Assembly: GCF_015155755.1 (NCBI RefSeq)
Contig: NZ_VWPI01000165.1
Span: 1-36,838, forward strand
Length of the DNA: 36,838 nt
Direction: 5' to 3'
DNA from: Komagataeibacter sp. FXV3
GTDB lineage: Bacteria > Pseudomonadota > Alphaproteobacteria > Acetobacterales > Acetobacteraceae
Below, one piece after another: positions 1 through 36,838 of the stretch. The position numbers were made by a program, and so were the translations under genes. The notes under the pieces are model-generated. The model was not told where the DNA came from. It ran no database searches and saw only the letters and a list, made by a program, of their open reading frames with translations. Position 1 is the first letter of the stretch. Each line of letters begins with the position of its first letter.

Positions 1-507
1 GCCCATAACCGTTCGGGTGGGGAAGGGTTTGACTGGGGGCTGCTCAAGCCTGTTTTCCGGCGGGAATTCATGCTTGCCCATGGCATACGGTATGATCCCG
101 TGGTGCGGCATGGGGAGGATTTCCTGCTCATGATCGCCTTCCTCATGGCTGGCGGCCGGTTTTTCCTGATCGATCAAGCCACGTATCTTTATACGCAGCG
201 CCAGGGCAGCGTCAGTGGACGGGCATCGGGCATGTCACGCACGACCATTGCATATCGCGACATGCATGATGGCGCGCTGGCACTGGCGCGAGAGCCGCGT
301 ATCCGCGACAACCCCGAACTGGTGCGCCTATTGCACCAGCGTGCGGCCGGATTGCAGCGGCTGGATGATTCCTATTTTGTGTCCGTGGCGTTGCGTTCGG
401 GGGCGGTGGGGGCAATTTGCCGCCGTATCATGCGGCGGCCTGCGTTCCTGCCTGCCATGATCCGGCAGGTGGTGGCGGCGCTCAGGCGCAGGCTGTGCCA
501 TTCCTGA
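1..507 (+). CDS. Family 2 glycosyltransferase, C-terminal part (gene starts before the window)
   Basis: The frame is open from base 1 and stops at 505-507, so only the C-terminal ~168 residues are present. The segment GFDWGLLKPVFRREF followed by RYDPVVRHGEDFLL matches the C-terminal catalytic region of bacterial GT2 (GT-A fold) glycosyltransferases, where an acidic ED pair near the acceptor site is typical. It would transfer a sugar from a nucleotide sugar at the inner face of the membrane. The product ends in a basic tail. Its position beside UDP-glucose dehydrogenase and the acetan-like genes suggests a side-chain transferase of the same polysaccharide, but donor and acceptor cannot be read from this fragment. 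An internal ATG at 70 is not the real start because homology begins upstream of it. Confidence 0.8.
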   Translation, partial: AHNRSGGEGFDWGLLKPVFRREFMLAHGIRYDPVVRHGEDFLLMIAFLMAGGRFFLIDQATYLYTQRQGSVSGRASGMSRTTIAYRDMHDGALALAREPRIRDNPELVRLLHQRAAGLQRLDDSYFVSVALRSGAVGAICRRIMRRPAFLPAMIRQVVAALRRRLCHS

Positions 508-527
508 TGCCAGGGAAGCGCAGCAGG

Positions 528-600
528 GAATGAAAATAAAAGCTTCCGGGTGCCGCCTTTTTTAAAAAGGTGGCCTTTTTTCTGAAGGTTTCTGAAAACA
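528..600 (-). repeat. Intergenic hairpin repeat, copy A
   Basis: This is one of five related intergenic sequences in the window (A-E). Read on the minus strand it carries the family core, a GCCGCC/GGCGGC-type stem through T and A runs (stem 552-574), followed by a purine-rich stretch and AGCTTTTATTTTCATT. It lies between two convergent genes. The first hairpin seen in copy E is degenerate here. Family membership comes from side-by-side comparison of the five copies. Confidence 0.7.
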
Positions 601-628
601 GGCCCAGAGGGCATGTCGCCATAACCTG

Positions 629-659
629 TCCGGGCCATGTAAACATGGCCCGGATTTTT
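629..659 (+). terminator. Rho-independent terminator
   Basis: A perfect 11-bp stem (TCCGGGCCATG, 629-639, paired with 644-654) closes on a TAAA loop and is followed by five T residues at 655-659. On the plus strand this is a textbook intrinsic terminator for the glycosyltransferase gene. On the minus strand the same hairpin sits just after the ugd stop but has no T tract, so its use in that direction is uncertain. Confidence 0.85.
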
Positions 660-668
660 CTGGTGCGA

Positions 669-2012
669 TCAGTGGGACTGTACCGCGTCCGGTCGCCCGA
701 GCGAGATATATTCGAACCCTGCATCCTTTATGGTCGTGGGATCCCATATATTGCGCAGGTCCACAATCTTGCGACCCTTCATCTCCCGCGCCAGTTTTTC
801 CGGCGCAAGTGAGCGGAATTCATTCCACTCCGTCAGCACGACAAGGATATCGGCACCTTTCGCCGCGTCCAGCGCATCCGTGCAGTAGGTAACGGATTGC
901 GGCAGCACGGGACGGGCGGTTGTCATGCCGGCGGGATCAAACGCGCGGATATGTGCGCCCGCCTTGTCCAGCATGTCGAGAACGGGAATCGAAGCTGCCT
1001 CGCGCATGTCATCGGTTTCAGGCTTGAAGGTCAGGCCCAGCACCCCGATCGTCAGCCCCTGTACATCCCCATTGGCAAAGGCGATGATACGTTCGCCCAT
1101 GTCCAGCATGCGCTGATCATTGACCGCGACCGTGGTTTCGATCAGGCGCACGGGTGATCCCGCATCGCGTCCGATTGCTGTCAGTGCACGTGTATCCTTT
1201 GGAAAACACGAACCACCAAAGCCCGGGCTGGGATGCAGGAACTTCTTGCCGATACGCCCATCCAGCCCGATGGAGCGCGCCACGTCATTGACGTTGGCCC
1301 CGACCTTTTCACACAGGTCCGAGATTTCATTGATGAAGGTAATTTTCATCGCGAGGAACGAATTGGCGGAATATTTGATCAGTTCTGCTGTCTCAAGCCC
1401 CGTAAAGACAATGGGCGTTTCCAGAAGGTAGAGTGGCCGGTACAGCTTGCGCAGGATGGTCTTCGCACGTTCCGTACCTTCCAGTTTATATTGGTCTGTG
1501 CCAATGACGACACGGTCAGGCCGCATGAAATCCTGAATGGCGTTGCCTTCGCGCAGGAATTCCGGATTCGACGCAACATCGAATTCCAGGTCCGGGCGCG
1601 TCTCACGCACGATGCGTGCAATCTCGCGCCCCGTGCCAACCGGCACGGTCGATTTGGTGACGATGATGGTATAGCCGTCGGCCGCGCGTGCGATCTGTTC
1701 TACTGCTGCGTAAACATAACTTGTATCCGCCTGCCCGTCTCCCCGGCGCGACGGTGTGCCGACGGCCACGAACACGGCGTCCGCCCCTTTGACCGCGGCG
1801 GCCATGTCGTCACCAAAGGTCAGGCGCCCGGCCTCCACGTTTTCCGCAACCAGGCGGTCCAGGCCGGGCTCGTAAATCGGGATACGCCCTTCCCGCAGGG
1901 CGGTCAGGCGGTCAGGGTTGGTTTCGACAATGGCAACATCGGTGCCAAATTCCGCAAAACATGTACCGGAGACCAACCCAACGTAGCCTCCACCAATCAT
2001 AGCAATTCGCAC
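669..2012 (-). CDS. ugd: UDP-glucose 6-dehydrogenase
   Basis: The enzyme oxidises UDP-glucose to UDP-glucuronate with two NAD+ in the cytoplasm, supplying the GlcA of acetan-type polymers. The 447-residue product opens with the Rossmann motif IGGGYVGL, has the substrate-domain segment EFLREGNAI, and carries the catalytic cysteine in GFGGSCFPKDT (about residue 269). Length is normal for the family. I chose the GTG at 2010-2012 because GGAGG lies 6 bases upstream and the Rossmann fold begins at once; a longer open frame to 2153 adds ~47 unrelated residues. It is divergent from the GDP-mannose gene, and a strong inverted repeat (2036-2061) lies in its leader. Confidence 0.95.
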   Translation of the reverse strand: MRIAMIGGGYVGLVSGTCFAEFGTDVAIVETNPDRLTALREGRIPIYEPGLDRLVAENVEAGRLTFGDDMAAAVKGADAVFVAVGTPSRRGDGQADTSYVYAAVEQIARAADGYTIIVTKSTVPVGTGREIARIVRETRPDLEFDVASNPEFLREGNAIQDFMRPDRVVIGTDQYKLEGTERAKTILRKLYRPLYLLETPIVFTGLETAELIKYSANSFLAMKITFINEISDLCEKVGANVNDVARSIGLDGRIGKKFLHPSPGFGGSCFPKDTRALTAIGRDAGSPVRLIETTVAVNDQRMLDMGERIIAFANGDVQGLTIGVLGLTFKPETDDMREAASIPVLDMLDKAGAHIRAFDPAGMTTARPVLPQSVTYCTDALDAAKGADILVVLTEWNEFRSLAPEKLAREMKGRKIVDLRNIWDPTTIKDAGFEYISLGRPDAVQSH

Positions 2013-2316
2013 CGGGACCTCCCTGATTCCGTATTGCGGCCTGTTGTCCGGAGCAGGCCGCGATCTAGAGCTTTCAAAAGCGGGTTGAATAAAACCAAAA
2101 GTAATAAGGGGTGCATGTTCCGTAACCCGGAAGATGTCATGCGGATGCAACACAAGGGCATGATCACGACGAAAATATGTTTAAGCACCACATTCTTGAC
2201 AAAAAAATTTCCGCTAAGTGCATCCCGCAACATCGATGTCCGACATGACCGGTTCCGTTTCCTTCGGGAAGCGGCGGATACGTGCAGCATGAAACACGCA
2301 GGACGGAGTCACGATC
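2013..2316. promoter_or_regulatory. Divergent intergenic region between ugd and manC
   Basis: This 304-base gap must hold the promoters of both flanking genes. On the minus strand, 24 bases before the ugd start, is a perfect 8-bp inverted repeat GCGGCCTG (2036-2043) with CAGGCCGC (2054-2061) around a 10-base loop. On the plus strand a consensus -35 hexamer TTGACA (2196-2201) points towards manC, but no good -10 lies at the expected distance. The middle is AT-rich. No gene is visible. Confidence 0.45.
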
Positions 2317-3795
2317 ATGACGTTTATGACAGCAACGGATGTAACCGTATCCGTGCCGGAATCCCGTAACCGCACCATCACGCCTGTTATCCTGTCCGGT
2401 GGTACGGGAACACGGCTATGGCCCGTTTCGCGTGCCTGCCATCCCAAGCAGTTCTGGGCGCTGGCATCGAACCGCACAATGATCGGCGAGACATTGCAAC
2501 GCGCCACGGGCACGACATTCGCGCCGCCCATTGTCGTCTGTAATGACGCGCACCGTTTCCTTGTTGCTGAACAACTGCGCGAGAACGGGTGTGAGGACGG
2601 GCGTATCATCCTTGAACCCGCCGTGCGCAACACGGCTGCAGCGATTGCGGCCGCCGCCCTGCTGGCGGCGCAGGATGATCCCGAAACCCTTCTGTGGATC
2701 ATGGCCGCCGATGCCGTTTTCCGTTATCCCGAGCGCCTGCCAGCAGTTCTGGAAAAGGCATCGGCCGTGGCGCGGGAAGGGTACATCGTCACATTCGGCA
2801 TGAAACCCGACATGCCTGAGACGGGATATGGCTACATACGCCTTGGCGCGCCCCTGCATCCCGATCACCCTGGTGACAGCGTGTACCGTGTCGCCCGCTT
2901 TATTGAAAAGCCTGATCACCTGCGTGCGACCGAAATGCTGAATGAAGGGGGATATCTGTGGAATTCGGGCATGTTCCTTGCCTCCGCGTCCGTCATGCTG
3001 GCGGAACTGAAACGGCATGAACCCGATGTGCTGGAAAACGTGCGGCATGCACTGCTTGACAGTAAAAACGACCTGACCTTCCGCAGGCTGGACGCCACCG
3101 CCTTCCTGCGTTCCCCCAATGTCAGCATTGATTATGCGGTCATGGAGCGCACGGACCGCGCCGTGGTCATTCCTGCCGATCTGGGCTGGTCGGATGTCGG
3201 GAACTGGAATGCATTATGGGAACTGGGCGACAAGGACGCCTGTGGCAATGTGGCCGTGGGCGATGTCGTGCTGGAACAGTCTCATAACTGTTACGTGCGC
3301 AGCGAAGGCATGCTGACCGCCGTGGCGGGGCTGACAGATATCGTGCTGGTGGTTACGTCTGACGCCGTACTCGCGATTCATCGTGATTATGCGCAGGATG
3401 TTTCGGCACTGGTATCACAGCTGAAGATGGCCAACAGGCCGGAAGCCGAAATTCACAATCGCTGTTACCGGCCATGGGGTTTTTACGAAGGGCTGATTCA
3501 GGGCGAACGGTTCCAGGTCAAGCGGATCGTGGTGTATCCGGGCCAGAAGCTGTCGCTGCAGAAGCATTTTCACCGGGCCGAACACTGGGTTGTGGTCAGT
3601 GGTACTGCGATCGTGACGCGGAATGAAGAAAAACTTATGTTGCAGGAAAACGAAAGTGTCTATCTGCCGTTAGGGTGTATGCACCGGCTGGAAAATCCGG
3701 GACGTATCCCCCTGACCCTGATTGAAGTTCAGTCAGGTCCGTATCTGGGGGAGGACGATATCGTCCGCTTTGAAGATACTTACGGCCGACAGTAA
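2317..3795 (+). CDS. manC: Mannose-1-phosphate guanylyltransferase / mannose-6-phosphate isomerase
   Basis: This is a bifunctional type II enzyme. The N-terminal nucleotidyltransferase makes GDP-mannose from mannose-1-phosphate and GTP; the C-terminal cupin interconverts fructose-6-P and mannose-6-P. The sugar-nucleotide signature LSGGTGTRLWP is near residue 30, followed by HPKQF and the RFIEKPD motif. The cupin domain starts near residue 383 (RPWGFYE) and includes the metal-site segment QKHFHRAEHW. Length (492 residues) is normal. The ATG at 2317 has GGAG 8 bases upstream. In this setting it supplies donor for the mannosyltransferase at 8751. Other names for the family are xanB, algA and cpsB. 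Confidence 0.93.
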   Translation: MTFMTATDVTVSVPESRNRTITPVILSGGTGTRLWPVSRACHPKQFWALASNRTMIGETLQRATGTTFAPPIVVCNDAHRFLVAEQLRENGCEDGRIILEPAVRNTAAAIAAAALLAAQDDPETLLWIMAADAVFRYPERLPAVLEKASAVAREGYIVTFGMKPDMPETGYGYIRLGAPLHPDHPGDSVYRVARFIEKPDHLRATEMLNEGGYLWNSGMFLASASVMLAELKRHEPDVLENVRHALLDSKNDLTFRRLDATAFLRSPNVSIDYAVMERTDRAVVIPADLGWSDVGNWNALWELGDKDACGNVAVGDVVLEQSHNCYVRSEGMLTAVAGLTDIVLVVTSDAVLAIHRDYAQDVSALVSQLKMANRPEAEIHNRCYRPWGFYEGLIQGERFQVKRIVVYPGQKLSLQKHFHRAEHWVVVSGTAIVTRNEEKLMLQENESVYLPLGCMHRLENPGRIPLTLIEVQSGPYLGEDDIVRFEDTYGRQ

Positions 3796-4162
3796 TAAGA
3801 AAAGCGTCGGTACATGCGTGTTGCCCGTGCGGGTTTCACGCATGTCACATTGGTTCCCTTGAACCGCCATATATCTGGATATGCGTTCATATCGTTACGT
3901 TATAATAACATAATTGAAAAATATTCTCGGGTTTGTGAATAATATGTGAATAGGAAATTTATTCCATGTATTGATGCCATGACATATTTTTGCCCAAAAA
4001 TACTCGCAATATTTCTGGACTTGGAAGCTGGGTTCCAGCGTAATGTAAAAAACCAACAGCAGGTGAGGATCATTTCGCACTCGATTGTGCAGTGCGGAAA
4101 ATGGCAGGCGAAGCCTTATCCGGCGTCAGGTTGCATCCCGCGCCGACAGGAGATGTTTCAAA
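3796..4162 (+). promoter_or_regulatory. Intergenic region and structured leader before the main EPS operon
   Basis: Three things are visible. Just after manC, ACATGCGTG (3812-3820) and CACGCATGT (3837-3845) form a 9-bp stem around a nested CCC/GGG stem, probably ending manC transcription though without a T tract. Next comes an AT-rich stretch with a consensus -10 TATAAT at 3901-3906; its -35 is weak. Finally the leader can fold into a long hairpin (CATTT and GCACT, 4071-4081, with AGTGC and AAATG, 4091-4103) and a second stem CGGCG (4121-4125)/CGCCG (4141-4145) ending just before the AGGAG ribosome site at 4148-4152. The structures were found by eye and not energy-scored. Confidence 0.4.
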
Positions 4163-5665
4163 ATGAGCGAGGCACTCAGGCACTTGAAAAATGATGAAAC
4201 AGACCTGTCGCCGCTATCCGTCGGGATCGACAGCATCCCGCGGGGTATCAATACGGCACGTAGTGGGGATGACGGCTTTGCCTACCGTCATCCTGTCCTG
4301 ACACAGGTTGTTGTCGTGTCGGACGCCATGTCCGTATGCCTTGCCATCATGGCCTGTATTACGTGGCAGCGTATTTATGATACGCCTGATGAACTGTCCG
4401 GCGCCCTTCTGCTGGCCAATATCATGGCCGCGGGGGCGTTTTTTCTGTTTCCCAGGAATGTGCCGCTTCTGGATATTCCCGATCTGACGCGGGTTTCATG
4501 TCAGGTCCGCTATCTGCTGCCGCCCGTGGTGTTCGGCGGGGTAATCTTCTGCACCATTTTGTTCATGCTGTCATGGCCGCCTGTTGTCACGTTGCGCATG
4601 GGGGCGGAATGGCTGGTCTTTGTGGTGATCGCGCTGCTGATCGAACGGTGTGTGGGTACATACATCGTGCAGACGCGTGCGGTGACCCGTCGCCTGGCGC
4701 GTAAGGTGGCGATCATCGGTTCGGGCGCGGAAGCAACGCAGATGGCGTCGCGCATAAACGCACGCATGCAGCGCATGTTCCGCCTTGTCGGGACCTTTGA
4801 TGACCGGGGCGGAAATGTTGACGGCACGATAGAAGAACTGGTGCTGCATGCGCGTGAAAATGACATTGATGCCATCATCATATGCTTTCCCCCGTCCGAA
4901 GGCGGGCAGCAGCATGTGATGGACATATTGTGGCGCCTGCGCGGCGTGCTGGCGGATGTCTATGTCGTGCCATCGCTCATGACGGAAGACTGTCACGGCT
5001 GGCCGGTTGAACGCTTCGGTCCGTTTTCCCTGACCGTGTTGCAGCGGCGTCCGTTAAGCGAATGGGACATGCTGGAAAAGCGTGCGTTCGATCTTACCGC
5101 CAGCATGCTGCTGCTTGTGGCGCTGGCCCCCGTGCTGGGACTTGTGGCGCTGGCGATCAAGCTGGATTCCCGTGGTCCCGTGCTGTTCTGCCAGCCCCGG
5201 CAGGGGTTCAATAACCGTTATTTCAATGTCTTCAAGTTCCGTTCCATGTATGCGGACATGTCGGATATGGATGCCGCGCGCCAGACGTCGCGCACCGATC
5301 CGCGTGTCACCCGTGTTGGCAAATGGATACGACGGCTGAGCATTGATGAACTGCCGCAGCTTTTCAATGTGCTGCGTGGTGAGATGTCACTGGTTGGCCC
5401 ACGCCCCCATGCACCGCAGACACGCGCGGGCGGCCAACTGCTGCATGAGGCGATGGAGGAATACGTGGCCCGCCACCGTGTGCAGCCCGGCATTACCGGC
5501 TGGGCGCAGATCAACGGATCAAGGGGGGAACTGGTCACGCGTGATGACCTGCGCCGGCGCGTGGTGCTGGACCTGGAATACATACGCGCATGGTCGATCT
5601 GGCTGGATATCAAGATTATTTTCCTGACCATAAAGCGCGAGATCTTCAGTCGGAATGCGTTCTGA
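4163..5665 (+). CDS. Undecaprenyl-phosphate glucose-1-phosphate transferase (GumD-like, acetan priming enzyme)
   Basis: This polyprenyl glycosylphosphotransferase starts repeat-unit assembly by moving glucose-1-phosphate from UDP-glucose to undecaprenyl phosphate. The N-terminal half has several membrane segments and a nucleotide-binding-like domain. After ~residue 303 comes the catalytic sugar-transferase domain with KRAFDLTASMLLL, the FNVFKFRSM motif, LRRLSIDELPQLFNVLRG-type sequence, LVGPRPH and PGITGWAQING. The 500-residue length suits GumD-type enzymes. I chose the ATG at 4163 because AGGAG lies 10 bases upstream; a start at 4085 would add 26 residues unlike the family. It is the first gene of the long EPS run. 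The acetan literature uses conflicting ace letters, so no symbol is assigned. Confidence 0.92.
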   Translation: MSEALRHLKNDETDLSPLSVGIDSIPRGINTARSGDDGFAYRHPVLTQVVVVSDAMSVCLAIMACITWQRIYDTPDELSGALLLANIMAAGAFFLFPRNVPLLDIPDLTRVSCQVRYLLPPVVFGGVIFCTILFMLSWPPVVTLRMGAEWLVFVVIALLIERCVGTYIVQTRAVTRRLARKVAIIGSGAEATQMASRINARMQRMFRLVGTFDDRGGNVDGTIEELVLHARENDIDAIIICFPPSEGGQQHVMDILWRLRGVLADVYVVPSLMTEDCHGWPVERFGPFSLTVLQRRPLSEWDMLEKRAFDLTASMLLLVALAPVLGLVALAIKLDSRGPVLFCQPRQGFNNRYFNVFKFRSMYADMSDMDAARQTSRTDPRVTRVGKWIRRLSIDELPQLFNVLRGEMSLVGPRPHAPQTRAGGQLLHEAMEEYVARHRVQPGITGWAQINGSRGELVTRDDLRRRVVLDLEYIRAWSIWLDIKIIFLTIKREIFSRNAF

Positions 5666-5701
5666 ATTTCTTAATTTCCTGACGATGAACGGTGTATTCA
5701 A

Positions 5702-6517
5702 ATGAACGCAAATACGGAAATCGCAGTAGATGATACGATTGTCGATGTCATGGGCCTGCCCCTGCACGACATATCGCGCACGGACATTGTCCAGCGCGTG
5801 GTGGATGCCGTGCGGGTGGGGCGGAAAATGACCGTTGTCAACGCCAATGCCCATATGGCGGTGGTTTCGCAAAAACAGCCATGGCTGCGCACGCTGTTCC
5901 GGCGTGCCGATATTGCGTTCTGTGACGGTGCGGGCGTCCAGCTTGCGGGTATCGTGCTGACGGGGCGGCATCTGCCGCGCACCACGCCGCCGGAATGGAT
6001 CGGGCCGGTCCTGTCGAAACTGGGGCAGGATGCATCTGTATTCTGGATCGGGGGCAAGCCCGATGTGGTGGATAAGGCTGCGGCTGCCTTTTCTGATAAA
6101 TATGGCGTGCGCACGGTGGGCACGCAGCACGGTTTCTTTGACCCGACACCCGGATCACGTGAATCCACGCTGCTGCTTGAACGCCTGCGGGCGACGCAGC
6201 CTGACATCATCCTGCTGACCATGGGCATGCCCCGGCAGGAACGCTGGCTGTATGACAACATGGATCATCTTCCCACCGGTGTCCTCATTACGGCGGGCGC
6301 GCTGGTTGACCATGCGGCCGGACGTGTGCACCGCCCGCCGCGATGGGTCGCGAACATGGGGCTGGAATGGCTTGTGCGTCTGGTGCGTGAACCGCGCAGG
6401 CTGTGGCGGCGTTATCTGCTGGGACTGCCTGTATTCGGGTTTCATGTCCTCGTTTATTTGCGGCGCAGGCTGATGCATCGGTCCACGTCGTCCATTTCGC
6501 GGAAACTTGCCGGATAA
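5702..6517 (+). CDS. WecG/TagA/CpsF (GT26) glycosyltransferase, GumM-like
   Basis: This 271-residue protein fits family GT26. Visible signatures are VVNANAHM near residue 45, RADIAFCDGAGVQLA, LGQDASVFWIGGKPDV, and TMGMPRQERW, which matches the family MGxPkQE motif. In xanthan synthesis the GT26 enzyme GumM adds the second glucose beta-1,4 to Glc-PP-undecaprenol to make lipid-linked cellobiose. The same job is inferred here because the gene lies directly after the GumD-like priming enzyme and acetan has a cellobiose backbone. A basic C-terminus (LRRRLMHRS) suggests peripheral membrane association. It starts 36 bases after the upstream gene; no strong ribosome site is visible. Confidence 0.9.
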   Translation: MNANTEIAVDDTIVDVMGLPLHDISRTDIVQRVVDAVRVGRKMTVVNANAHMAVVSQKQPWLRTLFRRADIAFCDGAGVQLAGIVLTGRHLPRTTPPEWIGPVLSKLGQDASVFWIGGKPDVVDKAAAAFSDKYGVRTVGTQHGFFDPTPGSRESTLLLERLRATQPDIILLTMGMPRQERWLYDNMDHLPTGVLITAGALVDHAAGRVHRPPRWVANMGLEWLVRLVREPRRLWRRYLLGLPVFGFHVLVYLRRRLMHRSTSSISRKLAG

Positions 6518-6522
6518 ACAGC

Positions 6523-8733
6523 ATGAATTACGTTTCCATACAGGGGCGGGCCACTTCAATGTCATGGACAGCGCACGATGTGGGCCTTGTCATTCGCCAG
6601 ACAATGCGGGCATTCCTGCGGCACAGGATGCTGTTCGCACTGACCGTACTGGGCGTACTGGTTGCGGGTGGCGCAGTCATGCTGACGCTCAAGCCGCGCT
6701 ATACCGCGACCACGACCGTCGTGGTGTCGGGACGTGCGCAGCAGGATCCGCTGGCTCCCAACGGGCAGCAGCAGAACCTGGCCCCGCCGGATGATGAACT
6801 GGTTTCAACCGAAGCCGCGATGATCCATTCGCGTGACGTCGCGGCCGCCGTCCTGGCGCAACTGCCGCCGCCGCCTGCCGCCCCTCATGTGGGCATGCGC
6901 GACCGGCTGTGCCACATGGGGCTGGGGTTCCTGTGCCATGCCAGCACGCCGGTTGACCCGGAGGTACAGCGTGAGCATGAGGAAGACGCCTTCCTCAACA
7001 ACCTGACCATAACGCCAGAACCGCGCACGCAGATCCTTGATATCAACGTGGTGGATGGCGATCCCCAGCGTGCCGCGGCCCTGGCCAATGCAGTGGTCAC
7101 GAATTACCAGCGCATTGCGCTGGCGCGGCAGACGGCGGATATCAATCATGTGGCCACGTGGCTGGACAACCGCACCGCCGCCCTGCGGCAGCGGTGGCTG
7201 GATGCCGTGCAAAAGGCCAATGCCTTCGACAACGCCAATGGCCTGACCAACACCACCGAGGGCAGCACCAGCACGCCGCTGATCGAACGCCAGATTGCCG
7301 ATACCTCAGCCAATCTGAGCCAGGCCGAAGGGCGACTGGCTGCGGCGCAGGCCCGCGCCGACGCGCTGCGTGACGCCGCCGCACGGGGGGATGCGCGCGC
7401 GGCGGTCGCCCTGTCACAGGAACCCATTCTGGTGGCCACCGCCAATGCTCTCATGCAGTTGCAGAGTACGCGGCAGGAGGAAGCCGCGACCTATGGCCCG
7501 CAGCACCCGCGCCTGCGCGCGCTGGACCAGCAGATTGCCACCACCCGCGCCAGTCTTGAAGCCGAGACACAGGCCGCGCTGAGCACCATTCGCGAAGACC
7601 AGATTTCCGCCCGTGCGGAAGTGCAGCGCCTGAACGAAAACCTTGACCTTCTGCGTCAGAAGGCAGGTGGGCAGAGCGCGCCGCAGGCGGAATACCGCAC
7701 GCTGGACCAGGAAGCGCAGAGTGCGCGCGCCGTGTATGAAACCTTTCTGGAACACGCCAAGGAAGTCGTGGATCGCGCAGCCCTGCTGCAGCCGCCCATC
7801 GCCGTCGTCTCCCACGCCGCCGCGCCCGATGTGCCCAGCTTTCCCAACCGCAAGAAGATCGGCCTGGGGCTGATGGCCGTGGCACTGGCTGCCGGGGCAG
7901 GGGCTGTGCTGCTGCGTGATTACTTCGCGGCCGGCTTTACCGAAATCGAGCGCCTGCGCGCGGCTGTCCCGCTGCCCTTGCTGGCGGTCGTGCCCAAGGT
8001 GGGGGGACGTTCGGAACAGACCGTACGCCGGCATGTGATCGACCACCCCTATTCCCGTGCGACCGAAGCGGTGCGCAGCCTTGTCATGCAGCTGTCCATG
8101 CGGGTGCATGAGGGGGGGCAGCCGCTATGCCTCGCCATTACCTCCGCCGGGCCGGAGGAAGGCAAGAGCACGCTGGCGCTGTGGATGGCGACCGTGGCCC
8201 GCCGGGGCGGGCAGAAGGTGCTGGTGATTGATGCCGATCACCGCCGGGGCATGCTGGACCAGTACCTGACCGATGGCACGTCGGGGCGGCCTTCGCTGGG
8301 CATGAGCGACCTTGTGACCACGGGCGTGCCGGTGGCGGATGTCATCCGCACGGATCCTGACACCGGGTTTGACTACATTCCCGCCGGGCGCACGATGCAG
8401 CATGCCTTCAGCCCTGTCGAGATCCGGCGCCTGCGCGCCATATTGGCTGAACTGAAACGGTCATATGAACTGGTCATCATCGACTGCCCCCCGCTGCTGG
8501 GACTGAGTGACGCGCTGGTGCATGCCAACATGGCCGATCAGGTCATCTTTGTCTGCCGCTGGAAAAGCACGGCACAGCGCGCCGTCATGGCCTGTCTGGA
8601 GCGGCTGGAAGCCTGTGGCGCGCCGCTGGCGGGCGTGGTGGCCACCATGGTGGAAGACAACGCCATGGACGTGATGGGCTACAGCTACGGTAACCGGGAC
8701 ATCAAGATCCTGAGCCGTTTCGATGACAAATAG
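6523..8733 (+). CDS. Polysaccharide co-polymerase / BY-kinase-like chain-length protein (Wzc/GumC-like)
   Basis: The protein controls EPS chain length and couples polymerisation to export. From the ATG at 6523 it has 736 residues. A Wzz-type N-terminus has one membrane segment near residues 37-57, a long periplasmic region rich in Gln/Ala coiled coil (about 190-430), and a second segment near 445-465. A cytoplasmic BY-kinase-like domain follows, with Walker A GPEEGKST (~545), Walker A' VLVIDADHRRG and a Walker B-like segment LVIIDCPPLLGLSDA (~650). The C-terminus has only two tyrosines (GYSYGNRD), far fewer than the usual Tyr cluster. A second in-frame ATG at 6559 is possible. It begins 5 bases after the GT26 stop. 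Confidence 0.9.
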   Translation: MNYVSIQGRATSMSWTAHDVGLVIRQTMRAFLRHRMLFALTVLGVLVAGGAVMLTLKPRYTATTTVVVSGRAQQDPLAPNGQQQNLAPPDDELVSTEAAMIHSRDVAAAVLAQLPPPPAAPHVGMRDRLCHMGLGFLCHASTPVDPEVQREHEEDAFLNNLTITPEPRTQILDINVVDGDPQRAAALANAVVTNYQRIALARQTADINHVATWLDNRTAALRQRWLDAVQKANAFDNANGLTNTTEGSTSTPLIERQIADTSANLSQAEGRLAAAQARADALRDAAARGDARAAVALSQEPILVATANALMQLQSTRQEEAATYGPQHPRLRALDQQIATTRASLEAETQAALSTIREDQISARAEVQRLNENLDLLRQKAGGQSAPQAEYRTLDQEAQSARAVYETFLEHAKEVVDRAALLQPPIAVVSHAAAPDVPSFPNRKKIGLGLMAVALAAGAGAVLLRDYFAAGFTEIERLRAAVPLPLLAVVPKVGGRSEQTVRRHVIDHPYSRATEAVRSLVMQLSMRVHEGGQPLCLAITSAGPEEGKSTLALWMATVARRGGQKVLVIDADHRRGMLDQYLTDGTSGRPSLGMSDLVTTGVPVADVIRTDPDTGFDYIPAGRTMQHAFSPVEIRRLRAILAELKRSYELVIIDCPPLLGLSDALVHANMADQVIFVCRWKSTAQRAVMACLERLEACGAPLAGVVATMVEDNAMDVMGYSYGNRDIKILSRFDDK

Positions 8734-8750
8734 GAACGGGGGATGAAATA

Positions 8751-9902
8751 TTGAAAGTTCTGCATATCTGCCGCCAGTTCAGCCCCTCTGTCGGTGGGCT
8801 GGAGGATTCACTGCTCAACCTTGCCCGCAGCCAGAGACAGGACATGGGCATTGATGCGCAGGTCCTGACACTCGACAGCGTGTTCGGGCGTCCGGGCCGG
8901 CTTCCCCATCGTGACATCGTCGATGGCATCCCGGTCATCCGTATCCCATGGCGTGGTTCGACCCGTTATCCGCTGGCGCCACAGGTGCTGCGGCATATCG
9001 GGACGTTCGACCTGCTGCATGTCCATGCAATCGACTTCTTTTTCGATTTCCTGGCATGGACATGGCCGTTCCATCGCAAGACCATGATCGCCTCCACCCA
9101 TGGTGGCTTCTTTCACACCGGTGCGCTGCGACGGATCAAGGAAATATGGTTCCGTACCATCACGCCGGTTTCCGTGCGGGCATACAGACGCATTGTCGCG
9201 TGCAGCTACAGTGATGCCGACCTGTTCCGCACCGTGGCGGCGGGACGGTTGCAGACAATCGAAAACGGCATCAACCAGACGCGCTTCCGTGACGCCGCAT
9301 CCCGCACGCCGGGACGCACCATCCTGGCCTTCGGACGCTTTGCCGTGCACAAGCGGCTCAGGCTGCTGTTCCAGCTTGTCGCAATGCTGCGGCAAGAAGA
9401 CCCGCAATGGAAGCTGATCGTGGCAGGTCAGGATTCCAACCTGACGGTGGCCGACCTGCGGCAGCAGGCGCAGGCATGTGGCATTACCGATGCCCTGCGT
9501 ATCGTATCCGGGCCATCGGATGCCGCCCTGCGTGACCTGATGGGGGAGGCAAGTTTCTTTGGCTGCCTGTCCGCGCATGAGGGCTTTGGCCTTGCGGCGG
9601 TGGAGGCGATGTCCGCCGGCCTGATCCCCATACTGAGCAACATCACCCCCTTTGCCCGGCTTATGCAGCAGGGGGCGGCAGGCGTCATGATCGATCCCGA
9701 CAACCTTGCCCCCGGCGTGCGGGAAGTGGTGGCACTGGCCGCGTCCCTGCCAGATACGGCGGATGCATTGCGTGCGCGGAATATGGAAGTGGCCAGTCAT
9801 TACGACTGGGACAGCGTCGCGCAGGAATATGTGCGCCTCTATCAGCAGGTTCTGGGTCAGGCGGGGCCACGATCCGTCATGGCGACAGTAGGGGCCGAAT
9901 AA
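8751..9902 (+). CDS. aceA: GT4 glycosyltransferase, probable GDP-mannose:cellobiosyl-diphosphopolyprenol alpha-mannosyltransferase
   Basis: This 383-residue GT-B enzyme of family GT4 should add alpha-mannose to lipid-linked cellobiose (EC 2.4.1.252), like GumH in xanthan and the characterised mannosyltransferase of K. xylinus. The N-terminus has the glycine-rich turn FSPSVGGLE; the C-terminal donor domain has the retaining-enzyme EX7E motif in HEGFGLAAVEAM. The mannose assignment rests on gene order plus the GDP-mannose gene at 2317. The start is TTG at 8751 with GGGGG 8 bases upstream; a 3-codon ATG frame (8743-8754) overlaps it. The stop overlaps the next start by one base. The name aceA follows one acetan nomenclature (from memory); other papers use different letters. 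Confidence 0.85.
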   Translation: MKVLHICRQFSPSVGGLEDSLLNLARSQRQDMGIDAQVLTLDSVFGRPGRLPHRDIVDGIPVIRIPWRGSTRYPLAPQVLRHIGTFDLLHVHAIDFFFDFLAWTWPFHRKTMIASTHGGFFHTGALRRIKEIWFRTITPVSVRAYRRIVACSYSDADLFRTVAAGRLQTIENGINQTRFRDAASRTPGRTILAFGRFAVHKRLRLLFQLVAMLRQEDPQWKLIVAGQDSNLTVADLRQQAQACGITDALRIVSGPSDAALRDLMGEASFFGCLSAHEGFGLAAVEAMSAGLIPILSNITPFARLMQQGAAGVMIDPDNLAPGVREVVALAASLPDTADALRARNMEVASHYDWDSVAQEYVRLYQQVLGQAGPRSVMATVGAE

Positions 9903-11380
9903 TGGCGCAGAGCAAATTTTCCACCAATTTCCTGTTCAACGTATTCGGTTCCATTTTCCCGATCATCGTCTCGCTGGGCACCGTGCCCTTCTACCTGCAC
10001 CTGATTGGCACGGACAGGTATGGTATTGTCGCGATTTCATGGATCCTGCTGGGATATCTGGGGTTTCTGGATTTCGGGCTGTCACGTGCATCGGCCAACG
10101 CGCTGGCGCAGCTGGGCCATGCCACGGCGCGTGAGCGTTCACCCGTGCTGATGACGGCGTTTTACAGCAACCTCGGCCTGGGGGCGCTGGGGGGACTGAT
10201 CCTGTATCCGATCGGGGATATGGTGCTGCTGCATTTCGTGCGGATCCCGCCGGACCTGCTGGCGGAAACGCGCCATGCCTATCCGTGGATGGCGGTCATG
10301 CTGCCGCTGGGCATGATCAATGGCGTGGCGACGGGGGCGCTGGAATCGCGTGAACGTTTCCTGCTGTCCAACATGCTCAATTCCAGCACCACCATGGCGG
10401 GGCAGATCATTCCGCTGATCTGCATTCATTTCTTCGGGCCGCAGCTTACGGTTGTCCTGCCGTCCATCGTGCTGTCGCGGCTGGCCATGATCGCGCTGGC
10501 CTATTGCGTGGTCATGGTGCTGGAATGGCCGATCCGCCCGATGGATTTTGACGTGAAATGGCTCAAGCGCCTGCTGGGTTACGGGTCATGGGTCAGTATT
10601 TCCAGCCTGATCAACCCGCTGCTGGATACGTCAAACCAGCTTATCATCGGCGCGACGCTGGGGGTCACGTCGGTCGGGCAGTACACCGTGCCGATGAACC
10701 TTGCCATGCGCTCGCAGGTCGTGGCGACGGCGCTGGCGCGCACGCTGTTTCCGCGCCTGTCGCGTGCTGATCGGGGGGAGGCGGTTGACCTGACCCGGCG
10801 GGCCACCGCGTCGCTGACCTACGGGTTTGGCATGATCTGCGCGCCGGGCATCCTGTTTTCGGGGGCATTCCTGCATATGTGGGTGGGCGGCAGCTTTGCC
10901 GATGTCTCACGCCCCGTGGCCGAAATCCTGATGTTCGGGGCATGGACCAACGGCATCGCCTTCCTGCCCTACGGATTGCTGCAGGGACAGGGGCGGCCCC
11001 ATATCACGGCCAAGGTCTCGATGGTGGAGATCCTGCCCTTCTTCTGCGTATTGTGGATGCTGATAAAATGGTGGGGTCTGCCAGGGGCCGCGGCGGCGTG
11101 GATGTTGCGGGTCACAATTAATTTAGTTGCTCTTTATCTGTTGTCGGATTGCCTGTCACAACAGACTTGGCGACTTGTGCCAGGAATATTGATAATGACA
11201 GGGGCGCTGATTGTGAGTCTGTTGATTCCGATGAATCTGGTAGCTTCCGCATGCGCTGCCGCCATGGCGGGGCTGGCGATGGCTGTCGCCGCATACCGGC
11301 TGGATCCGGGACTGCGTGACATGGCTCACCGATTTATCCAGCGTGCGGGGGGCAATCCCCGTCTTACGATTACAGGTTAG
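9902..11380 (+). CDS. Lipid-linked repeat-unit flippase (Wzx, GumJ-like)
   Basis: This is an integral membrane protein of the MOP/polysaccharide transporter superfamily, 492 residues with about 12-14 hydrophobic segments. It is expected to move the undecaprenyl-PP-linked oligosaccharide from the cytoplasmic to the periplasmic face. The N-terminal segments FLFNVFGSIFPIIVSLGTVPFYLHLIG and GYLGFLDFGLSRASANALA are typical of oligosaccharide flippases. The ATG at 9902 overlaps the upstream TAA by one base, implying translational coupling with the mannosyltransferase. Codon use becomes more AT-rich in the last ~90 codons (around 11110-11230). Confidence 0.88.
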   Translation: MAQSKFSTNFLFNVFGSIFPIIVSLGTVPFYLHLIGTDRYGIVAISWILLGYLGFLDFGLSRASANALAQLGHATARERSPVLMTAFYSNLGLGALGGLILYPIGDMVLLHFVRIPPDLLAETRHAYPWMAVMLPLGMINGVATGALESRERFLLSNMLNSSTTMAGQIIPLICIHFFGPQLTVVLPSIVLSRLAMIALAYCVVMVLEWPIRPMDFDVKWLKRLLGYGSWVSISSLINPLLDTSNQLIIGATLGVTSVGQYTVPMNLAMRSQVVATALARTLFPRLSRADRGEAVDLTRRATASLTYGFGMICAPGILFSGAFLHMWVGGSFADVSRPVAEILMFGAWTNGIAFLPYGLLQGQGRPHITAKVSMVEILPFFCVLWMLIKWWGLPGAAAAWMLRVTINLVALYLLSDCLSQQTWRLVPGILIMTGALIVSLLIPMNLVASACAAAMAGLAMAVAAYRLDPGLRDMAHRFIQRAGGNPRLTITG

Positions 11381-11388
11381 GGTAAGGT

Positions 11389-12765
11389 ATGAAGGTAGGG
11401 CGGTTGCAGGATGGTGCCAGGGTATGGCGCTGCCTGTCGCGGGGACCGGTCGGGATGGTGGTGCTGGGGATCGGTCTGCATGCGCATGATGCGCATGCAC
11501 AGCTGATCCAGCAGCTTTTCCCTTCTGATATTCCCGGATATTCGACGGATATGACCGGTTCGGTCGTAACACGGCAGATGATGGGTCAGCAGACGGATGG
11601 CATTGGTCTGGGCAGCTGGCTACTGCGGCCCAGCGCATCGGAAAATGTGGGCTATAATTCCAACACGCTGGGTATTCCGGGATCGGGTAGCCCCGTGGTG
11701 CAGACCTCGGCCAATGTCAGTGTCAATTCGCGGTGGCGGCGTCATGCGCTGGGGGCATCGGTGGGCATGGACGATCACCGTTACCCCACGCAGTCGATCG
11801 CCAGTTACACCAATTGGCATGGCAATATCGGCGGGACGCTCAATCTGGGTCACGATACGCTCAGCATGGCCTATTCCCATTATCAGTATCACCTGTCCGC
11901 GACCAACCTGGGCGTGTATGGCGTGGTCTATCCCGTGCCGTACCAGGTCAATGACGGGCGGCTGACCTATACCAAGATGTTTGGCCGGTTCAGCCTGATC
12001 CCGGCGTTCGATTATCAGGATTTCTCCTTCGGGACGGCGCCGGGGCCGATTTCGATTGATTACGGCACCATCAGTCACAAGGTGGAAACCGGGTCACTGA
12101 CCTCGCGCTATGAATTCTCACGCGGGAATGCGGCTGTCGTCGTTTTTCGCGGGTCCGCCGCGCAATATGATTCAGCGCCCGAGGCATCGGTCAACAATTA
12201 TGCCGACGGGGCCGGTTTTGGTGGCGTGGATTTCCGCAGCGGGCAGGTGTGGCAGTACCGCCTGCTGGTTGGTGGGGAAACGCGCAGTTTCAGCAGCGGT
12301 CGCAGCCCTTCGGTCACGACGCCGACATTCGAGGTCAATGTGTCATGGATGCCGCGCCGCATCGATACCGTCAACCTGACGGCGGCACGCCACCTGAGCG
12401 ATCCGGAAACCCCGTTTGCCCGAAATCAGGTGGTGACGGACGTGCGCCTGCAGTGGGACCATGAACTGCGGCATAATGTGTTCCTGCGCGCTTATGCCGA
12501 ATATGGGGAAAGTGCGTCGCAGTCCAGCATGACGGTGCCCACGGGTTCCGCAATCTCCAGCCTGGAGGGCAACCGACTGCAGAAACAGATCCATTTTGGC
12601 GGGTCGGTTTTCTGGAACATCGACCGTCACGTCAGGGCTTCCCTGACCTATAACTATGTCAATAACGCCACATCGGGCGGGAACGTGAATTATCTGAACA
12701 TCCCGGGGCGTCTTTCCACGTTTACGAGCAATACGATACTGTTGGGCTTTTCCTTCTCTGGCTGA
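11389..12765 (+). CDS. Outer-membrane beta-barrel protein of the EPS operon
   Basis: The 458-residue product has an N-terminal signal sequence (hydrophobic GPVGMVVLGIGLHAHDAHA, cleavage after AHA) and then alternating polar/aromatic strands typical of a beta-barrel, such as DTLSMAYSHYQYHL and RASLTYNYVNN, ending in NTILLGFSFSG. A terminal beta-strand with near-terminal aromatic residues is usual for BAM substrates. It resembles the putative beta-barrel porin 2 (BBP2) group. It starts 8 bases after the flippase stop, has AGGTAAGG-like bases upstream and lies directly before the export lipoprotein gene. A role as the outer-membrane exit or an anchor for the polymer is inference; xanthan has no obvious counterpart. 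Confidence 0.7.
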   Translation: MKVGRLQDGARVWRCLSRGPVGMVVLGIGLHAHDAHAQLIQQLFPSDIPGYSTDMTGSVVTRQMMGQQTDGIGLGSWLLRPSASENVGYNSNTLGIPGSGSPVVQTSANVSVNSRWRRHALGASVGMDDHRYPTQSIASYTNWHGNIGGTLNLGHDTLSMAYSHYQYHLSATNLGVYGVVYPVPYQVNDGRLTYTKMFGRFSLIPAFDYQDFSFGTAPGPISIDYGTISHKVETGSLTSRYEFSRGNAAVVVFRGSAAQYDSAPEASVNNYADGAGFGGVDFRSGQVWQYRLLVGGETRSFSSGRSPSVTTPTFEVNVSWMPRRIDTVNLTAARHLSDPETPFARNQVVTDVRLQWDHELRHNVFLRAYAEYGESASQSSMTVPTGSAISSLEGNRLQKQIHFGGSVFWNIDRHVRASLTYNYVNNATSGGNVNYLNIPGRLSTFTSNTILLGFSFSG

Positions 12766-12827
12766 TGTTGGTCTGCCGCATAGGCGGCAGGCGAAGGAAA
12801 ACCACATTGAATGATTTGGGAGTGACC

Positions 12828-13418
12828 ATGTTTGCAATGATACGGAACACGTGTCGGCCCATGATGATGCAGGCAGCCGGCGTCACGGCCCTGCTTGCAC
12901 TAAGCTGCTGCGCCTCGGCGCATGAACAGTCCTTTGACGCGGTCGATACCCGGGCCTACCACCTTGGTCCGGGTGATCAGGTGCGTGTCATTACCTACAA
13001 TGACCCGCAACTGAGCAACACGTTTACCGTAAGTGACAACGGGAATATCGATTTCCCGTTACTGGGAACGGTGCCCGCGGCGGGTGTCGAGCCACGTGAC
13101 CTGGCCCAGCGTATTTCCGCCAGTCTGGAGCAGAAGGGGATCCTGACCCAGCCCAGTGTATCCGTGGAAGTCGCGCAGTACCGGCCGATCTTTATCCTGG
13201 GTGAGGTCAACCATCCCGGCCAGTATCCCTATCAGCCGGGGATGACCATGCTGACCGCTGTTGCACTGGCGGGGGGCTTTACCTACCGCGCCGTGACCAA
13301 CCGTGCGACCGATGTGCGGCATGAAGACCTCAATACCCCCGCGCATGAAGGCCGCATATCACGTGCGACCGTCTTGCTGCCCGGTGATGTGGTGACAATT
13401 GACGAGCGGTTTTTCTGA
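12828..13418 (+). CDS. Polysaccharide export protein (Wza/GumB-like)
   Basis: The 196-residue protein is a periplasmic/outer-membrane export component. After a signal sequence ending in LALSCCASA (either a weak lipobox at Cys or signal peptidase I cleavage after ASA), the Poly_export domain reads YHLGPGDQVRVITYNDPQLS, FTVSDNGNIDFPLLGTV and then the SLBB-type segment FILGEVNHPGQYPYQPGMTML. Length is close to GumB (~230) and shorter than Wza. The ATG at 12828 has GGGAG 6 bases upstream; a longer open frame begins at 12765 but lacks a signal peptide at its end. It should work with the Wzc-like protein and perhaps the beta-barrel upstream. Confidence 0.9.
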   Translation: MFAMIRNTCRPMMMQAAGVTALLALSCCASAHEQSFDAVDTRAYHLGPGDQVRVITYNDPQLSNTFTVSDNGNIDFPLLGTVPAAGVEPRDLAQRISASLEQKGILTQPSVSVEVAQYRPIFILGEVNHPGQYPYQPGMTMLTAVALAGGFTYRAVTNRATDVRHEDLNTPAHEGRISRATVLLPGDVVTIDERFF

Positions 13419-13451
13419 AACCTGAACGATACAGGAAGTTAGGGGGATAAC

Positions 13452-14603
13452 ATGCCCAAGGCCCGTTCCATCCCCAGCCTGACCGGCGTACGTGGTGTTG
13501 CGGCGCTATGGGTTTTCATGACCCATTTCTATGGTCTGGCTGCCGATATCCTGCACCAGCCATGGATGCTGCATTCACTGTTCCTGTTCAATGGTTTCCG
13601 GGGCGTGGATCTGTTTTTCGTGCTGTCGGGCTTTATCCTCATGCATGTGCATGAAGGGCAGTTCGCTGTCCTGCGGTGGCATGTGATCCGGGACTTTTTC
13701 ATTGTCCGCTTCTTCCGGGTCTATCCGCTCAATACATTCGTGCTGCTGGCCATGGTACCGCTGGTATTGCTTGCGCCGGGTTATGTGGCCATGCAGCGTT
13801 ATTATACCGACCCGTCCTTCGCCTATCGCGTACACAACCTGTCCCTGCCGGGGTTCGTGCAGACCCTGCTGCTGGTCCAGAGCTGGACCGTGCTGAAGCT
13901 GGGGGAATGGAACATCGTGTCATGGACCCTGAGTGCGGAAGTGCTGGGTTATCTCCTGTTCCCGCTACTGGCCATGGGGGCGATGCGCATTGCATCGCCA
14001 CGCCATGCACTGGCACTATGTGCCGCCAGCCTGGCATTGCTGGTCATGGTGCTGTTTGCCTGCCACCATGCCAATAACAACCCGACGGGTACATTTGGCG
14101 CCATTCGCATGTTCTTCTGCTTTTGCGCGGGAATACTGCTGTACCGCGCCTATCACCTGTTGCCCGACAGTATGGAACGGCATGCATCGTCCATTACGTT
14201 GGGGGCGGTTGCGTTTATTGCGGCAACACTGTTTTTCCCGGTTGTGCCGGTGCTGGATGTGTTCGGATTTACGGCGCTTATTTTCGGGCTGGCCTATCAG
14301 CGCGGTGGGGTGGATGCGCTGCTGCGCTCCGGTCCGGTCATATGGCTGGGACGCATATCGTTTTCGTTTTACCTGACGCATTACCTGATCATTGGCATCA
14401 TATCATGGGGTATGGGTGAAAGGTTGCGCCATCTGGATTTCGTGCCGGGGCTGGCGGTTACTTTTGCAATATTCGGGTTCTGCCTGCTTGTGGGCATGGT
14501 CTGTTACCATCTGGTTGAACGCCCTTCGCAGCGTTTGGGCCGCAGGGTCATGCAGCGGGTCGAAGCCCGTGATGCCATGGTTGCAGTACGTGGTGCGGCC
14601 TGA
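13452..14603 (+). CDS. Acyltransferase family 3 membrane protein (probable EPS O-acetyltransferase)
   Basis: This is a multispanning acyltransferase-3 protein of 383 residues with about 10 membrane segments. The N-terminus IPSLTGVRGVAALWVFMTHF carries the conserved R near the catalytic histidine, and FRGVDLFFVLSGFILMHVHE is the second family signature. Members such as GumF and GumG transfer acetyl groups to EPS sugars in the membrane. Acetan is acetylated, so the same role is inferred. AGGGGG lies about 8 bases before the ATG. It is the last gene of the uninterrupted run and is followed by a weak hairpin. Confidence 0.88.
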   Translation: MPKARSIPSLTGVRGVAALWVFMTHFYGLAADILHQPWMLHSLFLFNGFRGVDLFFVLSGFILMHVHEGQFAVLRWHVIRDFFIVRFFRVYPLNTFVLLAMVPLVLLAPGYVAMQRYYTDPSFAYRVHNLSLPGFVQTLLLVQSWTVLKLGEWNIVSWTLSAEVLGYLLFPLLAMGAMRIASPRHALALCAASLALLVMVLFACHHANNNPTGTFGAIRMFFCFCAGILLYRAYHLLPDSMERHASSITLGAVAFIAATLFFPVVPVLDVFGFTALIFGLAYQRGGVDALLRSGPVIWLGRISFSFYLTHYLIIGIISWGMGERLRHLDFVPGLAVTFAIFGFCLLVGMVCYHLVERPSQRLGRRVMQRVEARDAMVAVRGAA

Positions 14604-14611
14604 TCGGCTGT

Positions 14612-14651
14612 ATTCAGGAAACCGTGTTGTTCTGAATGAATACTGTTTTTT
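14612..14651 (+). terminator. Possible weak terminator after the acyltransferase gene
   Basis: ATTCAG (14612-14617) and CTGAAT (14632-14637) can pair over a 14-base loop, and a run of six T residues follows at 14646-14651, eight bases beyond the stem. The stem is short and AT-rich, so this is only a possible terminator. Confidence 0.3.
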
Positions 14652-14837
14652 GTCGTATTAAGGCAGCGTACTCCATATTTATGCCACAGACAGCTCATTA
14701 CACTGTCATGATCTGATTGGGTTATACATGAGCGTTACAGTATTCCCGTCCGGTTTCAATATGGGGAATGATCGAATTTTTTCCGCTGTGAAAAGCCACG
14801 GGGGTAAGGTCATGTTATGGGGGGAAGGAAGTAGGAA

Positions 14838-15914
14838 ATGCGCATACTGATAACGGGAGGCTGCGGGTTTATCGGTTCCGCGGTTGTGCGGCATCTGATG
14901 GCCCAGACCGCGCATGATGTCCTTAATGTCGATGCCCTGACATATGCGGCAAGTATAAAGGCAACGGAAGATGCGGCGGCAACCGGGCGTTACAGGCTGG
15001 AAGTGGCGGATATTACCGATGCCGCCGCAATGGCAAGGATATTTGACGATTTCGCCCCCGATGCCGTCATGCACCTGGCGGCGGAAAGCCACGTTGACCG
15101 TTCCATTGACGGACCTGGTACATTTGTCAGTACAAATATAGTTGGCACCTATACATTGCTTGAGGCCGCGCGCGCATGGTGGATGCGACAGGACGCGGCA
15201 CGGCGGAAGGCATTCCGTTTCCACCATATCTCGACCGATGAGGTCTTCGGCGCCTTACGCCCCGGCGATCCACCCTTTACCGAACAGACCCCCTATGACC
15301 CGCGCAGTCCGTATTCGGCCAGCAAGGCATCATCCGATCACCTGGTCCGCGCGTGGTACCATACCTATGGCCTGCCAACATTCGTCACCAACACCACCAA
15401 CAATTACGGACCGTGGCATTTTCCTGAAAAACTGATCCCGCTGGTAACGATCAACGCGATTGAGGGGCGTGAACTGCCGGTTTACGGCACGGGACAGAAC
15501 GTGCGCGACTGGCTGTTTGTCGAGGACCATGCCGAAGCGCTGGTCCGCGCGGTGGAACAGGGGCAGCCCGGTGAAACCTACGCCATCGGCGCGCGACAGC
15601 CGCGCACCAACATGCAGGTGGTGGAAGCGATCTGCACGATACTGGATGAACTGCGCCCCGACCCGACAGGCCCGCATGCGCGCCTGATCCGGCACGTGAC
15701 CGACCGTCCGGGACATGACTTCCGTTATGAAATCGACCCGACCCATGCGGAACAGGCGCTGGGCTGGCGCGCCCGCCATGATTTTGAACATGGCATCCGG
15801 CGCACGGTGCAGTGGTACCTGGATAACCGGGAATGGTGGGAAAACATTCGGGCAGCCCGTTATGGCGGGGAACGCCTTGGCCACACGGGTGACAAGATGG
15901 GAACAGCAGCATGA
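14838..15914 (+). CDS. rmlB: dTDP-glucose 4,6-dehydratase
   Basis: The enzyme converts dTDP-glucose to dTDP-4-keto-6-deoxyglucose, second step to dTDP-L-rhamnose. The 358-residue product opens with the NAD-binding motif TGGCGFIGSAVVRHL, has HLAAESHVDRSI, the catalytic STDEVFG segment and the SDR pair Tyr159-x3-Lys163 in YSASKASSDHLVRAW. Length is normal. A GGAAGGAAG-type ribosome site lies just upstream. It overlaps rmlA by four bases (ATGA). Acetan has a terminal rhamnose, which fits the context. No rmlC or rmlD follows. Confidence 0.95.
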   Translation: MRILITGGCGFIGSAVVRHLMAQTAHDVLNVDALTYAASIKATEDAAATGRYRLEVADITDAAAMARIFDDFAPDAVMHLAAESHVDRSIDGPGTFVSTNIVGTYTLLEAARAWWMRQDAARRKAFRFHHISTDEVFGALRPGDPPFTEQTPYDPRSPYSASKASSDHLVRAWYHTYGLPTFVTNTTNNYGPWHFPEKLIPLVTINAIEGRELPVYGTGQNVRDWLFVEDHAEALVRAVEQGQPGETYAIGARQPRTNMQVVEAICTILDELRPDPTGPHARLIRHVTDRPGHDFRYEIDPTHAEQALGWRARHDFEHGIRRTVQWYLDNREWWENIRAARYGGERLGHTGDKMGTAA

Positions 15915-16831
15915 GCGAGAATACCGCGACAAAACCGACCAAGGGCATTCTTCTGGCTGGTGGTTCGGGCACGCGCCTGCACCCCATGACGCAGGCGGTC
16001 AGCAAGCAGTTGCTGCCGGTTTACGACAAGCCGATGATTTTCTATCCCCTGTCCACGCTCATGCTGGCGGGGATACGCGATATCATGATCATATCGACAC
16101 CTGGGGACCTGCCACTGTTCCGGCGGCTGCTGGGGGATGGGTCGGATCTGGGTGTGACCTTCACATATCGTGAGCAGCCTTCGCCCGATGGCATTGCGCA
16201 GGCCTTCATCATTGCCGATGACTGGCTGGATGATTCGCCGTGTGGCCTGATACTGGGTGATAACCTGATTTTTGCCGACCATCTGGGCAAGCAGATGCGT
16301 GCGGCGGCAACACGGCCCACCGGGGCTACTGTCTTTGCCTATGAAGTACGTGATCCCGAACGCTATGGCGTGGTCAGTTTCGCCCCCGACGGGCATGCGC
16401 TGGATATTGTTGAAAAACCGACGCACCCGCTGTCGAACTGGGCTGTAACGGGTCTGTATTTCTATGATGGGCGCGTGCGTGAATATGCCCGCAGCCTGAA
16501 GCCCTCACCACGCGGGGAACTGGAAATTACCGATCTGAACCGGATTTACCTGCAGAACGGTGACCTGCATGTCCAGCGCCTGGGGCGTGGCTGCGCATGG
16601 CTTGATGCCGGCATGCCTGACAGCCTGATGCAGGCAGGGCAGTTCGTGCAGACCATCCAGTCCCGTCAGGGGTTGCTGGTTGGCTCCCCGCATGAAGTGG
16701 CCTTCCGTCGTGGCTTTATTGATGCGGCGGCGCTGCAATCCTATGCACGGCGCATGATCAAGACCGAACTTGGGCGCGCACTTATGGAAATTGCCAGTGC
16801 TGCTCCTGAAGAGGATGCCGAGGCGGCTTAA
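15911..16831 (+). CDS. rmlA: Glucose-1-phosphate thymidylyltransferase
   Basis: This enzyme makes dTDP-glucose from dTTP and glucose-1-phosphate, first step of dTDP-rhamnose synthesis. The 306-residue product has the nucleotidyltransferase signature LLAGGSGTRLHPMT, then KQLLPVYDKPMIFYPLSTLMLAGI, the GLILGDNLIF metal-binding segment and VVEKP-like IVEKPTHP. Length is normal for the long RmlA type. Its ATG overlaps the rmlB stop by four bases, so the two are translationally coupled. The C-terminus is extended by an acidic tail (EEDAEAA). Confidence 0.95.
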   Translation: MSENTATKPTKGILLAGGSGTRLHPMTQAVSKQLLPVYDKPMIFYPLSTLMLAGIRDIMIISTPGDLPLFRRLLGDGSDLGVTFTYREQPSPDGIAQAFIIADDWLDDSPCGLILGDNLIFADHLGKQMRAAATRPTGATVFAYEVRDPERYGVVSFAPDGHALDIVEKPTHPLSNWAVTGLYFYDGRVREYARSLKPSPRGELEITDLNRIYLQNGDLHVQRLGRGCAWLDAGMPDSLMQAGQFVQTIQSRQGLLVGSPHEVAFRRGFIDAAALQSYARRMIKTELGRALMEIASAAPEEDAEAA

Positions 16832-16856
16832 GGATTATTTCAAAAGATCCTGCTGA

Positions 16857-16932
16857 TGGTAATAAAAGCTCCTGGGCGCCGCCTTTTTTTCGGAAAGGCG
16901 GCGTCTTTCGATGATTGTTTTAAAAAGCTTCA
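16857..16932 (-). repeat. Intergenic hairpin repeat, copy B
   Basis: This copy lies downstream of rmlA and is read on the minus strand. Its core stem CGCCGCCTTT (16877-16886) pairs with AAAGGCGGCG (16894-16903). The flank AGCTTTTATTACC on the minus strand matches the AGCTTTTATTTTCATT flank of copy A. It may also act as a transcription end for rmlA, though no clean T tract follows the stem. From ~16933 to the ribosome site of the next gene nothing further is seen. Confidence 0.7.
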
Positions 16933-17081
16933 TGATTGCAGGCATGTTTCATGACCCTGGTTCAGGGTGGCGGAATCACAAAAACGTGTCATGGAATTAT
17001 GAATGTGTTGTGCCCCGTCAATGTGCTGAATGAGAGTTTTCTTATATTTTAAGGGAAGTTACTTATTCAGGAGCAAAAGAC

Positions 17082-17852
17082 ATGGGACGTGTATCGGGAA
17101 AGGTGGCGCTTGTCACAGGCGCATCGCGCGGGATTGGCAAGGCAACGGCCCTGCTGCTGGCGCGTGAAGGGGCGAAGGTGGTCGTGGCCGACCTGAAGGC
17201 GGATGAAGGTGAGGCCGTTGTCGCGGAAATAAAAAAAGCCGGCGGGGAAGCGCTTTTCGTCTCGCTTAACGTCACGGCGGAAGAAGACTGGAAGCAGGCG
17301 ATGGCCGCTATTGCCACGCAGTTTGGTCGGCTGGACATAGCGGTCAATAATGCGGGCATTCTCTATTCCGGCTCTGTCGAGACAACCAGCCTTGAGGACT
17401 GGCGACGGGTGCAGTCGGTCAACCTTGATGGGGTGTTCCTGGGCACGCGTTACGCCGTGGAAGCCATGAAGCCACATGGCGGGGGATCGATCATCAACCT
17501 GTCCTCCATCGAGGGACTAGTCGGTGACCCCGCGCTTGCCGCCTATAATGCCAGCAAGGGGGGTGTCAGGCTGTTCACCAAATCAGCGGCACTGCACTGC
17601 GCGAAACAGGGTTATAAAATCAGGGTCAATTCCATCCACCCCGGTTATATCTGGACCCCGATGGTGCAGGGTTTTACCAAGGAAACCCCGGACCAGGCCG
17701 CGGCCCGGCAGAAGCTGATTGACCTGCACCCGCTGGGCCATCTGGGGGAGCCTGATGACATTGCCTATGGCATCGTATTCCTTGCATCCGACGAATCAAA
17801 GTTCATGACCGGCAGCGAACTGGTCATTGATGGTGGTTATACCGCACAGTAA
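17082..17852 (+). CDS. Short-chain dehydrogenase/reductase (SDR, classical)
   Basis: This 256-residue classical SDR is an NAD(P)-dependent oxidoreductase. It has the cofactor motif TGASRGIGKA near residue 14, NNAG near 90, the catalytic serine in NLSSIEG and the pair Tyr155-x3-Lys159 in YNASKGG. The sequence PLGHLGEPDDIAYGIVFLASDESKFMTGSELVIDGGYTAQ is the usual SDR C-terminus. An acidic residue (VVADLKADEG) after the second strand suggests NAD(H). It resembles cyclopentanol or glucose 1-dehydrogenase-type members, but substrate cannot be assigned. AGGAG lies about 10 bases before the ATG. It stands alone between a repeat copy and a convergent gene. Confidence 0.9.
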   Translation: MGRVSGKVALVTGASRGIGKATALLLAREGAKVVVADLKADEGEAVVAEIKKAGGEALFVSLNVTAEEDWKQAMAAIATQFGRLDIAVNNAGILYSGSVETTSLEDWRRVQSVNLDGVFLGTRYAVEAMKPHGGGSIINLSSIEGLVGDPALAAYNASKGGVRLFTKSAALHCAKQGYKIRVNSIHPGYIWTPMVQGFTKETPDQAAARQKLIDLHPLGHLGEPDDIAYGIVFLASDESKFMTGSELVIDGGYTAQ

Positions 17853-17875
17853 TTCCATCTTTTTTACTGTAATTG

Positions 17876-17925
17876 GAACAGGTGCCACCACGCCGTAGTC
17901 TATGCCGCGGCGTGGGTACCTGTTC
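17876..17925. terminator. Large nested inverted repeat between convergent genes
   Basis: An outer 8-bp stem GAACAGGT (17876-17883) with ACCTGTTC (17918-17925) encloses an inner stem of CCACGCCG with CGGCGTGG. It lies between the stops of the plus-strand SDR gene and the minus-strand gene, overlapping the latter's stop codon. It probably ends transcription from both sides, but neither side has a T tract, so the mechanism is uncertain. Confidence 0.5.
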
Positions 17926-18901
17926 AGGGACAGCGGCGCGGGACATAGGATACGACCCGGTCCAGCAGCGTATCCATTTCGGGCCGGGCCATCGGGTCGA
18001 TGCAGGTCGCCACATATGCACGTGCACGCTGCTTGATGGTGTTGGCCGAGCGGAGGCTGATCGAAAGCGCATCGCTTTCCTCAATCAGGTCCGCAACCGT
18101 CATGTGCCGCTGGAACGCGGTACGGGCAATGTCAAATGCCATATGCTCCACGACCGTTTTCATTTCCGCGCGTCCAAAGGTGGACTGGCAGTTCATCAAC
18201 TGGGCGTCGGCCTGCGCATATCGCCGGATAACCGGCAGTTTGCCGCTACGGTGAAAATGCCGGTGGTGCCATGCCCTTACCCACATGTGTTCGCGGTGGG
18301 CGGTTTCGTATTCATGTATGTCCGCATTGTCATCCTGGATCAGGGCATGCACGGCACGCGCGGCAAGCCATGCGGATGCAAAATCAGGATAGGCTTGTCC
18401 ATTCCATAACGGTTCGACCCCACGGGAGCCGGTGGCAAAGCGGAAATTACGCTGTCCATCCACCCCATACAGGATGGAAATGGATGGAGCCGTTAACGGA
18501 TCATGCCCCACGACAAGGATATGCCCCCCATCGCCCGCATGCATGTGGCGCTGAAGGGTAAACAGGTCGAACAGGGCGTCATCTTCAGCCGATCGTTCGG
18601 CATGCGCCTTTACATAGGTCAGGAAAAGCGGATTGCGCACGCCGGTCACGCCACGGGGACAGAAATCAAACCGCCACCACCGTGACATCTTGACCATATG
18701 GAACGCCAGCGCATTGCGCAGCCGGGTCAGGGCGGGGGAGACGGCACCGTCATTGCAAAGGGCCTGTACGTCGCGGAACCGGGTTGTCAGCGTATTGATC
18801 TGCCGCGCGAAAGGACGTCGGGGATCAAGATAGTGCAGAATCTGGTCCGGGGAGGAATGTTCAAGGTGCCAGTCGGCCGTGCATCCTGTGGTTTCACTCA
18901 T
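17924..18901 (-). CDS. Unrecognised 325-residue protein behind a Fur-like promoter
   Basis: I do not recognise a family. The product is soluble-looking, without signal peptide or membrane segments, and rich in His, Arg and Trp. A dense His/Glu stretch, EYETAHREHMWVRAWHHRHFHR, lies near residues 195-216 and could bind metal; other polar clusters are AEMKTVVEHMAFD and QRHM. A diiron or heme-oxygenase-like helical enzyme is conceivable but is a guess. Coding is supported by length, absence of a competing frame and codon use like neighbours. Its promoter region (19033-19061) overlaps a Fur-box-like palindrome, so iron control is inferred. The ATG at 18901 has no strong ribosome site. Confidence 0.7.
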   Translation of the reverse strand: MSETTGCTADWHLEHSSPDQILHYLDPRRPFARQINTLTTRFRDVQALCNDGAVSPALTRLRNALAFHMVKMSRWWRFDFCPRGVTGVRNPLFLTYVKAHAERSAEDDALFDLFTLQRHMHAGDGGHILVVGHDPLTAPSISILYGVDGQRNFRFATGSRGVEPLWNGQAYPDFASAWLAARAVHALIQDDNADIHEYETAHREHMWVRAWHHRHFHRSGKLPVIRRYAQADAQLMNCQSTFGRAEMKTVVEHMAFDIARTAFQRHMTVADLIEESDALSISLRSANTIKQRARAYVATCIDPMARPEMDTLLDRVVSYVPRRCP

Positions 18902-19032
18902 GATTTACATGGTCCCTGTAAGAATAAAGGGAATGCGGCATGGCATATGTGCAATGCCACGGGTGTATTCACGGCGTTGTCCTGGGAAATTGACGGTTGG
19001 GAAAACTGCCTGATCGTGCCGTGGGTGTTTTG

Positions 19033-19062
19033 TTTATATTGAAAACGAATATCATTCGCAAT
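19033..19062 (-). promoter_or_regulatory. Minus-strand promoter overlapping a Fur-box-like palindrome
   Basis: On the minus strand -35 TTGCGA (19061-19056) and -10 TATAAA (19038-19033) are 17 bases apart. The palindrome CGAAT-ATC-ATTCG (19046-19058), in the wider context AAAACGAATATCATTCGCAAT, resembles Fur sites and lies across the -35 and spacer, where repressor binding would block RNA polymerase. It drives the unrecognised gene at 17924, whose start is about 130 bases downstream. Confidence 0.55.
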
Positions 19063-19428
19063 AAGAAAAATTCAGGCTGCTGACAGAACGCCTCCATGCC
19101 TCCCTTTCCTGCGTCGATCAGGCAGGGATGGGCTGGCGTGATTGGCATGACGTTTTCGGGTGTGATCCATCGCTGGCATTCCCTGTCTTGCGCAGATCAA
19201 TGGCAGCGGCGATCCGCTGGCTATCGTGGAAACGGCAGGGTGGAATACGATCTGGTTTACATGGCGCACGGGCGGGTCGTTGTGGCTGGATATCCGAATT
19301 ATTTGCAAAACGATGCAGATCGTCTTCTTCCGTCAGGCAATGCGTTCTGGGCAGGCTTCACGATTCTGGTCGCGCTGTCCGGTCCATGATATGTGGTACA
19401 GGAACAAGACAGGGCGGTCCTTTTCATT
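19063..19428. other. Gap between the Fur-like promoter and the PAP2 gene
   Basis: Several overlapping open frames cross this stretch (for example 19096-19389), but none has a ribosome site, a recognisable domain or a clear lead over the others. It may hold the PAP2 promoter or the decayed remains of a gene. I see nothing firm in it. Confidence 0.3.
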
Positions 19429-20001
19429 ATGACCGATTTCATCACCGATTTTGCAGATCAGGCCGTTATTCTGCCGGTGGTGCTGACTGTTGCCTGTATC
19501 ATGGGCCTGCGGGGATGGTGGCAGGGCATATATGTATGGAGTGTCGTGGTCGTCCTGACGCTGGGGATCATGCTGCTGCTCAAGATCGCGGGCCTGTACT
19601 ATGCCTGGTTGACACAGGCCATGGTCATAAGCCCCAGTGGGCATGTCGCATCGGCATGTGTGACGTATGGCGGGCTGCTGGTCCTGCTATGGCGACGCCA
19701 GTTGGTGCGTTATCCCGTTGCCATGCTGGTGCCCCTGCTCGCGGTGGCGCTGGTCATGGGGTATACCCGGTTGCAATTGCAGACCCATACCGTGGGCGAG
19801 GTTATTGTGGGCGCCCTTGTCGGATGTATCGGGGGGATGGTACTGGGTATGAAATGCGGGCCGGTGCCTCCTTCGCTATGGGGTTATCTGTTGCCGTGCG
19901 TGGTCTGCGTCGCCATGGTGTTCCACGGTTTTCACCTGGGGGCGGAAGTGACGATACGGCACGTCTTTTCCCCCGAAGCACTGTTTCCCACGCATCTGTA
20001 A
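19429..20001 (+). CDS. PAP2-family membrane phosphatase
   Basis: This 190-residue polytopic protein has about six hydrophobic segments. The PAP2/acid-phosphatase motifs are visible: PSGHVASA (about residue 65) and, further on, TRLQLQTHTVGEVIVGALVG, where the family has SR-x5-H-x3-D; here Asp is replaced by Glu. The first KxxxxxxRP motif is not clear. Such enzymes dephosphorylate lipid phosphates or undecaprenyl pyrophosphate at the periplasmic face. The Asp-to-Glu change and unclear first motif leave activity open. I chose the ATG at 19429; a GTG at 19393 would add 12 residues. No operon partner is visible. Confidence 0.75.
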   Translation: MTDFITDFADQAVILPVVLTVACIMGLRGWWQGIYVWSVVVVLTLGIMLLLKIAGLYYAWLTQAMVISPSGHVASACVTYGGLLVLLWRRQLVRYPVAMLVPLLAVALVMGYTRLQLQTHTVGEVIVGALVGCIGGMVLGMKCGPVPPSLWGYLLPCVVCVAMVFHGFHLGAEVTIRHVFSPEALFPTHL

Positions 20002-20028
20002 TGCACATGGGGTTGATTTCTTGACCGG

Positions 20029-20217
20029 ATGTCCCGGTATTGTTGCGCGCAGGCAGAAGATGTAATTCTTCTTTACTTCAGCAGGTGCAGTGTAATCTCT
20101 TTTCGCTTTCAATGGTCCTGTAATGATCTGATATCTATTTTTTGTCGGTTTGTGGCTGCCTGTCTTTGCCTATTGCTGGCAGGTTGTGTGCAGCATATCC
20201 CCACCCATCCGCAGTAG
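20029..20217 (+). CDS. Possible small lipoprotein
   Basis: The frame ends in FVAACLCLLLAGCVQHIPTHPQ, a convincing signal peptide core with lipobox LAGC followed by only ten residues. The upstream part of the frame, from the ATG at 20029, does not look like a signal peptide n-region, and there is no better in-frame start except a GTG within the hydrophobic stretch. A start codon change or non-standard start is possible. If real, the mature product would be a tiny outer-membrane-linked lipopeptide of unknown role. Confidence 0.35.
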   Translation: MSRYCCAQAEDVILLYFSRCSVISFRFQWSCNDLISIFCRFVAACLCLLLAGCVQHIPTHPQ

Positions 20218-20227
20218 GCAGCGGGGT

Positions 20228-20611
20228 TCACGCCCTGCCGCGATAGGCCGCCAGCACATCCGTTGGAAACAGGGCACAACCTGACGCTGCGTTACAGGTC
20301 TCCCCCGAATTCAACAGCAATGACCCGCCAATCGGGCCGGATGGGCATATCCGCCTGCCGCAGCCTGGTCGGATCATGGCGGCGGGACAGTCGAGAAATT
20401 CGATGCCCGCATTCTGCGTGATCCGCTGGCTGACGTGCGGGTCAATATCCATGGTCCGGCACAGGGCGTCCGTTGCGGAACAGGCATGGTCGATAAGGCG
20501 TATGAAATCCTGCCTGCATCGTCTGTCTGCTTTCGCGGATGGGCTGGGCAGTCGGATCAGAAGGCAGGTTCCGGGCAGCATGCTGCCTGCTTTGCAGTGG
20601 AAATGTCCCAC
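20228..20611 (-). CDS. Hypothetical cysteine-rich protein
   Basis: This 127-residue minus-strand frame starts with GTG at 20611 (an ATG ten codons later is an alternative) and stops at 20228. It contains ten or so cysteines spread over the length, including CSATDALC, RPGCGRRIC and ETCNAASGC. There is no clear signal peptide or membrane segment. Third-position base use is compatible with coding, but support is limited to the open frame, and no family is recognised. It occupies an otherwise empty gap between the PAP2 and AraC genes. Confidence 0.4.
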   Translation of the reverse strand: MGHFHCKAGSMLPGTCLLIRLPSPSAKADRRCRQDFIRLIDHACSATDALCRTMDIDPHVSQRITQNAGIEFLDCPAAMIRPGCGRRICPSGPIGGSLLLNSGETCNAASGCALFPTDVLAAYRGRA

Positions 20612-20787
20612 TGCCGCATGGTGTCACGCGTGAGGAGATAGGCAGGAGGGGCGGGTTGATGTTATTCATGCCCCATGAAGTGTAGGGACAGGAGAGATAC
20701 GGGTAAGGGCATGGGGCGCTGGTGCAGGTATGCGCGGCTCCGGGCCGCATGGGCGTTCCGTCAGCAATGGGACGGCAGGGCAGGCGG

Positions 20788-21882
20788 ATGATGCCATTCG
20801 ATCCTGATGCGGCTTCCCCATTGGTGACTGCCCCGCCTGCGGGCAGTCCGGAACTGGGACAGTTCGCGTTGCAGATACCGGGCATGCACCTGAACAAGCT
20901 GTTGCAGGTGCTGGAATCGCGCGGGGTGTCCGTCGCCCATATCCTGGCCCGTTTCGGGCTTGACCGCTCCGGCCTGCGGCAGGGGGGATCGCACATCCTG
21001 TATGGGGATTATGTGCGCCTGCTGGACTGTATCCTGACGGAGGTCATGGTGCCGGGGCTGGGTTTCCTGGCCGGGCGGCATATCAACGCAGCCGATTTCG
21101 GGGTGGTGGGCTATGCCTGCATCAGCGCCCCGACCTGGCGGGAAGCCATAAGCCGCTTCATCCGTTACCAGGCGCTGCTGGGCTATGGCATCCGCATCCG
21201 CCAGCATCTGGTGGAAAATGCCAGCCATGCCGTGATCGGCGCGTGCGTCCTGCCCGAACTGCCCGCGCGTACCCTGCTGTATCTGGTCGAGGAATGGCTG
21301 GGTAACTGGAGTGCCTGGCTGGAATCCAGCGGGTTGGAGCTGGCGGAAATCCGCCTGGTTGTGCCGCGGCCGGATCATGCCGCGCTGTATATGCGGTATT
21401 TTTCCTGTCCGGTGCATTTTTCATGCGCGGAAAATGAAATCCGCGTCTGCCGCAGCCATCTGGGCAGCATGCCCGAAATGGCGAATGATATCGCGGCCAA
21501 CATGATGGCGGATTACTGCGAAAACATGCTGGCGCGAATCAACCAGAGCCTGAGCATTGTCGAACGTGTCCGACAGAGCATCAGCGCGCAGTTCCGCGCC
21601 TCGCCGCACGCGACACGCCCAACGGTGGAGGTCGTCGCCGCCGATCTGGGCATGGGGGCGCGGACACTGCGTCGCATGCTGGCGCTGGAGGGGGTGCGTT
21701 TTCAGGATCTGGTCAACGACCATATGGCCCGCCTGGCGCAGGCCATGCTGCGTGACAGTGACCGTTCCATCAAGGAAATCGGCTTTTCGCTTGGCTATAC
21801 CGAAGTCTCGGGCTTTCATCGTGCCTTCCGGTCATGGACTGGCATGACCCCCGGTGCCTATCGTGAGGGCAGGGAGGCATAG
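20788..21882 (+). CDS. AraC-family transcriptional regulator (arabinose-binding-domain type)
   Basis: This is a 364-residue regulator. The N-terminal ~200 residues match the large ligand-binding domain of OruR/ArgR-like AraC proteins (for example GFLAGRHINAADFGVVGYACISAPTWREAI). The C-terminal double helix-turn-helix spans roughly residues 275-360, with VAADLGMGARTLRRML, then IKEIGFSLGYTEVSGFHRAFRSWTGMTPGAYR. I took the tandem ATG at 20788/20791; an upstream GTG at 20722 is possible. The ligand is unknown. The dehydrogenase gene at 22262 is the nearest likely target, on the same strand. An inverted repeat (21888-21910) lies just after the stop. Confidence 0.9.
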   Translation: MMPFDPDAASPLVTAPPAGSPELGQFALQIPGMHLNKLLQVLESRGVSVAHILARFGLDRSGLRQGGSHILYGDYVRLLDCILTEVMVPGLGFLAGRHINAADFGVVGYACISAPTWREAISRFIRYQALLGYGIRIRQHLVENASHAVIGACVLPELPARTLLYLVEEWLGNWSAWLESSGLELAEIRLVVPRPDHAALYMRYFSCPVHFSCAENEIRVCRSHLGSMPEMANDIAANMMADYCENMLARINQSLSIVERVRQSISAQFRASPHATRPTVEVVAADLGMGARTLRRMLALEGVRFQDLVNDHMARLAQAMLRDSDRSIKEIGFSLGYTEVSGFHRAFRSWTGMTPGAYREGREA

Positions 21883-22261
21883 GTATGGTTTACATACATA
21901 TAAAGTAAACTACGCATTATTGATATTTTGCAGGGATATGTCCATCCACTATCGTAATATTTCTGCTGCCCTGCGCAGGTATGTCAATATCATGAATTAA
22001 AAAACATATTTCTGGTGAAGTCATGATTTTAAAATTTCTGTATTATTGAATTTGTATTTGTAATTATGGCAACGCTGCGAAAGCATGACATGCCGGTCGC
22101 GCACGGATGGGCAGTTTTTCTGTCCCGGTCAGTCGGATGGAAATGGACGCGTCAGGAACAAGGCGCGTAAGTATAAAGAAAGATCACGGCGTCAGGCCTG
22201 CCACACTCAGGCGGGCAGATCATGGCGCCGGGACGGCACGTTATCAAGGGAGATGAAGTGG
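21883..22261 (+). promoter_or_regulatory. AT-rich upstream region of the 2-hydroxyacid dehydrogenase, with inverted repeat
   Basis: The stretch is much more AT-rich than its surroundings. GTTTAC (21888-21893) and GTAAAC (21905-21910) form an inverted repeat with 11 bases between, a plausible operator for a regulator, perhaps the AraC protein encoded just upstream. No gene is visible. The ribosome site AAGGGAG (22246-22252) for the next gene ends the region. Confidence 0.35.
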
Positions 22262-23203
22262 ATGGCACGGCTTATTATCAGCGCGGATGGGCCCGATAAC
22301 GTGGCGGGATGGCGCACAGCCTTCCATCATGTCGCCCCGGATCTGGAAACCTGTTCATGGTATGACCCTGATCTGGAACTGCGGGCGGATGATTACGCGC
22401 TGGTCTGGACACTGTCCTCCGCTGATCTGGCCCGCATGAAGGGATTGCGGGCCATCATCTGCACCGGGGCCGGGGTCAACCACCTGCTTGATGATCCCGC
22501 TTTTCCCGCCCATGTCCCGCTGGTGCGCATGGGCGGAGACCAGACGGCGGCCCTGATGGCCGATTACGTGCTGTGGGCGGCGCTGGGACTGTTGCGGGAT
22601 GCCCGGACATGGGCGCTGCAGCAGGTGGCGGAGGTCTGGCGTAACAACCGCGTGTCGCGCACCTGTGCCGAAACGCGGGTGGGGATTATGGGCATGGGGC
22701 ATCTGGGTGCGTATGTGGCGTGTCACCTGCACCATGTCGGTTTTGCGGTGTCAGGCTGGCGGCGTTCGGCGCGGGACGTGCCGGGCATTCGCGTATTCGC
22801 CGGTGATGAGGCTCTGCCCGATTTCCTCCGCGACGCAGATATCCTGGTCAACCTGCTGCCCAGTACGACCCAAACGCGTGGCATGATCAATTACGACCTG
22901 TTGAAACAGTTGCCGCATGGGGCGGGGCTGATCAATGTGGGCCGGGGCAACCATGTGGTGCAGGCCGACCTTATCCGCGCGCTGGACGAAGGCGTGCTGG
23001 GTGGGGCCGTGCTGGACGTCACCGTGCCCGAACCCCTGCCGGCGGGGGATCCGTTATGGCGGCATGAACGGATCACGGTCACACCGCATGTGGCATCCGA
23101 AGCCTCACGGGAGGCGCAGGTGCGTTATGTCGTGGATGTCATCGGCCAGATGGAACGCAACGAGCGCCCTGCACTGCTGTGTGATCCCGGACGCGGGTAC
23201 TGA
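22262..23203 (+). CDS. D-isomer-specific 2-hydroxyacid dehydrogenase (glyoxylate/hydroxypyruvate reductase A-like)
   Basis: The 313-residue protein matches the GhrA subgroup of NAD(P)H-dependent 2-hydroxyacid dehydrogenases, which reduce glyoxylate and hydroxypyruvate. The nucleotide-binding motif is GIMGMGHLGAYVA (~residue 138). Catalytic Arg is in LINVGRGNHVV, Glu in the VTVPEPLPAGDPLW segment and His in TPHVASEAS. An Arg pair (WRRSAR) after the second strand favours NADPH. Length equals E. coli GhrA (~312). ATG 22262 is preferred over the in-frame ATG at 22253 because AAGGGAG abuts the latter and is 9 bases before the former. Confidence 0.9.
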   Translation: MARLIISADGPDNVAGWRTAFHHVAPDLETCSWYDPDLELRADDYALVWTLSSADLARMKGLRAIICTGAGVNHLLDDPAFPAHVPLVRMGGDQTAALMADYVLWAALGLLRDARTWALQQVAEVWRNNRVSRTCAETRVGIMGMGHLGAYVACHLHHVGFAVSGWRRSARDVPGIRVFAGDEALPDFLRDADILVNLLPSTTQTRGMINYDLLKQLPHGAGLINVGRGNHVVQADLIRALDEGVLGGAVLDVTVPEPLPAGDPLWRHERITVTPHVASEASREAQVRYVVDVIGQMERNERPALLCDPGRGY

Positions 23204-23207
23204 TCTT

Positions 23208-23292
23208 TCAAGGATTTTTTTCAAAAAAACTCATTGATAAAAATAACAAAAGTTTTTGGATGCCGCCTTTTTCAAAAAGGCGGCAATCCTTG
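23208..23292 (-). repeat. Intergenic hairpin repeat, copy C
   Basis: This copy lies right after the dehydrogenase stop and reads on the minus strand. It has the cleanest core: TGCCGCCTTTTT (23261-23272) pairs perfectly with AAAAAGGCGGCA (23274-23285) around a single base. The minus-strand flank CATCCAAAAACTTTTGTTATTTTTATC follows the same pattern as copies A, B and D. The rest, to ~23466, shows no gene. Confidence 0.75.
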
Positions 23293-23466
23293 GATCCTTT
23301 TGGCGACAAGTTTCATGGAAAACGTCCCTGGTTGCATTTGAAGCTGTCCCTTACACGTTCGGAAAGCTGATGGTATGCGGCACAGATCCATCATGTGCCC
23401 GATCGGTCAGGGATGATGCATGACCGCAACCCGGGCAGGGAAAACGTAGCGGTCACGCCATCATGC

Positions 23467-23496
23467 TTGACCGTGGCCGCGATCCGGGCTTTTAAG
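23467..23496 (+). promoter_or_regulatory. Promoter of the fluoride-riboswitch operon
   Basis: TTGACC (23467-23472) and TTTAAG (23491-23496) are 18 bases apart. Transcription would start about seven bases further on, exactly where the riboswitch aptamer begins (23504). That fit makes the promoter more convincing than its hexamers alone. Confidence 0.6.
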
Positions 23497-23503
23497 AACC
23501 CAC

Positions 23504-23567
23504 GGCAATGGACTCTGCCAGACCATGATGGTCGAACCGCTCCCTTCGTGGGGCTGATGATTCCTAC
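23504..23567 (+). promoter_or_regulatory. Fluoride riboswitch aptamer (crcB motif)
   Basis: The RNA has the parts of the crcB motif in order: GGCAATGG at the 5' end with stem GGCA (23504-23507)/TGCC (23516-23519), an optional small hairpin GACC/GGTC (23521-23533), the conserved AACCGC, a second stem of CTCCC with GGGG, and the 3' signature GCTGATGATTCCTAC. The 5' GGA can pair with the 3' TCC as the family pseudoknot. Fluoride riboswitches turn on fluoride exporters, and the gene downstream is a CLC-F-type exporter. The only notable deviation is A instead of G in the 5' GGCGATGG. Confidence 0.85.
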
Positions 23568-23599
23568 CCAATGCCATTGCGGCAACAAGGGGAGGAATC
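23559..23599 (+). promoter_or_regulatory. Alternative hairpin, candidate riboswitch expression platform
   Basis: GATTCCTACCC (23559-23569), the 3' part of the aptamer, can pair with GGGGAGGAATC (23589-23599) with one mismatch. The aptamer and this hairpin are mutually exclusive, as in a switch. The hairpin would hide a Shine-Dalgarno-like GGGGAGG. In addition GCAATGG (23505-23511) is complementary to CCATTGC (23574-23580). How this controls the gene is unclear because the first in-frame start is 33 bases after GGAGG. Confidence 0.5.
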
Positions 23600-23627
23600 C
23601 GTGTAGGGCCATAGATATCATGTCAGC

Positions 23628-25058
23628 ATGCAGGCCACAGTAGCCTGTTTTTCCATGAAAAAATGCCGGGTCTGGCGAATATCAATGAATATTGACGTAA
23701 TCATGCGCGATGGCTGCCGTGTGGTGGTCGTGTTGCTGAAATGGGCGTTTCTTCTAATCGGGCTGTCAGCGTGTGTTGGCAGTGCATGCGCCGCGTTCCT
23801 GTGGCTGCTGGATCGGGCGGCGGATATACGGCTGTCCCACCCGTGGCTGCTGTATGGCCTGCCGGTGGCGGGTGTGGCAATTGGCCTGCTCTATCACTGG
23901 TTTGGCCGCACCGCGGAGGGCGGCAATAACCTGATCGTGGACCAGATTCACGAACCCGGCGGTGGCGTGCCCCTGCGCATGGCGCCACTGGTGCTGGTGG
24001 GAACGGTTGTCAGTCACCTGTTCGGGGCATCGGTCGGGCGGGAAGGCACGGCGGTGCAGATGGGTGGCAGCATTGCCAGTGCAATCGGTCGGTTGTGCCG
24101 TCTGTGCGACCCACATGAAATCCGTATCCTGCTGATATCTGGCATTGCCGCGGGCTTTGCCGCCGTATTTGGCACGCCGGTGGCGGGTGCGGTGTTCGGC
24201 ATGGAGGTGCTGCGGGTAGGGCGCATTGAATATGGCGCGCTGGTTCCCGTCATCCTTGCGGCCACCATGGCGGACTGGGTCTGCCATGCATGGGGGATCG
24301 AGCATGTACCCTATCTCCTTGGCTTCCATGGTTATGCCGGGCTGGACGGGCATTTTTTCCATGCCGACATCATCCTGCTGGCCAAGGTGATTGTGGCGGG
24401 CGTGGCGTTTGGCCTGGCCAGCCTGCTGTTTGCGGAATCCGTGCACCGGGTTGCGGCGGTGTTGCGCCGCGTCTGCCCCACGCCGTGGCTGCGTCCCGCC
24501 ATTGGTGGGGTCGTGACCATCGCGCTGGTATGGATATGCGGGTCACGCGATTATCTGGGGCTGGGGATTATCGCCCCGGAAAATGGGGGGGCGTCTATCC
24601 TCGATTTCTTCGGGCCTGCGCATTATCCGCTGGCATGGGCGTGGAAGCTGGTTTTTACCGTCGCGGTGCTGGCGGCGGGCTTCAAGGGCGGGGAGGTCAC
24701 GCCCCTGTTCTTCATCGGGGCCGGTCTGGGCAATGCGCTGTCCGCCTGGCTGCATGCACCGGTGGACCTGATGGCGGCGGTGGGGTTCGTGGCCGTGTTT
24801 GCCGGTGCGGCCAATACGCCGCTGGCCTGCACGCTTATGGGGGTTGAACTGTTCGGGGCGGCTGATATCGTCTATTTTGCCACGGGTTGCTTCGTGGCCT
24901 ATGCCTGTTCCGGGCATTCGGGGATCTATCTGGCGCAACGTATCGCGGTGCCCAAGCGGTACGCCGCCCGTATGCTGACTGGCGTCACATTGCGGCAGGC
25001 GCGCACGGGATATCGGCCGGATACACCTACCTCATCGGGCAAAAAGGCATCATCATGA
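23628..25058 (+). CDS. CLC-family transporter, probable CLC-F fluoride/proton antiporter
   Basis: This 476-residue membrane protein has the CLC fold but not the chloride signatures. In place of GSGIP it has GGNNLI (G99-N100-N101-L102-I103); in place of GREGP it has GREGT with gating Glu139; in place of GGIFAP it has GGEVTP (Thr358). These substitutions mark the fluoride-selective CLC-F clade, which exports F- against H+ influx. The fluoride riboswitch upstream supports this independently. The start is uncertain: ATG 23628, 23655 and 23685 are in frame, none with a good ribosome site; the first membrane helix begins near 23720. The stop overlaps the next ATG by four bases, so two exported proteins follow in the operon. 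Confidence 0.88.
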   Translation: MQATVACFSMKKCRVWRISMNIDVIMRDGCRVVVVLLKWAFLLIGLSACVGSACAAFLWLLDRAADIRLSHPWLLYGLPVAGVAIGLLYHWFGRTAEGGNNLIVDQIHEPGGGVPLRMAPLVLVGTVVSHLFGASVGREGTAVQMGGSIASAIGRLCRLCDPHEIRILLISGIAAGFAAVFGTPVAGAVFGMEVLRVGRIEYGALVPVILAATMADWVCHAWGIEHVPYLLGFHGYAGLDGHFFHADIILLAKVIVAGVAFGLASLLFAESVHRVAAVLRRVCPTPWLRPAIGGVVTIALVWICGSRDYLGLGIIAPENGGASILDFFGPAHYPLAWAWKLVFTVAVLAAGFKGGEVTPLFFIGAGLGNALSAWLHAPVDLMAAVGFVAVFAGAANTPLACTLMGVELFGAADIVYFATGCFVAYACSGHSGIYLAQRIAVPKRYAARMLTGVTLRQARTGYRPDTPTSSGKKASS

Positions 25059-25540
25059 TCATGTCCCACGGATCAACGCCCTCGGGCCGCATGGATCGTG
25101 CCGTAGCCATGGGCAGCCTGTGCCTGGCTGTCTGCATGGGGCCGGTCAGTCATGCATGGGCGACGGAAAATGCGCCCCCTTCGCCTGCGGAACGGCGGAT
25201 CATCACGCAGCGCATCACCGCACTTCCCGCCCGGGAACGTCCGGGTGTGATGGGGCAGGACATGGCATGGCAGATGACCACCTTCTTGTGTCAGGACGCC
25301 GCACGTTCCGTGCTGGTCCGCAGGGGCGCGCAGCCACACCGCTTCTTCCTGCAGGATGATCGTCCCGATAGTCAGGTCGTGGTCAGTCCGGCCCTGATAA
25401 AAGGGCGCGGTCAGTTTCTGCCAGTCACCAGCCCCATGCGCTGGGTGGCGTTTACATGGTCCTGCCATCTTGACCCCGCGACCGGTCATGTCGTGCGTTT
25501 TGACGTGAACCCGACGACACGGCAGGGCACGGAACCATGA
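25055..25540 (+). CDS. Exported protein, DUF930-like
   Basis: The 161-residue product has a signal peptide (hydrophobic AVAMGSLCLAVCMGPVSHAWA, cleavage likely after AWA); an internal ATG at 25091 may be the real start. The mature part has two cysteines, in FLCQDAARSVL and FTWSCHLDPATGHVVRFDV. The pattern of Cys near a helix, PDSQVVV in the middle and W-x-x-F/Y-x-W/C-x-C near the end resembles DUF930, a family of periplasmic proteins of unknown role. The match is by eye and moderate. ATGA overlaps join it to the CLC gene upstream and the next gene downstream, so all three should be made from the fluoride-responsive transcript. Confidence 0.75.
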   Translation: MIMSHGSTPSGRMDRAVAMGSLCLAVCMGPVSHAWATENAPPSPAERRIITQRITALPARERPGVMGQDMAWQMTTFLCQDAARSVLVRRGAQPHRFFLQDDRPDSQVVVSPALIKGRGQFLPVTSPMRWVAFTWSCHLDPATGHVVRFDVNPTTRQGTEP

Positions 25541-26034
25541 TGCGGTGGATGGTGCCGGGTATTGCCCTCGGTCTGTCCTGCCTTCCGGTCTATGCCCATG
25601 CCCATGCCCATGCGGTTCGTGATTGCACATTCCATCATGCAGCCATGGTGCTGGATGATGGGCAGGGCGCGTTTGATGGCATGATGCATGGCGGAATGTG
25701 GCTTGTGGTGCGCAATACGGGTCCACGGGCCTGTTCGCTGGCATCGGCCGGTCCGATATCGTTTGAAGATGGGCACCACCATACCATCCCGGTCCGGTGG
25801 CAACAGGGCGTGGCCGTGCCAGACGGTATGCTGCGTCCGGGCGGGCAGGTCAGGACAGCCCTGCGCTGGGTGTCAGGCAATGCGTTTGACCCGGGTTACT
25901 GCATCACCCCGGCAACATTGGTGCTGCCATTGCACGGGGGTGCGCTACGACAATCCTTCGGTCGCAGCCTGTGCGCCCCCTCCGGCGTGCCACCCACACT
26001 GGAACAGCAGCCGTGGCGGGCAGCGCCAGAATGA
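25537..26034 (+). CDS. Exported protein with DUF4232-like domain, histidine-rich
   Basis: The 165-residue product begins with a signal peptide (MVPGIALGLSCLPVYAHAHA). The mature part has His-rich patches, HAHAHAV, CTFHHAAM, MMHGGMW and DGHHHT, and four cysteines. The segment GGMWLVVRNTGPRACSLASAGPISFED matches the DUF4232 pattern of a beta-sandwich with an x-x-N-x-x-x-x-x-C-x-L signature. No activity is known for the family. It overlaps the previous stop by four bases. A metal-binding or periplasmic stress role beside fluoride export is speculation. A repeat copy lies right after it. Confidence 0.75.
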   Translation: MMRWMVPGIALGLSCLPVYAHAHAHAVRDCTFHHAAMVLDDGQGAFDGMMHGGMWLVVRNTGPRACSLASAGPISFEDGHHHTIPVRWQQGVAVPDGMLRPGGQVRTALRWVSGNAFDPGYCITPATLVLPLHGGALRQSFGRSLCAPSGVPPTLEQQPWRAAPE

Positions 26035-26040
26035 CAGTAA

Positions 26041-26130
26041 AGAGAAGTTTCTGGTGAGGCTTTCTTCAAAACCTGCAAGGAACGCCGCCTTTTAAAAAAA
26101 GGCGGCACCCAAAAACTTCCATCTGTTTTG
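26041..26130 (+). repeat. Intergenic hairpin repeat, copy D
   Basis: Read on the plus strand: GAAGTTTCTGGTGAGGC, then the core GCCGCCTTTT (26084-26093) paired with AAAAGGCGGC (26097-26106), then CACCCAAAAACTTCCAT. It lies between the stops of two convergent genes and shares its first 20 or so bases with copy E. Confidence 0.75.
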
Positions 26131-26140
26131 CGATACTCTT

Positions 26141-26971
26141 TTAGCGGGTCAGGGACTTGAAGTTGCGGGTCTGTTCGGTCAGGGCAACCTCAACCGGCAG
26201 GCGTTCCATGCTGGATGCGCCATAGAAGCCATGGCAGTCCGGACAACCGGCCAGGACTTTCTGCGCATCAGTCGGCATGGCAATCGGGCCGCCATGGCAC
26301 AGGGCGATAATATCAGGGCGTACGCTGCGTGCGGCTTCGGTAATGGCATTGATCCGTTCAATGCAGTCATCCAGCGTAAACGCGGTTTCCGCCCCGATCG
26401 CCCCGCCGGTCGTCAGCCCCATATGGGCCACCAGCACGTCAGCGCCCGCCTTTGCCATGTCCACGGCATTGGCCGGGTCGAATACATAGGGCGTGGTCAG
26501 AAGGTCTTTGTGGTTGGCGCGGGCGACCACATCCACTTCCATGCTGTAGCTCATGCCGGTTTCCTCAAGGTTCTTGCGGAAATTGCCGTCAATCAGCCCC
26601 ACGGTGGGGAAGTTCTGGATGCCGGAAAAACCGACGCGTTTGACATCATCAAGAAACACATCGAAATCCACGAACGGGTCGGTGCCATTCACCCCCGCCA
26701 GTACTGGCGTATCAGGCACGACAGGCAGGACCTCGCGCGCCATGTCCATGACGATCTGGTTGGCGTTGCCATAGGCCAGCAGCCCCGCCAGCGACCCCCG
26801 GCCCGCCATGCGGTACCGGCCGGAGTTATAGATCACGATCAGGTCGATGCCGCCCGCCGCCTCGCACTTGGCGGACAGACCGGTGCCGGCACCACCACCC
26901 ACGATGGGCTTGCGTGCGGCGATCATGGTGCGGAATCGGGCAAGGATCTCACTGCGGGGAATGCTGGGCAT
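26141..26971 (-). CDS. TIM-barrel protein of the phosphoenolpyruvate hydrolase-like family
   Basis: The 276-residue protein matches PEP_hydrolase/IGPS-like TIM barrels: [58 protein letters not shown] at the start, then [28 protein letters not shown], and a C-terminal CHGGPIAMP segment with [16 protein letters not shown]. It corresponds to the C-terminal half of plant Tm-1, whose N-terminal half matches the gene upstream. Its reaction is unknown despite the family name. The start overlaps the upstream gene by 23 bases, so the pair is coupled. Confidence 0.9.
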
Positions 26972-28181
26972 TGTCTGTATCCTTCATGAAAATACGGGAA
27001 AATTCATGCGCAAGCGCATCGGCAAAGGCCGGGTCGTTGATCGCATGGGGCAGGCGGATCAGCCGACGGCGCGGTGTCTGGTCCAGTGTTTCGGACAGGG
27101 CGGCATAAAAGGCTTCATCCGCCACCGGGTCGTGAAATGGCGCGCCGGGCTGGTCGAGGATGGAAAAACCGCCCTCTGGGTAGAGGAAACGGACCTCGCC
27201 TTCGCACCGGTTCAACTGGTGGCCGACCATGTGGCCCATGGCGCGACATTCCGCCACGCTGGTGCGCATGAGGGTGATCTGGGGATTATGTTCGACAAAA
27301 ACACGGTCGCGATACCGTTCAGGCACCGTGGCGCGCGCGCCGAAATTGACCATGTCCAGCCCGCCGCAACTACCCACATACGGGTATTGCGTGCGGATGA
27401 CGGCACCCAGACGGTCCGTGTCGCATGGGAAAATACCGCCGGCCACCAGATCGCAGAACTCGGTCAGTGTCACGTCAATGAAGCCGCGTATGACCCCGTC
27501 ATCCGCCAGCCGTTCCATCGCACGCCCACCGGTGCCGGTGGCATGGAACACCAGGCAGTCAAACCGTCGTGACAGGTCATGGACAATATGATCGACACAC
27601 GGCGTGGTCACGCCAAACATGGTCAGGCCAATGGCGGGACGCGGGTCAGGGGGGATATGGCACGAGGCCTGCGCCATGCCCGCCATGGCATTGGCGGCGT
27701 TGCACAGGATGATGCGTGACAGGCGGTTCAGCCCTTCCATATCGGTGACCGAATACAGCATGGCGATATCCGATCCCCCGACATAGGGCGCGGTATTGCC
27801 CGATGCCACGGTGGAGACAACCAGCTTGGGCAGCCCCAGCGGCAGCGCCTGCAACGCAGGGGCCACCAGCGCCGTGCCGCCAGAGCCGCCAATGGCCATT
27901 ACCCCCGCCATGTCGGTGCGCGCCAGCAGGTAATGGCGCAGGGCAACGGCCATGGCGGCAATCGATTGCCCGCGTTCACCGCGGAATACAGCACTTTCGC
28001 CATCGGGATGGCATGCGGCCACCGTGCGCGCGCTGACATCCGCATCCGCAGGCGTGCCGCGTGTGCTGACATCCACAATCAGCCCCGTAACCCCACGTGC
28101 ATGCAGGCATTGGCGGATATAGGCCAGTTCCGCGCGCTTGGTGTCACAGGTGCCAAGGATATAGACGCAATGGGCCGTCAT
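26949..28181 (-). CDS. Tm-1-like ATP-binding protein (UPF0261)
   Basis: The 410-residue protein matches UPF0261, the bacterial version of the N-terminal ATP-binding domain of tomato Tm-1. Visible are the opening [21 protein letters not shown], the glycine-rich [16 protein letters not shown] (~residue 98), [32 protein letters not shown] and [13 protein letters not shown]-like [15 protein letters not shown]. The biochemical role is unknown. It overlaps the MFS gene (ATGA) and the TIM-barrel gene (23 bases), indicating one operon and probably a protein pair working together. Confidence 0.92.
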
Positions 28182-29368
28182 GCGGGTTTCCTCCCGTGGC
28201 GGGCGTTAAGCAGGGTCAGGATGATGATGGCCGCCCCCGTGGCGCACAGCCCGCCGACCAGAAACACGACCCCATATCCGTAACGGTCCGCCAGCAGGCC
28301 GGCCAGCGGCCCGGTCGCGCCATAGGCCAGGTCCTGAAACGCGGCAAACCCACCCAGCGCCGTGCCGCGCATGTGCGGGGCGACCAGCCGCACGACCTCC
28401 ACCCCAAGCGCGGGATAGACCATGGAACATCCGGCCCCGGTCAGCACGGCTCCCGCCAGCGCCAGCAGCGGTGTGGGCGCGCACCATAGCAGGTACTGCC
28501 CGGCCGCCTCGATCAACAGGGAAAACAGCGCGACTTTCAGCCCGCCGATCCGGTCAGGCAGGTGTCCGCATACGATGCGTCCGGCCACGAACGCCCCCCC
28601 AAAACAGGTCAGCCCCAGCCCGGCATAAGGCCAGTGCGCATGCAGGAAGCGCAGCGGCAGGAAGGCCCCAAGGGCGGCAAATCCCACCCCCTGCAACGCC
28701 ACTGCGATGCCTTGCCAGCGGATGGTGCCCAGTATGCGCCAGAACGGCGGCCTGCCCCCGGCATGCGGCTGCGAAGGCGGTACATTGTGCACCAGTGCCA
28801 ACCCCACCAGCGGCAGCAGGGCAGACACCACCATGAGGGCACCCAGCCCCCAGTGTTCGTATATCGCAAGCCCGGTCGGGCCACCCACGGCAAAGGCGCC
28901 ATACATGGCGGCCCCCGTCCACGCCAGCACCCGTCCCGCGCGCTGCTGGCCCATAAGGCCGATACCCCAGCCCAGCATGCCCACGATGGTCAGGCTTTCC
29001 CCGATCCCCAGCAGCAGCCGTCCCATGATCAGGATGGCGTAACGCGCGGCATGGGACAGGCTGCCCATGCCTGCCAGCACGCAGATCAGGCTGGCCGCCA
29101 CATACAGTACCAGCCCTGCGCGCATGCACGGCCGTCCGCCCCGGATGTCGGCAAAGGCCCCGGCATGATTGCGGCTGAGAATGGTGGAAAAGAACGCAAT
29201 GCCCACCGCCAGTCCCGCAAGGCCATTGCCATAATCTGGCCAGTGCAGGATGGCGACCGGCAGGGCCGCCAGCGGCAGCGCCACCGCCATGTACGACAGG
29301 AACAGCGCGATGGCGAGGCGCGCCAGCAGCCCAAGCGGCCCGCTATCAGATTTCACGTGTGATGCGCA
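28178..29368 (-). CDS. MFS transporter (YhhS/YfcJ-like)
   Basis: This 396-residue permease has about 12 membrane segments. ALFLSYMAVALPLAALPV, NGLAGLAVGIAFFSTILSRNHAGAFADIRGG and LGWGIGLMGQQRAGRVLAWTGAAMYGAFAVGGPTG resemble the YhhS/YfcJ branch of the major facilitator superfamily, usually small-molecule exporters. Substrate is unknown; in this operon it may move the metabolite handled by the Tm-1-like pair. The start is uncertain: ATG 29368 or GTG 29356, both inside the end of the upstream ABM gene and neither with a clear ribosome site. A longer frame to 29506 is unlikely because it would be fully inside that gene. Confidence 0.9.
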   Translation of the reverse strand, partial: CASHVKSDSGPLGLLARLAIALFLSYMAVALPLAALPVAILHWPDYGNGLAGLAVGIAFFSTILSRNHAGAFADIRGGRPCMRAGLVLYVAASLICVLAGMGSLSHAARYAILIMGRLLLGIGESLTIVGMLGWGIGLMGQQRAGRVLAWTGAAMYGAFAVGGPTGLAIYEHWGLGALMVVSALLPLVGLALVHNVPPSQPHAGGRPPFWRILGTIRWQGIAVALQGVGFAALGAFLPLRFLHAHWPYAGLGLTCFGGAFVAGRIVCGHLPDRIGGLKVALFSLLIEAAGQYLLWCAPTPLLALAGAVLTGAGCSMVYPALGVEVVRLVAPHMRGTALGGFAAFQDLAYGATGPLAGLLADRYGYGVVFLVGGLCATGAAIIILTLLNARHGRKPA

Positions 29369-29642
29369 CATGCAGCGGTTCGGCCAGTGCGGTCCTGAAC
29401 ACATCCGCCATCGCGCGGAAATGCGGTGTGGTTTCATGTTCGGCCAGGGCTTCGGGGCTGGCCCAGCGTTCCACGAACACGAAAACCTCCGGGTCCGACA
29501 CGTCACGATGGCATTGGTAGGAAATGTTGGTTTTTTCCAGACGGGATGCCTTCACGCAGTCATGGATGGCCGCGATCGCCACTTTTTCATGGTCGGGGCG
29601 GACGCGTATGGTGGCGATGACCGTAATGGGCTGTTCTGTCAT
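29346..29642 (-). CDS. ABM-domain (antibiotic biosynthesis monooxygenase-like, YgiN-type) protein
   Basis: The 98-residue protein has a single dimeric alpha/beta-barrel ABM domain: ITVIATIRVRPDHEKVAIAAIHDCVKASRLEKTNISYQCHRD, then FVFVERWASPEALAEHETTPHFRAM. The EHETTPHF segment with W upstream is the family mark. YgiN-like members act on quinones or reactive small molecules without metal or flavin. It is first gene of the four-gene operon and overlaps the MFS start. The ATG at 29642 is preferred over 29693 because the latter would run through the operator palindromes. GAGAACGG lies just upstream. Confidence 0.88.
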   Translation of the reverse strand: MTEQPITVIATIRVRPDHEKVAIAAIHDCVKASRLEKTNISYQCHRDVSDPEVFVFVERWASPEALAEHETTPHFRAMADVFRTALAEPLHVRITREI

Positions 29643-29686
29643 GGACCGTTCTCGGCTTGTGTGTGTTGCCTGAATGATAGGCTGCT

Positions 29687-29726
29687 GTGACACTTTCCTT
29701 CCACGAAGAAAGTGTCACGTGACACT
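29687..29726 (-). promoter_or_regulatory. Candidate MocR operator with three half-sites
   Basis: GTGACACTTTC (29687-29697) and GAAAGTGTCAC (29708-29718) are perfect inverted repeats. The right half is also the left arm of a 16-bp palindrome AGTGTCACGTGACACT (29711-29726). This gives three copies of the GTGACACT half-site in 40 bases, just upstream of the ABM gene and overlapping the stop of the MocR gene. A hairpin terminator is possible but no T tract follows on the minus strand. Confidence 0.55.
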
Positions 29727-31077
29727 ATTGCTGCATCCCCGCATGCACATGATGCAGGCGGCGCAGGGCCTCCGTCAGGTCGGGCAGGGTAGCCGGGCCA
29801 AGGCACAGCCTTATTCCGCCCCGCATGCAGGGGCCAGGCCCGGCTATAAAGGGCTTCAGGGGGGTGACCCGCACGTCTTCACGCGCTGCTGCGGACACGA
29901 AATCCGCCGCCTGTTCCATCGACATGGGCATCCATGCGTGAAAGGCGTCATAGGCGGGTGGCGTCAGGGCGGGGCCAAGAATACGCATGGCCAGTTCGCG
30001 CCGTCGCCCGGCTTCGCCCCGTAGCGCGCGCCGGACGGAGGTCGCGGTGCCATCAAGCATCCACTGCGCCATCATGGCATAGGACAGGGGGGCGATCATG
30101 AGTGATGAATTCAGCAGCGCATCTGCCGCCGCCGCCATGAAGCGGGCAGGGGGGGCAAGTGTTCCGATACGCAGGCCGGGGCTGAGGGTCTTGGACAGGC
30201 TGTTAACATAAAACGTCCGCTCCGGCGCCAGCGTCACCAGCGGGGGCAAGCGGTCATCGCGGGCACAGTCATAGACGTCGTCTTCGATAATCAGGGCGTC
30301 ATGGTTGCGGCATATCCGCACGATGTCATGCCTGCGGGCGTGGTCCATGGTGGCGGTGGTGGGGTTGTGCATGGTGGGGGTGACATACAGCACGCCCTGA
30401 CCATGATCGTGGGCGCCCAGCACGCGATCAAGCGGTTCGGGCAACAGGCCGTGACGGTCTATCGGTAATCCGTGCGGTGCAAACCCCGTCTGCCGCAGCA
30501 GCGACAGCATGCCGGGATAGGCCAGTTCTTCGGTTATGGCGATAGTGCGGATCCTGCGGCATACGCTTGCGGCTACACCCAGGGCCTGCTGCGCCCCGCT
30601 GGTCAGCAGCAGGCGGTCGGGCGGCATGTCCACCCCCAGTTCCGCCAGCCAGTGGCCCATGATCCGGCGGTGTTCGATATGTCCGGCGATGGGGGGATAG
30701 ACATTGAACAGTGCCGGATCGACCGTATGGGCAAGGCGGCCCAGCGTGCGGGCCAGCGCACGATTGCCGAACATGGGGGGCGGCATGTTGGCCGACAGGT
30801 CGATGACATGCCCCGATCTACCGGGGCGGGAGGCCACGAACATGCCGCGCCCGCGCACGCTGCGTACCAGCCCGCGCCGTTCCAGCATGGCATAGGCCCG
30901 GGTTACGCTGCCCACCCCGATGCCCAGTCGCCATGCAAGGTCACGGTGCGCGGGCAGGCGGTCCCCCGCATCCAGTTTTTCCCCCATTATGTCACCCGCC
31001 AGTGCATCCGCCAGGCGTTCGGCGGGGGGCGTGTCACCAGGCGGCAGGTAGGGATGCCATGGGGAATTCAGGCGCAT
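29725..31077 (-). CDS. MocR-type regulator (GntR helix-turn-helix plus aminotransferase domain)
   Basis: The 450-residue protein has an N-terminal GntR winged helix (about residues 20-85: LDAGDRLPAHRDLAWRLGIGVGSVTRAYAMLERRGLVRSVRGRGMFV) and a fold type I aminotransferase domain with LLLTSGAQQALGV, EDDVYDCARDDRLPPLV and the PLP-lysine segment NSLSKTLSPGLRIG. MocR proteins sense PLP or an amine/amino acid bound to it. It lies upstream of the ABM/MFS/Tm-1/TIM operon on the same strand and divergent from the sugar transporter, with inverted repeats on both sides, so it may control either or both. Confidence 0.92.
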   Translation of the reverse strand: MRLNSPWHPYLPPGDTPPAERLADALAGDIMGEKLDAGDRLPAHRDLAWRLGIGVGSVTRAYAMLERRGLVRSVRGRGMFVASRPGRSGHVIDLSANMPPPMFGNRALARTLGRLAHTVDPALFNVYPPIAGHIEHRRIMGHWLAELGVDMPPDRLLLTSGAQQALGVAASVCRRIRTIAITEELAYPGMLSLLRQTGFAPHGLPIDRHGLLPEPLDRVLGAHDHGQGVLYVTPTMHNPTTATMDHARRHDIVRICRNHDALIIEDDVYDCARDDRLPPLVTLAPERTFYVNSLSKTLSPGLRIGTLAPPARFMAAAADALLNSSLMIAPLSYAMMAQWMLDGTATSVRRALRGEAGRRRELAMRILGPALTPPAYDAFHAWMPMSMEQAADFVSAAAREDVRVTPLKPFIAGPGPCMRGGIRLCLGPATLPDLTEALRRLHHVHAGMQQ

Positions 31078-31102
31078 GCGGGGCCAAGCCTGTCCTGTTG
31101 CG

Positions 31103-31136
31103 GGTCATGCCCGGCATAGCAGGTCATGACCGGGCA
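31103..31136. promoter_or_regulatory. Second candidate operator between MocR and FucP-like genes
   Basis: TGCCCGG (31108-31114) and CCGGGCA (31130-31136) form an inverted repeat; inside it lies the perfect palindrome GGTCATGACC (31122-31131). GGTCATG also occurs as a direct repeat at 31103-31109 and 31122-31128. This arrangement suits autoregulation of MocR. A -10-like TACAAT (31190-31195) for the sugar transporter lies further on, with a poor -35. Confidence 0.4.
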
Positions 31137-31238
31137 CGAAATATGCGGCCTCGCGGCCGTCATTTCCATGTATGATGTTGCGTATCCATTACAATCCGGA
31201 CGCGGACGGGGGACGTCCCGACAGAAGGGGGGAAAGAC

Positions 31239-32525
31239 TTGGCCCAGTATCGTTTGGCGGGAACGGACGGCGTCCATGGCATGCGGCCACTGGCCATCAT
31301 GGCCGGGCTGTTTTTCATCATCGGCTTTGTCACGTGGCTGAACGGCCCCTTGATCACTTTCGTGCAGGTTGCCTTCAGCCTTGGCCCGGTGGGCGCATTC
31401 CTGGTGCCGATGTGTTTTTACCTGTCCTATCTTGCCTGCGCCTTTCCCGCGATGGGGCTGGCGCGACGCGTGGGACTGCGCGACGGGATCGTGCTGGCCC
31501 TTGTCATCATGGCGGCAGGCACATGTGTATTCGGGGAATGCGTGGGCCAGCGCTGGTATCCCGGTGCGCTGTCGGGGCTATCTGTACTGGGGGCGGGACT
31601 GACGCTGCTGCAGGTCACGGTCAATCCGTATGTCACCATGTTGGGGCCGCCACAGGGGGCGGCGCGGCGCATTGCGACCATGGGGATTGCCAATAAGGTA
31701 TCTGGTATTATCGCACCAATAATATTTTCCGTTCTGGTCATGCACGATATTGCCGGTGTCATGGCCCATCTGACCGGTGCGGTGGACATGGGACAGCGTG
31801 CGGCTGTGCTGGCCACGTTCGCGCATGCCGTGGTGGTGCCCTATCGCTGCATGGCGGTTGTGCTGCTGTGTGTCGCCTTCGGGCTACGTCGTGCGGGTCT
31901 ACCTGATATCCGGCTGGTTGATGGGGATGCCGCCACGCCGCATTCCGGACGCATGCCCCTGCGGGCATGGCTGGGGATTGGTGTGGTATTCATCTATGTG
32001 GGGGTCGAGGTCATGGCGGGGGACGCCATTGGCGTTTACGGGCGTGGGATGGGAATTTCGCTGGGGCAGGCGCGGTTCCTGACCTCGCTGACACTGGGGG
32101 CCATGCTGGCGGGTTATGTGGCCGGGACGGTCATGGTGCCCGGCCGGTGTACGATGGTCCGCTATCTGCTGGCATCCACTATCCTGGGGGTGATGCTGTG
32201 TCTTGTCGCGGCCATGACGGCGGGTGTCGGGTCGGTCATGTGCGTGGCGCTGCTGGGGCTGGCCAATGCCATGATGATGCCGATCCTGTTTCCCCTGGTG
32301 CTGCACGCGGCGGGTAAAGGACAGTATCGCGCCACGGCGCTGCTGGTCATGGCGTTTTCGGGTGGGGCGTTCATGCCGCAGCTTTTTGCCGGGCTGATTC
32401 CGGTTGTTGGCATGAAACCTGCCTTTGTGGGCATCATGCTGCCCGCCTATGGCATGATCGGTGGATACGCGCTGTGGATGGGGCGTGCGGGTCGGTCAAA
32501 TCCAGACCTGGGGGATGGGCGATAA
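31239..32525 (+). CDS. Sugar MFS transporter, FucP/NagP-like
   Basis: The 428-residue permease has about 12 membrane segments. PLAIMAGLFFIIGFVTWLNGPLITFVQVAFSLG and LQVTVNPYVTMLGPPQGAARRIATMGIANKVSGIIAPI match the FucP subfamily of proton/sugar symporters. Most members here carry fucose, glucose/galactose or GlcNAc. Because a GH20 hexosaminidase follows on the same strand, GlcNAc uptake is inferred. The start is TTG at 31239 with AAGGGGGGAA (31225-31234) just upstream. It does not directly adjoin the hexosaminidase: repeat copy E lies between them. Confidence 0.88.
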   Translation: MAQYRLAGTDGVHGMRPLAIMAGLFFIIGFVTWLNGPLITFVQVAFSLGPVGAFLVPMCFYLSYLACAFPAMGLARRVGLRDGIVLALVIMAAGTCVFGECVGQRWYPGALSGLSVLGAGLTLLQVTVNPYVTMLGPPQGAARRIATMGIANKVSGIIAPIIFSVLVMHDIAGVMAHLTGAVDMGQRAAVLATFAHAVVVPYRCMAVVLLCVAFGLRRAGLPDIRLVDGDAATPHSGRMPLRAWLGIGVVFIYVGVEVMAGDAIGVYGRGMGISLGQARFLTSLTLGAMLAGYVAGTVMVPGRCTMVRYLLASTILGVMLCLVAAMTAGVGSVMCVALLGLANAMMMPILFPLVLHAAGKGQYRATALLVMAFSGGAFMPQLFAGLIPVVGMKPAFVGIMLPAYGMIGGYALWMGRAGRSNPDLGDGR

Positions 32526-32571
32526 TGGAACGGCGTGACGGGGCGTCTGTGAAACGTCCCGCATATCATAA

Positions 32572-32663
32572 GAAAGTTTCTGGTGAAGCTTTTTTCAAAA
32601 AGCTTTGGTAAACGCTGCCTTTTTGGAAAAAGCAGCACGAAAAAGCTTTCATTATTTATAAAT
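32572..32663 (+). repeat. Intergenic hairpin repeat, copy E (most complete)
   Basis: Two hairpins are visible. AAGCTTTTT (32586-32594) pairs with AAAAAGCTT (32597-32605); then GCTGCCTTTTT (32614-32624) pairs with AAAAAGCAGC (32627-32636) with one bulged C. The sequence starts AGAAAGTTTCTGGTG and ends AAAGCTTTCATTATTTAT, showing the full unit of about 90 bases. It lies between the transporter and the hexosaminidase genes. Confidence 0.75.
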
Positions 32664-32704
32664 ATGTCATTCTGAAACGCTCTTTTACGGAAAATAATGC
32701 TGCC

Positions 32705-34882
32705 ATGCCCGATATCCGTCGTTTCCGGTCTGGTCTGCCGTTCGTATTCATGGTGGGGATATGTGCGTATATGCCTGCGGCGGTGGCGGAACCGGCGCTG
32801 ATGCCGCAGCCCCGGACCTATCACCTCCAGCCCGATGCAATGCCACTGACCGGAGGCGTTGCGGTGGAATGGCAGGGGATGCGATCCGTCTTGCTGGACC
32901 ATGCGGTAGAGCGTTTCACGCAGCGTCTTGCCGCCCTGTCCGCGCGTGCCGTCGCACCGGACGGCCAGCCGGGGCTGATCCTGCGTATCCATTGCCTGGC
33001 ACCGGATGCGGATATGCTGTCCATCCACATGCAGGAACACTACAGCCTGCGGACTGATGCGCAGGGCGCGACGCTGGAAGCCGATGGCCCGGCGGGCGTG
33101 CTGCGTGGTCTGGCGACGCTGCTGCAACTGGTGGAACGGCGGGAGACGGGGCCGGTGCTGGACGCGGTCGAGATCGATGACGCCCCGCGTTTTGCATGGC
33201 GGGGCCTGCTGGTGGATGTCAGCCGGCATTTCATGTCCCTTGCCGCGCTGAAGCGCCAGCTGGACATGATGGAACTGACAAAACTGAACGTACTGCACCT
33301 GCATCTGTCGGACGGGCAGGGCTTCCGGGTGGAAAGCAGGCTGTATCCCCGCCTGCAGCAGGTGGCGTCCCACGGGCAGTATTATACGCAGCAGCAGGTG
33401 CGTGAACTGGTGGCCTATGCGGCGCAGCGGGGGATCCGTATCGTGCCGGAATTCGATACGCCGGGGCATAGCTACGCGCTGCTGCTGGCCTATCCACAAT
33501 ATGCGGCCCAGCCCGTGACCACGCCCATGGACCCGAAACGGGTGGTCCGGGCCGCGATTGACCCGACCAGTCTGCAGGCCCGTGACTTTATCGCCAGGCT
33601 GTACCATGAAATGGCGGGACTGTTTCCCGATGCCTATTTTCATGTGGGTGGTGATGAGGTCCGGCCCGATGAATGGACGGGAAACCCGCATATAAACGCC
33701 TATATGCAGCAGCATGGCTATACCACCGCCGCCCTGCAGGCCATGTATACGCAACGTGTGCATGGCATGCTGGCGCGCGATGGCAAGATCATGATGGGCT
33801 GGGACGAATTGCTGGACGCCCCGATACCCGCCAGCATCGTGATCGAGCCGTGGCGCGGGTCACGTTATACGGCAGCGGCCACGCTGGCGGGGCATCCGGT
33901 CGTGGTGTCATCGGGGTATTATCTTGATCTGCTGTTGCCTGCGGCCGAACATTACCGGGTTGATCCGCTGGACCCGCAGGGCAATGGCCTGCCGCCCGAT
34001 CAGGTGGCGCAGGCCCATGCATCTTTCCTCGAACCCTTTGCACTGGATCCCGCAGCGCGCATGACGTCCGCACAGGATGCCCGCGTCATGGGGGCGGAGA
34101 CCGCCCTGTGGACGGAAATCGTGACGGAAGAAATGCTCGACAACCGCCTGTGGCCCCGGGCGGCAGCACTGGCGGAGCGGTTCTGGTCACCAGCCAGCGT
34201 GCGTGATGCAGCCAGCCTTGCCGCGCGCCTGCCGGTTGTTCAGGCGGAACTGGAACTGCTGGGCAATCGCGCGACAGCCGACCGGGCGCGCATGATGGCG
34301 CGACTGGCCCCCGATGACGTAACGCCGCTGGCAACCCTGCTGTCCGTCACCAGCCCGGTGCGTAATTATGCCCATAACCACGTATTTGGTCCCAGCCGTG
34401 TTGTCCCCACTGCCGATCCGCGCCCGCTGGACCGTGCCGCCGATATCGCGGCGACGGACAATACGCAGGCCGCGGTTTTTCACCGTGACGTGCTGTCCTA
34501 TCTTGCGGGACACAAGGATCTGGCGCCAGGCCTGCGCGCCCGGCTGGAAAACTGGCGCGATAATGACGCCCGCCTGCGGCTGCTGGCGCAACGCGATCCT
34601 GCCGTCGCGGAGGTGCTGCCCGCATCGGCCCTGTTGGCGCGACTGGCGCAGGCGGGGCTGGATGCCATGAACGCACCTGCGACCGGCTGGCATGAACAGG
34701 CTGAAGCCGCACTTGCCATGGCGCAGGGCCAGTTTGCCGCATCTGCTTCCATGCTGGCGGTCAGGACCAGCCCCCAGCCCGCGGGTGACCTGCTGCCTGA
34801 TATCACGCCGGGCATCGCGGCATTGGTGCAGGCTGCGCGATCGTCAGACAGGGTGGCGCAGCAGGGTACAGGGACCCGATAG
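32705..34882 (+). CDS. Exported beta-N-acetylhexosaminidase (GH20)
   Basis: This 725-residue enzyme releases terminal beta-linked GlcNAc or GalNAc from chitooligosaccharides, glycans or peptidoglycan fragments. A signal peptide (FVFMVGICAYMPAAVA, cleavage ~30) is followed by a GH20b N-terminal domain, then the catalytic barrel from ~155. Key motifs are FAWRGLLVDVSRHFMSL, LTKLNVLHLHLSDGQGFRVES, PEFDTPGHSYALL and the catalytic pair Asp317-Glu318 in HVGGDEV, with MGWDELLD and TALWTEIVTEEML further on. About 220 residues after the barrel form a C-terminal extension. No lipobox is visible, so it should be periplasmic or secreted. ATG 32705 lacks a strong ribosome site. Confidence 0.92.
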   Translation: MPDIRRFRSGLPFVFMVGICAYMPAAVAEPALMPQPRTYHLQPDAMPLTGGVAVEWQGMRSVLLDHAVERFTQRLAALSARAVAPDGQPGLILRIHCLAPDADMLSIHMQEHYSLRTDAQGATLEADGPAGVLRGLATLLQLVERRETGPVLDAVEIDDAPRFAWRGLLVDVSRHFMSLAALKRQLDMMELTKLNVLHLHLSDGQGFRVESRLYPRLQQVASHGQYYTQQQVRELVAYAAQRGIRIVPEFDTPGHSYALLLAYPQYAAQPVTTPMDPKRVVRAAIDPTSLQARDFIARLYHEMAGLFPDAYFHVGGDEVRPDEWTGNPHINAYMQQHGYTTAALQAMYTQRVHGMLARDGKIMMGWDELLDAPIPASIVIEPWRGSRYTAAATLAGHPVVVSSGYYLDLLLPAAEHYRVDPLDPQGNGLPPDQVAQAHASFLEPFALDPAARMTSAQDARVMGAETALWTEIVTEEMLDNRLWPRAAALAERFWSPASVRDAASLAARLPVVQAELELLGNRATADRARMMARLAPDDVTPLATLLSVTSPVRNYAHNHVFGPSRVVPTADPRPLDRAADIAATDNTQAAVFHRDVLSYLAGHKDLAPGLRARLENWRDNDARLRLLAQRDPAVAEVLPASALLARLAQAGLDAMNAPATGWHEQAEAALAMAQGQFAASASMLAVRTSPQPAGDLLPDITPGIAALVQAARSSDRVAQQGTGTR

Positions 34883-35099
34883 GGTAACAGTCCGCCCCTC
34901 ATGCACGGACAGATCGTGCTGACCGGCATGACCTTGCAGCAAGCCTGTGGGGGCAGCGCGTAATTGGGAAACGGTCCGACCGTCTATCGTTCCACATTGT
35001 CCGGTGGGAAGGGACAAGGGGAATCCGCATCTGTTCCATACCCCCCGTCCATAATCCGGCGATCGTATTGCTGCAGGGCATCCCTGTCAGGGGCACCGT

Positions 35100-35585
35100 T
35101 CAGTCCATTAGGGTTTCAAGGCAGGAAAACCGGGCTGGCGCGTAGACTGCAATGCCATTACGGCGCAGCAATGCCGCCGTCACGCCCTGTCCTGCATGCC
35201 GTGTGCCCGTGAACTGGCCATCATAAATGAAGCTGCTGCCGCATGAAGGGCTGCCGTCCATCAATAATGCAAACCGGCAGCCATGGCGTCGTGCCAGATC
35301 CAGCGCCCGGTACGCGCCGTCCAGAAAGGGGGCGGACACATCATGGCCGTCCGCTTCACATACGCGGCCCGATCCGTCCAGAACGGCGGTGCCGTCCCGC
35401 CCCCGGATGATTTCGGCGGGTGGCCGGGGTGTCGGCAGGCCAGCGGCGGTTTCGGGGCAGAAGGCGATGACCCGCCCCTCCGCCTGCCAGCGCGCCAGAC
35501 TGTCCTGCATCAGGGTTCGCGCGGTGCCATCATACCTGACGGGTTGGCCAGACAGACAGCCACTGATCAGCAGGGTCGGTTTCAT
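35100..35585 (-). CDS. DUF523 family protein
   Basis: The 161-residue cytoplasmic protein matches DUF523: LISGCLSGQPVRYDGTA at the start, FCPETAAGLPTPRPPAEIIRG, and LLMDGSPSCGSSFIYDGQFTG. The conserved cysteines in GCLSG, FCPE and PSCG suggest a metal or Fe-S site, as proposed for the family, but no reaction is known to me. Neighbours give no clue: hexosaminidase on one side, tRNA-Cys on the other. The 217-base gap after the hexosaminidase stop (34883-35099) holds nothing I can identify. Confidence 0.9.
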   Translation of the reverse strand: MKPTLLISGCLSGQPVRYDGTARTLMQDSLARWQAEGRVIAFCPETAAGLPTPRPPAEIIRGRDGTAVLDGSGRVCEADGHDVSAPFLDGAYRALDLARRHGCRFALLMDGSPSCGSSFIYDGQFTGTRHAGQGVTAALLRRNGIAVYAPARFSCLETLMD

Positions 35586-35780
35586 GGCCTGAACATGGCA
35601 TGACCGGTCACGGGAAGGAACCGGTCAATACCCGCCCCACGGCGGTATCGACCCGGATTGATGCCCCCGGGAATACCCCCATCCTGTGGAACAGGACGCG
35701 TATTTCCATGCCATTGAATGACGGATATATGTCGGATTTCAAGGGATTGCAGCTACGAACGCGCATAGTGCGGGAAGGCT

Positions 35781-35854
35781 TGGAGGTCTGGGCGGGAATC
35801 GAACCCACGTACGCGGATTTGCAGTCCGCTGCATCACCATTCTGCCACCAGACC
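35781..35854 (-). tRNA. tRNA-Cys (anticodon GCA)
   Basis: On the minus strand the acceptor arm GGTCTGG (35854-35848) pairs with CCAGACC (35791-35785). The anticodon stem GCGGA/TCCGC closes the loop CTGCAAA, giving anticodon GCA for cysteine. The T arm has GTGGGTTCGAATCCCGC. Discriminator T and encoded CCA are at 35784-35781. Confidence 0.95.
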
Positions 35855-35870
35855 TCAGCGGCTCTGGCGC

Positions 35871-35899
35871 TATATCCGCTGAAATGTGCCTCAGGTCAA
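35871..35899 (-). promoter_or_regulatory. Promoter of tRNA-Cys
   Basis: On the minus strand TTGACC (35899-35894) and GATATA (35876-35871) lie 17 bases apart, and the -10 ends 16 bases before the tRNA 5' end. This is the expected place for a tRNA promoter. Confidence 0.55.
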
Positions 35900-36034
35900 G
35901 CCGTTGTGTGCAGGTGGGGCGTTGTTTCGGTGTAAAAGCGGCGCATAAATAGAAAAAAGCCGGGAAAATGTTGCCCGTCCGGCCGGGCGGCCGACCCCTT
36001 ATCCCGTCAGGGCAGCGTGTTTCAAGGAAACGTT

Positions 36035-36721
36035 ATGGACAAGACAGACCCCGATTATGTGCCTCTCGATTTTGGTGCGGCCCGCCAGCGCATGGTCGAT
36101 GCCCAGATCCGTCCCGCGCAGGTCAGCAATCCCCATCTCATCGCGGCCATGCGCGCGCTGCCGCGTGAACAGGCGGTGCCCGAGGCCCTGCGTGCCTTTG
36201 CCTATGCCGACCAGAACCTGCCGTTGGGGGAAGGGCGCTACCTGACCGAACCGCGTGTGACGGGACGCATGCTGCAGGTTGCCGAACCCGTGCGGGGGGA
36301 ACGCGTGCTGGTGGTGGGGGCAGGGACCGGATACCTGGCAGCCCTGCTGGCCACGATGGGGGAGGCGCTGGAGGTGACGGCCCTCGAATCGGAACGGCGG
36401 CTGGCGGACATCGGCCGGGCGCTGTGTTTCACATGGGCGCCCGACGTACACTGGCGCGAGGGCGCGCTGGTTCATGGCGCGCCGGATCACGGGCCGTACG
36501 ACCTGATCATGATTGACGGGGCAGTGCGCGCCGTGCCCCCGGCGGTGCTGGGGCAGCTGACGCAGGCCGGACGGGTGATCGCACCGGTCTGCGCTGATTC
36601 GGGGGTGACATCCGTCAGTCGTGTCGTGCGCACGGCACAGGGCAGCGCGGTGCAGCCCCTGTTTGATGTCGCGGTGCCGCTGCTGCCGGAACTGGAACCG
36701 GACCCCGCCTTCGTCTTCTGA
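36035..36721 (+). CDS. Protein-L-isoaspartate O-methyltransferase family protein
   Basis: The 228-residue protein is a SAM-dependent methyltransferase of the PCMT family, which repairs isoaspartyl residues. Motif I is VLVVGAGTGYLAALLA (~residue 90), then ALESERRLADIGRAL, and DLIMIDGAVRAVPPAVLGQLTQAGRVIAPV. The substrate loop reads LTEPRVTGRML where classical Pcm has SQPxxVA, so true repair activity is not certain. AAGGAA lies just before the ATG at 36035; a GTG at 36017 would add six residues. Related proteobacterial loci have tolC downstream; the window ends before that could be seen. Confidence 0.85.
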   Translation: MDKTDPDYVPLDFGAARQRMVDAQIRPAQVSNPHLIAAMRALPREQAVPEALRAFAYADQNLPLGEGRYLTEPRVTGRMLQVAEPVRGERVLVVGAGTGYLAALLATMGEALEVTALESERRLADIGRALCFTWAPDVHWREGALVHGAPDHGPYDLIMIDGAVRAVPPAVLGQLTQAGRVIAPVCADSGVTSVSRVVRTAQGSAVQPLFDVAVPLLPELEPDPAFVF

Positions 36722-36838
36722 TGGCGCGGCGGCCCGGCCCCGGTTAACGCCTGCGCAATATCCTGCCCGTAAACAGGGCATGCGAACGGCATGTTCGCGC
36801 ATGGCATATCAGGGCGGGGACGGGAATGCGGGGAAACT

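What the first reader, a model, noticed from the sequence alone, without database searches (positions are those of the whole stretch)
23467..26034. Fluoride-riboswitch operon that joins a CLC-F exporter to two exported proteins
Seen: a crcB-type aptamer right behind a promoter, a CLC protein with GNNLI, GREGT and GGEVTP in place of the chloride motifs, and two signal-peptide proteins (DUF930-like, DUF4232-like) joined by two successive ATGA overlaps. Known: fluoride riboswitches control CLC-F or Fluc exporters. Inference: the two periplasmic proteins are part of the fluoride response, which I do not know to be described.
Basis: partly seen in the sequence, partly recalled or inferred. Interest (0 to 1): 0.75.

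Follow-up and report, generated by a model that had tools for sequence, protein, structure and literature searches.

The report
Fluoride-controlled exporter operon with secreted partners
A vinegar bacterium's fluoride-sensing RNA switch stands before a fluoride pump gene and two small genes for probably secreted proteins of unknown job that were found only together with the pump in this genus, hinting at a part of fluoride defence that works outside the cell membrane.

Summary
A fluoride riboswitch (RF01734, 41.5 bits, cut-off 34) precedes a CLC whose best PDB match is the CLC-F fluoride/proton antiporter (E 1e-54; ClcA 2e-4). Two ORFs with signal-peptide-like starts follow by ATGA overlaps. 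The second is DUF4232; 'DUF930' for the first is not supported.

Riboswitch plus CLC-F is ordinary in related Alphaproteobacteria. The two secreted genes are the new part: P2 follows CLC-F in 9 of 79 loci, all 9 Komagataeibacter. In 19 genomes of the genus, CLC-F, P2 and P3 are found in the same 12 and missing in the same 7. One of six cassette-free genomes fetched has the two flanking genes about 170 nt apart, as if the block came or went whole. P2 and P3 are under purifying selection.

Against a fluoride-only role: a genome of another genus has P2 and P3 in one ORF, with no riboswitch or CLC-F found. I read P2-P3 as an older secreted pair recruited into a fluoride-induced operon. Co-induction rests on anatomy; their biochemical role is inferred.

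The parts
23467..23495 (+). promoter-like element: TTGACC (-35), 17 nt, TTTTAA (poor -10)
   Evidence: read from sequence; TTGAC invariant in 10 of 10 leaders aligned; not found by the consensus scan
23495..23573 (+). fluoride riboswitch aptamer (crcB motif, RF01734)
   Evidence: 41.5 bits, cut-off 34; the only one found in this assembly
23559..23569 (+). 3' end of the aptamer, GATTCCTACCC, able to pair with the SD-like stretch at 23589-23599 (proposed switch helix)
   Evidence: pairing score 23 against shuffled mean 13.2, 0 of 200 shuffles as good
23589..23606 (+). SD-like GGGGAGGAATC followed by C and GTG TAG (start codon then stop)
   Evidence: GTG plus TAG or TAA in 12 of 12 leaders checked; function unknown
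23685..25058 (+). clcF: CLC-F-type fluoride/proton antiporter (457 aa)
25055..25540 (+). P2: probably secreted protein, no Pfam family, two invariant Cys (C79, C137); ATGA overlap with clcF
25537..26034 (+). P3: probably secreted DUF4232-family protein, four invariant Cys (C30, C66, C122, C146); ATGA overlap with P2
26084..26106 (.). GCCGCC...GGCGGC hairpin between the convergent P3 and PEP_hydrolase genes, possible terminator; a similar one at 23262-23284 precedes the leader

Best explanation
This is most likely a fluoride-induced three-gene operon. HF enters the cell in the acid habitat of an acetic acid bacterium and dissociates; fluoride with Mg2+ folds the aptamer. Folding engages the GATTCCTACCC strand, which otherwise pairs with the SD-like GGGGAGGAATC, so expression of the downstream genes rises. 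CLC-F then exports fluoride in exchange for protons. P2 and P3 are translated by coupling at the ATGA overlaps, exported through Sec, and held by disulfides in the periplasm, where they act together. They are a pre-existing secreted pair recruited into the fluoride operon of a Komagataeibacter ancestor and since kept or lost with CLC-F. Shown by computation: aptamer, CLC-F identity, overlaps, co-inheritance in one genus, one cassette-free site, purifying selection, and a natural P2-P3 fusion elsewhere. Inferred: one transcript, fluoride induction, export, disulfides, joint action of P2 and P3, and a protective envelope function.
For: Aptamer over the curated cut-off. CLC nearest to CLC-F in PDB with all three signature motifs, which PMC11139923 (section 10, part 1 of 2 read) gives as GNNLI/GMGLI, GREGT/V and GEVTP. 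P2 in 9 of 79 CLC-F loci, all 9 Komagataeibacter, P3 in 8 of those 9. In 19 genomes of the genus CLC-F (E <= 1e-60), P2 and P3 are found in the same 12 and missing in the same 7. G637 has the two flanking genes 173 nt apart (match ends) with no cassette. ATGA overlap clcF-P2 in 9 of 9 loci read, window included, and P2-P3 in 7 of 8, with a 1-nt overlap in the eighth. Median dN/dS 0.18 (CLC), 0.36 (P2), 0.31 (P3) over 28 pairs of 8 loci. P2 and P3 in one ORF in G030 (Pfam sees only its DUF4232 part). Switch helix: in 9 of 10 Komagataeibacter loci at or below 2% of shuffles.
Against: The 12 genomes are related, so co-inheritance may rest on one gain and few losses. P2 and P3 are absent from 70 of 79 CLC-F loci. 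No riboswitch or CLC-F-level match was found in G030, which has the fusion. P3 homologues in 13 of 249 family genomes show no common fluoride neighbour in the nine stretches fetched besides G030's, though one in G116 lies about 8 kb from a CLC-F-like gene. Two of the 12 genomes show damage: a transposase-like ORF (by eye) at the end of P2 in G630 and P2 split over two frames in G629. G629 also has a second CLC-F with other partners and no second P2 or P3 copy. In five of six cassette-free genomes fetched the flanking genes are not side by side. The SD-like stretch lies about 90 nt before the clcF start, so simple SD masking does not fully explain control. In L012 14% of shuffles pair as well. 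The scan lists three terminator-like sites on the + strand inside clcF (5 sites in all, 2.7 expected). No expression data.
Confidence: 0.72

Rival explanations
1. Hitchhiking: the riboswitch serves CLC-F alone. P2 and P3 are a secreted pair with an unrelated envelope task, co-transcribed because they moved in as a unit and cost little.
For: P2-P3 exist in one ORF without CLC-F or riboswitch found in G030; P3 homologues have no common fluoride neighbour in the stretches read; 70 of 79 CLC-F loci lack them; dN/dS of P2 and P3 is about twice that of CLC; damage in 2 of 12 genomes.
Against: All 12 genomes of the genus with CLC-F have both and none of the 7 without CLC-F has either; overlaps keep translation coupled in loci whose CLC-F is 87-92% and in loci whose CLC-F is 78-80% identical to the window's.
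Confidence: 0.4
2. General acid or envelope-stress module: fluoride is only the inducing signal, and P2-P3 act against low pH or metal imbalance that comes with HF, not on fluoride itself.
For: A universal-stress gene stands with CrcB behind the riboswitch of Komagataeibacter G637. PMC11139923 (passages and section 10 part 1) ties fluoride stress to acid and divalent-metal stress.
Against: No direct evidence; structure searches gave no significant match (best E 0.059 for P2, 0.16 for P3).
Confidence: 0.3
3. The CLC is a chloride transporter and the aptamer match is chance.
For: Pfam names the domain Voltage_CLC.
Against: Aptamer at E 2.5e-8; Rfam finds one upstream of the CLC match in 25 of 26 related loci tested and the aptamer's 3' motif is within 420 nt in 72 of 79. 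CLC-F motifs present; the tree parts the 15 rows that hold this CLC from 13 others at 100/99 (long branches flagged).
Confidence: 0.02

Closest known systems
Fluoride-riboswitch CLC-F (eriC-F) operons
   Same: Aptamer close upstream of a CLC-F with all three signature motifs
   Different: Two probably secreted genes are coupled behind clcF; 33 other CLC-F loci read by eye (of 37 given) have Usp-like, CrcB-like, DUF190-like or unrelated neighbours
Enterobacter cloacae FRM fluoride operon (ppaC, uspA, eno, gpmA, crcB, orf5249; PMC5533749, passages seen, part of the abstract among them)
   Same: One fluoride riboswitch drives several genes beyond the exporter; the paper reports that the added genes contribute to resistance
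   Different: That operon uses a Fluc channel and enzymes inhibited by fluoride; no secreted pair is named in the passages seen
DUF4232 (PF14016)
   Same: P3 matches over residues 39-160 above the curated cut-off
   Different: Function unknown; here behind a fluoride riboswitch and paired with P2
DUF930 (PF06059)
   Different: No Pfam match for any of 10 P2 members

Membership tests
Fluoride riboswitch (RF01734) | covariance-model score above the gathering threshold | tested here: met
   41.5 bits against 34
Fluoride riboswitch (RF01734) | binds fluoride and raises expression | not testable with these tools
   needs in-line probing or reporter assay
CLC-F fluoride/proton antiporter | GNNLI/GMGLI, GREGT/V and GEVTP signatures (PMC11139923) | tested here: met
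   GNNLI, GREGT, GGEVTP present
CLC-F fluoride/proton antiporter | groups with known CLC-F, not with chloride CLCs | tested here: met
   PDB best hit 6d0j E 1.1e-54 against ClcA 1.9e-4; tree 100/99, with the E. casseliflavus row on a long branch and inner order of the group partly unresolved
CLC-F fluoride/proton antiporter | fluoride over chloride transport | not testable with these tools
   needs liposome flux assay
DUF4232 (PF14016), P3 | score above Pfam cut-off | tested here: met
   45.5 bits against 27
DUF930 (PF06059), P2 | score above Pfam cut-off | tested here: not met
   no DUF930 match for 10 of 10 members; the genome search with the DUF930 model rang nowhere, controls included, so it says nothing
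Single operon | one transcript for clcF-P2-P3 | tested here: inconclusive
   overlapping genes; the scan found no promoter-like site but lists terminator-like sites inside clcF, near chance number; transcript not measured

The most novel reading that the evidence does not exclude
P2 and P3 form a dedicated extracytoplasmic arm of fluoride defence: secreted partners that bind, buffer or neutralise fluoride (or metal fluorides) delivered to the acid periplasm by CLC-F, or shield envelope enzymes from it, so that exported fluoride does not simply return as HF.
Probability: 0.27. Interest if true: 0.7.

Novelty: new variant of a known kind. Interest (0 to 1): 0.42.

Why it matters
At low pH exported fluoride can return as HF (PMC11139923, passages), so export alone may be a partly futile cycle; how acid-living bacteria cope outside the membrane is, as far as I know, open. 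A co-inherited pair of probably secreted proteins behind a fluoride switch gives two named genes with which to test whether fluoride defence has a periplasmic part, in a genus known for vinegar and cellulose production.

Tried and rejected
DUF930 identity of P2: not supported; the genome search with PF06059 was uninformative because no control rang. PHROGs gave nothing usable for P2 or P3. P2 had no match on 72,556 plasmid records. A weak P2 match in G185 (E 1.6e-4) fell to E 0.052 in a tblastn of the fetched stretch and was dropped. P2 model class-wide: only the own genome of 385.

Structure: AlphaFold from 9 sequences each gave P2 mean pLDDT 64.2 and P3 72.3. Foldseek against PDB gave no match at E <= 0.001 for either, so fold resemblances carry no weight.

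Leader hairpin at 23630-23648: terminator-like with a T-run in the window, but the sister leaders aligned lack the full T-run. The stretches between GTG-stop and clcF did not fold better than shuffles (z from -1.85 to 0.55 in 11 rows; that script stopped on the twelfth row, L088, for want of the exact start motif; one search then read that row). The hairpin arms are not in one register in the alignment, so I make no covariation claim and did not run the pair count.

Read-through of the GTG-TAG stop into clcF: rejected, because the frame relation to clcF varies (offset 0, 1 or 2).

Inverted GCCGCC...GGCGGC hairpins on both sides as a sign of a mobile cassette: not pursued; a third lies at 16878 in the window, so terminators seem likelier.

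Literature: searches (listings only) showed no paper on secreted or DUF4232 genes in fluoride operons, for 'fluoride riboswitch' with 'DUF4232', found none. Passages of PMC9495176 were seen and not used. The gene lists of the original riboswitch papers were not seen, so prior listing cannot be excluded.

Full report
WHAT IS THERE. The window comes from a Komagataeibacter-like genome (nearest CLC-F proteins 87-92% identical, in K. europaeus, K. swingsii, K. diospyri and K. intermedius). Rfam finds two RNAs in the window at the curated cut-offs, a tRNA and a fluoride riboswitch at 23495-23573 + (41.5 bits, cut-off 34, E 2.5e-8). No other fluoride riboswitch was found in the assembly. Downstream on the same strand lie a CLC protein (23685-25058), P2 (25055-25540) and P3 (25537-26034), each of the last two starting inside the previous stop as ATGA. 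The next gene, a PEP_hydrolase-family protein, is convergent, with a GC-rich hairpin between.

THE EXPORTER. The best solved relatives are the CLC-F structures 6d0j, 6d0k and 6d0n (E 1e-54 to 1e-53); chloride ClcA entries follow at 2e-4 or weaker. The signature motifs given for CLC-F in PMC11139923 (section 10, part 1 of 2 read) are all present. A tree of 28 CLC rows (window, E. casseliflavus and 26 of 27 loci given; L136 fell out) splits at 100/99 into 15 rows with this CLC and 13 others. Of the 15, 12 (the window and 11 loci) carry GREGT and GGEVTP with GNNLI or, once, GANLI; the E. casseliflavus row has GREGV and GGEVTP and sits on a long branch; L130 and L131 showed only GREGT. Of the 13 others, 9 carry GSGIP and GREGP with GGLFAP or GGIFAP, one of them from the window's own genome; 4 showed no clear set of motifs.

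THE SWITCH. Rfam finds a fluoride riboswitch upstream of the CLC match in 16 of 16 related loci tested and 9 of 10 (26 of the 79 loci were tested this way). By a simple motif, the aptamer's 3' end lies within 420 nt upstream in 72 of 79. So riboswitch plus CLC-F is the ordinary state among these Alphaproteobacterial loci, which are the best 80 of 96 found. The aptamer's 3' strand can pair with a downstream SD-like stretch; of 73 loci tested, window included, 31 do so better than 95% of shuffles, and 42 do not. In the 10 Komagataeibacter loci tested the pairing lies at the same place (18-19 nt on), in 9 of them at or below 2% of shuffles and in L012 at 14%. In several other genera read an ATG follows soon after that stretch. 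In Komagataeibacter the clcF start lies 84-86 nt after a GTG that directly follows it, and this GTG is followed at once by a stop codon in 12 of 12 leaders checked (11 TAG, 1 TAA). I do not know what this does.

THE TWO SMALL GENES. P3 is a DUF4232 protein. P2 has no Pfam family, and DUF930 is not supported. Invariant cysteines (two in P2, four in P3) fit secreted proteins. Of 79 CLC-F loci fetched, 9 have P2 behind CLC-F, all 9 from Komagataeibacter; 8 of these 9 have P3, and in the ninth (L007) no P3 was found before the contig ends. Among 19 genomes of the genus, CLC-F (E <= 1e-60), P2 and P3 are each found in the same 12 and missing in the same 7. These genomes overlap with the nine loci (for example G630 with L007 and G629 with L009, by equal contig lengths and coordinates), and the species are related, so they are not independent tests.

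The riboswitch is in 16 of 19 genomes: the 12 with CLC-F, and G632, G635, G636 and G637. In G637 it precedes a Usp gene and a CrcB gene; G635 shows similar ORFs and G632 a Usp-like one by eye, and I did not resolve G636. In G637 the genes that flank the cassette in the window are 173 nt apart (match ends) with no cassette between, so leader, clcF, P2 and P3 seem to have come or gone as one block. In five other cassette-free genomes fetched (G184, G060, G632, G636, G633) the upstream flanking gene was not found within the stretch around the PEP_hydrolase gene, and in the seventh, G635, the PEP_hydrolase gene was not found at all. In G640, which has the cassette, the PEP_hydrolase gene lies on the other side of it.

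Overlap of clcF with P2 is ATGA in 9 of 9 loci read, window included; P2 with P3 is ATGA in 7 of 8 and one base in the other. Both small genes are under purifying selection: median dN/dS 0.36 and 0.31 against 0.18 for clcF, 28 pairs of 8 loci (L007 and L009 left out because P2-P3 is damaged there).

OUTSIDE THE GENUS. P2 as a single-sequence query in 249 genomes of the family matched 5: three Komagataeibacter (own included), G030, and G185, weak and dropped. In G030 P2 and P3 form one ORF (L086 7551-8489), between an aquaporin-family gene and LysR and FUSC genes. No fluoride riboswitch and no CLC-F-level match was found in G030; its best CLC match has chloride motifs. P3 homologues occur in 13 of 249 family genomes, 8 of 102 genera, the window's genus included. 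In the nine further stretches fetched, read by eye without a family search, I saw no common fluoride neighbour; the matches in G066 and G080 and one in G116 were not fetched. One P3 match of G116 lies about 8 kb from its CLC-F-like gene. Several of these genomes have a riboswitch elsewhere. This suggests that P2 and P3 work as a pair and that the pair is not fluoride-specific by origin.

READING. The firmest statement is that in Komagataeibacter a fluoride riboswitch stands before CLC-F plus two probably secreted proteins, inherited together. The most likely role of P2-P3 is a joint periplasmic task useful when fluoride rises; whether it acts on fluoride, on acid or metal stress, or is a passenger is undecided. 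[quoted passage not shown]

RESULTS AGAINST. In G630 a transposase-like ORF (by eye) abuts the end of P2 and P3 lies on another contig. In G629 P2 is split over two frames, by mutation or by assembly error. G629 also has a second CLC-F cluster with a DUF190-like ORF (18 bits, below the cut-off of 23.4) and Usp-like and CrcB-like ORFs, near transposase-like ORFs, and no second P2 or P3 copy. The scan lists terminator-like sites inside clcF, at about chance number. The fold searches gave nothing.

Noticed in passing
window 23589-23606; same in L007-L014, L082, L088, L205: SD-like GGGGAGGAATCC (or near it) followed at once by GTG and a stop (TAG, once TAA), 84-86 nt before the clcF start: a conserved start-stop pair or part of an alternative RNA fold.
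   Followed up: partly
L174 5086-6562 (G637); L175 (G635): Other Komagataeibacter have a fluoride riboswitch by a Usp gene and a CrcB (Fluc) gene instead of CLC-F (in G635 by eye), so the genus seems split between two fluoride operons.
   Followed up: partly
L176 5390-8508 (G629 C34): A second fluoride riboswitch and CLC-F (65% identical over residues 14-285) with DUF190-like, Usp-like and CrcB-like ORFs, next to transposase-like and copper-ATPase-like ORFs by eye; looks horizontally acquired.
   Followed up: partly
L018 (484, 3600, 3776) and L016 (456, 3571, 3747): Three fluoride riboswitches within about 3.4 kb in Acidomonas methanolica and Gluconobacter aidae, around Usp-like, CrcB-like, phosphoglycerate-mutase-like and CLC-F ORFs (named by eye).
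   Followed up: no
L177 from about 6676 to its end; L178 3902 to its end (G630): Transposase-like ORFs (by eye) beside P2 and beside P3 of K. europaeus, which lie on different contigs.
   Followed up: partly
window 16878, 23262, 26084: Recurring intergenic GCCGCC-T/A-run-GGCGGC hairpins, two of them in opposite orientation on either side of the cassette; L205 has one on the left and a partly decayed one on the right.
   Followed up: partly
L086 7551-8489 (G030): P2 and P3 in one predicted secreted protein beside LysR and FUSC-family genes, without a fluoride riboswitch in the 16 kb fetched.
   Followed up: partly
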